In this document: piece after piece, positions 1 through 64,000 of the stretch
Layout: the number at the start of each line of letters is the position of its first letter
Numbering within the stretch: position 1 is the stretch's first letter
Assembly: GCA_011525695.1 (NCBI GenBank)
Contig: WYBX01000018.1
Coordinates: 1 to 64,000, forward strand
DNA: 64,000 bases
Source of the DNA: Verrucomicrobiia bacterium
GTDB taxonomy: Bacteria; Verrucomicrobiota; Verrucomicrobiia; Opitutales; Opitutaceae
Reading direction: 5' to 3'
Notes under the pieces: generated by a model
Database searches by the model: none
Told to the model about the DNA's origin: nothing
Seen by the model: the letters and a program-made list of their open reading frames with translations, nothing else
Program-made: the position numbers and the translations under genes

Positions 1-213
1 GTGCGTCGGGAAGTGACTAGGTCGGGACTACACGCCCTTTGGAAAATCCGAGCGCTGCAATCCAATCGTTTAGATCGCGCCGCCCTTCAAAAATAGTCGC
101 TTTCCGTCCCCAGTTGCGGAATTCGGGATAGCCTCAAATGCGTCAGGCCGGAAGCGAAGCACTTAGCCTGCATCCATCCGGCGCGAAACGGTCTGGGTCT
201 GCTGCGGCAGCGC
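1..213. other. Left-edge noncoding stretch
   Basis: The first 213 bases lie downstream of a leftward receiver gene and hold no convincing reading frame, RNA gene or repeat. I see no clear hairpin followed by a T-run that would serve as its terminator. Confidence 0.4.
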
Positions 214-693
214 TCAGGTCCGCTTGGGCGGTGGACGCCGCAGCGGAGTGTCAGTCATCGTGACGTTCTGAGTTCGCGCGGCGGCGGGGAACAACTGGTG
301 GAGGATTTCACGGAGGGCGGACGGGTATACGGGCTTGTAGAGTACCCGATCCACCTTCAAGCGCGCGTAATTGGCGGCGAGATCAGCGCTGAGATCAGAA
401 CTGAAAACCATGATTTTTCCCGGAAATTCGAGCTCCCGCAGCCGGGTGACGAGTTCGAGCCCGTTCAGGTTCGGCATTCGATGATCGGTGATGACGAGAT
501 CAAATGTCGGGTCGGCCATCACGCGGTGGAGCGCGAGGAGCCCGTCGGCGACGCACTCGATGCCGTGGCCGTCGCGGCTCAACGAGATGCGGGCCAGTTC
601 ACGAAGCTCCTGCACATCGTCAGCATAGAGAATGCGCAGGAACCGCTTCGGCGCGGGCACCGGCGGAAGATGGACGTGATCAGGGGCCGTCAT
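214..693 (-). CDS. Stand-alone response-regulator receiver protein
   Basis: This 159-residue protein is a single CheY-like receiver domain (about residues 19-137) with short disordered tails and no output domain. The acidic pair D25-D26, the phospho-acceptor D70 in the TDHRMP context and the conserved lysine in YKP (K120) are all present, so it should be phosphorylatable. Such proteins pass a phosphate or bind a partner rather than DNA. No histidine kinase is adjacent, so the partner is unknown. The C-terminal tail (RRPPPKRT) is basic and proline-rich. The ATG at 693 is the only sensible start. A second lone receiver lies at 35591. Confidence 0.85.
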   Translation of the reverse strand: MTAPDHVHLPPVPAPKRFLRILYADDVQELRELARISLSRDGHGIECVADGLLALHRVMADPTFDLVITDHRMPNLNGLELVTRLRELEFPGKIMVFSSDLSADLAANYARLKVDRVLYKPVYPSALREILHQLFPAAARTQNVTMTDTPLRRPPPKRT

Positions 694-868
694 GGAGCAT
701 CTCGACAGACTGGTGGACTGTCGGCCGGTTCTTCCGAAGGCGTGCTAAAAATGCATCAAATCGGGAACCGAGTCTGGCCCCGGAGATCCTTCGACGCGGG
801 TGTCCGGCTGTCACGCAACGGGGAGTTCTATTTCCGAGGCTCTGCCCAGGCCCCAGGCGAGACGATCG

Positions 869-2413
869 TCACGGGAGGACGTTACGATAACTCACAAAGG
901 CGACTTCCCGGCTGTCCGGTGACCAGGAGGGGACGTTGATGGTGCCCTGGCCGCCAAACAGGGTCGCGATGGTTTTGGGAACTCCTCCAGCAAGCGGCAT
1001 GAGTCGCAGCGTCACATTCTTGTCGGACGGGTGGCCTTTGACACTTCCCTCGTACGAGAGGAACACCAGCCACTTCCCGTCCGGCGAGGGATGCGGAAAC
1101 CAATCGCCAAAATTCTCATCGGTTGTGACCCGCTCCTGTTGCGTGCCGTCGGGGTTCATCCGCCAGATCTGCATCACTCCAGATCGTTCCGAGTTGAAAT
1201 AGATCTTCGTCCCGTCGGCGGTGAATTCGCAGCCGTCGTCAAGCCCTTCCGCCGTCGTGAGTCTGATCTCGTCCCCGCCGGCGGTCGGAATGGCGTAGAC
1301 ATCGAAGTTTCCCTGACGTCGCGCGCAGTAGATCAACGTTCTCCCATCCGGAGACCAGCCATGCCAATATGACGGACCGAGTGGAGTCACCAGCCGGGGC
1401 TCGCCGCCCGTGATCGGAAGGACGAAGATCTTGGAGCCATCCGGTGCGACATTCGAGCTGATCGCGAGCCAGCGCCCGTCGAATGAAATGCCATGGTCAT
1501 TGTTGCATTTGTCGGCCGCGCCGGTGTTGAGCTGCCGGGGCTCCCCACCCGAGGTCGGGATGGTGTAAATGCGGCCATGCTTATTGATGTAGAACAGCCT
1601 GCCGTCGGGCGACCAGTTGGGCGCCTCGAACGTCGAGCGCTCACGATGGATTACGCGCCGCTCGCCCGTCTCAATCGCGACGACCTCCAGGCTGGTCTCG
1701 CGCACGCGTTTCTCGTCTGGTCTGGCGGCCCGCTGCGTCAGCTGCACATTGGAGATCAGCGCGGTCTCGAGGTTGGCCGCATTGTGGGCGCTCACGGCGA
1801 CACCGACCCGGACCGGATCCGGCAGGGCGAGCGACACGGCGCCGATGGGTTGAAACGAGTTGCCATCCTTCGAAACGGATCCGGTGAACACGTCACCGTC
1901 GCGCTCGAGTCGAATTCTCGCCGGAGCTTTGATCGGTGTGCGCACTCCCTGGGTGAGCCCGCCTTTCGTGGCGCGGAATTGCAGCTCGATCAATCCGTCG
2001 CCGTGCACGGCGATATCGACGTAGGGTGCGTCCGGCTCCAGTCCCTGGCGGACCATGGCGCAGGCTTTCCGGTGCGGTTCCTCGCTGGTGCCAACCCAAT
2101 CGACATCCAGGGTGAAGGCCAGGTCACCGGAGAGTTGCCGGCTGAGGAAGTGAAATGCGTCCTCCCGGCCCCAGATATTGGCTCCGCCGCCAGTAATCCG
2201 ATAATGGTCACCGCGAAATTCCGAGGAACCGGCACGGGCCGTTCGACCGATGTCGGCCGCCTGTTCGAATTCTCCAATTGGCGCGGCGTCAGCCATCGCC
2301 GTCGAAGCCAGGAGCAGTGAGATCAGCCGGCCGCGCCAGCGGCTGCGGAAGGGCGGTTTCGGGCGGCTACCGCCAGGGATGCGCCTCATCGTCGGGGTAG
2401 CGATTCGGTTCAT
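869..2413 (-). CDS. Secreted TolB-like beta-propeller protein with N-terminal jelly-roll-like domain
   Basis: The product is about 514 residues when started at the ATG at 2413; an upstream in-frame ATG at 2452 adds 13 residues without clear function. A signal peptide follows (basic segment, then LISLLLASTAMADAAP), so it is exported. The next 180 residues, with alternating strands and few charges, resemble DUF1349-type concanavalin-like folds. The rest carries at least five PD40/WD40-like repeats recognisable as SPDGR or SPDGK followed by a strand, ending at SPDSREVAFVSYRN. The domain mix is like TolB-type periplasmic propellers that bind proteins or glycans. No catalytic motif is evident and the specific role is unknown. 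It follows the metH genes in the same direction, with the gap too short to exclude co-transcription. Confidence 0.75.
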   Translation of the reverse strand: MNRIATPTMRRIPGGSRPKPPFRSRWRGRLISLLLASTAMADAAPIGEFEQAADIGRTARAGSSEFRGDHYRITGGGANIWGREDAFHFLSRQLSGDLAFTLDVDWVGTSEEPHRKACAMVRQGLEPDAPYVDIAVHGDGLIELQFRATKGGLTQGVRTPIKAPARIRLERDGDVFTGSVSKDGNSFQPIGAVSLALPDPVRVGVAVSAHNAANLETALISNVQLTQRAARPDEKRVRETSLEVVAIETGERRVIHRERSTFEAPNWSPDGRLFYINKHGRIYTIPTSGGEPRQLNTGAADKCNNDHGISFDGRWLAISSNVAPDGSKIFVLPITGGEPRLVTPLGPSYWHGWSPDGRTLIYCARRQGNFDVYAIPTAGGDEIRLTTAEGLDDGCEFTADGTKIYFNSERSGVMQIWRMNPDGTQQERVTTDENFGDWFPHPSPDGKWLVFLSYEGSVKGHPSDKNVTLRLMPLAGGVPKTIATLFGGQGTINVPSWSPDSREVAFVSYRNVLP

Positions 2414-2488
2414 GGTCGCACCTTGGCAGCCGTCCCAGTCGACGGCTACCAAAATCCTGTCGCCCTGCAGGTTAATGTAAAACGGCGA

Positions 2489-5182
<2,694 letters not shown>

Positions 5183-5296
5183 CTGGTGACGCTGGGTCAG
5201 GTGGATTCAAATTGAACTCGTGGGCGTGGCATAGGCCGACACTTTCGGTGCAGCGGGCGGACGGGGCCGCGAGGCGGGGGCTTTCGCCTGGACTCC

Positions 5297-6379
5297 TCAA
5301 GTCACGACCAGCGGCTCCAGTCCGCTGAGCCGCAGCGCCGGCCGGGCGGCGGGCACGGTCCGCGGGCGGCGCCCGCGGACGGCCTGCGCGATGGCGGCGA
5401 TATGGTCCGGGGTGGATCCGCAGCAGCCTCCGACAAGGTTGACCCAGCCCCGGGCCGCGAATTCGCCCAGCACCCTCGCCATGTCGGCCGGGCTTTCGTC
5501 GTATTCGCCAAATGCATTCGGCAACCCCGCGTTGGGATAGCAGCTCGTGTAGCATGCCGCGATCTGCGACAGTTCCTCGACGTAGGGGCGCATTGCCTCG
5601 GCGCCGAGCGCGCAGTTGATGCCGACTGAAAACGGCTTGGCGTGGGCCACGCTTTGATAAAATGCACCGATGGTCTGGCCGGAAAGTGTGCGGCCGGACC
5701 CGTCGGTGATGGTGACGCTGACCATCACCGGCACCCGTGAATCCCGGCCGCGGGCCTCAAACACCTGCTCGATCGCGAACAACGCCGCCTTGGCGTTCAG
5801 CGTGTCAAAGATGGTCTCGACGAGCAGCGTGTCGACTCCACCGTCGAGCAGTGCCTCCACCTGCTCGGTGTAGGCGCTCACGACCTGCTCCCAGGTGACC
5901 GCGCGGTAATCCGGCCGGTTGACGTCTGGCGACAGCGAGAGCGTGCGATTGAGCGGCCCGATGGCACCGGCGACGAAGCAGCGCCGGCCCGGCGTGAGTC
6001 TTTCCGCCGACTGGGCTGCGCGGCGGGCGCAGCCGGCGGCGGCGAGGTTGAGGTCACGAACTGCAGCCTCCAACCGGTAGTCCGCCTGGGCGATGCGGGT
6101 GGCGCTGAACGTGTTGGTTTCAACGATGTCCGATCCGGCGGCGAAGTAGTCGCGATGAATCTTCTCGATCGCTTCGGGCTGGGTGAGGGACAGCAGATCG
6201 TTGTTTCCCTGGACGTCGTGGGGGTGATCCTGGAACCGGGTGCCGCGGAAATCCGGTTCCTTGAACCCGAGTTGCTGGATCATTGAGCCCATGGCGCCGT
6301 CAAGGAGGACGATGCGGGATGCAAAAAGCAGCCGCAGCGCATCTTCAGCGCCGGGTGGAGGGAGGGTGGGAGGGCTCAT
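5297..6379 (-). CDS. metH: Homocysteine S-methyltransferase domain protein (N-terminal part of split MetH)
   Basis: A 360-residue zinc-dependent homocysteine-binding barrel equivalent to the first domain of MetH. It begins with the LLDGAMGSMIQ motif (about residues 25-35) and carries the three zinc cysteines, C256 in GINCALGA and C319-C320 in VGGCCGSTP. It should bind and activate homocysteine for methylation by the B12 protein encoded directly downstream. A start at 6424 is also open, but the 15 extra residues are not conserved-looking and the ATG at 6379 fits the family. Length and content match the first domain of full MetH exactly, which supports a split enzyme rather than a separate betaine or SMM methyltransferase. 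Confidence 0.9.
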   Translation of the reverse strand: MSPPTLPPPGAEDALRLLFASRIVLLDGAMGSMIQQLGFKEPDFRGTRFQDHPHDVQGNNDLLSLTQPEAIEKIHRDYFAAGSDIVETNTFSATRIAQADYRLEAAVRDLNLAAAGCARRAAQSAERLTPGRRCFVAGAIGPLNRTLSLSPDVNRPDYRAVTWEQVVSAYTEQVEALLDGGVDTLLVETIFDTLNAKAALFAIEQVFEARGRDSRVPVMVSVTITDGSGRTLSGQTIGAFYQSVAHAKPFSVGINCALGAEAMRPYVEELSQIAACYTSCYPNAGLPNAFGEYDESPADMARVLGEFAARGWVNLVGGCCGSTPDHIAAIAQAVRGRRPRTVPAARPALRLSGLEPLVVT

Positions 6380-6499
6380 GACGGCTGCACCGTAGGATGC
6401 GCGGCGCGGTTTGCAAGGCGACATATCTACGAATCGGAATGCGTTGATGCATTAATCTGACCCTGCCGGCAGATCGCCATTGCATCCCTGGCGCGTGCC
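6380..6499. other. Intergenic region left of the riboswitch
   Basis: This short stretch separates the leftward metH N-part from the rightward riboswitch and must hold at least one promoter for each direction. I could not fix a -35/-10 pair with confidence on either strand. Confidence 0.3.
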
Positions 6500-6625
6500 G
6501 TCTGAGGCTGCAGGGGTTGGGCGTTCTTTCTCGTCCGGTCAGCAGGGAAGGCCGTGAAATCCGGCCACAGTTGCGCTGCGGTAACGCATGACAAGCCCCC
6601 AGCACGCCAGCCTGGCGTGTGCCAA
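6500..6625 (+). ncRNA. Cobalamin riboswitch
   Basis: The hallmark core of adenosylcobalamin-type riboswitches is readable on the plus strand: GGGAAGGCCGTGAAATCCGG at 6545-6564, then the ACAGTTGCGCTGCGGTAACG segment at 6567-6586, and a B12-box-like AGCCTGGCGTGTGCC at 6609-6623. The box is one base shorter than consensus. The order and spacing fit the class. It points toward the BtuB-like gene that follows, so B12 should repress receptor synthesis. A hairpin at 6631-6650 (TTTCCGG-CCGGT-CCGGAAA) follows at once and may be part of the expression platform; it lacks a U-tract. Exact 5' boundary is approximate. Confidence 0.85.
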
Positions 6626-6972
6626 GCCAGTTTCCGGCCGGTCCGGAAATGAAGGCCGGGGGCAAGGAAAACGCGCGCGCGGCACGCAGGAGCAGGAGAC
6701 AGGCGATGGGTGACGCGAACCCGGGCATCGATGGATGCCATGGATTGCGAAGCCACGTTCGTCGGGATCCGGAAACTTGCGGGCGGCACGTGTGCGAGTG
6801 CGGAGTCCGAATATCTGCCCCGGGTTAACTCACGCGTCCGTCGCGAACATTGCGCGTGGCGGATCGCGAAAACTTCATCGCAAAAATGAAGCGTGAGAGT
6901 GGTCAGGCCATGTTGGCCGCGGCGTCGCCGCAGTCCAGCGCGGCGGTCTGCTCTTTCCGCACCTCCGCAGAC

Positions 6973-8838
6973 ATGATCACTTCATCAAGAGCGCCGGCGC
7001 GCCTCGCGTGCACGGTTCTGTTAATTTTCGGCGGCCCCGGCGGGGCGGCCTCTGGTCTGGCCCAGCCACCGCCCATCCAGCTCGAGCCGGTGGTGACGAC
7101 CGCGACCCGCACGGGCGCGGAAATCCGCACGATAGGTTCGGCAGTCGAAGTCATCGCCGCTGCGGATCTTGCCCGGCGGCAGGTGCACTCCCTGGCCGGG
7201 GCACTGGGGGGCATTGCCGGCGCACCCCATTTCGCCTCCGGGGCGCCGGGGGCGCTCGCCTCGGTTTTCCTGCGCGGCGCAAATTCGAACCAGGCCCTCT
7301 TTCTGGTCGACGGAATCCGGCTGAACGATCCGAACACCGATTACGCCGTGTGGCTGGGTGGCGCGCCGGTGAGCCCGGGCGACAGCGTGGAGATTGCGCG
7401 GGGTCCACAAAGCACGCTCTACGGCGCGGAGGCGGTGGGTGGCGTGGTGGCCCTGCGCGCCCGGCGGGGGGCGGGAGTGCCGGCAGGAAGCATCGGTTTC
7501 GAGGTCGGGAGTTTTGGCACCGTGCGGGGCACGCTGGCGGCCGAGGGTGAGCGCGGCCGCACCGCCTTCAACCTGTCGGCGCACGTCGGCCACACGGACA
7601 ATGAACGCGCCAACAATGGCTTTGACTCCAGCCAGCTGGCGCTGCGCGTCGACCGGGCGATCCATCCGCGGTTGGCCACCGGCGCCACGCTCCGCTGGTT
7701 CCACGGGGCCTATGGCGATCCGGGTGACCGTCACACGAACGACCCTGACAACCGATCGCGCGAGGACAACCTCCTGGCCACCGCCTTTGCTGATTTCCGG
7801 ACGGCGGGCAAATTGACCGGCCGGATCCTGCTGGGCGGCCAGGATCGGCGTTATGTATCGGAGAATCCATCACCGGGCGCGGCGGCGCAGATTACGGAAG
7901 TCCGGAACCGGCGCGCGGTGCTCGATGCCCAGGCGACCTATAGCGGGGTGGCGCGGCACCGGATCACGGGGGGCGCCACGCTCGAGGGCAGTCACGCCCG
8001 CAACACGGGCTTCGGCGACGTGGATGAGCAGCAGCGTAGCATTGCGCTGTTCGCGCAGGATGAGTACTCGCCGCGGGAAGACGTCTTTTTCACCCTCGGG
8101 CTCCGCCATGACGACTTCGAAACTTTCGGGCGCGCGACGACCGGGCGGGCCACGGCGGCCTGGCTGCCGTCCGATCGGCGGCTGAAACTGCGCGCGACGT
8201 ACGGCACCGGCTTCCGTTCGCCCAGCTTCCTGGATCTCTTTGGCCGCAGTTCGTTCTACCACGGCAATCCGGCGCTCCGGCCGGAGCGGGCGCGCGGCTG
8301 GGATGCCGGGATGGATTATTATCTGCCGCGGCAGGCGGGCGTGCTGAGCGCTACCTGGTTCGAGACCCGGCTCGCGGACCTCATCACCAGCACGGCGGAT
8401 TTTCGCAGCGTGGAGAACATCCAGCGGGCGCGGACGCGTGGGTGCGAGGTGTCGATGCGGGCGGAGACTCGGGGAGGGACGGCGTTGCGTGGAAGCTATA
8501 CCTGGCTCGAGGCCGTGAACCTCACGGCGGGCACGCGGCTTCTCCGGCGCCCGCGGCACCAGGCAGCCGTGGACATGGGGCGTGACGTGGGCCGCGGGGT
8601 GAACGTGGGCGCCGGGCTGGCATGGACGGCCGGTCGCGAGGATGTTGATGCCGCGACGTTCGCCACGATCGCGGGCGAGGATTTCACCGTCGTCCGCGTG
8701 TATGGCGCGTGGGAGGTGTCGCAACGCATCACGTTGAGGCTGCGTTTCGAAAACCTGCTGGACGAGTCGTATGAGGAAGTGAACGGCTATCCGGCGCTCG
8801 GGTTCGGAGCGTTTGCGCGGATCGAGTGGCGGCTTTAG
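6973..8838 (+). CDS. btuB: TonB-dependent outer-membrane receptor, BtuB-like (cobalamin uptake)
   Basis: The 621-residue product has a signal peptide (RLACTVLLIFGGPGGAASGLAQ), a TonB box-like segment EPVVTTATRT at about 38-47, a plug domain with the LFLVDGIRLNDP motif, and a 22-strand barrel typical of BtuB, closing near the C-terminus with NLLDESYEEVNGYPALG. It is expected to move vitamin B12 across the outer membrane using TonB energy. The preceding cobalamin riboswitch strongly supports B12 as the substrate. Several in-frame starts exist (6850, 6886, 6907 region, 6973); 6973 is chosen because it puts the signal peptide near the N-terminus, although no strong ribosome site is visible. No BtuFCD transporter is in the window. 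Confidence 0.85.
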   Translation: MITSSRAPARLACTVLLIFGGPGGAASGLAQPPPIQLEPVVTTATRTGAEIRTIGSAVEVIAAADLARRQVHSLAGALGGIAGAPHFASGAPGALASVFLRGANSNQALFLVDGIRLNDPNTDYAVWLGGAPVSPGDSVEIARGPQSTLYGAEAVGGVVALRARRGAGVPAGSIGFEVGSFGTVRGTLAAEGERGRTAFNLSAHVGHTDNERANNGFDSSQLALRVDRAIHPRLATGATLRWFHGAYGDPGDRHTNDPDNRSREDNLLATAFADFRTAGKLTGRILLGGQDRRYVSENPSPGAAAQITEVRNRRAVLDAQATYSGVARHRITGGATLEGSHARNTGFGDVDEQQRSIALFAQDEYSPREDVFFTLGLRHDDFETFGRATTGRATAAWLPSDRRLKLRATYGTGFRSPSFLDLFGRSSFYHGNPALRPERARGWDAGMDYYLPRQAGVLSATWFETRLADLITSTADFRSVENIQRARTRGCEVSMRAETRGGTALRGSYTWLEAVNLTAGTRLLRRPRHQAAVDMGRDVGRGVNVGAGLAWTAGREDVDAATFATIAGEDFTVVRVYGAWEVSQRITLRLRFENLLDESYEEVNGYPALGFGAFARIEWRL

Positions 8839-8889
8839 TTCCCGCCACTTCGCGGCGCTGAACTGCAAATTGGCCAGCCCCGATACCTC

Positions 8890-10335
8890 TCAGCCCGGCA
8901 GGGGAAAGCGAATGGAGGCCAGCGAACTCCCGATGGTGTCAATCACGCTGCCGGGTGTGACACCGAGGGCCGTGATCCCGAGGATGAGCAGCACACAGAG
9001 CGCCACCGTGGAAGGCGTCAGCCGGATCACGATTGGGCGCTCGTCGCCTTCGCCGAAGAAGGCGGCGCGGACGATCCGCAGATAGTAATAGATGGCCACC
9101 GCCGAGTTGATCACCGTGATGACCACCAGGGCGAGATGGCCCCGGGCGAGGGCCGCGGTGAGCAGGCTCAGTTTGCCCATGAAGCCGACAAACGGGGGCA
9201 GGCCGGCCAGGGCAAAGATCCCGACCAGCAGGGTGAGGGCGAGGAGCGGCGAGCGGCGGTGCAGGCCTGCCAGATCATTGATCGCGACGTTGGTGCCGTC
9301 GCGCGCGACCTGACAGATGACCACGAAGCAGGCCAAAACCATCAACATGTAGCCGCAGATGTAATACAGGGCGGCGGCGAACCCGGCGTCATCCAGCGCC
9401 ACGAACCCGACCAGGGCGTAGCCGGCGTGGGCGATGCCCGAGAAACCCAGCAGCCGTTTGAGATCGGTCTGCACCAGGGCGATCAGGTTACCATAGACCA
9501 TCGAGGCGATGGCGAGGGTGGTGAGCAGCAGCGCGAACGTCGCATGGTCCGGCGTGGCGAGCGAGAGCAGCCGCACCAGCACGGCCACCGCCCCGACCTT
9601 CGGCAGCGAGGCGATCAGGCTGGCCGTCTCGTTGGCGGCGCCCTGATAGACATCGGGGGTCCAGAAGTGAAACGGGAAGACGGCGAGTTTGTAGAGCAGG
9701 CCGGCGAGGGTGAGGGCGAGCCCCACGATGCCAAGCGGTGAGCCGAGCAGTGCCGGCAGCTTTTCCAGGATGACGGGAAGCGCGGTGGAACCGGTGAGGC
9801 CGAACAGGTAGCTCATCCCGAACAGCATGACCCCGGTGGCGGCGACCCCGAACATCAGGTATTTGATGGCCGATTCCATCTGGGCCTGCTGCTGCGCGCG
9901 CTCCCGCCGCATCGGGACAAGGAGGTAAAGCGCAAACGACGACAGTTCCAGCGCCACCACGAGGGGGATGAGATCGATGCTGCTCACCAGCAGGACGAGC
10001 CCGGTGACACTCAGGGTGAGAAAGAGATAATATTCCGGCTTGGCCTCACCGCGGATGTCGCGGAGTTCGCCGCTCAGCAAGCCGACACAGAGGAAACCGA
10101 ACGCCAGCGTCGTCTTGAGGAACTGGGAGAACGGGTCGACGCGGTAGGCGCCGTCGAAGAGCACGATCTGCTGGCTGAACGTGAAGAGCGAGCCGATCAG
10201 CACGAGCGCGGCGGTCACCAGCGTGATGCTGCGCGCGGCCCGGACGGACGCATCCGCAATGGCCGCCAGGAAGAGCCCGAGGGCGCCGGCGAGCAGGACA
10301 AGCTCGGGGAGAAAGGCGAGGAAGGCGGAGTTCAT
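8890..10335 (-). CDS. nuoN: NADH-quinone oxidoreductase-type complex I subunit N
   Basis: A 481-residue integral membrane protein with about 14 hydrophobic helices and the proton-antiporter domain. The conserved helix-5 glutamate (VVALELSSFALY) and the helix with GLLYKLAVFPFHFWTPDVYQG are visible and belong to the proton path. It is the last gene of the leftward nuo operon, 12 bases after nuoM. It forms the antiporter-like subunit nearest the NuoK side of the membrane arm. Length is normal for the family. It ends convergently with btuB with only about 50 bases between the stops. Confidence 0.95.
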   Translation of the reverse strand: MNSAFLAFLPELVLLAGALGLFLAAIADASVRAARSITLVTAALVLIGSLFTFSQQIVLFDGAYRVDPFSQFLKTTLAFGFLCVGLLSGELRDIRGEAKPEYYLFLTLSVTGLVLLVSSIDLIPLVVALELSSFALYLLVPMRRERAQQQAQMESAIKYLMFGVAATGVMLFGMSYLFGLTGSTALPVILEKLPALLGSPLGIVGLALTLAGLLYKLAVFPFHFWTPDVYQGAANETASLIASLPKVGAVAVLVRLLSLATPDHATFALLLTTLAIASMVYGNLIALVQTDLKRLLGFSGIAHAGYALVGFVALDDAGFAAALYYICGYMLMVLACFVVICQVARDGTNVAINDLAGLHRRSPLLALTLLVGIFALAGLPPFVGFMGKLSLLTAALARGHLALVVITVINSAVAIYYYLRIVRAAFFGEGDERPIVIRLTPSTVALCVLLILGITALGVTPGSVIDTIGSSLASIRFPLPG

Positions 10336-10347
10336 CAGGGCAATCGG

Positions 10348-11847
10348 CTAGGGCAGCGCCGCAACCTGCGTCAGGACGGGGTTGGCCTGCTGGACCAGAT
10401 TCAGCACGGAGGCGTGCATGAGGCGGAGGATCGGCTGCGGATTCAGCCCAATCCAGAAGACGAAGATTACGAGCGGGGCGAACATCGCGATTTCGCGGAA
10501 GTTCAAGTCGAGGAGCTTGGAATGGTCCGGGTTGTGCGTGCCGCCGTAGGCGAGCTTTTGCAGCATCCGCAGGTTGTAGGCGGCAGCGGCGACAATCCCC
10601 GGCACGACACAGGCGATGAGCAGCGTGGAAATCTTGAACCCGCCGGCCAGGACGAGCAGTTCGCCGACGAAGCTGTTGGTGCCCGGAAAGGCGAGCGAGG
10701 AGAGGCAGAAGACGCCGAAGCAGGTGGCAAAGATCGGCATCTGCCGGCCGATGCCGGCCGCGGCGCTGATCTCGCGGCTGTGCACCCGCTCATAGATGAG
10801 CCCGACGACCATGAAGAGTCCCCCCGTCGTGATGCCGTGGTTGATCATCACCAGGGTGGCGCCCTCGATTCCGCCCGAGTTGAGGGCAAAGATGCCGAGC
10901 GTCGCGAAGCCCATGTGGCTGACGCTCGAGTAGGCGACGAGTTTCTTGAGATCGGACTGGGCCAGTGCAGCGAAGCCGCCGTAGAGGATGGCCGCCACGG
11001 ACAACCACATGACGTACGGGGCGAACTCCTGCACCGCATGCGGCGTGATGGGCAGTGCGAAGCGGATGAACCCGTACGTTCCCATCTTCAGGAGGATGCT
11101 GGCGAGCAGGACACTGCCGGCGGTCGGGGCCTCGACATGCGCGGCGGGGAGCCAGGTGTGAAATGGGAACATCGGCACCTTGATCGCGAAGGAGATGAAG
11201 AAGGCGCCGAATACCCATGCCTGGAACCCGGCCCCGAGCGGGTGTCCCATCGTGGCGGGGAGGCTGAACGTGCCGGTCTCCAGCCGCAGCGCGATGAGCG
11301 CGACCAGCAGGAAGACCGAACCGGCCATCGTGTAGATGAAGAACTTGAGCGAGGCGTAGATCCGCCGCGGGCCACCCCACACGCCGATCAGCAGGGCCAT
11401 CGGGATGAGCATGGCCTCCCAGAAGACGAAGAAGAGAATCGTATCCAGCGCGCAGAATACGCCGATCATGGTCGTTTCCATCAGCAGCAGCGCGATCAGG
11501 AACTCGCGCACACGATGCTTGATATAGCTCCACGATGCGAGCACGCAGAGGGGAGCAATCAGGGTCGTGAGCAGCACGAGCAGCAGGCTGATCCCGTCGA
11601 CCCCCAGGGTGTAGTTGATCTCCAGCGCGGGGATCCACGCGGCATGTTCCACGAACTGGAAGGCATGGGTGCCGGAGTCGAAACGCGGGAGCAGCAGCAG
11701 TGAGAACAGCGCCGCCGTCGTCGTGAAACCGAGGGTCCACCAGCGTTGGACTTGCTCGCTCCGCAGCAGGCCGAGCACGACGAGCGCCGCCAGCGGGCTG
11801 AAGATCAGCGTGCTGAGAAAGGGGAAGGCATCGGTGGGGGCGGTCAT
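10348..11847 (-). CDS. nuoM: Complex I subunit M
   Basis: A 499-residue antiporter-like membrane subunit with the usual NuoM landmarks: FFVFWEAMLIPMALLIGVWG carrying the helix-5 glutamate, KVPMFPFHTWLPAAHVEAPTAGSV, and DLKKLVAYSSVSHMGF. These hold the acidic and lysine residues of the half-channels. It ends with TAG. The gene lies between nuoL and nuoN, and the 251-base gap before it, unusual in this dense operon, is filled by an inverted-repeat element. Function is proton or sodium translocation driven by quinone reduction. Confidence 0.95.
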   Translation of the reverse strand: MTAPTDAFPFLSTLIFSPLAALVVLGLLRSEQVQRWWTLGFTTTAALFSLLLLPRFDSGTHAFQFVEHAAWIPALEINYTLGVDGISLLLVLLTTLIAPLCVLASWSYIKHRVREFLIALLLMETTMIGVFCALDTILFFVFWEAMLIPMALLIGVWGGPRRIYASLKFFIYTMAGSVFLLVALIALRLETGTFSLPATMGHPLGAGFQAWVFGAFFISFAIKVPMFPFHTWLPAAHVEAPTAGSVLLASILLKMGTYGFIRFALPITPHAVQEFAPYVMWLSVAAILYGGFAALAQSDLKKLVAYSSVSHMGFATLGIFALNSGGIEGATLVMINHGITTGGLFMVVGLIYERVHSREISAAAGIGRQMPIFATCFGVFCLSSLAFPGTNSFVGELLVLAGGFKISTLLIACVVPGIVAAAAYNLRMLQKLAYGGTHNPDHSKLLDLNFREIAMFAPLVIFVFWIGLNPQPILRLMHASVLNLVQQANPVLTQVAALP

Positions 11848-11863
11848 GCGAAAGCGGATTGGG

Positions 11864-12077
11864 ACACAGAGGTCACGGAGGTGGCACGGAGGTCACAGAG
11901 CTGCGACGCCGCGACCAGGCCTCCAAGACATTGTTCGGAAGGCAGCGGAGGAAACGGAGTGGATGAATTCCTGTGACCGGCTCTTGACCTCGAAGTGGTC
12001 AAACGAACGATCCGGACGTTCCATTCCGGCATCTCATGCCTCTGTGACCTCCGGTTCGTCCTCTGTGAGCTCTGTGT
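11864..12077. repeat. Inverted-repeat element inside the nuo operon
   Basis: Two arms, 11864-11900 and 12040-12077, are imperfect reverse complements. The outer eight bases (ACACAGAG) and the inner twelve (GAGGTCACAGAG) match perfectly; the middle is looser. The 139-base core between them has no coding signature. The arms themselves are made of repeated CACAGAGG/CACGGAGG words. It occupies almost the whole gap between nuoL and nuoM and would form a long stem in the transcript. It may be a nonautonomous repeat or a message-processing element. Confidence 0.7.
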
Positions 12078-12098
12078 CATCGGTATTGGGTTTTTGAC

Positions 12099-13877
12099 TC
12101 AGTACCAGATGACGAACGCGACCACGGCGACTGCGGCCGTGCCAAACGTGATGGCGAGATTCTCCTGGAGGGCCCCGCGCTGGGCGGAGCGCAGCCGCTG
12201 GCCAAGCTGGCGGAACGAAGTGGCGAAGCCGTCAACCACGCCATCGATCACGACCCGGTCGAAGACATCAACCAGCCGGGCCGACCGCATGAGCGGGACG
12301 AGCCCGCCGGCGCGGTAGATTTCGCCCACGAGGTTGTCGGCAATCTGGACCGGCTTGCGGGCGAGCCAGAGGAACACCCGCCCGCCCATCCGGTAGGGCC
12401 AGTCGAGGTCGAGGCTGATGGTGGCCGTGGGCTCGAGCTTCTTCAGGAGGAGAAAGAACCCGAGGCCGGTGAAGCAGAGAATCAGGAGCGTCTCGGAAAC
12501 GTGGTACGACGTATAAGGTTCGTAGGCCACCGGGTAGGGCAGCATGGCGTACAGGTACGGCGTGTAGCAGCCGATGAAGATGCAGAGCGCCGAGGCGATG
12601 CCCATCGCCGCGATCATGTTCCACGGCGGATCGGAGGCACGGTCCCAGGTGTCGGGCTGGCAGTTGTTCTTCCCAAACCAGATGAAGTAAGGGACCTTCA
12701 AGCCGGTGTGCAGGAACGTTCCGGCGGATGCCAGCATCAGCAGGTAGGCTGCCCACAACTTGTGATCCTCGAAGCCGGCGCTGACGATCATCGACTTGGA
12801 TACGAAGCCGCTGAAGAGCGGGAACGCCGAGATCGAAAGCCCGCCAATCAGGGTGAAAAGGAACGTCCAGGGCATCCGGGTGTAGAGCCCGCCCAGCTCG
12901 GTGAACTTGCTCCGCCCCGTCATGTGCAGAACCGCTCCGGTGCCCATGAAGAGCAGCCCCTTGTAGAGGATGTGCGCGAACGCGTGGGCACACGCCCCGT
13001 TGATTGCCATCTGCGTGCCGAGGCCGACGCCAGCCACCATGTAACCGACCTGGCTGATGATGTGATAGGCAAGCAGCCGGCGGGAGTCGTTTTCCAGGAC
13101 GGCATAGACGACGCCGTAAAGGGCCATGATCACCCCGAGGGCGACCAGGATTTCCATGCCGGCAAACCCGCGGCAGAGGGCGTAGACCGCGGTCTTGGTC
13201 GTGAAGGCGCTCAGGAACACGGAGCCGTTGAAGGTGCCCTCCCCATAGGCATCGGGGAGCCAGGCGTGCAGGGGCGGCACCGCGGCGTTCAGGAGGAACC
13301 CGGCGAGTACCAGGTAGCTCGCGAGCGAGGGGTGGCCCACATCGAACAGCTCGAAGGCCCAGCTGCCGGTCGCATGCACGTGCAGCATGATGCCGGCGAG
13401 CAGCGCGAGTCCGCCGGCGACGTGGACCAGGAGGTAGCGGTAGCCCGCGGCGAGCGATTCCGTGCGGCCGCGAAACCAGATCAGGAAGACCGACGAGAAA
13501 GCCATCAGCTCCCAGAACAGGAACACGGTCAGCAGGTCGCCGGCGTAAATGGTCCCCAGCGAACCCGCGACGTAGGTCCAGGCCGCGATGTGCTCGGCAT
13601 CGCGCTTCACATGCGCGCCGTAAAGCGTGCCGATCGCGCACGCGACCGCCATGATATAGCCGAAAACCAGGCTCAGGCTGTCGACCCGGCCGAAGGTGAG
13701 GGTCCAGTGCAGGAGCGTGACTTCGCCGAAGACGCCCTTCGACATGGCCACGGTGCGGGCGAACACCAGCAGCGGCACCAGCAGGAGATAGCCGAGCTTG
13801 AGCCGCGAGGGCACGAGCGGCAGGAGGGCACCGCCGAGCAGCAGAATGACGGACGGGTGCAGCCAGAGGTCACTCAT
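12099..13877 (-). CDS. nuoL: Complex I subunit L (antiporter-like with C-terminal lateral helix)
   Basis: The 592-residue product is an antiporter-type subunit with the helix-5 glutamate in FLFWELMAFSSVFLIW, the PPLHAWLPDAYGEGTFNGSVFLSAFTTK region and the NDSRRLLAYHIISQVGYM segment. After residue 500 it has an extra region (around FDRVVIDGVVDGFATSF) followed by a final membrane helix, which is the pattern of the NuoL lateral helix and last transmembrane segment. Automated pipelines may call it an Na+/H+ antiporter subunit D. The start at 13877 is chosen because GGGAGGA precedes it; 13 extra residues from 13916 are unlikely. It overlaps the end of the 86-residue gene by 8 bases. Confidence 0.85.
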   Translation of the reverse strand: MSDLWLHPSVILLLGGALLPLVPSRLKLGYLLLVPLLVFARTVAMSKGVFGEVTLLHWTLTFGRVDSLSLVFGYIMAVACAIGTLYGAHVKRDAEHIAAWTYVAGSLGTIYAGDLLTVFLFWELMAFSSVFLIWFRGRTESLAAGYRYLLVHVAGGLALLAGIMLHVHATGSWAFELFDVGHPSLASYLVLAGFLLNAAVPPLHAWLPDAYGEGTFNGSVFLSAFTTKTAVYALCRGFAGMEILVALGVIMALYGVVYAVLENDSRRLLAYHIISQVGYMVAGVGLGTQMAINGACAHAFAHILYKGLLFMGTGAVLHMTGRSKFTELGGLYTRMPWTFLFTLIGGLSISAFPLFSGFVSKSMIVSAGFEDHKLWAAYLLMLASAGTFLHTGLKVPYFIWFGKNNCQPDTWDRASDPPWNMIAAMGIASALCIFIGCYTPYLYAMLPYPVAYEPYTSYHVSETLLILCFTGLGFFLLLKKLEPTATISLDLDWPYRMGGRVFLWLARKPVQIADNLVGEIYRAGGLVPLMRSARLVDVFDRVVIDGVVDGFATSFRQLGQRLRSAQRGALQENLAITFGTAAVAVVAFVIWY

Positions 13878-14130
13878 CGTAATAGTCCTCCCGTTGCATG
13901 ATCCCGGCTTTGCCAAAGGCCTTCGAGGCGACGATGATCAGGACGCAGCCACCGAACCCGAAAAGCGCCCAGAACCCGGGCAGTTTTTCGAAGCCGGTAT
14001 GTGCGTGGTGCTTGTCGACCAGAAAGGGAAGCAGATCGATCACGACCAGCAGTGCCAGCAGCCCCAGGCAGAGACGGATGACCAATCTCAACCGGTCGCG
14101 GAGGAAATTGATGAGGCGGACAAGGATCAT
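13870..14130 (-). CDS. Small two-helix membrane protein in the nuo operon
   Basis: An 86-residue protein with two hydrophobic segments (about 15-36 and 52-70), a positively charged N-terminus and an acidic end (QREDYYDE). It sits between the extra antiporter gene and nuoL and overlaps the nuoL start by 8 bases, which suggests translational coupling. I do not recognise it as a standard complex I subunit. Small proteins in this position are seen in Mrp-like operons, so an accessory subunit holding the two large antiporter proteins together is a reasonable guess, but only a guess. Confidence 0.75.
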   Translation of the reverse strand: MILVRLINFLRDRLRLVIRLCLGLLALLVVIDLLPFLVDKHHAHTGFEKLPGFWALFGFGGCVLIIVASKAFGKAGIMQREDYYDE

Positions 14131-14142
14131 GGTGCGAGGCAG

Positions 14143-14170
14143 TAGCGAGTAGCGGGTAGCGAGTAGCGAG
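14143..14170. repeat. Tandem heptamer repeat (TAGCGAG x4)
   Basis: Four adjacent 7-base units, TAGCGAG TAGCGGG TAGCGAG TAGCGAG, occupy the gap just upstream of the 86-residue gene. One unit differs by a single base. It separates two nuo operon genes that are otherwise closely spaced. It could vary in copy number by slippage. Confidence 0.85.
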
Positions 14171-14224
14171 GAGGACGCCCCCTTGATGGTGGATGCTCGT
14201 TTGTCGGGTTGGCAGGTCTTGCAC

Positions 14225-15778
14225 TCATGGCATCACCCCGTGCGCAAAGCGCATGAAGAAGTCGGGGAAGAATCCGAGGGCGACGGATGCCACTGCGGTA
14301 AGGCAAAGGGGAATCACCATGGCGAGCGGAGCTTCGCCCGCCGGCTTGGCGTCGACGTCGCCGTGCCCGTGGGCGGGCCCGGCGGTGTGAGCGACCGGGG
14401 TGGCGGTACCGAAGAAGGCCTGGTAGACGACCGGCGCAAAATAGGCCGTATTGAGCACGGTGCTCGCCAGCAGCACGGCGATGATCCCGATGGAGTGGGC
14501 ATCCAGCGCGCCAACCAGCAGGTAGAGCTTGGAAATGAAACCGCCCACCGGCGGCGCGCCGATCATCCCAAGCGAGGCCAGGGCAAAGGCGCCGAAAGTG
14601 AACGGCATCACGCGGCCGAGCCCGCTCATTTCCGAGATGTTCTTCTTGTGGGAGGCGACGTAGATGGCCCCAGCGCAGAAGAAGAGCGTGATCTTCGCGA
14701 AGGCGTGGTTGGCGATGTGGAACAAGCCCCCCTCCACGGCGGCCGGGGTCAGCAACGCGACACCGAGGATGATGTACGACAGCTGGCTGACGGTGGAGTA
14801 AGCCAGCCGCAGCTTCAGGTTATCCTTCGACAGCGCGATGATCGAGGCCAGCAGAATGGTGACCGAGACAAACCAGGCGGTGGGCACGCCAAGGTTGAGA
14901 TCGTTCATCAAGTCGACGCCGAACACATGCAGCATGACCCGCACGGTCGAAAACACGCCCACCTTCACGACGGCGACGGCATGGAGCAGGGCACTGACCG
15001 GCGTCGGCGCGACCATCGCCCCCGGCAACCAGTGGTGGAACGGCATGATGCCGTTCTTCGCGAATCCCAGCAGGCAGGCGATATAGAGGATGGTGACGAG
15101 TCCATGGTGGACGCCGGCGGGAATGATTCCGGAATGGGCGTTGGTGGCGAAATCGAGGGTGCCGGTGAGCACGAAAATCAGCACCATGGCCGGGAGCACC
15201 AGCGCCTTGGCGGTCGTCGTGAGGTAGACGAGATACTTGCGGCCGCCTTCGTAGCCCTCGTCATCCTGGTGGTGGGCGACGAGCGGATAAGTGGAGATGC
15301 TGACAATCTCGTAGAAGAGATAGAGGGTGAGCAGATTGTCGGCGAAGGCGCACCCGATGGCCCCGAAGAGGGCCAGGGCAAAGCAGGCACTGAAACGCGT
15401 CTGTGCATGCTCCCGAAGACCGCGCATGTAGCCCGCGGAATAGAAAACGGTCAGCACCCAGAGCACGGATGCCACCACGGCGAAGATCATCGAGAGCGAA
15501 TCGGCGCGGAGGCTGATGGTGAGGGCGGTGGCGGTGGGTGCGAGGGTCAGGCTGGCGGCCATGTCGGCCGGAACCAGTTCAAAGAGCGTGAAGCGCAGCG
15601 GCTCGCCCGCGAGCACGGCCGGAACGAGGGAGAGCACGAGTCCCGCGAGCACGATGGCCGAAATCAGCGAAGCTGATTCACGCAGGTTGGGTCGCTTGCC
15701 CGTGAGCATCACCAACCCGGCGCCGGCGAGCGGCGCAAGCAGTGCCAGGAGAAGGCGGAGGTTCGAGGTCGTTTCCAC
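14225..15778 (-). CDS. Extra antiporter-like membrane subunit, MrpD/NuoM-like
   Basis: A 517-residue membrane protein of the proton-antiporter family, with YLFYEIVSISTYPLVAHHQ carrying the helix-5 glutamate, then GIMPFHHWLPGAMVAPTPVSALLHAVAVVKVG with the key lysine. The YLFYEI-TYPLVAHH pattern resembles MrpD-type subunits more than classical NuoL. A His/Gly/Pro-rich loop (about 473-492) precedes the last helices. It directly follows nuoK by 9 bases, where NuoL would normally be, yet a NuoL with lateral helix and also NuoM and NuoN follow. The complex therefore has four antiporter-type subunits. It should be a fourth ion channel or a sodium-specific module. Confidence 0.85.
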   Translation of the reverse strand: METTSNLRLLLALLAPLAGAGLVMLTGKRPNLRESASLISAIVLAGLVLSLVPAVLAGEPLRFTLFELVPADMAASLTLAPTATALTISLRADSLSMIFAVVASVLWVLTVFYSAGYMRGLREHAQTRFSACFALALFGAIGCAFADNLLTLYLFYEIVSISTYPLVAHHQDDEGYEGGRKYLVYLTTTAKALVLPAMVLIFVLTGTLDFATNAHSGIIPAGVHHGLVTILYIACLLGFAKNGIMPFHHWLPGAMVAPTPVSALLHAVAVVKVGVFSTVRVMLHVFGVDLMNDLNLGVPTAWFVSVTILLASIIALSKDNLKLRLAYSTVSQLSYIILGVALLTPAAVEGGLFHIANHAFAKITLFFCAGAIYVASHKKNISEMSGLGRVMPFTFGAFALASLGMIGAPPVGGFISKLYLLVGALDAHSIGIIAVLLASTVLNTAYFAPVVYQAFFGTATPVAHTAGPAHGHGDVDAKPAGEAPLAMVIPLCLTAVASVALGFFPDFFMRFAHGVMP

Positions 15779-15787
15779 GGCGATCGG

Positions 15788-16114
15788 TTAACCTTTCAAC
15801 CCGGTGAGCTCCCTGGATCCGATGGAGCGATAATTGCGGTACACCGCGATGATGATGCTGAGGGCGATCGCCACCTCGGCGGCGGCAAGTCCCATGATGA
15901 AGAGCACGAACACCTGCCCGACGGCGGGATCCGGCGCAAAGAACCGGTTCATGACCATCAGGTTCAACGAAGCAGCGGCGAAGATGATCTCGCCGGAAAT
16001 CAACATGCCGATCAGCGTTCGGCGGCGCAGGAACCCGTAGATCCCCGCGCCCATCAGGAAGGCGGCGAGGACGAGGTAGACACCCGGTTGCTGGTGGAGC
16101 TCGAGGAGATTCAT
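15788..16114 (-). CDS. nuoK: Complex I subunit K
   Basis: A 108-residue protein with three transmembrane helices. The acidic residues characteristic of NuoK are in the second and third helices (GEIIFAAASLNLM and GLAAAEVAIALSIIIAVYRN). It links the antiporter subunits to NuoH in the membrane arm. Its ATG overlaps the nuoJ stop in an ATGA junction, so the two are probably coupled. Length is normal. Confidence 0.95.
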   Translation of the reverse strand: MNLLELHQQPGVYLVLAAFLMGAGIYGFLRRRTLIGMLISGEIIFAAASLNLMVMNRFFAPDPAVGQVFVLFIMGLAAAEVAIALSIIIAVYRNYRSIGSRELTGLKG

Positions 16115-16767
16115 CGCGAGTCGGTGGTGACGAGTTCCGGAACGGGATCAGCGCCGGCCGGTTCGATCTGGGGAGTCGTGCCGGGGTTGGAAACGGCCGC
16201 CGGCCGCCGGGCCGGTCCGGCTTCGGGTTCCGCCCGATGCCGCCCGCCCCGTGCGATCACGAGCGCGCCAAGGATCGCCAGCAGCAGGACGATCGAAATG
16301 AGTTCGAACGGCAGGCTGTAGGTCGTCAGCAGCGCCCGGCCGATCGCCGCAACCGATCCGTCAGCTGGCGCCGCCCCTGCGGCGGCGGTGGGCCACGGTC
16401 CCTGCAGGCTGAGGTAGGCGAGCCCAAGGCCGACCAGCACCGCCACCAAAGCCGCCGCGGCGGAACGAAGCGTGCGCGTCAACCGGCGCGGTTCCGCCGG
16501 CTCATCCGGCTCGGACAGCATCACGCCGAACACGATCGTGATGCAGACGGCCCCGACATAGATCAGGATTTCCATCAGGGCCAGGAACGGGCTGTGCAGA
16601 AAATAATAGAGCCCCGCGAGACCCAGGCACGTGATCATCAGCCCGCCCACGCTGCGGATAATCCGCGTGGTCATGACGGCGATCAAGGCGCCGGCAATCG
16701 TGGTCCCGGCGGCGAGCGCAAAAACGGCGGTGACGAGATATTCGGAGAAGGGAAAGGTGGCGTTCAT
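16111..16767 (-). CDS. nuoJ: Complex I subunit J with extended C-terminal tail
   Basis: The first 170 residues form five membrane helices with the NuoJ signature (AGLYYFLHSPFLALMEILIYVGAVCITIVFGVML). The remaining tail after about residue 178 is hydrophilic, with arginine, proline and alanine, and is longer than in E. coli. It helps shape the quinone-to-antiporter hinge. The tail resembles the proline-rich extensions of NuoI and NuoC here. The gene overlaps nuoK by 4 bases and follows nuoI by 18. Confidence 0.93.
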   Translation of the reverse strand: MNATFPFSEYLVTAVFALAAGTTIAGALIAVMTTRIIRSVGGLMITCLGLAGLYYFLHSPFLALMEILIYVGAVCITIVFGVMLSEPDEPAEPRRLTRTLRSAAAALVAVLVGLGLAYLSLQGPWPTAAAGAAPADGSVAAIGRALLTTYSLPFELISIVLLLAILGALVIARGGRHRAEPEAGPARRPAAVSNPGTTPQIEPAGADPVPELVTTDSR

Positions 16768-16785
16768 GCGCGGGAGCCAATCGCC

Positions 16786-17346
16786 TCAGCCGGCGGGCGC
16801 GTTGAGCGGTTGGCTGGCTGGAGCGGTCGGGTTGGCCGGGGCGGCCGCAGGCGGTGGCGATGCGGCGGGCGGAGCCGGATGGGCGGCGGACCAGGCGCGG
16901 GCCTCCGCCTCGATTTTGGCGTAGAGATCCATGTTTTCGAAGGTGTCGCGATTCAGGCTCACGACATTGTATTCCTTCGAGAACTCGATCGCATCGCTCG
17001 GGCAGATCTCGACGCACGAGCCGCACAGGCTGCAGGTCGTGAAATCGAGTTCATACTTGGAGACGGATTTCTTCTTGTCGCCCTCGCGCTTGACCCCATC
17101 CAGCACGATGCAGCCGCTCGGGCAGGCCTTCGCACAGAGGGTGCACGCCGTGCAACGCGGCTTGCCGGTCTCCGGATCGAGTACGAGCTTGATGTGGCCG
17201 CGGAAGCGCGCGGGCATCTTGAGCGTTTCGCGCGGATACTGGACGGTGATGATCGGCCGGGAAGCCTCGCGTGCGGTGATGCGAAGCCCGACAAGCAGGC
17301 TCTTGAAGCCGAGGAAGGTTTCCCGAATGGCGGTGATGAGACTCAT
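16786..17346 (-). CDS. nuoI: Complex I subunit I (two 4Fe-4S clusters) with Ala/Pro-rich tail
   Basis: This 186-residue ferredoxin-like subunit carries two CxxCxxCxxxC motifs, cysteines 65/68/71/75 and 105/108/111/115, that bind clusters N6a and N6b and pass electrons to NuoB. With NuoEFG missing from the window, NuoI is the most exposed cluster subunit and the likely entry point for electrons from a soluble donor such as ferredoxin. From about residue 150 the chain becomes Ala/Pro-rich and low complexity, which is unusual and may be a linker or docking tail. Confidence 0.95.
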   Translation of the reverse strand: MSLITAIRETFLGFKSLLVGLRITAREASRPIITVQYPRETLKMPARFRGHIKLVLDPETGKPRCTACTLCAKACPSGCIVLDGVKREGDKKKSVSKYELDFTTCSLCGSCVEICPSDAIEFSKEYNVVSLNRDTFENMDLYAKIEAEARAWSAAHPAPPAASPPPAAAPANPTAPASQPLNAPAG

Positions 17347-17382
17347 GGCTGCCGGTGGGGGGAGGGGGTGGGTTTCATCGCA

Positions 17383-18411
17383 TCAGGAGAGCGCCCGCCA
17401 CAGCAGCGGGAGCTTCATCATCGCGCCCGTCAGCAACAACGTGGCGAGCGAGAGGGGAATCAGGATCTTCCAGGACAGGTTGAGCAGGCTGTAGAACTGG
17501 GTCCGCGGGAACGTCCACCGGATCCAGATGACGGTCAGGATCAGCGCATAGGTCTTCAGGAAGAACCAAAGGAGACCCCAGGCGCCGCTGGAGAGGATGC
17601 CAATCGGGCTTTGCCAGCCGCCGAGGAAGAGGACGGTCGCCAGACAGCAGCCGACGACGATATTGGCGTATTCCGCCATGAAGAAAACCCCGAAGCCCAT
17701 GCCGCCGTACTCGGTGAACGCCCCGGCGACGAGTTCGCTCTCCGCCTCCGCCATGTCGAAGGGCGCGCGGTTCGTCTCGGCCAGCATGCAGGTGAAGAAA
17801 ATGACGAATGTCACCGGCATGAGCGGGTTGACCCACAGCTTGAAGAGGTTCCAGTGCCAGAAACCGCCGGCCTGCTGCGCCGTGATTTCCTGCAGGCTCA
17901 TCGTGCCGGTCATCATCAGCAGCGTGATCACAACCAGCAGCATCGGGATCTCGTACGCGACGTTCTGCGAGACGACGCGGGCGGCGGAGATGATCGCGTA
18001 TTTGTTGCGCGAGGCCCAGCCGCCGAGCATCAGCGCCATCACGTTGATGGAGCCGAAGGAGAACACGAGCAACAGCCCGAGATTGAGGTCGCGGGCAACT
18101 ACGTTCTCGCCGAACGGAATCGTGACGAGGCACATCAGCGGCGGCGCCATCACGAGCAGGGGGGCAAGCCGGAAGAGCAGCGAGTCGGTTCCGGGTGGAA
18201 CCATGATCTGCTTGGCCAGCAGCTTCAGCCCGTCGGCGAGGGGCTGCATCCAGCCCGCCCAGCCGGCCTCGTTCGGGCCGGGCCGCCGCTGGATTCGACC
18301 GGCACCCTTGCGTTCGGCGAGCACGAGATAGGCGGCATTGGCACCGACGAAGGCACAGATGCCGACGAGGTAGAGGAGGACGCGGATGGGCTCGAGGGAG
18401 AGGAAGGTCAT
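17383..18411 (-). CDS. nuoH: Complex I subunit H
   Basis: The 342-residue membrane protein has eight predicted helices and the strongly conserved quinone-site segments ERKGAGRIQRRPGPNEAGWAG and EYGGMGFGVFFMAEYANI. It forms the quinone-binding chamber with NuoB and NuoD. It starts 9 bases after the nuoD stop. Size and sequence are fully typical. Confidence 0.95.
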   Translation of the reverse strand: MTFLSLEPIRVLLYLVGICAFVGANAAYLVLAERKGAGRIQRRPGPNEAGWAGWMQPLADGLKLLAKQIMVPPGTDSLLFRLAPLLVMAPPLMCLVTIPFGENVVARDLNLGLLLVFSFGSINVMALMLGGWASRNKYAIISAARVVSQNVAYEIPMLLVVITLLMMTGTMSLQEITAQQAGGFWHWNLFKLWVNPLMPVTFVIFFTCMLAETNRAPFDMAEAESELVAGAFTEYGGMGFGVFFMAEYANIVVGCCLATVLFLGGWQSPIGILSSGAWGLLWFFLKTYALILTVIWIRWTFPRTQFYSLLNLSWKILIPLSLATLLLTGAMMKLPLLWRALS

Positions 18412-18420
18412 CGGCGGGGT

Positions 18421-19563
18421 TCAGCGGTCGATGTCGGGGATCACGAGGTCGAGGCTGCCCATCATGGCCAGCGCATCGGGCAGGATCATGCCGCGGCTTG
18501 CTTCCTCGTAGAGGCTCAGGTTCGAGAACGACGGCGCCCGCAGCCGCACCCGGTAGGGGATTTCCTTTCCGTCGCTGACAATCCGGACCATGAACCGGCC
18601 CCGGGCGGCCTCCACGGCATAGCTGTAGTCGCCCGCCGGCAGCCGGAGCACCCGCGGGACCTTCGGTGCGAGGAAGGGACCCGTGGGAATCTGATCGAGA
18701 GCCTGCTCGATGATCCGGAGGCTCTGCTCCATCTCGTCCATCCGCACAAGGTAGCGCGCCATGGAATCGCATTCCGGATACATCGGGACCTTGAAATCGA
18801 GCCGCGGATAGACCGAGTACGGCTCCATCCGGCGAACATCGTACGGGACGCCGGCGCCGCGAATCACCGGGCCGGTGGCGCCATAGCGGCGGCACATCTC
18901 TGCATCGATGGGCCCGATGTTGGTGAGCCGCTTCCGCAGGATCACATTATCGGTCACGAGGTCGCGATACATCTTCAGCCGCGGCCGCAGATGTTGGACG
19001 AAGTCCCGGGTCCCGCGGAGGAACTCGTCATCGACATCGTTATAGAGTCCACCGAACCGGTAATAACAGTAGGTCAGCCGGGCGCCGCAGAGTCCCTCGA
19101 GCAGATCGAGGATCTTCTCGCGATCATCGAAGGCGTACAGGATGGGGGTGAATCCGCCGAGGTCGAGCAGCAGGGCGCCCCACCAGACCATGTGGCTGGA
19201 AATCCGGTTGAGCTCGGAGGTGATGACCCGGGCGTATTCGGCGCGGAGCGGAACCTCGATCTTCATCGCGCGCTCCACTGCCCCCACGAAGGCGTGGGTG
19301 TAGTGCATCGCGGAGAGGTAATCGATTCGGCTGGTGTTCGGCAGGAACTTCGCCCACGTGCGGTTCTCGCCCATCTTCTCGTGCATCCGGTGGATATAGC
19401 CGATGACGGGCTCGGCGCGCTGGATCCACTCTCCCTCCATGGTCATCAGCACGCGGAGCACGCCGTGGGCGGCCGGATGTTGCGGGCCCAGATTCAGGAC
19501 GAAGGTTTCTTGCGGACCCTGGGCGGCCGGCGCCGCGGAGACGGTTTCCCTGGTGGCGATCAC
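18421..19563 (-). CDS. nuoD: Complex I subunit D (49 kDa-type)
   Basis: A 380-residue protein of the [NiFe]-hydrogenase large-subunit fold that lines the quinone cavity. The [14 protein letters not shown] motif near the N-terminus and the [14 protein letters not shown] and [13 protein letters not shown] segments are present. No nickel-binding cysteines occur, as expected for NuoD. It starts with GTG at 19563, which overlaps the nuoC stop (GTGA), so translation is probably coupled. NuoC and NuoD are separate, not fused as in E. coli. Confidence 0.95.
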
Positions 19564-20156
19564 GGCGTGTAATCCTTTCGCAACGGGTGGAAGTTGGCGT
19601 CTTCCGGAAGAAGGAAGGGTTTCAGGTTCGGGTGACCGGCAAAGCGAATGCCGAAGAAGTCGTGCGTCTCGCGTTCATGCCAGTTGGCCCCGGGAAACAC
19701 CCCGGAGATGCTCGGGAGCTCCGGTGCCGCCCGCGGCACCCGGGTCCGGACGACCATGCGCAGCGATTGGGACGGATGGAAGTAGTCGTAGACGATTTCC
19801 ATCTCTTCCTGTGCCAGCCAGTCGACGCCCGTGACGGCGTCGATGGCGAAGCCGGCGCGATCGAGCAGTCGTGCGGCATCGACGACCTGATTCGGGGCCA
19901 CCCTGGCATCCAGATCGTATCCTTTGAGCGCATGCTGCGTGGCTTGCAGTGGCGGCGGAGGTGCGGCGGGGGCCGGAGCGGGTTTGGCCGCGGCAACAGG
20001 AACGCCGCCGCCTGCTGCCGGACTGGCTCCGGTCGTGCCCACGGCGGTGGCTGCAGGCGGACTGGGAGGAACCGCGGGCGCGGCAGCCGCGGCGAATGCC
20101 TCGGGGCCGATCAGCTCGGTGAACTGGGCGATCAGTTGATCGAGCGTCGGATTCAT
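19560..20156 (-). CDS. nuoC: Complex I subunit C with long Ala/Pro-rich N-terminal linker
   Basis: The ATG at 20156 overlaps the nuoB stop (ATGA) and gives a 198-residue protein. A short helix (1-20) is followed by an Ala/Pro/Gly-rich low-complexity stretch at about 22-71 before the true 30 kDa-type domain, which contains [18 protein letters not shown] and the family signature [20 protein letters not shown]. It scaffolds NuoB and NuoD. The linker is not a usual part of NuoC. A longer frame upstream to 20369 is a nuoB shadow. Confidence 0.93.
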
Positions 20157-20677
20157 TCCTTGAGTTTGGCGACCGGGAAGCGGCGCTTGCCGGTAATTTT
20201 CTCCTCCAGTTTCAGAATGCCCTCGATCAGTGCTTCCGGGCGCGGCGGACAGCCGGGAACGTAAACGTCCACCGGGAAGAGCTTGTCGACGCCCTCGACG
20301 ATGCCGTACTGGCCCTCGTACTTGAATGGGCCGCCGGAGAGCGCGCAGTTCCCCATCGCGATGACCCACTTGGGCTCGAGCATCTGATCATAGAGCAGCT
20401 TCACCGCGGGCGCCATTTTCCGGTTCACCGTGCCGGCAACGATCATCACGTCGGCCTGCCGGGGGGACGGCCGGAACACCTCCGCACCGAAGCGCGAGAG
20501 ATCGAAACGGGCCATTCCCGCCGCCATCATCTCAATCGCACAGCAGGCGAGCCCGAAGGTAAGCGGCCAGAGCGAGTTTGCCCGGCCGAGGGCAAGCAGG
20601 TCCTCGAGCATCGCGAATTTCGCGATTTGCGAGCACTCGACGGGGATCTCTGGTGCGGGCTTTACTGGCGTTTCCAT
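20153..20677 (-). CDS. nuoB: Complex I subunit B (N2 cluster)
   Basis: A 174-residue soluble subunit carrying the N2 4Fe-4S cluster that reduces quinone. The four ligands are C45 and C46 in LACCAIEM, C111 in GNCALSGG and C143 in [10 protein letters not shown]. It is normal in length and sequence. Its start overlaps nuoA by 16 bases and its stop overlaps nuoC. Confidence 0.96.
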
Positions 20678-21048
20678 TCGAAAACTCCTTTTTTCCAGGC
20701 GTAGACGATGACGAGCGACAGGATGCCGACGAAGATGGCCAGCTCGACAAAGTCGCGCAGGACGAACTCCCGGCCGTACACCAGGGCCACCGGGAAAAGG
20801 AAAAGGACGTCGACGGCAAAGGCGACAAACACCAGCGCGTAGAGGTAGTAAACGGCGCTATAACGGATCCAGGCGTCGCCGATGGGATCCATGCCGCATT
20901 CGATTGCCTGGCCGGTTTTTCCAACCGTGTTGCGGGTGCGCCGCGGGGAGAGAAAATAGACGATCACGAACGGCCCGAGCGCGAAGGCGAACCCACCGGC
21001 GCAGAAGGCGGCAAGATAGATGAGATCGGTCGAAAGCGTGTCGGTCAT
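20662..21048 (-). CDS. nuoA: Complex I subunit A
   Basis: A 128-residue protein with three transmembrane helices and the NuoA signature [37 protein letters not shown]. It is the first gene of the operon. The ATG at 21048 (MTDTLSTDL) fits the family; the open frame extends to 21177 but the added residues are non-conserved. It sits next to NuoH and NuoJ and forms part of the quinone loop. Confidence 0.95.
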
Positions 21049-21369
21049 TGGAACTGTCGCGGTGGACGGCCCGCCCAGTGGAGTGGGCTGTCTGCGCGGC
21101 GATGCTACCTTAACAGTGGGATCGGGGTGCCGCGCCGCAGGGCTTGGCGTGCATTGCTCATATCTTGCGGAGTGCAATGCACTACTTGGGGTCTGTACAA
21201 AAATTGCGTTTCCTTAGTATCGTCTGGAACGCGACTTATGCACAAGGCATCACGCACCACGGCGCGAGCCTTTCGGGCTCTGGCCTGCAGGCCGGTTCAG
21301 TGCAGGCGTTACCGGAGCGTGTCCGGCAGCCGCGCCGTCGGCATCCGAGCCCTGTCCCGCGTTTCGGTG
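21049..21369 (-). promoter_or_regulatory. Upstream region of the nuo operon with an inverted repeat
   Basis: No gene is supported in these 321 bases. A 9-base inverted repeat, GTGCATTGC at 21149-21157 and GCAATGCAC at 21174-21182, lies about 100 bases upstream of the nuoA start and could be an operator or leader hairpin. I could not identify a convincing -35/-10 pair. The upstream CBS gene reads in the same direction, so some readthrough is possible. Confidence 0.5.
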
Positions 21370-21777
21370 CTAGCTTGCCGGGGCGCTGTCGGGCTGCGAC
21401 AGCCACCGCACCAGATCCCGGAAGGAAAGCACGCCGACAAGCCGGCCGTGCTCCAGGACGGGCAAATGCCTGAATTCCTTGCCCCCATGCACATCAAGCA
21501 CGTCCTGGACCGATGCGCTCGAGTCAATCGATACCGGGTTGTACGTCATGACGAACGACACGGGAGTGGAGATCGGATCGCGATTGGCTCCGACCACCCG
21601 CACGAGGACATCGCGCTCGGTGAAGATGCCAACCAGTTCCTCGCCATCGACGACCAGGACCGACCCGATCTTCTCATCGATCATCTTCTGCACGGCTTCA
21701 CGGACGGAGGCTGTGACCGGGACCGTGAACACCTCCGCTCCTTTGGCCTCGAGCAATGTGGAAATGGAAGCATTCAT
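21370..21777 (-). CDS. Two-CBS-domain protein
   Basis: A 135-residue protein consisting of a tandem CBS pair (about 15-66 and 80-130) and nothing else. CBS modules bind adenosine nucleotides and sense energy state. VLVVDGEELVGIFTERDVLVRVV and HLPVLEHGRLVGVLSFRDLVRWL are the tell-tale strand-turn-helix segments. It lies between the nuo promoter and the hyp genes and reads towards nuo. A role in energy sensing for these operons is only a positional guess. Confidence 0.88.
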   Translation of the reverse strand: MNASISTLLEAKGAEVFTVPVTASVREAVQKMIDEKIGSVLVVDGEELVGIFTERDVLVRVVGANRDPISTPVSFVMTYNPVSIDSSASVQDVLDVHGGKEFRHLPVLEHGRLVGVLSFRDLVRWLSQPDSAPAS

Positions 21778-21952
21778 TGGGGGGAGGGGGTTGACGGAAA
21801 GCCTGAGAGCACGGAATTAATGATCCCGGAATTTGGAGACAACCCTGAAAACCACAAAGCGAGCCCGGGTGTCCAGGCATCGGCGCGCCATTTCGCGATC
21901 CGGGTGTTTTCCATTGCGGCGACAGATTGCGCCGGCAGCATTCGGCAGCGCC

Positions 21953-22210
21953 ATGTGTCTTGCCGTACCCGGCCGAGTCCTCGAGGTCACAGGTGACGAT
22001 TTTCTTTTTCGCACCGGTCGCGTGAGTTTTGCCGGAGTGGTGAAGGAAGTCAGCCTGGCGGTGGTGCCGGAGGCGCAGGTGAATGATTATGTGCTGGTCC
22101 ACGCAGGCGTCGCCTTGAGCGTGGTGGATGAGGCCGAAGCGGCCGAGGTGTTTGCCTGGCTCGAGTCCACGGGTGAACTCGACGAGGGGAAACCGAGCGA
22201 ACCGCCGTGA
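21953..22210 (+). CDS. hypC: Hydrogenase maturation chaperone HypC
   Basis: An 85-residue protein starting with the invariant [12 protein letters not shown], whose second-position cysteine carries the Fe(CN)2CO unit during cofactor assembly. It works with HypD to build and deliver the iron group to the large subunit. The start at 21953 is fixed by that motif; earlier in-frame codons from 21833 are not part of the gene. Its stop overlaps the GTG of hypD. Confidence 0.93.
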
Positions 22211-23313
22211 AGTTCATTGATGAATACCGCGATGCCGCCGGGGCCCGGACGATTGCGGCAGCGATTCACCGCCGCGCGACCCGCCCCTGGGCGATCATGG
22301 AGATTTGCGGCGGCCAGACCCACAGCATCGTGCGTTTTGGCTTGGACGAAATGTTGCCGAGGCAGATCACGCTGGTGCACGGGCCGGGATGTCCGGTTTG
22401 CGTGACGCCGGTCGCGCTGATCGATGCGGCGGTGGAATTGGCGGGCCGGCCCGGGGTGACCCTATGCTCCTTTGGCGACATGCTGAGGGTGCCTGGCACG
22501 GGGGTTGACCTGCTGACGGCGCGGGCTCGTGGCGGTGATGTGAGGATCGTCTATTCACCCCTCGACGCGGTGGCGATTGCGGCGCGCGAGCCCGGGCGGG
22601 AGGTGGTGTTCTTCGGGGTTGGTTTTGAAACCACGGCGCCCGTGACCGCGCTGGCGGTCCTGCAGGCGAGGAGCCGCGGGCTGGAGAATTTTTCCCTGCT
22701 TGCCTCCCATGTGCTGGTGCCTCCGGCAATCGAGGCGATTCTCGATGCCCCGGACAACCGCGTACAAGGTTTCCTCGCAGCCGGTCACGTCTGCGCCGTC
22801 GCGGGAATGAATGAATATGTGCCGATTGCGCGATGCTTTCACGTGCCGGTCGTCGTCACCGGTTTTGAGCCGATCGACATCCTGCGCGGCGTACTCGCAT
22901 GCATCGATCAACTCGAAATGGGCAGGAGTGAAGTGAGCAACGCCTACGCGCGTGCAGTCCGTGCGGAAGGCAACCGGCATGCCCAGGCGCTGATTGCGGA
23001 AGTGTTCACGATCGTCGATCGGGAATGGCGCGGGCTCGGCTTGATCCCACGGAGCGGACTCGACCTGCAGCGGACGTTCCACGCATTCGATGCGCGGCGC
23101 CGGTTTGGGCTCGAGGATCGGGTTGACGTCTCGGTGGGCGAGTGCATTTCCGGCGAAATTCTTCGCGGCCTGAAGCGGCCGGCTGCATGCAAAGCCTTCG
23201 GCACCCGCTGCACGCCGGAACATCCCCTGGGAGCTCCGATGGTTTCCAGCGAAGGAGCCTGTGCCGCCTATTTTCGCTACCGCCGGCGCGCGGCGGCGGG
23301 CCGCCAGGAATGA
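22207..23313 (+). CDS. hypD: Hydrogenase maturation protein HypD
   Basis: A 368-residue iron-sulfur protein with the HypD motifs [35 protein letters not shown] and GHVCAV, and the C-terminal cluster cysteines. It assembles the Fe(CN)2CO unit with HypC and receives cyanide from HypE/HypF. Translation starts at GTG 22207, overlapping the hypC stop (GTGA), so coupling is likely. It converges on hypE with only 13 bases between the two stops. Confidence 0.95.
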
Positions 23314-23326
23314 GGAGCCGAGGGGC

Positions 23327-24403
23327 TCAGCAAATTCGCGGCAGTTGTTCTCCGCTGAGTCGTTCCAGCACCCGGGCCACGCCAATCGGGTTGCGCAGGG
23401 TCACCTCGCCTGGCGTCCTGGCCTGGACGACCCCTACGTTCGCGGGTGGCCCTCCCGGCGCGGCGGCAGCGAGCGCCTGGATGGCCGCGGCAGCCTGTTC
23501 GCCCGGAACAAAGGCCGCCAAACGGCCCTCGCAGGCCACGTAGAGCGGGTCCAGTCCGAGAATTTCACAGGCGCCGCGCACCGGCTCACTCACCGGAACG
23601 GCGGCCTCCTCGAGGGTCACCCCCACGCCGGCGGTCTCGGCAATTTCAATGATTGCCGTCGCCAGTCCACCCCGCGTCAAGTCCCGCAGGCAATGAACCT
23701 CGACGCCGGCGGCCAGCAACGCGCTCACGGCCGGCCAGAGCGGTGCGCAATCGCTCGCCAGGGGCGGATCGAAAGCGAGTTGCTCCCGCTGCGCCAGCAC
23801 CGCCATGCCATGGCGCCCGACATCGCCGCTGACCAGAACCACATCGCCGGCGCGGACCGAACGTGGCTCGATAACCAGCCCGTGGTGGACGCAGCCAACT
23901 CCGGCCGTGGTGAGATAGACCCCGTCGCCGCGACCCCGCTCCACCACCTTCGTATCGCCGGCGACAATGGTGACGCCGGCCGCGGCCGCGGCAGAGGCGA
24001 TCGAGGCCACGATCCTTTCCAGCGTCGCGACGGGCAGCCCTTCCTCGAGGATGAAGCCGGCGCTGAGCCACCGGGGCTCCGCGCCCGCCATCGCGAGATC
24101 GTTCGCCGTGCCGAACACCGCCAGCCGGCCGATGTCGCCACCGGGAAAGAACAGCGGGCTGACCACATGGGAATCGGTGCAGAACGCCAGCCGCACCTCC
24201 GGCCCCGGGGTGAGCCGTGCGGCGTCATGGCGGGCGGCGAGAGCCTCGTTGCCCAGCGCCCGCAGCATGACCCGATCGATGAGCTGCTGCGTCAGCCGCC
24301 CGCCGCTGCCATGCGCCATTTGGATGGTCGTGGATGTATCCAGCGGTACCGGACAGCTAAGCACCGGAACGGGTCGATGGCGCGTGGAGCGTGCCTTCTT
24401 CAC
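23327..24403 (-). CDS. hypE: Hydrogenase maturation protein HypE
   Basis: A PurM-like ATPase of about 358 residues (330 if started at the ATG at 24319). It has the AHGSGGRLTQQLI start motif, TDSHVVSPLFFPGGDIG, and GGLATAIIEIAE. It ends in PRIC with the C-terminal cysteine that is carbamoylated by HypF and dehydrated to thiocyanate, the cyanide donor. Unlike its partners it lies on the minus strand, flanked by rightward hypCD and hypABF, so it must have its own promoter in the 24404-24665 gap. Confidence 0.95.
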   Translation of the reverse strand: MKKARSTRHRPVPVLSCPVPLDTSTTIQMAHGSGGRLTQQLIDRVMLRALGNEALAARHDAARLTPGPEVRLAFCTDSHVVSPLFFPGGDIGRLAVFGTANDLAMAGAEPRWLSAGFILEEGLPVATLERIVASIASAAAAAGVTIVAGDTKVVERGRGDGVYLTTAGVGCVHHGLVIEPRSVRAGDVVLVSGDVGRHGMAVLAQREQLAFDPPLASDCAPLWPAVSALLAAGVEVHCLRDLTRGGLATAIIEIAETAGVGVTLEEAAVPVSEPVRGACEILGLDPLYVACEGRLAAFVPGEQAAAAIQALAAAAPGGPPANVGVVQARTPGEVTLRNPIGVARVLERLSGEQLPRIC

Positions 24404-24665
24404 AATTGCAGGCAGCGACGCCAGGATCCCCGGTTGGGACGGGATGACGGGTGAGGCACGGCGGATATCCGGCTGGAATTCATCTCCTGGATGGCCGGTG
24501 CTGCACCGGCGGGTGTGTGCGCCAGCCTAGGATCCGGCACCGTTGGTGCGAGGCGCGCCCGGCTATACGGGGCGATAGGAGTCGGCGTTGTCTGCCGGAG
24601 AAGGGCGACTGATGCCTGGTCGCACGGGCTGGACTCCGTGCTCAGGCGGGCGCTAGATATCCGGC
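24404..24665. promoter_or_regulatory. Divergent hypE / hypA intergenic region with hairpins
   Basis: These 262 bases separate divergent hypE and hypA and probably hold a promoter for each. Two clear hairpins occur: GCCGGTGC/GCACCGGC at 24494-24510 and GCACC/GGTGC at 24537-24549 with a 3-base loop. The stretch from about 24480 to 24660 is GC-rich and looks structured, but it does not match any riboswitch class I know. Confidence 0.45.
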
Positions 24666-25010
24666 ATGCACGAGCTTGGGATCGCGGAATCCGCATTGCG
24701 CGCAGTGCTGGAGGTGGCCCGCAAGGGCAAGGCGGTCCAGGTGCGCCGCGTCGTGGTGCGGATTGGCGCACGTTCGGGAGTCGAGCCGGAGGCGTTTCGT
24801 TTCGCATTCGATGCGCTCCGGGTTGACACCCGGGCGGCCGGTGCCGCGGTGGACGTTGAATGCATTCCGGCCACCGGCCGCTGCGAGGAGTGCGGCGCAT
24901 GCTTTGCCGTGTCGGACTTCCCGGCCGGCGGATGTCCGGCCTGCGGCGGCGCGCGAGTTGACGTTGCCGGGGGAATGGAACTGGAACTGAAGACGGTGGA
25001 TTTGGTTTGA
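24666..25010 (+). CDS. hypA: Nickel metallochaperone HypA
   Basis: A 114-residue protein with the nickel-site His2 (MHELGIAES) and the zinc ribbon CEEC...CPAC (about 77-98). It delivers nickel with HypB to the hydrogenase large subunit. Its start is unambiguous because family members begin MHEL. It lies 3 bases from hypB, in an operon that continues into hypF and probably hdrCBA-mvhDGA. Confidence 0.95.
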   Translation: MHELGIAESALRAVLEVARKGKAVQVRRVVVRIGARSGVEPEAFRFAFDALRVDTRAAGAAVDVECIPATGRCEECGACFAVSDFPAGGCPACGGARVDVAGGMELELKTVDLV

Positions 25011-25013
25011 GCC

Positions 25014-25790
25014 ATGACCAGCAAACCGAGCACGTGCGGGTGCGGAGCATCGGAGGATGCGGTGATCCATGTCGACGTGAGCGATCCGGCGGAGCGGCCA
25101 CCGTTGCCGCCCGGGGATCCGTTGCCGGGCGTGGAGGTTCGCGTCGATGTGAACGTGCGACTGCTGGATGCCAACGATCGCCAGGCGGCGGCGAATCGGG
25201 CGCAGTTCGCCGCGCGACGGATCTGCGCAGTCAACCTTGTTTCCGGTCCGGGCGCAGGCAAGACGACCCTGCTGCAGCGAACCCTCGAGGCACTTGGCCC
25301 GGAAATCCGTTGTGCGGTGCTGGTCGGGGATCTGCAGACAGACCATGATGCCCGCCGGCTGCAACGGCCGGGCGTGCCCGTGGCGCAAATCACCACGGGT
25401 TCCGCCTGCCATCTTGATGCGGCAATGGTGGCGCGGGGGATCGCTGCGCTGCCCCTGGAGGGCGTGCAACTTCTCCTGATCGAGAACGTCGGCAACCTCG
25501 TTTGCCCGGCTTCCTTCGATCTGGGTGAGAACCGGCGGGTGGTGCTGGTCTCCTGTGCGGAAGGGGAGGACAAGCCGCTGAAGTATCCGCCGCTTTTCAC
25601 CAGCGCGCACGCCGTCATCATGAACAAGATCGACGTGGCCGAGGTGCTGGACTTCGACCGGGCGGTGTCCCGGGAAGCCATCCGGCGGATTGCACCGCAG
25701 GCGCCGATCTTCGAGCTGTCCGCCAGGACGGGTGCCGGCCTCGATGCCTGGTGTCGCTACCTCCGCGCGCTGGTGGAGCGCGGCGCCTGA
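25014..25790 (+). CDS. hypB: Nickel-insertion GTPase HypB
   Basis: A 258-residue SIMIBI GTPase with the P-loop GPGAGKTT at 78-85, the metal-site segment SACHLDA, the ENVGNLVCPASFDLGE switch and the NKID guanine motif. The N-terminal CGCG motif is the high-affinity nickel site; there is no His-rich stretch, so it is not a nickel-storage type. It couples GTP hydrolysis to nickel loading. It starts 3 bases after hypA and stops 11 bases before hypF. Confidence 0.95.
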   Translation: MTSKPSTCGCGASEDAVIHVDVSDPAERPPLPPGDPLPGVEVRVDVNVRLLDANDRQAAANRAQFAARRICAVNLVSGPGAGKTTLLQRTLEALGPEIRCAVLVGDLQTDHDARRLQRPGVPVAQITTGSACHLDAAMVARGIAALPLEGVQLLLIENVGNLVCPASFDLGENRRVVLVSCAEGEDKPLKYPPLFTSAHAVIMNKIDVAEVLDFDRAVSREAIRRIAPQAPIFELSARTGAGLDAWCRYLRALVERGA

Positions 25791-25801
25791 GCCCTGCCAC
25801 G

Positions 25802-28195
25802 ATGCCGGAGCGTGCCAGCCATCGCGAGGCCGAGTCGGAGGAAAGTTTGCTCGAGATTTCCGGGACGGTCCAGGGGGTGGGCTTCCGCCCCTTCCTCGCG
25901 CGACTTGCCGCCAGGCTCGGATTGCGGGGCTGGGTGCGCAATGACGAACGGGGCGTGATGGTGCGTGCGATCGGCCGTCCCTCCGAGCTCGCTCGTTTCA
26001 GCCGGCAGGTACGGCGGCAGCTGCCGGTGGCGGCACGGATGCGCTCGCTGCGGTGGCGGCCGGTGCAACCCGCCGAGGAACTTCCCCCGCTGCCGGAGTC
26101 GGGTTTCGTAATCGTCCCGAGTCGGGCGGGATCCGTCGACCGCGCGCTGGCCATCTCGCCCGATCGCGCCCTCTGCCCCGCATGCCGGCGGGAACTCAAC
26201 GCGCCCGGGGACCGGCGGCATGCGTATCCGTTCATCAATTGCACCGATTGCGGGCCCCGCTACAGCATCGTCGAGAATCTGCCCTACGACCGGGCGCGGA
26301 CCACGATGGCGGCGTTCACCATGTGTCCGGCATGCGCGCGGGAGTTCGCCACGCCGGAAGGCCGTCGCTTTCATGCGCAGCCGAACGCCTGCCCGCGATG
26401 CGGACCGCAGGTGGCGCTGCAGGATGGCGCGGGCCGGGTACTGGCCCGGCGCGGCAGCGCGATTGCGGCCGCCGCCGCCGTGATCCGCCGGGGCGGAATT
26501 CTCGCCCTGCAGGGGTTGGGCGGATTCCACCTGATGGTGGATGCCACGAACGACACCGCCGTGCGCGAACTGCGGCAGCGCAAGAGCCGGGAGGCAAAGC
26601 CGCTGGCGGTCATGTTTCCCTCGCTCGCGGCGATTCGGCGGTGCGCCATTCTGCGCCGGGCAGAGGTCGAACAACTCCGCTCGGCCGCTGCGCCCATCGT
26701 GATTGTCCGCCGGCGGGCGGGTGCGGTGATCGCCGACGCGATCGCCCCGGGGAATCCGGGGTTGGGCGTGCTGCTGCCGTACACGCCGCTGCACGTGTTG
26801 TTGCTGGCGGCAGTTCGCCGGCCCGTGGTGGCGACCAGTGGGAACCGAGCCGAGGAGCCGCTCTGCACCGGGGCCGCGGAAGCGCGCGCTCGGCTGGGGG
26901 CGATTGCCTCCCGGTTCCTGGTCCATGATCGCAGGATTGCCAATGCCGTGGATGACTCGGTGGTGCGGTTCGCCGGGACGCGCCGGGTGATGGTGCGCCG
27001 CGCCCGTGGATTTGCCCCGGCCGCATGGCGGCTGCCGCGGGACGCCGGCGCGCCCGACGCGCTCCTTTGTGTCGGGGCCCAGTTGAAGAATACAATCGCA
27101 GTGGCCGGCGGACGCGACCTGGTGCTCAGCCCGCATCTGGGGGATCTCGGCAACCCGATCACGCGGGCGGCTTTTCACCGCACGGTGCGGCTGTTCGGGA
27201 AATTGTTGGCCAGGAAGTTTGCCCGGGTGGCCTGCGACTTCCACCCGGCCTATGCATCAACCCAGTACGCGGAGAGCCTGGGGCTGCCCGTCGTGCGCGT
27301 ACAACACCACCTGGCCCACATCCTGTCGTGCCTGCTCGAACATGGGGGCGGCCCGGCGCGGGTGCTCGGCGTGGCTTGGGATGGCACCGGTGATGGCGGC
27401 GACGGAACGATCTGGGGGGGCGAATTCATCCTGGTGGATCGGGTGGCGCGCACAGCCCGGCGGGTTGGGCATCTGCGTCCCTTCCGACTCGCCGGGGGCG
27501 AGACCGCCGTCCGGGAACCCCGGCGCAGCGCATTCGGAGTGCTGGCGCAGCTGCCGCTTGGCAGCAAGGGCGGGCATGAGGCGGTCGAGTCCGCACTGGG
27601 TTTCAACGGGCCCGAGGGCGCGGTGCTGGGTCAGGCGATCCGCCGGGGACTGAACGCCCCGGTCACCACCAGTGCGGGACGCCTGTTCGATGCCGCAGCC
27701 GCATTGCTCGGCCTTCGGACGCGGTGCTCCTTCGAGGGCCAGGCCGCGATGGAAGTCGAATTCGCAGCGGCGGCGGCACGCACTGCAGCGGCGCCGTGGC
27801 CGATGCCGATTGAGGCGGGAACTGGCGGCACATTGCAGATCGACTGGCGGCCGGCGATGACGGCACTGCTGGACGGCCGCCGACGGAATCCGGATTCGCC
27901 GACGCTGCTCGCCGCCAGGTTTCACGCGAGTCTGGTCCGCGCGATCCTGCGCCTGGCGCGGGAAGTCGCGGTTGAGACCGTCGTGCTCACGGGCGGCTGT
28001 TTTCAAAACACCGTCCTGCTCGGGCAGACCGCGGATGCGCTCGGGCGCGCGGGATTCCGAGTGCTGCGCCATCGTGACCTCCCGCCCAACGACGGCGGAA
28101 TCGCGGCGGGACAGGCGCTCGGGGCGGGTTGGGGTTTGGTCGCAGTCACAACCAATGCGGGCGCCATCTCTGATGGACGCCAGCAGCCGGACTGA
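25802..28195 (+). CDS. hypF: Carbamoyltransferase HypF
   Basis: A 797-residue multi-domain enzyme. Domains in order are an acylphosphatase-like module (SGTVQGVGFRPF), paired zinc fingers (CPAC, CTDCGPRYSI, CPAC, CPRCGP), a YrdC-like domain and a Kae1-like ATPase (VQHHLAHILSCLLEH and LTGGCFQNT). It makes the carbamoyl group moved to HypE, the source of the cyanide ligands. The ATG at 25802 fits the family. It closes the maturation operon, followed after 120 bases by hdrC. Confidence 0.95.
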   Translation: MPERASHREAESEESLLEISGTVQGVGFRPFLARLAARLGLRGWVRNDERGVMVRAIGRPSELARFSRQVRRQLPVAARMRSLRWRPVQPAEELPPLPESGFVIVPSRAGSVDRALAISPDRALCPACRRELNAPGDRRHAYPFINCTDCGPRYSIVENLPYDRARTTMAAFTMCPACAREFATPEGRRFHAQPNACPRCGPQVALQDGAGRVLARRGSAIAAAAAVIRRGGILALQGLGGFHLMVDATNDTAVRELRQRKSREAKPLAVMFPSLAAIRRCAILRRAEVEQLRSAAAPIVIVRRRAGAVIADAIAPGNPGLGVLLPYTPLHVLLLAAVRRPVVATSGNRAEEPLCTGAAEARARLGAIASRFLVHDRRIANAVDDSVVRFAGTRRVMVRRARGFAPAAWRLPRDAGAPDALLCVGAQLKNTIAVAGGRDLVLSPHLGDLGNPITRAAFHRTVRLFGKLLARKFARVACDFHPAYASTQYAESLGLPVVRVQHHLAHILSCLLEHGGGPARVLGVAWDGTGDGGDGTIWGGEFILVDRVARTARRVGHLRPFRLAGGETAVREPRRSAFGVLAQLPLGSKGGHEAVESALGFNGPEGAVLGQAIRRGLNAPVTTSAGRLFDAAAALLGLRTRCSFEGQAAMEVEFAAAAARTAAAPWPMPIEAGTGGTLQIDWRPAMTALLDGRRRNPDSPTLLAARFHASLVRAILRLAREVAVETVVLTGGCFQNTVLLGQTADALGRAGFRVLRHRDLPPNDGGIAAGQALGAGWGLVAVTTNAGAISDGRQQPD

Positions 28196-28315
28196 TTCCT
28201 GTCCTTTGCCGTTCGACAGGAGTGACATGCGGCGCGGCGCGCCCATAAGCTCCTCCCGTTCCGGCAGTCTGCGTCAGCAACGGGACCGCCGGAGGGGAAA
28301 CACGTTGGCATTCTC

Positions 28316-28984
28316 ATGAGGACTCCCGCTGCCACCGCTCCATCGAGCGCCGGCGTACGATCTGCAGCATTGGCACAACGAGAATTTCGCGAGCCGCCCA
28401 TCAAGGTGCGGCGCTCGATCAAGTTCGAATCGGATCGGGTTCCCGGATTCGGCCGTGACGTGATGCGGATGCCGGGATGCGAACAGCTCGAAAGCTGCAT
28501 CCAATGCGGAACCTGCTCCGGCGTGTGTCCGCTGAGCATTTACATGAGCCACACGCCGCGCCAGGTGATGGCGCTGACGCGGGGGGATTTCAAACGCGAG
28601 GTGTTGCACAGCCATACCATCTGGCTCTGCGCCTCCTGTTACGCCTGCACAGTCGAATGCCCGCAGGGAATCCGGATTACGGATATCATGTATGAGCTGA
28701 AGCAGCGTGCGATCAGCGAGGGCGTCTATCCCCGCCGGTTCCCCATTCCCGTCCTCGCCCACGAGTTCAACGCGATGGTGCAGAAGCACGGTCGAATCAC
28801 CGAACTGCAGCTCGTCATCCGGATGTTTCTCAAGACCAGCTGGGTCGCAGCGCTCGCCAACTGGCGATTGGGGCTCGATCTGCTGCGGACCGGCCGGTTC
28901 TCGCTGCTGACAGAGCGGATCAAGCGCCGCGGCGACATCGCCCGGATGCTGGACGCCGTGGACGGGACGAAAGGCCGGTCATGA
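28316..28984 (+). CDS. hdrC: Heterodisulfide reductase subunit C-like iron-sulfur protein
   Basis: A 222-residue cytosolic protein with two ferredoxin-type motifs, CIQCGTCSGVCP and CASCYACTVECP, in the arrangement of HdrC. It passes electrons from HdrA to the HdrB cysteine-rich domain. The first 45 residues are a basic extension. It overlaps hdrB by 4 bases (ATGA). It lies between hypF and the hydrogenase genes, so it belongs to the electron-bifurcation operon. A bacterial rather than methanogen context is clear, so its natural disulfide acceptor is not known. Confidence 0.9.
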   Translation: MRTPAATAPSSAGVRSAALAQREFREPPIKVRRSIKFESDRVPGFGRDVMRMPGCEQLESCIQCGTCSGVCPLSIYMSHTPRQVMALTRGDFKREVLHSHTIWLCASCYACTVECPQGIRITDIMYELKQRAISEGVYPRRFPIPVLAHEFNAMVQKHGRITELQLVIRMFLKTSWVAALANWRLGLDLLRTGRFSLLTERIKRRGDIARMLDAVDGTKGRS

Positions 28985-29889
28985 AGTTCTCCTATTTTCC
29001 GGGTTGTTCCCTGAAGGGCTTGGGCCGTGCGTACGAGGAGTCGTTGCTCCCGGTGATGGCCCATCTGGGGGTGGAATTGGAGGAACTCGACGATTGGAAT
29101 TGCTGCGGGGCCACGGCCTACATGGCGGTGGACGAGGCGAAGGCCTGCGTGCTTGCGGCGCGGAACCTGGCTCTGGCGGAGCGCAGCGGGATGAGCCAGA
29201 TCCTGGCGCCCTGTGCGGCCTGCTATCTTGTCCTGAACAAGACCAAGCACTATTTCCATGATTATCCCGCGATGCAGCAGACCATTGGGCGGGCATTGGG
29301 GGCGGTGGGTCTGAGCTACCGCGGCGCCACGGCGGTGCGTCATCCGCTCGACGTCCTCATCAACGATGTCGGACTGGAAGCGGTGAAACAGAAGGTGGAG
29401 CGGCCGTTGTCCGGCCTGAAGGTGGCGACCTACTACGGCTGCCAGCTGGTGCGGCCGTATGCCACCTTTGATGACGCCTGGAACCCGACCACAATGGACC
29501 GCCTCCTGGTGGCGCTTGGCGCAACGATCGTGCCGTTTCCCTTGAAGACCAAGTGTTGCGGCGGCAGCCTCACCGGCACGGTGCCGAAGGCGGGAATCCG
29601 CATGGTGTACATTCTCCACCGTGAGGCGCGGAAACGCGGGGCGGATTGCATCGCGACCGTCTGTCCGCTCTGCCAATTCAACCTCGACGCCTATCACGCG
29701 GCGGTAAACTCCCGCTATGGACGGGTGGTGGTGCCGACGGTCTATTTCACCCAGCTGATGGGGCTGGCCTTTGGACTGCCGGAGAACCGCCTCGGTTTGA
29801 ACCGGGCCGCCGTTCGGTTCGCGTGGCGCCCGCCGGCACCCGTGCCCGCCTCCCGCCCGGTGGCTGCGCCCCCGCTGGCGCCAGTGTGA
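28981..29889 (+). CDS. hdrB: Heterodisulfide reductase subunit B-like CCG-domain protein
   Basis: The 302-residue product has the two CCG-type cysteine-rich repeats of HdrB: FPGCSLK with NCCGATAYM and CAACY in the first, and YYGCQL with KCCGGSL and CPLCQFNLD in the second. In methanogens these bind noncubane 4Fe-4S clusters that split the disulfide. All cysteines are present, so a disulfide-reductase activity is plausible. The tail after residue 275 is Pro/Ala-rich and low complexity. Confidence 0.92.
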   Translation: MKFSYFPGCSLKGLGRAYEESLLPVMAHLGVELEELDDWNCCGATAYMAVDEAKACVLAARNLALAERSGMSQILAPCAACYLVLNKTKHYFHDYPAMQQTIGRALGAVGLSYRGATAVRHPLDVLINDVGLEAVKQKVERPLSGLKVATYYGCQLVRPYATFDDAWNPTTMDRLLVALGATIVPFPLKTKCCGGSLTGTVPKAGIRMVYILHREARKRGADCIATVCPLCQFNLDAYHAAVNSRYGRVVVPTVYFTQLMGLAFGLPENRLGLNRAAVRFAWRPPAPVPASRPVAAPPLAPV

Positions 29890-29902
29890 AACTCGCCCTC
29901 CC

Positions 29903-31912
29903 ATGATCGCCAATCCCGGGAACCAGCCTGAAGTTCGCATCGGGTTTTATGTCTGCCACTGCGGCCACAACATCGCCGGCGTCGTGGACTGCCCCGCCGT
30001 GGCCGCCTATGTGGCGGGCCTGCCCGGCGTCGTCCTGTCACGGGACTACAAATACATGTGTTCGGATCCCGGACAGGAACTCCTGCAGCAGGACGTCCGG
30101 GAGCATCGCTTGAACCGCGTGATCGTGGCGTCGTGCTCGCCCCTGTTGCATGAGCACACGTTCCGGCAGGCGACGGCGGCGGCCGGCTTGAACCCGTTCC
30201 TGTGCCACATGGTGAATCTGCGGGAGCATGCAGCCTGGGTGCACACCGACCGCCATGCCGCCACGGAGAAGGCGAAGGCGCTGGCGCGCGCGGCGGTGCG
30301 GCGCGTGACATGGCACCGCGCGCTGGAGGTCAAGCGTGCGCCCATTCATCCGCAGGTGCTCATTGTCGGGGGCGGGATTGCGGGAATTCACGCCGCGCTG
30401 GTGCTCGCCGAGGCCGGGAAGGAAGTTTTCCTCGTCGAACGCGAGCCGTCGATCGGCGGGCACATGGCGAGATTCGACAAGACGTTTCCGACGCTCGATT
30501 GCGCGGCCTGCATCCTGACTCCGAAGATGTCAGCGGTGGGCACGCATCCGCGGATCACGCTCTGGACCTATTCGGAGGTCACCAAGGTGGAGGGTTATGT
30601 CGGCAACTTCACGGTGACGGTGACCCGGAAGCCCCGCTACGTGCACGAGGACCGCTGCACCGGCTGCCAGGAATGTGTCGCCCATTGCGTCTACAAGGAG
30701 GCGAAATTCCGGGACGAATTCAACGAGGGGCTGGGCAAACGGAAGCCGATTTACATCCCCTTTCCCCAGGCGACGCCGCAGGTGACGCTGATCGATCCGC
30801 TGGTCTGCCTCAATTTCAAGAAGGGGGTTCTGACCAACCGCTGCAAGCAGACGTGTGTCGAGGCCTGCGGTGATCGCCAGGCAATCGATTTCCAGCAGCA
30901 GGAGGAGTATCTGCAAATCAAGGTGGGCACCATCCTGGTGACGACGGGCTTCCAGACCTTCGATGTCCGGCGGATGCCCCAGTATGGCTACGGCACGTTC
31001 CCGAATGTCTACACCGCGCTGGAGGTGGAGCGTCTCGTCAATGCCTCCGGACCCACCGGCGGCGAGGTGCTGCTGCGGGATGGTCGACGGCCCGGCGCGA
31101 TCGGCATCGTGCATTGCGTCGGCTCGCGCGACAAGAAGACCAACCGCTGGTGTTCGCGGGTGTGCTGCATGTACTCGCTCAAGCTGGCGCACCTGCTGAA
31201 GGAGCACAGTGGCGCGGAGGTGTATAATTTCTACATCGACCTGCGCACGCCGGGGAAGGGGTACGAGGAATTTTACGACAAGCTGAACACCGAGGGGGTG
31301 CACTTCATCCGCGGCCGGGTGGGGGAGGTTACGGACTGGGCCGTCACTCCGGAGGAGGAAGGCAAGCTCGTGATTCGCGTCGAGGATACGCTCGCCGGAT
31401 TCGTGCGGCGGATTCCCGTCGACATGGTGGTGCTTTCAACCGGGCTGGAGCCGCGTCATGATGCCCAGGCCGTGCGCCGGATGTTCAACATGAGCTGCGG
31501 CACGGAGGGCTTCTTCCTCGAACGGCATCCCAAGCTGGCGCCGGTGAGCACGTTCACCGATGGCGTCTTTATTGCGGGCTGCTGCCAGGGCCCGCGCGAC
31601 ATCCCCGACACGGTGGCGCAGGCCGGCGCCGCCGCCGCCGAAGCGCTGGCCCTGATCGACCGGGGCTATGTCGAGCAGGAGCCGAACACGGCGCATGTGC
31701 TCGACGATTGTTCCGGCTGCAAGTCATGCCTGCCCCTCTGCCCCTATGCCGCCATCACGATCGACCCGGTGAGCCGGAAGGCGGTAATCAATGAGGCTCT
31801 CTGCAAGGGATGTGGCACGTGTGTCGCGTCCTGTCCGTCCGGTTCCATCGGGCAGCACCTCTTTGAGGATGACGAGCTGCTGAACGAGATCGCCGGCGTG
31901 CTCGCGGAATGA
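29903..31912 (+). CDS. hdrA: Heterodisulfide reductase subunit A-like flavin electron-bifurcating protein
   Basis: A 669-residue protein with the HdrA layout: an N-terminal cysteine-bearing region (FYVCHCGHNIAG, C80-type VASCSP), an FAD Rossmann motif VGGGIAGIHAAL at about 155-166, a DCAACILTPKM site near 199-209, inserted cluster cysteines (252, 255, 258, 262 and 302, 314, 318, 322) and two C-terminal ferredoxin motifs (CSGCKSCLPLCP and CKGCGTCVASCP). The FAD is the site of flavin-based bifurcation, splitting electrons between low-potential ferredoxin and the HdrB disulfide. Classical length. Confidence 0.94.
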   Translation: MIANPGNQPEVRIGFYVCHCGHNIAGVVDCPAVAAYVAGLPGVVLSRDYKYMCSDPGQELLQQDVREHRLNRVIVASCSPLLHEHTFRQATAAAGLNPFLCHMVNLREHAAWVHTDRHAATEKAKALARAAVRRVTWHRALEVKRAPIHPQVLIVGGGIAGIHAALVLAEAGKEVFLVEREPSIGGHMARFDKTFPTLDCAACILTPKMSAVGTHPRITLWTYSEVTKVEGYVGNFTVTVTRKPRYVHEDRCTGCQECVAHCVYKEAKFRDEFNEGLGKRKPIYIPFPQATPQVTLIDPLVCLNFKKGVLTNRCKQTCVEACGDRQAIDFQQQEEYLQIKVGTILVTTGFQTFDVRRMPQYGYGTFPNVYTALEVERLVNASGPTGGEVLLRDGRRPGAIGIVHCVGSRDKKTNRWCSRVCCMYSLKLAHLLKEHSGAEVYNFYIDLRTPGKGYEEFYDKLNTEGVHFIRGRVGEVTDWAVTPEEEGKLVIRVEDTLAGFVRRIPVDMVVLSTGLEPRHDAQAVRRMFNMSCGTEGFFLERHPKLAPVSTFTDGVFIAGCCQGPRDIPDTVAQAGAAAAEALALIDRGYVEQEPNTAHVLDDCSGCKSCLPLCPYAAITIDPVSRKAVINEALCKGCGTCVASCPSGSIGQHLFEDDELLNEIAGVLAE

Positions 31913-31928
31913 AAACCCATGTGATCCC

Positions 31929-32444
31929 ATGACGGCGCGCACAGAACCTCCGGCGGGCAGCAGCGGCTGGACACCCCGTATCGTCGCATTCTTCTGCAAC
32001 TGGTGCACCTATACCGCGGCCGACCTCGCCGGAGTCTCCCGGCTGAAGCATGAACCGAATGCGCGGGTGATTCGGTTGATGTGCTCCGGTCGTGTCGATC
32101 CCCAGTTTGTGCTGGAGGCCTTCGCCCATGGCGCTGATGGCGTGCTGATTGGCGGCTGCCATCCGGGCGACTGCCATTACGCCGAAGGAAACTACAAGAT
32201 GCTGCGCCGGTTCCGGCTGCTGCAGCGGACCCTGCGCCAACTCGGGATTGAGGAATCCCGGATTCGGCTGGAGTGGATTTCGGCCGCGGAAGGGGAAAAG
32301 GTGAAAGCGGTCGTGAACGACATGGTGCACCAGCTCACGGTTCTCGGACCCTTGAACCTGCCGGGCCGCTTCCGGGAGTGGGACGGCGAACTCGAGCCGT
32401 CCACCCCGTCCGCGGCCCAGGAGGAATCCATCCATGCCAGCTAA
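31929..32444 (+). CDS. mvhD: Hydrogenase-Hdr linker subunit MvhD (2Fe-2S)
   Basis: A 171-residue protein of the methyl-viologen-reducing hydrogenase delta family. The 2Fe-2S ligands appear as CNWCTY, LMCSGRVDP and GGCHPGDCHY. It carries electrons from the hydrogenase MvhA/MvhG to HdrA. It starts 17 bases after hdrA and overlaps mvhG by 11 bases. The N-terminal 15 residues and the C-terminal acidic tail are variable in the family. Confidence 0.93.
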   Translation: MTARTEPPAGSSGWTPRIVAFFCNWCTYTAADLAGVSRLKHEPNARVIRLMCSGRVDPQFVLEAFAHGADGVLIGGCHPGDCHYAEGNYKMLRRFRLLQRTLRQLGIEESRIRLEWISAAEGEKVKAVVNDMVHQLTVLGPLNLPGRFREWDGELEPSTPSAAQEESIHAS

Positions 32445-33426
32445 ACCCAAGGTCGCGTTCTATTGGTGTGGCTCCTGCGGGGGCTGCGAGGAGGCGGTGG
32501 TGGACCTCGCGGAAGAACTGCTCGGAGTGACCGCGCAGGTGGAGATTGTATGCTGGCCGGTGGCGCTGGATTTCAAGAAACGCCATGTGGAGGCGCTGCC
32601 CGACCAGGGGATCGCCGCGACGTTCCTGAACGGTGCGATTCGAACCAGCGAGCAGGAGGAAATGGCCCGGCTCTTCCGCCGCAAGAGCGAGTGCCTCATC
32701 GCCTATGGTGCCTGCGCTCAGCTGGGTGGAATCCCGGGCCTGGCCAACCAATTCGATCGCGATGCCCTGGTGGATTTCAACTACCAGGATGCCCCCTCCG
32801 TCACCAACGAGGAAAACTTGCGGCCGCAGGCGCGCACCGGTGCGAATGGCCAGTCTCTGCACCTGCCGCGACTGCATGAGCGGGTCAGGGCTCTCGACCA
32901 GGTGGTGCCGGTCGATTACTATGTTCCCGGCTGCCCGCCCACGCCCGAGCTGACCAAGGCGGCCATAGGTGACCTCCTGGCCGGCAGGCTGCCCGCGCGC
33001 GGATCGGTCCTGGCGCCGGACGTGGCACTCTGCGAGCAGTGCCCCCGCCGCGACACCAAACCCGTCGATTTGAGCTTCACCCAGTTTCGCCGTCCGCACC
33101 TGACCACCATCGATCCGGAGATCTGCCTCTTGGCCCAGGGCCTGGTGTGCATGGGGCCGGCGACACGGGCCGGCTGCGGCGGGGCCTGCATGCAGGCGAA
33201 CATGCCCTGCACCGGCTGCTTCGGCCCCACCTCACGGGTGCGTGACCAGGGAGCCAAGATGCTCGCCTCGTTGTGCGCCAACCTGGCGGCGAAGGACGAA
33301 CCTGAAATTGACCGGGCGCTCGATGGAATTCCCGATCCGGCGGGCACCTTCTACCGGTATGGCATGGCCCGGAGCCTGCTTCGTGGCCGGATCGGTCTGT
33401 CTGCACGGGAGGCCCATCATGGATGA
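32434..33426 (+). CDS. mvhG: [NiFe] hydrogenase small subunit MvhG-like (group 3c)
   Basis: A 330-residue electron-transfer subunit. The proximal cluster motif WCGSCGGCEEA (C12, C15), GACAQLGG and VPGCPPTPE are all present, followed by a cysteine-rich C-terminal part (CEQCPR and CMGPATRAGCGGACMQANMPCTGC) that binds medial and distal clusters. No twin-arginine signal is present, so it is cytosolic, as expected for group 3. It overlaps mvhA by 8 bases. Confidence 0.94.
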   Translation: MPAKPKVAFYWCGSCGGCEEAVVDLAEELLGVTAQVEIVCWPVALDFKKRHVEALPDQGIAATFLNGAIRTSEQEEMARLFRRKSECLIAYGACAQLGGIPGLANQFDRDALVDFNYQDAPSVTNEENLRPQARTGANGQSLHLPRLHERVRALDQVVPVDYYVPGCPPTPELTKAAIGDLLAGRLPARGSVLAPDVALCEQCPRRDTKPVDLSFTQFRRPHLTTIDPEICLLAQGLVCMGPATRAGCGGACMQANMPCTGCFGPTSRVRDQGAKMLASLCANLAAKDEPEIDRALDGIPDPAGTFYRYGMARSLLRGRIGLSAREAHHG

Positions 33427-34906
33427 TGCATCGAAAACCTCCCGTGGGCGCAGGCTCACCATCGATCCCATCACCCGCCTGGAAGGCCATGGCCGGATCG
33501 AAATCTTCCTCGACGACGCCGGGAGCGTGGAGCACGCCTACCTCCAGATCCCGGAGTTGCGCGGTTTCGAGGTCTTCTGCCAAGGCCGGCCGGCCGAGGA
33601 CATGCCGCATCTCACCAGCCGGATCTGCGGAGTCTGCCCGACCGCCCATCACATGGCGGCGACCAAGGCCCTGGATGATCTTTTCGGTGTGCAGCCAACG
33701 GATACCGCCCGTAGGATTCGCGAACTGGTCTACAACGCGTTCATGTTCGAGGACCACGCGCTGCACCTTTATGTGCTCGGCGGGCCGGACTTCATCGTCG
33801 GGCCCCAGGCGCCGGCGGCAGAGCGGAACATCCTTGGGGTGATTGGCCGGGTGGGTGTCGAGGTGGGCCGCCAGGTGATCGCGATGCGGCGGCGGGTTCG
33901 AGAACTGATTGCCTACTTCGGGGGCAAGGTGATCCACCCCGTTTTCGGGCTGCCCGGAGGCGTCTCGAAGGGGCTCCAACCCACGGATCTGCCACGTTTC
34001 CAGCAACTCGCGCAGGACGCGCGGGACTTCGCCCTGTTCACCAACCAGGTGTTTCACGACCTGGTCCTCGCCCGATCCGACTACGTGCAGCTCATCACGT
34101 CGGATGCCTACACCCACCGCACCTATTACATGGGAATGGTCGACGCCCGCGATCGCGTGAGCTTCTATGACGGCCAGATTCGGGTGGTCGATCCATCCGG
34201 GGCCGAGTTCGCGAAATTTCCGGCCCAGCGCTATCGGGAGTTCATTGCGGAGCATGTCGAACCATGGAGCTACATGAAGTTTTGCTACCTTCAGCCGCTG
34301 GGTTGGCAGGGCTTCAAGGATGGACCTGGCTCCGGCGTGTATGCAGTCGCTCCTCTCGCCCGGCTCAATGCCGCCGCCGGGATGTCAACCCCGCTGGCGC
34401 AGCAGGCCGCCGACGAGTACTTCAACCGGCTCGGAGGCCGGCCCGTTCATCATACCCTCGCGAACCACTGGGCGCGGGTGGTCGAACTCATCCAGGCTGC
34501 CGAGACGATGGCAGCGCTCTTGGCTGATCCGCAGATCACGGGAACCGACCTTCGCCGGTTGCCCAGCCAGAACCCGACGGCAGGGATTGGCGCCGTCGAG
34601 GCGCCGCGCGGCACCCTGATTCATCATTACGAAACCGACGAGCGCGGACTGGTCAGGATGGCGAACCTGATTGTTGCCACCCAAAACAATGCGGCGCGCA
34701 TCGCTCTCAGCGTGGAGAAGGCGGCGAAAGGAGTGATCAAGCAGGGGGAGGTCTCCGAAGGACTGCTGAACATGGTCGAGATGGCCTTTCGGGCCTACGA
34801 TCCCTGCTTCGGCTGCGCCACCCATTCGCTGCCGGGACATCTGCCATTGAAGGTGACCCTTTACAACCGCCAGCGCCAGGTCATCCGGCAAATCGTGCAG
34901 GAGTGA
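33419..34906 (+). CDS. mvhA: [NiFe] hydrogenase large subunit MvhA-like (group 3c)
   Basis: A 495-residue catalytic subunit that takes up H2 in the cytosol. The nickel ligands lie in RICGVCPTAHH (C70, C73) and in DPCFGCATH at 461-469 (C463, C466). A 26-residue peptide follows the last histidine, which is the normal substrate of the maturation protease encoded just downstream. The ATG at 33419 (MDDASK) overlaps mvhG; the longer open frame from 33242 is not used. Together with mvhD, mvhG and hdrABC it forms the electron-bifurcating set. Confidence 0.95.
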   Translation: MDDASKTSRGRRLTIDPITRLEGHGRIEIFLDDAGSVEHAYLQIPELRGFEVFCQGRPAEDMPHLTSRICGVCPTAHHMAATKALDDLFGVQPTDTARRIRELVYNAFMFEDHALHLYVLGGPDFIVGPQAPAAERNILGVIGRVGVEVGRQVIAMRRRVRELIAYFGGKVIHPVFGLPGGVSKGLQPTDLPRFQQLAQDARDFALFTNQVFHDLVLARSDYVQLITSDAYTHRTYYMGMVDARDRVSFYDGQIRVVDPSGAEFAKFPAQRYREFIAEHVEPWSYMKFCYLQPLGWQGFKDGPGSGVYAVAPLARLNAAAGMSTPLAQQAADEYFNRLGGRPVHHTLANHWARVVELIQAAETMAALLADPQITGTDLRRLPSQNPTAGIGAVEAPRGTLIHHYETDERGLVRMANLIVATQNNAARIALSVEKAAKGVIKQGEVSEGLLNMVEMAFRAYDPCFGCATHSLPGHLPLKVTLYNRQRQVIRQIVQE

Positions 34907-34932
34907 CCTGAAGCCGCCAAACCCAGGCTGCC

Positions 34933-35457
34933 ATGACCAAGGTTCCACCCCGGGTGCTTGTCCTCGGCCTTGGCAACGATGCGCTCTCCGACGACGCGGT
35001 TGGGTTGCATGTCGCGCGTGAAGTGCGGGATCGGCTGGAGGACAGGCCAGTGGTGGCCGTGGTTGAATCCGTGGGCACGGGGCTCACGCTCCTGGACGAG
35101 ATCGTCGGCTGTGACCGGCTGGTACTGATCGATGCGGTCCAGACGGGGACGGTGGCGCCGGGCACGGTCTGCGAATGGTCGCTCGACGCCGAGCCGGCCC
35201 GTCGGATTGCCGCCCCGCACAGCGTTGGGATATTCGAGACCATTGCCCTCGGCCAGCGATTCGGACTGCACCTGCCGGTCCAGGTGGAGATCGTCACGGT
35301 CGAGGTGGAGGATGCAGCGACCTTGAACTTTGGACTGACGCCGTCCGTCCAAGCGGCGGTGAACGTGGCCGCGAGCCGGGTTGTGCGGCTGGTCAAGCGG
35401 TGGCTCGAGAACCATCCTCCGGTCGAGCCGGCCGATGCCCCGCTCCGGGGTGGCTGA
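34933..35457 (+). CDS. Hydrogenase maturation endopeptidase (HycI/HyaD family)
   Basis: A 174-residue nickel-dependent protease. The GLGNDALSDDAVG motif (metal ligand and substrate site), the internal acidic residue in LIDAVQTG and PHSVG supply the usual E/D/H metal ligands. It should clip the 26-residue tail of MvhA once nickel is in place. It starts 26 bases after mvhA and closes the operon. The precise subtype name is not assigned. Confidence 0.88.
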   Translation: MTKVPPRVLVLGLGNDALSDDAVGLHVAREVRDRLEDRPVVAVVESVGTGLTLLDEIVGCDRLVLIDAVQTGTVAPGTVCEWSLDAEPARRIAAPHSVGIFETIALGQRFGLHLPVQVEIVTVEVEDAATLNFGLTPSVQAAVNVAASRVVRLVKRWLENHPPVEPADAPLRGG

Positions 35458-35590
35458 TTCTTGCCACTGAACAGCCCTGGCGTGCCAAACGGCGACTTCC
35501 GGAATTCCGGAAGTTGACACGCTTGCCTCCTGCGGGTGCTGGACGCTCGATCCATGGCGTCCAGGGACCCTTTTGCCTCCTTTTTCCGCC

Positions 35591-36049
35591 ATGGCCCCCT
35601 TCACCGCTTCAGCCTTAATTCCACCATCTGCCCCGCCCAATGCCCTCTCGGTGGTCGTGGCGGATGATGTCCCCGAGATTCAGGAACTCGTCCGGCTGTG
35701 GCTGACGGAGTTGGGACATGCGGTCACGTGCGCGGCTTCAGGCCAGGAGGTGATTCGGCTGCTCAAGCACCAGTCGTTCGACGTCATCGTGGCGGATGTG
35801 CTGATGCCCGACGGCGATGGCCTCGACATCATCGTCGCGCTGAAGAAAGCCCACGCGCATTCGAAGGTGCTGGCGATTTCAGGCGGGGGAAAGTACATGT
35901 CGGCCAGCGAATGCCTGCGCATTGCGAAGGGCATTGGAGCCGACGAAATGCTGATGAAACCCTTTAACCGGATGCAGCTGGTTGATGCAGTGCAACGGCT
36001 GGGCGGGCTTGGGCGCCCGACCAGCCCTCCGCTTGCATTCCAGCCGTAG
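35591..36049 (+). CDS. Stand-alone response-regulator receiver protein
   Basis: A single CheY-type domain of about 152 residues. The acidic pair in VVVADDVPEI, the phospho-acceptor aspartate in VIVADVLMPDGDG and the conserved lysine in LMKPFN are all present. No output domain. A TTG start at 35573 would add six residues. It follows the hydrogenase operon with no kinase nearby. It is the second lone receiver in the window. Confidence 0.83.
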   Translation: MAPFTASALIPPSAPPNALSVVVADDVPEIQELVRLWLTELGHAVTCAASGQEVIRLLKHQSFDVIVADVLMPDGDGLDIIVALKKAHAHSKVLAISGGGKYMSASECLRIAKGIGADEMLMKPFNRMQLVDAVQRLGGLGRPTSPPLAFQP

Positions 36050-36077
36050 CCGGCCGAAATGCGCAATCGGCAGTTCG

Positions 36078-36626
36078 ATGCCGCCGCGCATGTTCACCCA
36101 ACCGCCGAAGATTCTGATTGGACGGGCCACTCTCCAGGATGCGGGTGCGGTGGCTGCGGTGCGGCTGGCGGCGGCGCGGGACCTCACCCGTCGCTTCGGC
36201 GAGGGCACCTGGTCGTACGCCTCAGACTCGGAGGCGGGCGTGCGACTGGAGGTGGAAAGCGGCCAGGTATTCCAGGGACGCACGGCCGCGACCGTGGTCG
36301 CCACCTTTCGTCTGTCCTCCCGAAATCCATGGCTGGGTGACACCAGTTTTTTCACGTCGTCCGCGACGGCGCTCTATCTCACGTCGATGGCGGTGTTGCC
36401 GAAGTATCAGCGTTCGGGCGTGGGGAGACTTTGCATCGAGCAAGCCGTGCGCATCGCGCGCGAATGGCCCGCCGGTGCCATCCGGCTTGATGCCTATGAC
36501 GCCCCCGCCGGGGCTGGAGAGTTTTATCGGAAGTGCGGATTTCGGGAAGTGCACCGGGGCGAATACCACGGCACACCCCTCATCTGGTTTGAACGCCTGC
36601 TCGGCTATCATTGGCCCGGTCGGTGA
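36078..36626 (+). CDS. GNAT-family N-acetyltransferase
   Basis: A 182-residue protein with the GNAT fold. The acetyl-CoA-binding motif is readable as VLPKYQRSGVGRLCIEQAV, followed by the GAGEFYRKCGFREV segment typical of motif B. Substrate cannot be told from sequence. The start at 36078 is one of several; 36090 is also possible. It starts 28 bases after the receiver gene and may be co-transcribed with it. Confidence 0.8.
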   Translation: MPPRMFTQPPKILIGRATLQDAGAVAAVRLAAARDLTRRFGEGTWSYASDSEAGVRLEVESGQVFQGRTAATVVATFRLSSRNPWLGDTSFFTSSATALYLTSMAVLPKYQRSGVGRLCIEQAVRIAREWPAGAIRLDAYDAPAGAGEFYRKCGFREVHRGEYHGTPLIWFERLLGYHWPGR

Positions 36627-36730
36627 ACGACCAGCCGACCACGGCGGCCGCATCCGTGAGCGGGTAAGCGCTTCGCATCGGGACAGGACTCGCCAGCCGT
36701 CTGCGCGACCCCGGCGCACCGGTTTGGTGC

Positions 36731-37300
36731 TTACCGGCTTCCCGCAGGCGTTCCCGTGCACTGCCAGGGAATATTGCTCAGGAATTTCGCCGCACAGGGT
36801 TCGCAAATTCCATGGGAAATCCGCGGCAGCACGGGCAACTCGAGCAGTTTCAGCCGCTGCACTGCAGTCTCCAACTCCAGCCAGTCGCCATCAGGCCCGG
36901 CCACGGCATGGCACCAGCCGCAGACGCGGAGTATTTGGTCGCTGCGCTCCCGTGCGGTGTCGAACAGCGGAATCGGCGCGCGCTTTTCCTGGGCGAGCAG
37001 GGTCGAGCAAAACTCCACCTGCTCCTGTTTCCGCGCGATCACCATTTCGAACAGGCGACGGTAATCGGACGAATCGCAACGGAAGGTGAAGCGGACCTCG
37101 AGGCCGGCGCGGGCACGCGAGATCAGCCGGCGGTAGACGGTCCGTACTTCCTCGCTGCCGATGAAATCCCACAGCGGGCGGAACATGACGTGGTGGGGCA
37201 ATACCGCTTCACCACCATTGTAGATGGCGAACTCCGACCACGCCGCATTGGCGCCGCAGATGCGGTCCTGATCGTTGATCGAGTAGACGACCGGATTCAT
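36731..37300 (-). CDS. PAS-like sensor protein with C-terminal HGIC cysteine motif
   Basis: A 189-residue cytosolic protein. Its first two-thirds resemble a PAS fold (IYSINDQDRICGANAAWSEFA type opening; R and W anchors). The end carries CGWCHAVAGPDGDWLEL and SHGICEPCAAKF, four cysteines plus histidine that look like a metal or heme-type site often found at the end of bacterial PAS proteins. There is no kinase or DNA-binding domain. Function is unknown; redox or ligand sensing is the likeliest role. Confidence 0.65.
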   Translation of the reverse strand: MNPVVYSINDQDRICGANAAWSEFAIYNGGEAVLPHHVMFRPLWDFIGSEEVRTVYRRLISRARAGLEVRFTFRCDSSDYRRLFEMVIARKQEQVEFCSTLLAQEKRAPIPLFDTARERSDQILRVCGWCHAVAGPDGDWLELETAVQRLKLLELPVLPRISHGICEPCAAKFLSNIPWQCTGTPAGSR

Positions 37301-37456
37301 TGAGACAGGCGAGAATTGGCGGGCCGGGAGCCGGGTACAAGGCTGGAGGAACGTCCTGGCCTCGCATGCCGGAACCAGCCCGGCATGCGGCATTACAGTG
37401 ACTCACTGGCGGCGGTACCCGCCATGACCCACGCGCGCGCCGCGCATTCAGGGACG

Positions 37457-38713
37457 TCACATCTGGCTACGGAACAACCCGAGGGTGTGCTCCCACAGCT
37501 TTTCGCCTGCCGGGCGGGATTTCCACTCGGCCAGGCTCACCGTGCGGCTGCGGCGCTTGTCTTCTTCGAAGATTGCCTCGAGCCGGGCGGCAAGACTCGC
37601 GTCATGGACATTGAGGTTGGCCTCGTCGTTGAGCTGGAACGATCGATTGTCGAAATTGGTCGAGCCGACCGATGCCCACAGGCCATCGACGACCATCAGC
37701 TTGCAATGGAACGTGGTGGGCTGGAATTCATAGAATTTCGCACCGGCTTCCAGCAGGGGACCCCAGCGGGAGCGGCTCGCCCGCCGTACCAGCGGCGCAT
37801 CCGTGTGGCGGTTGGGAGTGATGATCTCGATCCGCACGCCGCGGCGGGCGGCGTCCACCAGCAGTCCCGAGGCGAGATCGTCCGGCACGAAATAGGCCTG
37901 TTCGAGCAGGATCCGATCCCGCGCTGCCGCGATCGAGAGGAGGTACATCAACCGGATGTCCTCGCTGCCTTCCTGCGGCGAGCTGTGGAACATCTGGGCG
38001 AGGTGGGGGCCGGCGGATTTCAGCTGGGGGAAATAGCGTTCGTCATGCTCGACGGTCGAACGCGTCTTGATCCAGTTGGCCATGAAGGCGGACTGCATCT
38101 GCGTCACCACGGGGCCCTCGATCCGAAAATGGGTGTCGCGCCAGTGGTCGGGATCCTGGGCGTGTCCGCGCCACTCATCCGCGATTCCCACTCCGCCCGT
38201 AAACCCGATCCGTCCGTCGACGATGAGCAGTTTGCGATGCGTGCGGTTGTTGAACCGGGAGAGGTGATACCAGCTCAGCGGGTGGAACTTCTCCACTTCG
38301 CCCCCGGCGTTGCGGATGAGGTCGAGCAGGGCGGGATCCATCTTGCTGGAGCCGACGAAATCGATCAGCACGTGCACCCGCACCCCGGCGCGCGCCCGCT
38401 CGGCGAGGGCTTCGGCGAACTCCTGACCGATCGCCGCCCGCCAGTAGATGAAGGTTTCAAAGGTGATCGAATGCCGCGCCTCACGGATCGCCGCGAGCAT
38501 GGCCGGAAAGATGGCATCGCCATTGACGAGTTCCTGGATCCGGTTGCCCCCGACGAGGGGAGGTCCGAGCAAGCCGTTCATCGCGCGGACAAATTGTGGA
38601 TCGCCGATGGCGTAATCGCAGTGGATCCGGTGGCGCAGGTGCTTTTCTCCCGAGATGAAGTTGGCGAGAATGACGGTAAGGATTACGCCGAGGGCAATGC
38701 CGAGGAAGAACAT
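37457..38713 (-). CDS. Phospholipase D-family protein, cardiolipin synthase-like
   Basis: A 418-residue membrane-anchored enzyme (N-terminal helix MFFLGIALGVILTVILANF) with two HKD motifs, HRKLLIVDGRIGFTGG and HCKLMVVDGLWASVGS. Each supplies His, Lys and Asp for phosphodiester chemistry. The overall layout matches cardiolipin synthase or related PLD proteins such as ClsB. A frame to 38809 adds 32 residues before the membrane anchor; the ATG at 38713 fits better. Confidence 0.85.
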   Translation of the reverse strand: MFFLGIALGVILTVILANFISGEKHLRHRIHCDYAIGDPQFVRAMNGLLGPPLVGGNRIQELVNGDAIFPAMLAAIREARHSITFETFIYWRAAIGQEFAEALAERARAGVRVHVLIDFVGSSKMDPALLDLIRNAGGEVEKFHPLSWYHLSRFNNRTHRKLLIVDGRIGFTGGVGIADEWRGHAQDPDHWRDTHFRIEGPVVTQMQSAFMANWIKTRSTVEHDERYFPQLKSAGPHLAQMFHSSPQEGSEDIRLMYLLSIAAARDRILLEQAYFVPDDLASGLLVDAARRGVRIEIITPNRHTDAPLVRRASRSRWGPLLEAGAKFYEFQPTTFHCKLMVVDGLWASVGSTNFDNRSFQLNDEANLNVHDASLAARLEAIFEEDKRRSRTVSLAEWKSRPAGEKLWEHTLGLFRSQM

Positions 38714-38930
38714 GGGGATTTCTGATCTGACCCGTGCTCCGGGATTTCGTGCGCAATCAGTTCCAACTGCCGGTCCTCTGCCTGGGGATGCGGGGACACG
38801 ATCAACCATCCGGCTGCCGGTCCTCAGGGAAGTGCGTCACCGTGCCCGCCTGGCATTCTCGGATCGGGAAGGCCGGTGCCGGAGGGCCCCCGGGAGTTGA
38901 TTGCGGCAGGCGCTGGAGGGGGCCAGCCTT

Positions 38931-39407
38931 TCAACGACTGGCAGGTTCGATGCGCGGATCGAACGTGAAAGGCTCCGGCTTCCCGATGCTCACCTGGGCG
39001 AAGTCGGGATGCAGCGGGTTGAGGAGAAAATTGAATTCACCGCCGACCACTGCGCTCGGCACCCGGAGCGCCACCGACCGCTTTTCATGGATCCATTGCG
39101 TGCCGAACTCCTGCGTCTCGATGCTATGGGGGTACGCACGCCAGGAGAGGGGCACTTGTCCCGGTTTCTCCACCAAGGCTTCGGGCACGACCGCGGGGAG
39201 GCACGCCCATTCCAGGGCGCCAAGACGGCCGGTCTCATCAGCGTGGACCAACACCTCCAGGGCCGCCAGCGAGCGCGATTCGGCGCAATAAACGACCCGG
39301 ACCCCCGGCAGATTCCACCGGCCGCCGCGTCGGGCGGCGCCCTCGCCGGAGAACGCCCACGGCACCCGGCGGGCGGCACACAGCCGCCAGGCCAGGATTT
39401 CGCTCAC
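38931..39407 (-). CDS. RES-domain toxin
   Basis: A 158-residue protein of the RES family (conserved R near the start, WRLCAARRVPWAFSGEGA, then GRWNLPGVRVVYCAESRSLAALE and a late FNFLLNPLHPD). RES toxins degrade or ADP-ribosylate through NAD+. It overlaps the antitoxin stop by 4 bases (ATGA), the classical arrangement of these pairs. Toxin nature follows from family and context; activity not shown. Confidence 0.88.
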   Translation of the reverse strand: MSEILAWRLCAARRVPWAFSGEGAARRGGRWNLPGVRVVYCAESRSLAALEVLVHADETGRLGALEWACLPAVVPEALVEKPGQVPLSWRAYPHSIETQEFGTQWIHEKRSVALRVPSAVVGGEFNFLLNPLHPDFAQVSIGKPEPFTFDPRIEPASR

Positions 39408-39820
39408 GAGAAGATGCCGTCCTCGATCCGGCCGATGATGGCCTCAACCTCGCGGGCTCCCGGCTCGGTCTGGGCATACTCGAGCGGCGTCTTGCGGCCA
39501 AGGGCAAGGATGCGACTGTTGAACCAGCCGCGCGTGTTTTCGTCGGTCCCAAACACCTGCTTTGCCCGCTCGAACAGCCGCATCAGCCGCACGGCCCGTT
39601 CACCTTCCGAAGTCTTCAGCCGCCCCTTGCTGGCCACCCGCCGCGCGTAGGTCCGCGGCGGAATCTGGATCAGCCGCGTGAGTTCCTCGGTGCTGAAGCC
39701 CGCCTCCTTGCCGAATTCGACGAGTTCGGCCACGGGCAGCCCCTCTTCCACGCGCCGGGCCATCGCATTGTTGTCCTGGATCTGCTCGTAGGTCCTGGAC
39801 TTTGCCTTCCGCGTCTTCAT
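39404..39820 (-). CDS. Xre/MbcA/ParS-type antitoxin (DUF2384)
   Basis: A 138-residue antitoxin. A helix-turn-helix region (about 25-70, FGKEAGFSTEELTRLIQIPPRTYARR) precedes the DUF2384 toxin-binding segment with WFNSRILALGRKTPLEYAQTEPGAREVEAIIGRIE. It precedes the RES gene in the same operon. Two palindromes directly upstream are probable autorepressor sites. Confidence 0.9.
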   Translation of the reverse strand: MKTRKAKSRTYEQIQDNNAMARRVEEGLPVAELVEFGKEAGFSTEELTRLIQIPPRTYARRVASKGRLKTSEGERAVRLMRLFERAKQVFGTDENTRGWFNSRILALGRKTPLEYAQTEPGAREVEAIIGRIEDGIFS

Positions 39821-39865
39821 TCCGTCCCGAACCTACCGGTCTTGGCCGCGAGCGCAAGCTTCTTC

Positions 39866-39899
39866 TGCCAAGTGGCACATTCAATTATGCCACATGGCA
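39866..39899 (-). promoter_or_regulatory. Tandem palindromic operators of the toxin-antitoxin operon
   Basis: Two TGCCAnnTGGCA palindromes, 39866-39877 and 39888-39899, lie 46-80 bases upstream of the antitoxin start. Their centres are 22 bp apart, two helical turns, so two dimers could bind one face. A -10-like CATAAT (minus strand) lies at the inner edge of the distal palindrome. Binding by the antitoxin would cover the promoter. This is sequence evidence plus the family habit of autoregulation. Confidence 0.75.
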
Positions 39900-39923
39900 G
39901 ATGATGCGCCGCTCCCCGGGCGC

Positions 39924-42821
39924 TTAGCCGCCAATCACTTCCGCCAGCTTTGCGACCTCCCTGCCTCCGCCCATGGCGAAGTCCGGTTTCCCGCCGCCCT
40001 TGCCGCCGAGCTTTCCCGAGAGCTCCTGGATCAGTCGTCCCGCCTGATGGCCGGACTTGATCGCCGCGGGCGAACAGAGCGCGACCAGCGAGGCCTTTTC
40101 GGGACCGAACACCCCGGCGAGCACCACCACGCCTTCGCCCAGTTTGGCGAGAACCTGGGCGCCCAGCGACCGCAATGCTTCCGGCGCCTCGACCTTCACC
40201 ACCGCGCGGACGAACTTCAGCCCGTCGCGTTCCGTCGCCTGCCGGGCCAGTTCATCGGCGAGGCCGGCGGCGGCCTTTTGCTCGATCGCCTTCAGCTTCT
40301 TCTCGAGTTCCTTCTGGTGGGCAAGGACCAGTTCGAGCTTGTGAACGACGTCGGCCGTGCCCGCATTCAATTTCGCGGTGACGGCGGAGAGTGCCGCCTC
40401 GCGCTGGGTCACAAAATCGAACGCTGCCTGGCCGGCGACCGCCTCAATGCGGCGGGTGCCGGCTGCGATGGCCATCTCGGCGACGATCTTGATCAAGCCG
40501 ATTTCCCCCGTGGTGCTGACGTGCGTCCCGCCACAGAGCTCCCGGCTGTAACCGCCGATGTCGACCACGCGGACGTACTTGCCGTACTTGTCCCCAAAGA
40601 ACGCGAGGGTGCCCTCCGGCTTCTTGTCGAACTCGGTCTCGTACGCCTCGACCCGTGCATTGTCGATCACCCGTTCATTCACGAGCCGTTCCACTTCGCG
40701 GAGCTGATCCGGTGTCATCGCCTCGAAATGCGAGAAATCGAAACGCATTCGCTCCGGGGTTTTCGAGGTGCCGGCCTGGCGCACGTGTTGGCCGAGCGTC
40801 TTGCGCAGGGCCCAATGAATCAGGTGCGCGGCGGAATGATGCCGGGAAATGGCGCGTCGGCGATCCCAGTCGATCGTGAGTTGGGCGGCGGAATCCCGCT
40901 CGAGACTTTGGCCGGGGGCCTTGGCCTCAGCCGGCTGGAGTTTGTGCAGGTGGCGTCCGGCCTTGTCCTTGATCGTATCGACGATGGCGATCGTCCGGCC
41001 GGCGACGACGGCCGTGCCCGTGTCGCCCGCCTGGCCGCCCATTTCAGCATAGAAGGGGGTGCGATCGAAAACGAGAAAGGTGTCCTCGCCGCTTCGGATC
41101 ACGTCCGTGACGATGGCTTCCACCGGCTTCTCGGTATCCACGACGTAGCCGGTGAAGATCGAGGCCTCGAAACTCGCGGCGGCATCGCCTTCGGTGGCGG
41201 CGACGATGATGTCCTTCTTCTGCGCGGCCCGGGCACGCTCGCGCTGCTCCTTCATGTGCAAATGAAACCCTTCGACATCGACACCAAATCCTCTCTCGGT
41301 CGCGAGCAACTGGGTCATGTCGAGCGGAAACCCGTAGGTGTCGTAGAGTTCGAAGGCATCCTTGCCGGCAACCGTGATCGGCCCCACGCCCACCTCGGAA
41401 AGGGTCGCTTGGTTGAGTTCTTCGTTCGCGATTTTCCGCTGCGGCAGTGCAACGGCGGAGTTTGACGAAGCCCCATGAAAGACTCCCCGCCGGGTTTCGA
41501 CCAGCAGCGTCAGCCTTTCACTCAGCCTCGTCTTCCTGCTGTCCTCCCCGATGGCTCGGAGAATTGCCCAGTTGAATTGCTCCAGCCCCTTGTCGAGCGT
41601 TCGTCCAAAGCTCTCCTCTTCGCCGCGAATCACGCGCCGGATGATATCCTGTTGCTGGACCAGTTCGGGGAAGACGGTGCCCAGCGACTCCGCCACCGGC
41701 GCGACGAGTTGCTCGAAGAATCCCGTCTGCAGCCCGAGCTTCTTGCCGTAGAGGATTCCACGGCGGAGGATCCGGCGGATCACGTAGTTCCGGCCCTCGT
41801 TGCCGGGCAGAATCCCGTCGGCGATCGCGCAGGAGACACAGCGGGCGTGATCCGCGAGGACGCGGAATGCGACGTCAGTGTGCTCCTGTTCGCTCAGCCC
41901 TTCCCGTGACTTCGGGACCGTCCCCGCGTAGCGCCGGCCGCTGAGATTCGCGACCACGGAGAAAAGCGGGGCGAAGATATCGGCCGCGTAATTCGAGGGA
42001 TCCTTGGTGAAGTCCTTGAACCCGTTCGTGGTGGCGTGGATGCCGGCCACGCGTTCGAAGCCCATCCCGGTGTCGACGTGTTTTGCGGCCAGTGGCGAGA
42101 AGCTGCCGTCGGCATTCGCGTTGAACTGGATGAACACGTGGTTCCAGATCTCGATGCAACGCGGGCTCCCGGCATTGACGAGCTTCCGGCCGGCCGCCTC
42201 GTCGTCGTCCGCCAGCAGATTGAAATGGATCTCCGAGCACGGGCCGCAGGGCCCCGTGTCGCCCATCATCCAGAAATTGTCCTTCTTGTTGCCATTGACG
42301 ATGTGCACGGCCGGATCGAGCCCCGCCCGGCGGAAGACCCCGGCCCAGATGTCGTGCGCCTCCTGATCGAACTCCGCGGGATCGCCGGCGGCCTTGTCCG
42401 GTGAATAAACGGTCGCGAAGAGCCGCTTCGGAGGAATGCCCCACACCTGGGTGATCAATTCCCAGCCCCATTCGATCGACTCCTTCTTGAAATAGTCCCC
42501 AAACGACCAGTTGCCGAGCATCTCGAAGAGGGTGTGGTGGTAGGTGTCATAGCCCACGTCCTCGAGGTCGTTGTGCTTGCCGCCCGCCCGGATGCATTTC
42601 TGCGTGTCCGCGGCCCGGGTGTCCATGGCTGGTCGGGCGCCGGCCCAGGTCGTCACGTCGGGGGCGCGGTCCCCCAGGAAAATTGGCACGAACTGGTTCA
42701 TGCCGGCATTGGTGAACAACAGTCCGGGCGAATCCGGCAGCAGGGAGGCGGACGGAACGATCGTGTGGCCCTGGCGGGCAAAGAAATCCAGGAAGGACTG
42801 GCGAATCTCGGCGGAAGTCAT
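39924..42821 (-). CDS. alaS: Alanyl-tRNA synthetase with insertion
   Basis: A 965-residue class II synthetase, longer than the usual 870-880. The catalytic core, the GDTGPCGPCSEIHF segment, the editing-domain zinc ligands HHSAAH and CGGTHV, and the C-terminal C-Ala domain are all present. A stretch of about 58 residues, roughly 424-482, interrupts the usual link before LYDTYGFPL. The rest is ordinary. It charges tRNA-Ala and edits serine and glycine errors. It follows leuB by 101 bases and may share its transcript. Confidence 0.95.
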   Translation of the reverse strand: MTSAEIRQSFLDFFARQGHTIVPSASLLPDSPGLLFTNAGMNQFVPIFLGDRAPDVTTWAGARPAMDTRAADTQKCIRAGGKHNDLEDVGYDTYHHTLFEMLGNWSFGDYFKKESIEWGWELITQVWGIPPKRLFATVYSPDKAAGDPAEFDQEAHDIWAGVFRRAGLDPAVHIVNGNKKDNFWMMGDTGPCGPCSEIHFNLLADDDEAAGRKLVNAGSPRCIEIWNHVFIQFNANADGSFSPLAAKHVDTGMGFERVAGIHATTNGFKDFTKDPSNYAADIFAPLFSVVANLSGRRYAGTVPKSREGLSEQEHTDVAFRVLADHARCVSCAIADGILPGNEGRNYVIRRILRRGILYGKKLGLQTGFFEQLVAPVAESLGTVFPELVQQQDIIRRVIRGEEESFGRTLDKGLEQFNWAILRAIGEDSRKTRLSERLTLLVETRRGVFHGASSNSAVALPQRKIANEELNQATLSEVGVGPITVAGKDAFELYDTYGFPLDMTQLLATERGFGVDVEGFHLHMKEQRERARAAQKKDIIVAATEGDAAASFEASIFTGYVVDTEKPVEAIVTDVIRSGEDTFLVFDRTPFYAEMGGQAGDTGTAVVAGRTIAIVDTIKDKAGRHLHKLQPAEAKAPGQSLERDSAAQLTIDWDRRRAISRHHSAAHLIHWALRKTLGQHVRQAGTSKTPERMRFDFSHFEAMTPDQLREVERLVNERVIDNARVEAYETEFDKKPEGTLAFFGDKYGKYVRVVDIGGYSRELCGGTHVSTTGEIGLIKIVAEMAIAAGTRRIEAVAGQAAFDFVTQREAALSAVTAKLNAGTADVVHKLELVLAHQKELEKKLKAIEQKAAAGLADELARQATERDGLKFVRAVVKVEAPEALRSLGAQVLAKLGEGVVVLAGVFGPEKASLVALCSPAAIKSGHQAGRLIQELSGKLGGKGGGKPDFAMGGGREVAKLAEVIGG

Positions 42822-42922
42822 GAATTGGAGGTCAGAGGAAAAAGGGCCGCCCTACGGTGGGCTTGCAAGAGGGATGTCGCGGCTGCGACATGCGAACGCA
42901 TGCGGCGCCAGCAGGCGCGGAA
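42822..42922 (-). other. leuB-alaS spacer with hairpin
   Basis: A perfect 7-bp inverted repeat with a 4-base loop (ATGTCGC at 42874-42880, GCGACAT at 42885-42891) lies between the leuB stop and the alaS start. It could be a leader hairpin, but it lacks a T-run, so it is not an obvious terminator. Confidence 0.5.
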
Positions 42923-44805
<1,883 letters not shown>

Positions 44806-44825
<20 letters not shown>

Positions 44826-46008
44826 AGGAACGTCCGCCGGCCGCGCGCCGGTGGCGGCGCAGCACGAGGAGTTCATGCGGCGGGCGCTCGAGCTGGCCGT
44901 GGGCGTGTGGGGCACCACCCATCCGAATCCCATGGTCGGCGCCCTGGTCGTCGAGGATGGCCACATCGTGGGCGAGGGCGCGACCGCGCCGGATGGCGGG
45001 CCGCACGCGGAGCGGCTGGCGCTGCTCTCCCGCGGCAAGGCGCCGCGGCCGGGCGCCACGCTTTATGTGACCCTCGAGCCGTGCTCAACCGAGGGTCGCA
45101 CCGGCGCCTGCACGGATGCCATCATCGCCTCGGGGATCAAACGGGTCGTGGTGGGCGCGACGGATCCGAATCCGGCGCATGCCGGGCGCGGATTCGAGAT
45201 CCTGCGCGGCGCCGGCATCGAGGTGATCACCGGCGTCCTGGAAAAGGACTGCACCGACCTCAATCTGGTTTTCAACCACTGGATCACCCGCGGCGGCCCG
45301 CTGATTGCCGGCAAGGTGGCGACGACACTCGACGGCCGGCTCGCCTGCCGCACCGGCGAGTCGCGCTGGATTACCAACGCGGCGGCGCGGGCGGATGTGC
45401 ACCGCTGGCGGCGGCTGTTCCCCGGCATCGCGGTTGGTGCGATGACCATCCTGAAGGACAATCCCCGGCTGACGGCGCGCCGCGAGGGCGCACCGGAATG
45501 GGCGCCCTGGCGCTTCGTCTTCGACGGACTGCTGCGGACCGTACTGGACAAGAACCTGCCGGCGGTCTTTACCGACGAGTTCCGCGAACGCACCATCGTG
45601 GTCACCACGCCGCACGGCGGGCTGGGGTATGTCCGCAAGCTCCGGGATCATGGCGTGAAGGTCTGGACCTTCGAGTCGCCGACCCAGCGGGTGCCATTCG
45701 CGGATTTCCGCCGCCGCTGTGCCGAGGAACGCATCGCCGGAGTGATGGTGGAAGGGGGAGCGCAGCTCATGAGCGAACTGATCCGGGCCCGGCAGCTGGA
45801 TTACCTTTTCGCCTATCACGCGCCGATGTTGTTTGCGGACGAAAAGGCCAAGGGCATCTTCAGCGGGCTGCGCCCCGAGCGGATCGAGCACGCCGTCCGC
45901 TTGGAGGACGTCACGCATGAAAGCTTTGGTGGCGACCTGTTGATGCGCGGCCGGGTGGTGTATCCGGAAAAACTGTTGATCGACGAGACGGTGTTTGGCC
46001 TCCGCTGA
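44806..46008 (+). CDS. ribD: Riboflavin biosynthesis deaminase-reductase RibD
   Basis: A 400-residue bifunctional enzyme. The deaminase half (about 20-165) has HAE (H67, E69) and the zinc cysteines C93 and C102 in LEPCSTEGRTGAC. The reductase half follows, with GKVATTLDGRLA and MVEGGAQLMSEL. It converts 2,5-diamino-6-ribosylamino-pyrimidinone phosphate in two steps. It lies between the MBL gene and rdgB with overlaps, so it is a three-gene operon. No other rib genes are in the window. Confidence 0.94.
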
Positions 46009-46628
46009 TGGACAGGCCGCTGCAGGTTCACCTCGCATCGGGCAACGCGCACAAGGTGGCGGAGCTGCAGGCGCTGGCGCGGGAATCGGGGCTGGCGCTG
46101 GAGCTGCATTCCGCGCGTGCCACCGGCGGAATGCCGCACGTGATCGAGGATGCCGGCACCTTTGTCGGCAACGCCCGCAAGAAGGCCCGCGCCCTCCAGC
46201 GGCAGCTCCCGTCCGGCGCTTGGGCGCTGGCCGACGACAGCGGATTGTGCGTCGATGCGCTCGACGGCGGGCCGGGGGTGGAATCGGCGTACTATGCCGG
46301 GCCGCAGGGCGACGGGGCGGCCAACCTGGCCAAGCTGCTCGCGACGATGCGCGAGGTGCCGGATGACCGGCGCGGCGCCCAGTTTGTCTGCGTCCTGTTC
46401 CTGATCGGCCCGGACGGCTCGGAGCACGCGTGCGAGGGCCGAACCTCCGGCCGGCTGCTGCGCGAACCCCGCGGCTCCGGCGGATTCGGCTATGATCCAA
46501 TCTTTGTTCCGGCGGGGTACAGCGAGACGTACGCCGAAATTGGTGACGCCGTGAAGAACCGGCTGAGCCACCGCGCCCGGGCCTGGGCGGAACTCGCCCG
46601 GTGGTTGCGCGGCCGCCGTGCGGAATGA
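46008..46628 (+). CDS. rdgB: Noncanonical purine NTP pyrophosphatase RdgB/HAM1
   Basis: A 206-residue house-cleaning enzyme with SGNAHKVAEL, ALADDSGLCVDALDGGPGVESAYYAG, GSGGFGYDPIF and LSHRARA motifs. It hydrolyses ITP and XTP to monophosphates. Its start ATG overlaps the ribD stop (TGATG), so it is coupled. Length is typical. Confidence 0.94.
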   Translation: MDRPLQVHLASGNAHKVAELQALARESGLALELHSARATGGMPHVIEDAGTFVGNARKKARALQRQLPSGAWALADDSGLCVDALDGGPGVESAYYAGPQGDGAANLAKLLATMREVPDDRRGAQFVCVLFLIGPDGSEHACEGRTSGRLLREPRGSGGFGYDPIFVPAGYSETYAEIGDAVKNRLSHRARAWAELARWLRGRRAE

Positions 46629-46681
46629 CCGGTTGCCGAATCCGCGATTCCGCTCCCGTTCCAACCGTCTTCCGCCGCGAC

Positions 46682-46777
46682 TGGAGGGACGACCTCCGTG
46701 TCGTCCACAAACCCAATGTGACACATGTCCTGCGGAGCTCATCGATCTCAATGGCCGTGACGGAGCACGGCCCTCCA
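46682..46777. repeat. REP-like palindromic pair in inverted orientation
   Basis: Two 25-base units, 46682-46706 and 46753-46777, are related palindromes in opposite orientation. The first contains the perfect arms GGACGAC and GTCGTCC around CTCCGT; the second contains GGCCGTG and CACGGCC around ACGGAG. Both end in the word TGGAGGG (the second in reverse). They sit between the convergent ends of rdgB and the GH43 gene. The combined structure is like a bacterial interspersed mosaic element. Frames over it encode only low-value peptides such as GRDGARPS. Confidence 0.75.
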
Positions 46778-46872
46778 TGTACGAGGTTCGGAACGTTGCG
46801 GCCGGGGCGGCCTGCCCCCCTTGAATTCGTAACAGCGGCTTCATACCGTCTCCATCCGCAGCGCGGATGGAT

Positions 46873-47880
46873 TCACAGCTGCTGGGGCGTCGTCGTCGGA
46901 CCGAGGCAGCGCGGGCCGTCGGCCGTCCAGACCAGCCGGTCCAGGCACATGCGTCGTGCGGAATGCGCCGCATCCCAGGCGTGGTAAACCAGCAACTCGG
47001 TCTGGCCATCGGCCGCCAGGAGGTGGGAGACGTGTCCCGGCCCCGACACCCTGCCGGGGATTTCCCGCAGCACGCACGGCCCGGACTCGGCGGGATGCCG
47101 CCAGGGTCCGAGCGGATGGTCAGCGACCGCAAAGCTCACGCCGTAGTCCGGGGTCTGCCAGTTGCCGCCGGAATAAAGGCAATAGTACCGGCCCTCATGC
47201 ATGATCACACACGGACCCTCGACCGTATGCCAGGCCGCCCACGTCCGGCCGTACAGCGGCCGATCGCGCTCGTAGATCTGCCAGTCGGCATTGGCCCGCA
47301 GCACGGTTCGGGAAGGCCCGGCGGCGCATTGGAGATTCTCTGCCAGCGGCACGACTGCGATCCCGGTGCCGGTGCGATCGTCGAAGAAATCCTTGGCGAA
47401 GAAAAGATACCATTGGCCGGTGTGCGGATCGCGGAACGGATGCGCGTCGATGCTGAAGCCTTCCTCCTCGGGCAGCACGAGACCCGCCTCGAGAAAGGGT
47501 CCGGTGGGGTCGCCGGCAACGGCCACGTGCACCCGGTGCAGTTCGTCGAGCCGCGGCGGGGCGCTGGAGTAATAGAGCAGGAAGCGATCCCCGACAGCGA
47601 CGACCTCAGGTGCCCAAAGGGCGTGGAATTCCATGCCTGGTGGTCGGACGAGGGCCGGCCCATGATCGCGCCACTCGACCAGGTCGTTTGAGCGCAGCAC
47701 GGTGAAGGCCGTCGGCGGATCTCCGGCCGGCCGGTTTGGGCTGAGCGGCCAGCGTGCCGTGAGCGGTTCGTTGGCATCGCCCGTCCCATATGCGAAGTAC
47801 TCGTCCTGCCAGCGGAGGATGAACGGGTCCGCGAAATAATGCGGCCAGACGGGATTGGTGTACGTGAGCGAGGGCTTCAT
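46873..47880 (-). CDS. Glycoside hydrolase family 43-like protein
   Basis: A 335-residue five-bladed propeller enzyme. Opening TNPVWPHYFADPFIL supplies the catalytic aspartate, HALWAPEV and FSIDAHPFRD the others of GH43. There is no signal peptide, so it should be cytosolic. The ATG at 47880 overlaps the stop of the broken GH1-like gene (ATGA). Substrates of this family are arabinosides, xylosides or galactosides. Last gene of the operon. Confidence 0.85.
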   Translation of the reverse strand: MKPSLTYTNPVWPHYFADPFILRWQDEYFAYGTGDANEPLTARWPLSPNRPAGDPPTAFTVLRSNDLVEWRDHGPALVRPPGMEFHALWAPEVVAVGDRFLLYYSSAPPRLDELHRVHVAVAGDPTGPFLEAGLVLPEEEGFSIDAHPFRDPHTGQWYLFFAKDFFDDRTGTGIAVVPLAENLQCAAGPSRTVLRANADWQIYERDRPLYGRTWAAWHTVEGPCVIMHEGRYYCLYSGGNWQTPDYGVSFAVADHPLGPWRHPAESGPCVLREIPGRVSGPGHVSHLLAADGQTELLVYHAWDAAHSARRMCLDRLVWTADGPRCLGPTTTPQQL

Positions 47881-49112
47881 CGGCCATACGTCCCGTTGCC
47901 GCGCCATTCCTGCCCTGTGCCCTCGAGGAACGCCGGGCCGCCCGCCGACCCTTCTCCGAAGAGGGCCTGGGCGGCCCGCAGTGCCTGAAGCGTCGGTTGA
48001 TGGATGATCCGTTCCAGCTTCCCGCCTCGCGACTCCAGATCCCACAATCCCATCCGGGTCCAGACCTGCGGATCGTGCCATTCGGGCATCCCCAGGATGG
48101 GATACAGACAGGCGCCACGCAGCGGCAGTCCCCGCTCGATGGCCTCCCTGCATTCGGATGCCGCGGCACTCAGCTAGGCCGGACGGGCATCGCCGACATG
48201 CGCCGTCTCCGTGAGCAGCATCTCGGCCCCGTATCGCTTCCAGGCGCGCTGGAGCAGGAGGACAAGCGGCAGCCGGCGGGGATCGTCCAGCGGGAGTGCC
48301 TGCTCCTCGGTTCCAATTTCCCACTGGTTCGTCCAGTAGTAGTTCACGCCGATCGCATCGAGATGAGCGGGGCTGCCGCCAAGTTCGGGCCGGATCCGGC
48401 CGGCGATCATGTCCCAGGCTTCGAACACGGCCCGGTGATTGAAGTCTTCCGTTCCGCGGTCATTGGGATCCGCGCCGGCTGGCGGCACGACGTGACAAAG
48501 CGGGTCGACATTCACGATCCGCGCGTCCGGCACGGCGGCACGAATGGCGTCGATCCCCGCCAGCGCCGCCCGGACGAGGGCAATCTTCAGTTCCTGTCCC
48601 CGGCCCTGGCAATAGGGTGGAAACCGGCCCGCCTCCCCGGCTGCCCAGGCGAGGAATGAGGGTTCGTTCACCGGCGTGAAGTAGCAGCTGCCATCGACAT
48701 TCGAGCGCACGATGCGTGCGGCCGCATGGCAGTAATCCGCGAACCGGCGGATGAATTCGTCGCTGAAGGGATCGAGATCCTCCGGATAGCCATAGTGAAA
48801 GAGATCCCAGATCACCTCGATCCGATGACGGCGGCAGGCCTCGAAGAACGGCCGAACCGAACTGAAATCGTGGCGACCGTGCCGATCCACCAGCGGCCAG
48901 CGGATCGCCTCCCGCGTCGCGCACAGTCCGACTTCCCGCAGCCGTCGGTAATCGTCGTCGGCCTGGCGATCATGTTCGGTGGCGGAAACCTGATCGATCC
49001 AGTGCCGATGACGGTTCCGGCAGGCTGTGCCTTCGAATCCGCCGAGGAAAAATGACTCGAACTGCAGCGGGGCCGTTGCGGGCGTGGGTGGCGGGTTTGG
49101 CAAGGAAGGCAT
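47877..49112 (-). pseudogene. GH1-like glycosidase gene interrupted by one in-frame TAG
   Basis: The frame from ATG 49112 runs 312 codons, meets TAG at 48174-48176, then continues in the same frame for 98 sensible codons to TGA at 47877. Full length would be 411 residues. The first part has FHYGYP, FTPVNEPSFLAW (acid/base E150) and LLTETAHVG (nucleophile E302). The part after the TAG (LSAAASECREAIERGLPLRG, YPILGMPEWHDPQVWTRMGLWDLE) matches the C-terminal GH1 barrel pattern seen in the adjacent gene. It is thus a gene with a premature stop, or a sequencing error. No frameshift is involved. Confidence 0.85.
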
Positions 49113-49124
49113 GTTCGAATCCCG

Positions 49125-50411
49125 TCAGGAGTGAACGGCGGCAGTCGCGGCGCGGTCGCCGACAGCGGCAGCGCGGCCGCGCACCAGCGCCTGGTAATCC
49201 CCCACCAGGGGGGTGCGCACACGGGCGAGATTCGAATCCAGATTCCACAGCCCCATCTGGCGGAGATAGTGGGCCGGCGGATGCGTTCCCTGCCGGTAGG
49301 CCCAAGTCACGAGGGCGAACAGCGGCCACCACGTGTAGCCAATCAGCGGGATCCCCGCTTCCCGCAGCCGGCGCACGGCCTTGACGGAATCGGCCAGCCA
49401 TGCCCGCCGCCTCGCGACCGAGCCGACGGAGGCGGTTTCGGCAATGAAGAGCGGCGCGTGATATCTTTCCCAATACATCCTTCCGAGCTGTTCAATCAGC
49501 TCCGGGCCGGCATACGGCATCCGCCAGCGCAGCCGGCCCACGGCGGTTTCCCGGGCCACCTTGGCGGTGAACATGGGATAGAGATTGATCCCGACGAGCG
49601 GCAGATCCACCGCGTGCTCCGAAAACCAGGCGAGGACGGGCTCGGTCCCGCCATGGCGGAGAACCCAGTCCCGGAGCGGATGGCCGGAATCGATCCGGCC
49701 GCTGACGAGGTCGAGCGCGAGGAACACCAGTTCCTGCCGGTGTGCCTGTTCCGCCGCGAACCTCGGCAGCGATGTCGAGTACAGATCCGTCGCGTCGACG
49801 TGGGCGATCAGGATCTCGGAATCGACGGCGCGCAGGGCATGGACCGTCTCGACGATCCCCCGGCAGGCGGCGAGCATCACGGCCACGAAGCCCTTCCAGC
49901 CGTGCCGATGGGGCGGCCACCAGCCAAGCCGGCCGCAGTACCACGCGGTGATCCGAGGCTCATTGAGCGGCGTGTAGGCAAACACCCGGCCGCGGAACCG
50001 GCTGGCCGTGCAAGCCGCGTATTCGGCCATGCGGTGCGCGAAGTCCGGATGGAGGTACGCGCCGTCGAGCCACGGCGGCAGACCGTAATGCACCAGGTCG
50101 ACGATCGGCTCGACTCCGAAACCGAGCAGTCGATCGATCGCGCGGTCGGCGAAGTCCCAATCCCACCGGTCTGGCGCCGGCTGGATCCGGTGCCAGGGCA
50201 GCCCGTACCGGGCCGCCGGTACACCCAGCTCGCCGATGAGCCCGAGATCCTCGTGCCACCGTTCGTAGTGGCCGGTCAGCTCGTACTCATCGAGCGAGCG
50301 GCCGGTCTGGGGCCATCGCGCGGTGATGAAGGTGTCCTCGATCCCGGTGGCCCACAGGAAGGCCTGGGGATCGCTCAATTGAGCCACGCGGGACTGGCAC
50401 AGCAGGGTCAT
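49125..50411 (-). CDS. Glycoside hydrolase family 1-like protein
   Basis: A 428-residue (beta/alpha)8 enzyme. TPLNEPRITAWYCG supplies the acid/base glutamate (E151) and LFIAETASVG the nucleophile (E325). The protein has no signal peptide. Members of this subfamily often sit beside UDP-galactopyranose mutase in exopolysaccharide clusters, as here. It starts 47 bases after the GH2 gene and ends 12 bases before the broken paralog, so the two may be duplicates. Confidence 0.85.
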   Translation of the reverse strand: MTLLCQSRVAQLSDPQAFLWATGIEDTFITARWPQTGRSLDEYELTGHYERWHEDLGLIGELGVPAARYGLPWHRIQPAPDRWDWDFADRAIDRLLGFGVEPIVDLVHYGLPPWLDGAYLHPDFAHRMAEYAACTASRFRGRVFAYTPLNEPRITAWYCGRLGWWPPHRHGWKGFVAVMLAACRGIVETVHALRAVDSEILIAHVDATDLYSTSLPRFAAEQAHRQELVFLALDLVSGRIDSGHPLRDWVLRHGGTEPVLAWFSEHAVDLPLVGINLYPMFTAKVARETAVGRLRWRMPYAGPELIEQLGRMYWERYHAPLFIAETASVGSVARRRAWLADSVKAVRRLREAGIPLIGYTWWPLFALVTWAYRQGTHPPAHYLRQMGLWNLDSNLARVRTPLVGDYQALVRGRAAAVGDRAATAAVHS

Positions 50412-50458
50412 CGGCTCGCAAAGGTGTTCTCACGGGGCATTCCTTGGAGGCGTGCGCG

Positions 50459-53296
50459 TCAGGACTGTTCCCATTCGATGACGACGGTCGGCCCGATGGG
50501 GAAACGCCCGGTATCGAAGCCGTAAACCGTTAGACCTCCGCCGGGGCCGGCGTCGGCGGGCACGGCACAGCGGAAGCGAAGCTCGCCGGTCTGGGCCGCC
50601 TCCCCGGCCACGCGCTGGAGCAGCGCATCCTCAATTGTCGCGCGCATCAGGTAGCCATAGGCGCCGCGGCCACCCTTCGGGTCGCGGAGGTAGCTCAGTG
50701 CACCCCGGGTGTCGTGCGGGTGATCGGGCAGGATCTCGCGATGAATCCGCAGCCCATTGAGCAGCAGCTCAAACGTCGTCGGATGCTTGTGGGCGCCCGT
50801 CTGCGGTGTGCCCTCCCGCCGGGCCGAGACTTCGCAGAGCAGCCGGAGCCGGCGGGCGCGACTGATCTCGCGCAGTTGGTCGTCGCGGAAAACCCATTCG
50901 AAATGGCCGGCTCCGCGCCCGAAGCCGTAGCCGAGCTGTTCCGCCTCGGCAGCCGTGCTGCCGGCATCGCTCCAGCTGGCCTCGTCCCAGCCCGGGACCG
51001 GCCGCCGCAGCACGAGCGAGTTGCCCACCACCTCCCGTTCCGGCAGCGGGCCGGCGTGGGCGAAGTGTTGGATGAAGTTCGAGGCCACCGTCTGGCCGTC
51101 CGGCGTCACCGCCGCGACCGATAGCGTGCAGAGCATCGGGACGGGTGGCAGCGTGACGGCGACCCGATCCGCGAGTTCGACCCGGTGATGGCCGAAGGAA
51201 ATCGGTGTGTGCCCCCTCTGGAGCGCGCCATGGACGGTGCCGAGGGTATCGATTCCCGAATACAACCAGTGCAGCGTCACGTTGTCGTGGGCGCGGCGCG
51301 AGAAATGGGACGAGAGCACGTCGATTTCGAGCCTGGTGCCGGGCGGGTGGGATGAAATGGGCGGGGCGTCGATCGGGAGGACATCGCCCTGGTTGACGAG
51401 CGAGGGCGGGTAGCCGAACTCCTTGGCGGTGCGATCATAGCTGAGCAGCCCGTTGTATTCCCATTCCACGTCGTGCAGCTCCGTGTAAATGTAGGCCGAC
51501 AGCTGCGGATGGCGGCGCAGCTCGTTGGTCAGGAACTTGAAGGACCAGCTGGCATCGCGATTGCCATCGAGCGCGCCAATGCCGCCGTACTCGGAGTTGA
51601 TGAGCGGAGCGTTGGCCTGCTGGAAGCCTTCGATGAAGTTGAAGGTTGAGCCGCGATAGCTGCGCGCCACCACCTGGGCGATGTGCTCCCGGGCCCGGTG
51701 GTACTCGTCGATGTAGAAGTGCCACGAGTTGATGTCGGTGTCGACATGGCCGTAGGCGCTGAGGTGCTCCCACACCACCACGCTCATATCTTCGATCAGC
51801 CGGGTGCTGTCGAAGGTCTTGGCGATTTCCCACATCCGATGCACCCACTTGAACGAGGACTGGTTCTCGAGCTTCGCCTGCATCGCTTCGCGCGAGAGCT
51901 TGTGGGCGTCGGGCCCGATGAACTTCATCAGCTCGGTCTGCCCGCCGAAGCCCCAGGTTTCGTTGAAGAGGCACCAGGCGATGATGGAGGGGTGGTTGAA
52001 GTCGCGCTCAATCCCGCCGCGCATCATGGCCTCGAAACGCCGGCGGCCCAGCGGCGTGTCGCCGCCCTCGCCGAAATTCGGGAAATCCTGCATCAGCAGG
52101 ATCCCAAGGGTGTCAGCGTAATACAGCAACAGCGGCTCCTCGAGCTTTATGTGGATCCGCAGGAAGTCGAAACCGGCTTCGCGCGCGAAGGCGATGTCGT
52201 TGCGCAGGGTGCGCGCATCGGTGGCGGTGTAGACGCCGTCGCAGTGGTAACACTGGTAGAGCGCGCCGCGCAGATAGATTGGTTTGTTGTTCAGGCAGAG
52301 CATCGCCGGCGCGTTCTCATCGACCGCCGCCAGCGTGCTGATCTTGCGCATACCGAAATAGCCGGACACCGCATCGAACTCCTGCTCCTCATCATGGAGC
52401 CGGTAGTTGACCCGGTAATTCTGCGGGTCGTCCGGATCCCAGAGCGTCACGGGATAGACCTCGGCCTCGCCGACCGCCACGCCGGCCAGGACCTTCAGCA
52501 TGATCTGGTGGGGCCGTGCCGCCGGCGGCACGATTTCGATCGTGACCGCGGTTTCGTCGGCCGCGGTGGGGCAGAAAATCTCGAAGCGGACGCGGCCCGC
52601 GTCGATGTCGGGCAGGACGCGGAAGTGATCGATGTGGACCGCGCCCCGCGGCTCGACGAAGACCGTCTGCCAGATGCCGCTCGTCGTGGTGTACCAGCCC
52701 CACTGCTTTCCGACCGGCTGTTCCCGGTTGTCCATGGGATCCTCGACGCGGAGGACGAGCAGGGCGCGACGATTGCCGCTGGCGTCCGGTTCGCCAAGGG
52801 TGTCCGTGAGATCGAATTCGAAGGGGAGATAGCCGCCCTCGTGGCTGCCGAGGTGCCGGCCGTTGCACCAGGCGTCGGTGAAGAAGTCGGCGGCGCCCAC
52901 CGTGAGAATCGCCCGCTTGCGCCGCCACGGCGCGGTTCCGGGCACCTCGATCCAGCGGCGGTACCAACCGACCTCGTAGCGCGGCGCGGAACGGTGGTTC
53001 TCGCGGGTGACCTCGAGTGGGTTCAGATGAACCCGGGGCGAAAAGTAGTTCTCGTTGCCCGCGGCGTCACCTTCGCCCCAGGCCGCGAGCGACTCCCAGC
53101 AGAACGGCACCACGATCTGCTCGCGCCAGTCGGGGCCCTCGGGCGAAAACCAAGCCTCGTCGACGCCGCGGCGCGCCGGGTCGAATCGAAACTGCCAGGC
53201 ACCATTGAGATTCAGCCAGTCGACTCCCTCAACCCGGCCGCGCTGGCGATCGGGTCGGGGATGCTCGGGCCGGGGAATGAAGGCGCAGGGAAACAT
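50459..53296 (-). CDS. Glycoside hydrolase family 2 protein
   Basis: A 945-residue GH2 enzyme with sugar-binding, immunoglobulin-like and barrel domains in the usual order. The acid/base is E446 in WCLFNETWG and the nucleophile E569 in LINSEYGGIG. The C-terminal third is a further beta domain. No signal peptide is seen (MFPCAFIPRPEHP), so it is cytosolic. beta-Galactosidase, mannosidase or glucuronidase activity are all possible. It follows glf by 141 bases. Confidence 0.88.
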   Translation of the reverse strand: MFPCAFIPRPEHPRPDRQRGRVEGVDWLNLNGAWQFRFDPARRGVDEAWFSPEGPDWREQIVVPFCWESLAAWGEGDAAGNENYFSPRVHLNPLEVTRENHRSAPRYEVGWYRRWIEVPGTAPWRRKRAILTVGAADFFTDAWCNGRHLGSHEGGYLPFEFDLTDTLGEPDASGNRRALLVLRVEDPMDNREQPVGKQWGWYTTTSGIWQTVFVEPRGAVHIDHFRVLPDIDAGRVRFEIFCPTAADETAVTIEIVPPAARPHQIMLKVLAGVAVGEAEVYPVTLWDPDDPQNYRVNYRLHDEEQEFDAVSGYFGMRKISTLAAVDENAPAMLCLNNKPIYLRGALYQCYHCDGVYTATDARTLRNDIAFAREAGFDFLRIHIKLEEPLLLYYADTLGILLMQDFPNFGEGGDTPLGRRRFEAMMRGGIERDFNHPSIIAWCLFNETWGFGGQTELMKFIGPDAHKLSREAMQAKLENQSSFKWVHRMWEIAKTFDSTRLIEDMSVVVWEHLSAYGHVDTDINSWHFYIDEYHRAREHIAQVVARSYRGSTFNFIEGFQQANAPLINSEYGGIGALDGNRDASWSFKFLTNELRRHPQLSAYIYTELHDVEWEYNGLLSYDRTAKEFGYPPSLVNQGDVLPIDAPPISSHPPGTRLEIDVLSSHFSRRAHDNVTLHWLYSGIDTLGTVHGALQRGHTPISFGHHRVELADRVAVTLPPVPMLCTLSVAAVTPDGQTVASNFIQHFAHAGPLPEREVVGNSLVLRRPVPGWDEASWSDAGSTAAEAEQLGYGFGRGAGHFEWVFRDDQLREISRARRLRLLCEVSARREGTPQTGAHKHPTTFELLLNGLRIHREILPDHPHDTRGALSYLRDPKGGRGAYGYLMRATIEDALLQRVAGEAAQTGELRFRCAVPADAGPGGGLTVYGFDTGRFPIGPTVVIEWEQS

Positions 53297-53437
53297 TTGG
53301 GTGGGACCATTTCATGGGGATGCGGTGTCCTGGCCGCTAGTCACTCCGAGGACCGCGGCGGGGGCGCGGCGGCTCCAGCGATGGGAGGCTGATCGGATTG
53401 GGGTGCATGAGCGTGGGCGGTGCGGGCGTCCGCCGGG

Positions 53438-54559
53438 TCAGGCCAGCGCCATGGCGGCGGCGCCGCGTTTCTTTCCGCTGATCTTCGCAAAGGTGCTCAG
53501 CGCCTGCCCGACCACCTGATCCATGTTGTAATAACGGTACGTTGCCAGCCGGCCGACGAAGTGCACCCCTGGCGTGGCATCGGCGAGTTCGTGATATTTC
53601 CGGTAGAGCGCCGCATTGTCCGGCCGCGGGATGGGATAATACGGGTCTCCCTCGGCCCGGGGGAACTCATACACCACGCTGGTCAGGGGATGCTCCTGGC
53701 CCGTGAGATACTTGAACTCCGTGACCCGCGTGTAGGCGTATTCGTTCGGGTAGTTCACCACCGGTGCCGGCTGGTAGACGGGCTTGTGATGGGTCTCGTG
53801 CTTGAACTCGAGGCAGCGGTACGGCAGCGGGCCAAACCGGTAGTCGAAATATTCATCGATCGGCCCGGTGAAGATCAGCTCGGAGAAGTTCACCTCTTCG
53901 ACCACGTCGCGGTAGTCCGCATTCAGCATGATGGTGATGTTCTCGTGATCCAGCATCTGCTCGAACATCCGGGTGAACCCGTGGGCGGGCATCGCCTGGA
54001 AGGTGTCGATGAAGTAGCGATCGTCGCGATTGTAGCGGACCGGCACGCGCGCCGTGACCTGTGCGTCGAGTTCCGACGGGTCGATTCCCCATTGCTTGCG
54101 CGTGTAACCGCGGAAGAATTTCTCGTACAGCTCCCGGCCGACCGAATTGATGACGACATCCTCGGAGGTCGTGATCCGCTCCCGCTTTTCCGCCACGCTG
54201 TCGAGGTATTCCTTCATCCCCTTCGGCGTCAGCTGCAGGCCATACAGCTCGTTGATCGTGTCGAGGTTGATCGGAATGGGCACGAGCCGGCCGTCGACGC
54301 ACGCCTTCACCCGGTGCTGGTACTGGCGCCAGGGCGTGAAGCGGGAGAGGTAGGAGAAAATCTCCTCGGAGTTGGTGTGGAAGATGTGGGGCCCGTAACG
54401 GTGGATCAGGATCCCGTGGTCATCGTGGCAATCATAGGCGTTGCCGCCGATGTGGTTGCGGCGATCGATGATCAGGACCTTTTTGTCGAGCGCGCGGGCA
54501 AGTCGTTCGGCCAGGACGCTTCCGGCGAAGCCGGCTCCAACAATAAGGTAATCAAACAT
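53438..54559 (-). CDS. glf: UDP-galactopyranose mutase
   Basis: A 373-residue FAD enzyme opening MFDYLIVGAGFAGSVLAERLA, with GGNAYD, YGPHIFHT, and YTRKQWGIDPSEL and PRAEGDPYYPIPR active-site segments. It makes UDP-galactofuranose, the donor for galactofuranose in cell-surface glycans. It overlaps the glycosyltransferase gene upstream by 8 bases. The start at 54559 is fixed by the dinucleotide-binding N-terminus. Confidence 0.95.
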   Translation of the reverse strand: MFDYLIVGAGFAGSVLAERLARALDKKVLIIDRRNHIGGNAYDCHDDHGILIHRYGPHIFHTNSEEIFSYLSRFTPWRQYQHRVKACVDGRLVPIPINLDTINELYGLQLTPKGMKEYLDSVAEKRERITTSEDVVINSVGRELYEKFFRGYTRKQWGIDPSELDAQVTARVPVRYNRDDRYFIDTFQAMPAHGFTRMFEQMLDHENITIMLNADYRDVVEEVNFSELIFTGPIDEYFDYRFGPLPYRCLEFKHETHHKPVYQPAPVVNYPNEYAYTRVTEFKYLTGQEHPLTSVVYEFPRAEGDPYYPIPRPDNAALYRKYHELADATPGVHFVGRLATYRYYNMDQVVGQALSTFAKISGKKRGAAAMALA

Positions 54560-55847
54560 AGGCGAAGCTCCCGAACTCCGATGCCAGTTCCCCGGATTTG
54601 GCCGGAGCCCGGCGCACGCGGCGGACCGGGACCAGCACCTCGGCAATCTCCGCCTCCATCCGGCTGGCGATCGCCTCCCAGGTGTTGGCCGCGGCCAGGG
54701 CGAGCCCGCGTTTGATTCGCGCCTGGGAGGGCCGCTCGACTTCGCGCTCACAGCAGCCGATGAACTCACCATGCGAGCGCGCCACCCGCGCGACCCCGCC
54801 GAAGTTGAGCTTCACCTCGTCCAACGCGGTCGAGACCACGGGCCGGCCGGCCGCCATGTATTCGAGCGCCTTGGTCGGGTTGATGTATTCCGTGGCGGGA
54901 TTGAGCGCGAACGGCATCAGCGCGACCGAAAAGCCCTTGGTCAGCGCCGGCAATGCGGTGTGGGGCCGGCCGCCCAGCCAGTGCAGGTTGGGCCGCTGCG
55001 GAAAATCCCTTGGATCCACCTTGGCGGTCGGGCCGACCATCACGACGTGCCAGTCATCCCGGGCATCGGCCAGTTCGGCGAGCAGCTGATAATCGATCCG
55101 CTCGTCGATCACCCCAAAGTAGCCGAGGACGGGAGCGCCGCCCAGTGCCGCAATCTCCGGTGCCACGACAAGTTCATCGGAACGCGCGCGGCCGAAATGC
55201 ACCACGTCCACACCCGTGCCAAAGAAATGCGTGTTGTGATTCAGCGGGAGCCGGCGCTGCCGCATCTTCTGGCCGCCACAGAAGACGACGTCCGCCCGCG
55301 TGAGGAGGATCCGTTCGCGCTCGAGCAGTGCCGGCGGCGCGCCCTTGAACTGCGAAAGCTCGTCCATGCAGTCGTAAACGATCGCCCGCTCGTTCAGATG
55401 TCCGGCGAATGCCACCACCGCCATGGGGTCATTGAACCAGAGCACGGCCCGGTCGAACCGGCCCCGCAGGTCCTCCGCCAGGGCCGCCTGCAGCGCCCGC
55501 CGGCGCTCGGCATCGATGAACGCGCCGTCCTGCCACCGCGCCGCCGGCAGGTGCATCTGCAGGACGGTGACATTCGGATGATCCTCGGGTGTCCGAATCA
55601 CGACGCGGGTTGCCGGCGTCTCGGTGCAATGGGTTTCCACGAACAGCACGGGATGCCGCTGCGCCAGCCGGGAGAGGAATTGCTGGGGGCGCTGCCAGAC
55701 CCAGTCCCAGCTCAGATGGCAGATCGCGATGATCGCGTAGGACATTCCGTCGGCTGCGGCGGGAAGCCGGTTTTTTTCCGGAAGACTCGCGGGTTGCGGC
55801 GGCGCTTCGGCGGGCGAAGACACGCGGTGCCATGGCGGTTGGGACAT
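54552..55847 (-). CDS. Glycosyltransferase, GT4-like
   Basis: A 431-residue GT-B-fold transferase without a signal peptide. The C-terminal half has GYFGVIDERIDYQLLAELA and FALNPATEYINPTKALEYMAAGRPVV, the E...E motif typical of GT4-type donors. It overlaps glf by 8 bases, so donor and transferase are made together. The start at 55847 gives a 34-residue variable head before the HLSWDWVWQRPQQFLSRLA segment. Galactofuranose transfer is an attractive inference from context but not shown. Confidence 0.85.
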   Translation of the reverse strand: MSQPPWHRVSSPAEAPPQPASLPEKNRLPAAADGMSYAIIAICHLSWDWVWQRPQQFLSRLAQRHPVLFVETHCTETPATRVVIRTPEDHPNVTVLQMHLPAARWQDGAFIDAERRRALQAALAEDLRGRFDRAVLWFNDPMAVVAFAGHLNERAIVYDCMDELSQFKGAPPALLERERILLTRADVVFCGGQKMRQRRLPLNHNTHFFGTGVDVVHFGRARSDELVVAPEIAALGGAPVLGYFGVIDERIDYQLLAELADARDDWHVVMVGPTAKVDPRDFPQRPNLHWLGGRPHTALPALTKGFSVALMPFALNPATEYINPTKALEYMAAGRPVVSTALDEVKLNFGGVARVARSHGEFIGCCEREVERPSQARIKRGLALAAANTWEAIASRMEAEIAEVLVPVRRVRRAPAKSGELASEFGSFAYV

Positions 55848-56079
55848 GTGCGAAGGAGTTGTGGGTTGACCGCGAAGGTGACGCGCCTCGCCCGGCTTGA
55901 TTCCGGCGAGGCGTGATCGGCCCCCGCATGCGAGAACGGACCGCGGATGCGGCGACTCGTGCCACGCTGGCACGGTGCGGGCGGCAGCACCCCGGTCGCT
56001 CAACGCTTTTCCGAAGAAAATGGCGCAGAGCTGGGGTGGGCCGCCCCTTGCGGAATTGTCGGCGACCTCCCGCCAGCGA

Positions 56080-57999
56080 TCAGCGCCGCTGCTGCTTCTT
56101 TGCGCGCCGGGGTGAAACGGACGGCGCCGCTTCGGTCCGGGCCTCCGGGAGGATGTTGGCGATCTGTCGCGGGACGTAACTGGCAAACCGCTCGTGCGGC
56201 ACGGGAAAATTGGGATCGAGTGTGCTCACGAAGGGGTGCAGCGGACGGGACTTCGGCCCCAGGGCCTCGATCGCGGCGAGGGCGGACATCGCGACGAACA
56301 CCCCGTTCGCACGGGGCGCGGCCAGCTCGCGCAGAACGTCGAGGCAGCGCCCGAGGTCGGACGCGGCACCATGGGTGGCGAGCGCTTCCGCCGCCACGAT
56401 CCGGACATGCGGCGAGGAGTCCGCCAGCGCGCGACGCAAAAGCTCCTGATCCCGCTGGACCGCCTCGGAACCGCGCATCAGGAAGCCAAGTGCGGCCCAG
56501 TACCGGACTGCGCTGTCGGTGTCCTCTAGCCAGGCGCGGAGTTGCGGCACATCCGCGGGTTCGAGCCGCGACGCCAGGTCCGCCGCCGCCAGAACCCGTT
56601 GGAACGGATAGCGCGATTCGTCGCGGGCCATTTCATAGGGTGAATCGCCTCGCAGCCGCGAATGCAGCTCACCTTCGGGCAGGAGCGCAACGTCGCGGAC
56701 TTCCCGCTGGTGCGACTGCAGCGCCGCTCGCATCCTCCGGAGGATCGCCTGGTGCTCGGGCGAATCCGCGAGGTTGTGGACCTCGTCGCGATCATCCGTG
56801 AGATCGTACAGCTCCTCCGGCGCCTTCGGAACCCGCCAGAACAGCGACTGGGCCTCATTGGTCAGTCCCGCATCGAACTGCGTGCGCCAGATTCGGGTGG
56901 TGGGCGTTTCGAACTGATATGTCACCCGCTGGCCTTGTGAGACGTGGGGGTAAAAGTTTCTCAGATACACGTAGCGCCCGTCGGTGACGCTGCGGACCGT
57001 GTCGGCGCGCTCGTCCATCCGACCGCGTGCACCAAAGAGGTAATCAGGCGGGTCGCCCTGATAAGGACCGGCGAACGCACGGCCCTGCATCCACGGCGGC
57101 GGCTGCACGCCGGCAAGGCTGAGGACGGTTGGCGCCAAATCCACGAAGCTCACGAGCCGGTCCGAGGTCCCGCCGGGCCGATACTCGCTCGGGGCGAGAT
57201 GCTGCCACTGGGGGGGAAAATAGACCACCAGCGGCACGTGCAGCCCCGAATTCGAGGGCCAACGCTTGCTGCGCGGCATTCCGCTGCCGTGGTCTCCATA
57301 ATAGAAGACGATGGTGTTCGCCGAAAGCCCCGCCTCCTCCAGTTCGCGCAGCCGGGCTCCGGCGTCGGCGTCGGCCTCGCTCACCTTGTCATAATACTGG
57401 GCCCAGTCCTGCCGGACTTCCGGCACGTCGGGATGATAAGCGGGCACCCGGATCTTTGCCGGATCGGCGATCGCCCGATGCGGGCGGGTGCGGATCTGGC
57501 TTTCATGGCTCTTGGTCGAGTTGAAGACCGCGAAAAACGGCTGGCCGGGCGCGCGATTCCGCCAGTGCGCCTGGTTGGAGGAGGCGTCCCACGTGCGCTC
57601 GGTCTTCGGCACGTTGTAATCCTCCTTGCTGTGATTCGTGCAGTAATAACCCGCCTCCCGCAGGAACTCGGGGAATAGCCGGAGCGTGGCCGGGATTGGC
57701 ACCATGGACCGCATGTGAATCCCTCCGCTGCTGTGGGAGTACAACCCCGTGATGATGGCCGTTCGCGCCGGCGCACACACCGGATGCGTGGACCAGGCAT
57801 GCTTGAAGATCATCCCCTTCGCCGCGAGCGCATCGACATTGGGTGTGCGGGCGTTGGCGTCGCCATAACAACCCATCTCCGGCCCGTGATCCTCGCTGGT
57901 CAGCCACAGGATGTTGGGCCGCTCGGCCGCGCCGGCTGGCACTGCACAGGCGAACGTGAGCGCCATCGGGACGAGGCGGAGGACAGGTAAGCTTTTCAT
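56080..57999 (-). CDS. Secreted sulfatase with HEAT-like tail
   Basis: A 639-residue type I sulfatase with a signal peptide (MKSLPVLRLVPMALTFACAVPAGAAE). The active-site cysteine C75 lies in CAPAR and would be converted to formylglycine. NILWLTSEDHGPEMG carries the metal aspartates. It resembles N-sulfoglucosamine-type sulfatases. Beyond about residue 500 the chain turns into alpha-helical HEAT-like repeats (LRAWLEDTDSAVRYWAALGF). It probably desulfates host or algal polysaccharides outside the cytoplasm. Confidence 0.9.
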   Translation of the reverse strand: MKSLPVLRLVPMALTFACAVPAGAAERPNILWLTSEDHGPEMGCYGDANARTPNVDALAAKGMIFKHAWSTHPVCAPARTAIITGLYSHSSGGIHMRSMVPIPATLRLFPEFLREAGYYCTNHSKEDYNVPKTERTWDASSNQAHWRNRAPGQPFFAVFNSTKSHESQIRTRPHRAIADPAKIRVPAYHPDVPEVRQDWAQYYDKVSEADADAGARLRELEEAGLSANTIVFYYGDHGSGMPRSKRWPSNSGLHVPLVVYFPPQWQHLAPSEYRPGGTSDRLVSFVDLAPTVLSLAGVQPPPWMQGRAFAGPYQGDPPDYLFGARGRMDERADTVRSVTDGRYVYLRNFYPHVSQGQRVTYQFETPTTRIWRTQFDAGLTNEAQSLFWRVPKAPEELYDLTDDRDEVHNLADSPEHQAILRRMRAALQSHQREVRDVALLPEGELHSRLRGDSPYEMARDESRYPFQRVLAAADLASRLEPADVPQLRAWLEDTDSAVRYWAALGFLMRGSEAVQRDQELLRRALADSSPHVRIVAAEALATHGAASDLGRCLDVLRELAAPRANGVFVAMSALAAIEALGPKSRPLHPFVSTLDPNFPVPHERFASYVPRQIANILPEARTEAAPSVSPRRAKKQQRR

Positions 58000-58143
58000 G
58001 GGAGGAAGGTTGGCGGCGGCCACAGGATCACGGCGTGGTATCGACGGTGAAGATTGGTGCCAGGATGGGCGTCCGAGCAACCTGGATCCGCGGCGCATTG
58101 GCGTCGAACCGCGGTTGAGGACCGTTGTCCACAATCTTCGCCC

Positions 58144-58308
58144 ATGAACCCAATCCTCATCGGTGCAGTCATCGCCATTGGGCTCATCGCCCTTTTCCTG
58201 ATATTCTTCCGCCGGACCTCCGCGCCGACGCAGACAGGACGGCCTGACGCGCTGGATCGGCCAGAGCTCACCGGTCCCGAGCAGCACAAGCGGCGCAAGA
58301 TGCGGTAA
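58144..58308 (+). CDS. Small single-span membrane protein
   Basis: A 54-residue protein: one hydrophobic helix (about 2-22, NPILIGAVIAIGLIALFLIFF), then a hydrophilic basic tail ending RRKMR. It is divergent from the sulfatase at 57999. I do not recognise it. Adjacent small membrane gene at 58326 suggests a two-gene transcript. Confidence 0.5.
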   Translation: MNPILIGAVIAIGLIALFLIFFRRTSAPTQTGRPDALDRPELTGPEQHKRRKMR

Positions 58309-58325
58309 CCAGCACCTTACCTTCC

Positions 58326-58556
58326 ATGGCCATTGAAAAGGAAAGCACGGGACTGCCGGAGGTCGACCTCAAGCGTCCGACCACGAAGGTGAACCTGGCA
58401 ATCATCGTTGCGGCGGCGGTCTTCTATGCGATCACGATTGCAATCGTCTTCCACTATGCGCGCCGCTCGGACGCGGAGGCGAACGCCCCATCCCCGCCGA
58501 CCCAGCAGGCTTCCGAGCGATCGGTCGAGACCAGGTCGGAAAGCAGTAACCCGTAG
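58326..58556 (+). CDS. Small single-span membrane protein
   Basis: A 76-residue protein with a hydrophilic head, one transmembrane helix (about 22-43, VNLAIIVAAAVFYAITIAIVF) and an acidic, Ser/Thr/Pro-rich tail that looks disordered. It follows the 54-residue gene by 17 bases and may be its partner. No family recognised. Confidence 0.5.
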   Translation: MAIEKESTGLPEVDLKRPTTKVNLAIIVAAAVFYAITIAIVFHYARRSDAEANAPSPPTQQASERSVETRSESSNP

Positions 58557-58648
58557 ATCAGGTCCATCTGACCCGACCTACTGGCATCCGGACGCGTAAT
58601 TGGCGGCTCGGAGTAGGGCAGGTCTGAACCTTCGCGCTAAACCGCGTT

Positions 58649-58686
58649 CTTCGCGGTTCCCAATTCGCGCTCTTCGCGGTTCCCAA
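58649..58686. repeat. Short direct repeat CTTCGCGGTTCCCAA
   Basis: The 15-base word CTTCGCGGTTCCCAA occurs at 58649-58663 and 58672-58686, 23 bases apart. It lies past the end of the small membrane genes, near the end of the next sulfatase gene. Function unknown. Confidence 0.7.
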
Positions 58687-58701
58687 ATGAATTGTTCCGG
58701 C

Positions 58702-60195
58702 TCAGGGGCCGACCAACATCGGCGCCCAGAGCCCTTCCTTGATGGGCGGAGCCTCACCCGAAGACGGATAGGACGACTTTACGGCCTGCCGCAGCTGCTC
58801 CGAAAGCGCGGCGATGGTCGCGGCATGGGCCGGGACGTCCGCGAGGTTCGTGAGTTCACCCGGATCGCGGTCATGATCGTAGAGTTCGCGACCCTGCCGG
58901 CCCTCGTCCCACTCGGTGTAACGCCAGCGGGGCGTCCGGAGGCTGTAGCCGAAGAACCGGGGCCGCGGCCCGCTGCGGCCAACCTGGCTGAGCGCCCAAC
59001 CGCGACCGGTGACCGACGGGTCGCGCAGCATCGGCACCAGGCTCTGGCCCTGCAAATTGGGCGGTGCCTTCACCGCGGCGAGGGCAGCCAGGGTGGGATA
59101 AAGGTCCAGGTGGCTGACGGGTGCGCGGACGACGCTGTTTCGCGGCGTGACGCCGGGTGCGACCATGAGGAGCGGGACCCGCGCGCTCTCCTCGAACAAG
59201 CTCTGCTTCTGCCAGAGGCCGTGCTCGCCGGTGTGGTACCCGTGATCGCTGGTGAAGACAATGATTGTGCTTTCGGCCAACCCAAGCCGATCGAGCGCGG
59301 CCACGACGCGGCCGACCTGCGCGTCCATGAAGCTGATACTGGCATAATAGGCCTGCAGCGCATCGCGGCGAAGGTCGTCGGTCAGCTTGTCCTGTTCGCG
59401 CTTGTAGCTGAGGAGCGCGGCGGGGGGCAGGTCGGCCTGGTCCTTCTTGATATCGGGCACAATCCGCATTCGGTCCCGGGGATAATATCCGAAATAGGGA
59501 TCCCGGGGTGCGACATAGGGCGTGTGGGGCCGGAAAAAACCAACCAGCAGGAAGAACGGCCGCTCCGGACGCCGGGCACAGCGTTCGAGCACCCATTCCG
59601 CGTTCTCTGCCATGATCCCGTCGGTGTGATGGGCGTCGGACTTGGGCGATGCATACCAGCTGAGCGTGCCGCCGAAGGAACCGGGAGTCAGGGTATGGAT
59701 CACCGGGTGATGCTCGATCCGGTCGACGCCGGCCGGGTTCAGCTCCAGTTCCCAGGAGGCCGGATCGTCGTGGCCATCGGTGCCGATGGAGTTGGGGACA
59801 TTGTAATGATACGCCTTGCCAATCCGGCCGGCGAACCACCCCTGCTGGCGAAACGCCTGGGAAAGGCTGATCTGTGCGGGAATCGTCTGCCGGAAAATCT
59901 GGGAATTGGCGCGGATGCCGGTGCTGTTCGGATACAGTCCGGTGAGCATCGAGTTGCGGCTCGGTCCGCAGAGGGGATAAGTGCAGTACGCGCGGTCAAA
60001 TCGGACGCCGCGGGCGGCGAGCTTGTCGATGTTCGGCGTCTTCGCGAGCGGGTCGCCATAGGCGCCGAGCATCGTGTTGAGATCGTCGGCAATGAGAAAG
60101 AGGACGTTCGGCTTCGCCGGACTGGCGGCGAAGGCGTTTGCAGCGCAGGCGAGGAGTGCGACGGCTCCAAGGCAGCGGACAAGGGTTCGTATCAT
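58702..60195 (-). CDS. Secreted sulfatase, iduronate-2-sulfatase-like
   Basis: A 497-residue sulfatase with a signal peptide (MIRTLVRCLGAVALLACAANAFA). The modified cysteine is C76 in CGPSR. NVLFLIADDLNTMLGAYG and FTSDHGYHTGEHGLW supply metal-site residues. Its length and the ESARVPLLMVAPGV segment are like iduronate-2-sulfatase relatives. Start 60195 gives the signal peptide; a longer frame to 60237 is less likely. Confidence 0.9.
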   Translation of the reverse strand: MIRTLVRCLGAVALLACAANAFAASPAKPNVLFLIADDLNTMLGAYGDPLAKTPNIDKLAARGVRFDRAYCTYPLCGPSRNSMLTGLYPNSTGIRANSQIFRQTIPAQISLSQAFRQQGWFAGRIGKAYHYNVPNSIGTDGHDDPASWELELNPAGVDRIEHHPVIHTLTPGSFGGTLSWYASPKSDAHHTDGIMAENAEWVLERCARRPERPFFLLVGFFRPHTPYVAPRDPYFGYYPRDRMRIVPDIKKDQADLPPAALLSYKREQDKLTDDLRRDALQAYYASISFMDAQVGRVVAALDRLGLAESTIIVFTSDHGYHTGEHGLWQKQSLFEESARVPLLMVAPGVTPRNSVVRAPVSHLDLYPTLAALAAVKAPPNLQGQSLVPMLRDPSVTGRGWALSQVGRSGPRPRFFGYSLRTPRWRYTEWDEGRQGRELYDHDRDPGELTNLADVPAHAATIAALSEQLRQAVKSSYPSSGEAPPIKEGLWAPMLVGP

Positions 60196-60288
60196 TGGCA
60201 AAGCTTCCTGGTTGCGGGATGACATTTCAACCCCCAAGCGCGAAACCCTGGCTTGGCTTGGCCACTTGGCGTGAGAGGAGTGTGGGTG

Positions 60289-62238
60289 TCACGGCGCCAC
60301 TGCACTCAAACCCAGCAGGTACCGGGGAATCCGATCCGCTGGCTCGGCGAATTTCAGGCCGCGCAGCACGCCCTGCACCCGCTCCAGCGGGACCTGGCCC
60401 TGGCGCCAGAGGCCTTCCAGCGCCGACTGGGCGGCGAGCTGCTCGTAAAGGTTTCCCTCCTTCACGATCGTGGCAAGCGTGGCAAGCGCCGCCCCGGCCT
60501 CGCCGTGATAGCCGAGCGCCTCGGCGGCCACGGTCCGGACGTCGGCCCACTCGTCGCCCAGCCGCGCCTGCAGGTCCGCCTTTGCCGGTGCGGCGCGAGC
60601 GCCGAGGATAAGGCAGCCGGTGGCCGCCCAGTATCGGATGATCGGATGCGGGTCCTCGAGCGCCCGGCGCAGCTCCGGCAGGAATGCAGGGTCGCGGGCA
60701 GTGGCCCGGTCGGCAAAGTCCACTATCCGCTCGATCGGATAGGCCGCGCTCTGCGCATAATCGTGGATCGTCCGGCCGGCCGCGAGCCGGTCGAACATCC
60801 CCTCGGGAATGAAGCCAGTGTCGCGCGTCGCGATGATCTCGGCGCGGAGCGTCCGGCGCAGGGCGTCGCGCGCGGTCGCATGCGCCGGGTCCCCGGCCAG
60901 GTTGTGCAGCTCGTACGGATCCTCCGCGATCAGGTAAAATTCCTCGGATGGCTTGGGCCGCCAGTAGCGGGACTGATCCGGATTGGTGCGACCGGCCTCG
61001 AAGGCGGCGTACCAGGAGCCCATCCCCGGCATGACCTGGAAGGGATAGGAATAGTGCTGGCCCCAGGGACGGTGCGGCGAGTAGTTCCGCACATAGCGGA
61101 ATCCGCGGTCACGCACGGCCCGGACGGTGTCGTAGCGTTCGTCCATCCGGCCCCGATAAAGGAAGACATGAGCCCGTGGCGGGGCCTGCCGGGTTCCAAG
61201 GAAGGCCCGTCCCTCGTAGTGTTCCGGCAGGGGCACGCCGAGCAGGCTGAAGAAGGTGGCCGGCAGATCCACGAAGCTCACCGGTTGATCAACCCAGGCC
61301 CCGGCGGGGGCCGGCGCGAGGTGCCGCCATTTGGCTGGAAACCGCACGATCAGCGGCACCCGTGTTCCGGAATCATGGATGTTGCGCTTGCCCCGCGGCA
61401 GCGCTCCCCCGTGGTCGCTGCAGTAGAACACGATCGTGTCTTCGGCGACACCCTCCCGTTCGAGCTCGGCGAGCCGCTCCCCGACCTGCGCGTCGAGGAG
61501 CGTCATCTGATCATAGTAGTTGGCCCAGTCGCGGCGCAGTTCGGGCGTGTCGGGATGATAGGGGGGAAGGAGGATCTTCTCGGGCGGGATTCGGAACGAC
61601 GACTTCCCGTCCTTCGGCGCGACCTGGCCTTCGTGACTGGTCGTGTAGTTGAAGATGGCGAAGAATGGCTGGTCCCGGGCCCGATTGCGGTAATGGGCGC
61701 GGTTGCTGGTTTCGTCGAAAGGCTGCGGCTCGCCGGCCAGGTTGAGGTCCAGCTTGACGTTGTTCGTGGTGTAATAGCCGGCGGCGCGCAGGTGCTCGGG
61801 ATAGAGTTTGAACCCGGCGGGGATGGCGACCCGGCTGCGGTGATGCTGCACGCCCAGCGAAGTCGCATACATCCCGGTGATCAGTGTGGTGCGGGCGCTC
61901 GAGCAGACCGGCGCATTGGCAAAGGCGTTCCGGTAGCGGATGCCATCAGCCGCCAGCTGGTCGAGGTGGGGAGTCCGCGCCTGTGCGTCTCCATAGCAGC
62001 CGAGGTACGGACTGTTGTCCTCGCTCGTAATCCAAAGGATGTTGGGACGATCGGCGGCAGTGGCGTACCGGGGGAGCAGGAAGAGGAGACAGATCGCGAT
62101 GCCGTGGAAGAGCAGGCAACCCAGCGGCGGGAGGCCGCGGAAGTGTCCGGCCACCCTGCGCCCGAAGGTGAAGCCGCCGGGAAGGCTGCGGGATATTGGG
62201 ACGACGGGCTCCTGCCGGATGATGTTCCTGGGATGCAT
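60289..62238 (-). CDS. Secreted sulfatase with CxSxR site
   Basis: A sulfatase of about 649 residues from ATG 62238. A hydrophobic signal (PPLGCLLFHGIAICLLFLLPRYATA) follows a long charged head, so a GTG nearer the helix (VAGHFRG) may be the true start. The active-site motif reads CSSAR (C112), with serine where proline or alanine usually is. It resembles the 56080 sulfatase in architecture, including the C-terminal HEAT-like repeats (ALEDPHPIIRYWAATGCLIL). Chemistry probably the same, with a different glycan target. Confidence 0.87.
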   Translation of the reverse strand: MHPRNIIRQEPVVPISRSLPGGFTFGRRVAGHFRGLPPLGCLLFHGIAICLLFLLPRYATAADRPNILWITSEDNSPYLGCYGDAQARTPHLDQLAADGIRYRNAFANAPVCSSARTTLITGMYATSLGVQHHRSRVAIPAGFKLYPEHLRAAGYYTTNNVKLDLNLAGEPQPFDETSNRAHYRNRARDQPFFAIFNYTTSHEGQVAPKDGKSSFRIPPEKILLPPYHPDTPELRRDWANYYDQMTLLDAQVGERLAELEREGVAEDTIVFYCSDHGGALPRGKRNIHDSGTRVPLIVRFPAKWRHLAPAPAGAWVDQPVSFVDLPATFFSLLGVPLPEHYEGRAFLGTRQAPPRAHVFLYRGRMDERYDTVRAVRDRGFRYVRNYSPHRPWGQHYSYPFQVMPGMGSWYAAFEAGRTNPDQSRYWRPKPSEEFYLIAEDPYELHNLAGDPAHATARDALRRTLRAEIIATRDTGFIPEGMFDRLAAGRTIHDYAQSAAYPIERIVDFADRATARDPAFLPELRRALEDPHPIIRYWAATGCLILGARAAPAKADLQARLGDEWADVRTVAAEALGYHGEAGAALATLATIVKEGNLYEQLAAQSALEGLWRQGQVPLERVQGVLRGLKFAEPADRIPRYLLGLSAVAP

Positions 62239-62327
62239 GGACCCGAGCATCCCGGCCGAAGGGCATGCTTCAATCACGAATGCCGCGCCCGGCCGGCAGT
62301 CGTGGCATCATCACCGATCTTCAATGG

Positions 62328-62482
62328 CCAGATCGATGTCGTGATCACGACATCAAAGTGGCTCTGCGTCGGTTCGATGCAAATTCCCCTGCGCAGGATC
62401 CGGCTCGTCCCGAGGAGAAAGCCGAAATGTCGCCTTGGATTCCAATAACCAGATCGATGTCGTGATCACGACGTCGATCTGG
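62328..62482. repeat. Pair of palindromic repeats (CCAGATCGATGTCGTGATCA type)
   Basis: Two copies of a motif starting CCAGATCGATGTCGTGATCACGAC occur at 62328 and 62449. The first has a perfect 20-base palindrome at 62335-62354. The second, 62449-62482, is a 34-base palindrome with a single mismatched pair that becomes a G-U in RNA. Both are followed by TGGCTCTGC. They lie in the 284-base gap between the DUF1080 gene and the sulfatase, in the direction of transcription. They could be operators or a transcript hairpin. Confidence 0.8.
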
Positions 62483-62522
62483 CTCTGCACCTACTCGGTT
62501 CGAACTGCCGCCGCGCGGCGTC

Positions 62523-63335
62523 CTATTCGTCCCGGGGAAAATTCGTGTTCGGCCGCTCCAGGACCACGTCCTTGATCCAGATGTTGCGGTAACGGACATC
62601 GTAGCCCTCGGCCTGCAGCTTGAGTCCCGCCGGGGTTTCCGTGATGCCGCGTCCACCGTCGTTGCCACCATCGACCCCGGAGGGCGCGCCGCCCCAGACC
62701 TGGTTGATCTCCACGTACGCGTGCACCTTGATGCCGTTGAAATACATCGTGACCCGCGGCTTCTCGACCATCCTGCCGTCCCGGAAGCGCGGCGCACGAA
62801 ACAGGATGTCATAGGCATTCCAGCGCCCCACGCCCTGGTAGGCGAAGTAGGGGGAGGGCGTCTCATTGATCACGGCGCCCATCCCGTGCGTCGTCGCGTC
62901 GCCATCCAGGACCTGGATTTCGTAACGGTTCTGCAGGTACACGCCGCTGTTGCCGCCCTCGGTCATCACGAGGAATTCGACATGCAGCCGGATGTCGCCG
63001 TGCGGCTCCTTGGTGACGATGTCGGCGATGCCAAACTTGCTGCGGACGGTCGCGGGCACGGCCGGATCGTTGGCCGATAGGACCAGGCCGCCATCGATCG
63101 GGTCGGCGAGCAGCGGCCAGCCGATCGGCGGCTTCGCGCCGAAACGGGGGCCCTCCCAGTACTGCCATTGCTCAGCGAGCATTGCGGCGGTCCCATCGAA
63201 AACCACGCGGGCGCCGGGCAGCGGCTTGGCGCCGACTCCGACGGAGCCGAGGGCGGATCCGGTCACGAAGGCGAGAGCCGGCAGGATGAGCCACGCAGGA
63301 ACACGAGATCCGCGGCTGGAGTGCATGGCCTCCAA
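62523..63335 (-). CDS. Secreted DUF1080 (3-keto-disaccharide hydrolase-like) protein
   Basis: A 270-residue protein with a signal peptide (WLILPALAFVTGSALGSVGVGA) and a jelly-roll-like DUF1080 domain recognised by LHVEFLVMTEGGNSGVYLQNRYEIQVLDG and PWNAYDILFRAP-type strands (here GRWNAYDILFRAP). Such domains bind or cleave sugars outside the cytoplasm. It is the upstream neighbour of three sulfatase genes and may act in the same polysaccharide pathway. Confidence 0.82.
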   Translation of the reverse strand: MEAMHSSRGSRVPAWLILPALAFVTGSALGSVGVGAKPLPGARVVFDGTAAMLAEQWQYWEGPRFGAKPPIGWPLLADPIDGGLVLSANDPAVPATVRSKFGIADIVTKEPHGDIRLHVEFLVMTEGGNSGVYLQNRYEIQVLDGDATTHGMGAVINETPSPYFAYQGVGRWNAYDILFRAPRFRDGRMVEKPRVTMYFNGIKVHAYVEINQVWGGAPSGVDGGNDGGRGITETPAGLKLQAEGYDVRYRNIWIKDVVLERPNTNFPRDE

Positions 63336-63542
63336 ACGTGCGCAGCCGGTCGGACGAGAGAAGCAAAAACCGCTTCGGGCGGCGCCGGCCGGCGGAGATA
63401 CCGCGGGTCGTGCCGGGCAGCCGATGGCGCTCTGAGTGTCCGGTCGCTTGACCTGTAGTCCTTCCGCACCTAGCTATGGCTCTGCAGCAGGGTTTGAGAC
63501 AGGTTTCCCCAGGTGTTTCCGGTTGGTTGACGGGGAAGCAAC

Positions 63543-63590
63543 GGAGAGGTGGCAGAGTGGTCTATTGCGGCGGTCTTGAAAACCGACCTG
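63543..63590 (+). tRNA. Truncated tRNA-Ser(UGA), 5' half
   Basis: The segment begins GGAGAGGTGGCAGAGTGG, a tRNA-Ser 5' part with acceptor strand and D-arm (GCAG/TTGC), and continues to the anticodon loop CTTGAAA with anticodon TGA at 63577-63579. Identity ends in the 3' side of the anticodon stem (about 63585). No variable arm, T-arm (GGTTCGA) or CCTCTCC acceptor strand follows. The gene is cut there. An intact serine tRNA cannot be formed from this locus alone. Confidence 0.85.
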
Positions 63591-63622
63591 TTCTCATAGG
63601 TATAGCTTGAAGTAACACCAGG

Positions 63623-63647
63623 ATAACACCAAGCTTATCGGTGTTAT
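63623..63647 (+). promoter_or_regulatory. Inverted repeat overlapping the integrase start
   Basis: ATAACACC (63623-63630) and GGTGTTAT (63640-63647) are exact reverse complements with a 9-base spacer. The right arm contains the first two bases of the integrase ATG. A further TAACACCA copy precedes it. It could be an operator or a hairpin hiding the start. Confidence 0.6.
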
Positions 63648-64000
63648 GGCGAGACCCCCGAAACCGATTAACGGCGCAGTGTCCGACGTGAACGGCATTG
63701 AGCCCCACCCCAGCGGCTACCGTGTTCGCTTTCGTCTAAACGGAACCAATACGGAGCGATACCGTAAGACCAAGAAAGAGGCGGCATCACTCCGGGCCGA
63801 ACTGCTAGCCAAGGCAAACGGCACCAAGGCGGGCTTGCTGGTCGCGCCGACAAACCTGCCGGCGGCACGGCTCCGGGCGGCGGAAACAGCGTTTCACTTG
63901 CTCGACAATGCCGGGCTCAGCAACGCGGCGGATCAGGCGAGTGCCCAAGTCTTGATCGTGGCGGTTCAAAAATTAATCGATGCGGCGGCAAAGGTGGGCA
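63646..64000 (+). CDS. Integrase / tyrosine recombinase, N-terminal part (runs off the window)
   Basis: From ATG 63646 the frame stays open for 118 codons to the window edge. It begins with a short head and YRVRFRLNGTNTERYRKTKKEAASLRAELLAK, the arm-binding N-terminal pattern of phage-type tyrosine recombinases. Next comes a helical stretch typical of the core-binding region. The catalytic R-H-R-Y part lies outside the window, so family is inferred. Its position right after a broken tRNA gene strongly supports an integrase. Confidence 0.7.
   Translation, partial: MARPPKPINGAVSDVNGIEPHPSGYRVRFRLNGTNTERYRKTKKEAASLRAELLAKANGTKAGLLVAPTNLPAARLRAAETAFHLLDNAGLSNAADQASAQVLIVAVQKLIDAAAKVG

Follow-up and report, generated by a model that had tools for sequence, protein, structure and literature searches.

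A tRNA-Ser(UGA) gene cut in its anticodon arm beside a tyrosine recombinase gene marks the probable end of a genomic island in a Verrucomicrobiia bacterium

We analyzed a 64,000-nucleotide stretch of DNA from a Verrucomicrobiia bacterium (hereafter, the window), comprising bases 1 to 64000 of contig C150 (77,080 bases) in an assembly of 6.54 Mb and 157 contigs that is 98.9% complete, and read the contig for a further 13,080 bases, to its end at 77080. The right edge of the window probably holds one end of a genomic island whose own tyrosine recombinase inserted it into a tRNA-Ser(UGA) gene, at the anticodon arm, with the tRNA rebuilt at the far end of the island. The cut gene is the only tRNA-Ser(UGA) detected in this bacterium. 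Integration into the anticodon arm had been proposed in an initial annotation of the window and is now supported by an exact break point in the tRNA, a step in GC content at that point, an adjacent integrase gene, and the occurrence of related integrases beside tRNA pieces cut in the anticodon arm (Table 1).

The tRNA piece is identical at 43/43 bases to nucleotides (nt) 1 to 43 of the intact tRNA-Ser(UGA) of several genomes of the same genus and the same family, whose genes are called intact by ARAGORN with the anticodon TGA at nt 35 to 37. None would be expected by chance in the window for this 43-nt string, with up to 3 mismatches allowed, and only the one occurrence was found. The matched stretch takes in the full anticodon loop (nt 33 to 39) and four of the five bases of the 3' stem strand (ACCG), and identity with the intact genes is last seen after ...CTTGAAAACCG. 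The base that follows is A, at a position that is C or T in the intact genes, which go on into the variable arm and the T arm (the 3' half in the relatives reads about ACCGCTGTGGG...GGTTCGAATCCC...CCTCTCCGCCA); here the sequence goes on with ACCTGTTCTC and then the integrase. The anticodon stem is thus broken in its 3' strand, one base short of the end. This confirms the earlier observation of a tRNA cut at the anticodon stem. ARAGORN calls no tRNA at the piece, and consensus promoter scans upstream of it found nothing. An intron or other structured RNA at the junction was considered and rejected, since an Rfam scan of the junction recovered neither and its folding is no better than that of shuffled sequence.

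Table 1. Features at the tRNA-integrase junction (window coordinates unless marked C150)
Feature	Position	Strand	Remarks
tRNA-Ser(UGA) 5' half, nt 1-43 (comprises the acceptor 5' strand, the D arm, and the anticodon stem-loop as far as base 4 of the 3' stem strand)	63543..63585	+	Putative displaced fragment; matches intact genes of relatives; single occurrence in window
Anticodon stem-loop CGGTCTTGAAAACCG, probable crossover core, with the 7-nt loop CTTGAAA flanked by inverted stem strands	63571..63585	+	Identity ends at 63585; crossover position suggested by related cut tRNAs
Tyrosine recombinase/integrase gene, first 118 codons in window	63646..64000; full gene C150:63646-64896 (416 aa)	+	ORF; PHROG 1; family profile matches
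TAACACC x3 (two direct, one inverted), between att core and integrase start	63613..63646	.	Candidate arm-type integrase sites or operator
Probable left end of integrated element, extending at least to contig end (C150:77080)	63586..64000 in window	+	GC about 0.57 versus 0.65 to the left

The step in GC content falls exactly at the tRNA break, and the GC content stays low for the 13.5 kb that remain to the contig end, so the right boundary of the element should lie beyond the contig. This agrees with the earlier suggestion that the rest of the element lies to the right. Extending the sequence in that direction to the contig end brought up no tRNA 3' half, and the 13.5 kb of the element on C150 contain neither a direct repeat of the core nor an intact tRNA-Ser(UGA). 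The element encodes an HNH-type protein and several small helix-turn-helix-like proteins, as well as a C39-peptidase-like protein near the contig end (C150:75388-75861, minus strand; PF03412, just above the cutoff). It also encodes a 377-aa protein (C150:67947-69080, minus strand) with motifs, read by eye, that resemble those of family A DNA polymerases (DFSALHPHLL and SLHDALYV) and with no match in Pfam or PDB. Relatives of this polymerase-like protein were found in 8 other genomes of the class, and at five of these eight loci a tyrosine recombinase is encoded no more than about 5 kb away; three of these recombinases strongly resemble the integrase family of the window.

The ATG of the integrase is 60 nt past the last tRNA base. 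The recombinase-type frame noticed in the initial annotation is thus real and of full length and does run past the window end, although its start is not 55 nt away as had been stated. It matches the PHROG 1 integrase (E = 1.1 × 10−13), and its matches in Pfam and NCBIfam are weak and limited to the N-terminal domain; by itself, it has no match to PF00589. When aligned with 12 relatives and used as a profile, the resulting family of 13 members matches the structures of XerA, XerD, and the HP1 integrase, and PF00589 is matched by 6 of the 13. Both arginines and the tyrosine nucleophile of the canonical set R-K-H-R-H/W-Y are present (R265, R360, and Y392) and conserved throughout the alignment, and H361 is also kept. 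The canonical His three residues before R360 is replaced by N357 (D/N across the family), and the canonical His/Trp before the tyrosine, after G382, by T383 (N/T across the family). As these substitutions are common to members that lie beside tRNA genes, it is unlikely, judging from the alignment, that the loss of both canonical histidines denotes a dead enzyme; being family-wide, the loss does not refute the integration reading. Peptide-pattern scans of genome and viral contigs recovered no close relatives, their one match being a 31%-identical locus, and the phage collection yielded none; identity to the nearest relative whose tRNA target is known is no more than about 30%. The TAACACC repeats upstream of the gene have no counterpart in the window's first 63 kb and one further copy at 75628.

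An Rfam tRNA scan of the assembly recovered 43 tRNAs, a nearly full set, among which the serine anticodons assigned by ARAGORN are GGA, CGA, and GCT, not TGA. The search for another intact tRNA-Ser(UGA) gene proposed earlier found none in the 157 contigs, and three pattern searches of the assembly for the 3' half recovered only other serine tRNAs and one unrelated match. Contigs C35, C110, and C115, with TTGAAAACCG near a contig end, were tried as possible far ends of the element and set aside, as none carries the tRNA 3' half. Besides Ser-UGA, the only expected isoacceptors not seen are Ala-UGC and Ile-GAU; the genes for these two are usually part of rRNA operons, which often go missing from fragmented assemblies. 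UCA makes up 44 of the 739 serine codons in 26 long ORFs of the window, so a tRNA-Ser(UGA) should be needed. As the assembly holds no copy, a rebuilt gene, if there is one, must be in unassembled DNA.

Related integrases are found beside tRNA genes in several other genomes. In a genome of the same family (G236), two of them (about 30% identity) lie beside tRNA-Ser(UGA) sequence, i.e., the same target gene. At 187 kb (C17:187.4k), an intact tRNA-Ser(UGA) has a related integrase directly 3' of it, encoded on the same strand; at 309 kb (C17:308.8k), a related integrase adjoins a 75-nt 3' piece of the tRNA (nt 14 to 88); and at 369 kb (C17:369.2k), there is a further 68-nt 3' piece. This layout apparently represents two islands, about 121 kb and about 60 kb long, that lie in tandem in a single tRNA-Ser(UGA) gene, with duplication of its 3' part. 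The frame of the first of these integrases (341 aa) diverges after about 250 residues and looks damaged. Elsewhere, an 8.0-kb element lies between an intact tRNA-Arg(TCG) and its nt 33 to 77 (G151), a 9.5-kb element lies between an intact tRNA-Leu(CAA) and its nt 30 to 88 (VHCJ01000016.1), and integrases adjoin 3' halves that read as tRNA-Val(CAC) and tRNA-Arg(TCT) (G025 and G249, respectively). The cuts in these relatives are all in or near the anticodon arm, but the G236 pieces reach back to the D arm. A complete layout of the opposite polarity is seen in a genome of the same order (G420), where a related integrase lies 124 nt from an intact tRNA-Gly(CCC), on its 5' side. From this position of the integrase, we predicted a 5' half at the far end and then found it: an exact 34-nt 5' half of tRNA-Gly(CCC), 24.6 kb off in the same orientation, that ends in the anticodon loop. 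An integrase of the family also lies 5' of an intact tRNA-Pro(CGG) in G284, on a contig too short to show the other end. In addition, another genome has a more canonical tyrosine recombinase frame (G132:C101:3925-5203) whose end is separated by about 5 bp from the 5' end of an intact tRNA-Ser(CGA); a polymerase-like gene is close by, and the locus is possibly another 5'-side island.

With these relatives as a guide, the recombinase would exchange strands in or beside the 7-nt anticodon loop, which would bring the 5' half of the host gene up against the integrase end of the element. The chromosomal 3' half would then be expected at the far right end of the element. There, the element would be predicted to bring a 5' half of its own with a promoter, given that the cell must go on reading UCA, and an intact tRNA would be rebuilt with the host 3' half; the 5' half on the left would thereby become a displaced fragment. 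Since the half that adjoins the integrase is the 5' one, we would place the island in the uncommon "5'-fragment" class, and we find a 5' fragment that ends at a known crossover subsite, a tyrosine-family integrase, and foreign composition from the junction onward. The initial annotation had remarked on neither this polarity, with a 5' half left in place of the usual 3' half, nor the missing histidines. Among the 3919 islands of the Islander collection, the fragment left is a 5' one in 159 and a 3' one in 3760, and the anticodon site is used by 2083 (PMC4383910). The window shares with the Islander 5'-fragment islands (PMC4383910) a tRNA gene split by an integrase-bearing island, with the 5' end at one edge, and it shares this recognized anticodon-centered crossover subsite; it differs in that the rebuilt tRNA at the other edge is absent from the present assembly. 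The pTN3-like archaeal integrases are a known case in which a tRNA is rebuilt from its 5' half and takes its promoter from the element, a route seldom met in bacteria (PMC8371274). As proposed for the window, attB of these integrases is the tRNA 5' half, so the rebuilt tRNA must get its promoter from the element; in contrast to the archaeal enzymes, which are suicidal and split on integration (PMC8371274), the integrase here is bacterial and intact and adjoins the fragment. Compared with its relatives, the window resembles the G236 islands in the tRNA-Ser(UGA) target and in a related integrase 3' of the tRNA on the same strand, whereas in G236 the 3' part is duplicated and the tRNA beside the first integrase is intact. 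With the G420 island it has in common a related integrase and a displaced 5' tRNA half, the one in G420 being 34 nt long and ending in the anticodon loop, whereas in G420 the integrase is at the end with the intact tRNA, not the fragment end, and the tRNA is a different one. We read the window as a case of ordinary mechanism and uncommon polarity, in which the mending step is one that we infer rather than see here. Weighing against this reading are the end of the contig 13.5 kb into the element, ahead of any far end with a rebuilt tRNA and with no direct repeat of the core up to that point; the missing histidines of the integrase and its missing PF00589 match; and the low identity to the nearest relative whose tRNA target is known.

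Other histories of the junction have to be weighed against integration with repair at the far end. The gene might have been broken and never mended, with tRNA-Ser(UGA) function supplied by a complete second gene, chromosomal or element-borne, that was not assembled or binned. With an assembly in 157 pieces and no intact copy, some missing piece must indeed supply the tRNA; nonetheless, none of the relatives has more than one strong match to the UGA gene, and G420 shows from end to end how an island with an integrase of this family can mend its tRNA, and we consider a second gene unlikely. We likewise see little chance that the junction is an assembly artifact, in which empty and occupied (or circular) forms coexisted in the sample and the 5' half was joined to the element end across a shared anticodon-arm sequence. 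The fragmented assembly, the lack of the 3' half in any contig, and the sharp GC change at the junction could all be accounted for in this way. Yet the position of the join makes biological sense, an integrase starts 60 nt further on, the shared core would be a few tens of bases at most, and the same kind of junction is found with related integrases; even a wrong choice of branch would still mark a real att site.

The layout at 187 kb in G236, with an intact tRNA-Ser(UGA) and then a related integrase on the same strand, brings up a further history, namely, that of a usual 3'-fragment island with an intact tRNA by its integrase, from which a later deletion took the tRNA 3' half between the anticodon and the integrase. 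We regard this as highly improbable: a random deletion would need to have one end precisely at the anticodon arm, which is the place that recombination cuts as well, and the cell would lose the only UCA-reading tRNA detected in it.

Integration by the adjacent recombinase with far-end repair is our preferred reading. We tentatively raise the possibility that the window belongs to a family of mobile elements, in this class of bacteria, whose integrases act on the anticodon arms of tRNAs and are without either of the canonical histidines, several members also encoding the small family-A-polymerase-like protein. Such a family would mend its tRNA targets from both sides: a 3' half would be brought by some members, and a 5' half together with a promoter by others (the window and G420). 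In nearly all islands that target tRNAs, it is a 3' fragment that is left, so the promoter of the tRNA stays in place. An island of the 5'-fragment kind has to supply the promoter, here for what is apparently the only UCA-reading tRNA, which would tie host translation to the element. Since both polarities occur among related integrases that aim at one part of the tRNA, how polarity changes can be studied by comparing them directly, and the family-wide histidine substitutions raise the question of which catalytic residues are needed.

To the left of the tRNA piece, three consecutive sulfatase-like genes (56080-62277, minus strand) look like host carbohydrate genes, as does a DUF1080-like gene (62523-63335). 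A palindromic sequence (CAGATCGATGTCGTGATCACGAC...) occurs twice in an intergenic region there, 121 bases apart (62329-62360 and 62450-62481), against an expectation of 0 by chance.
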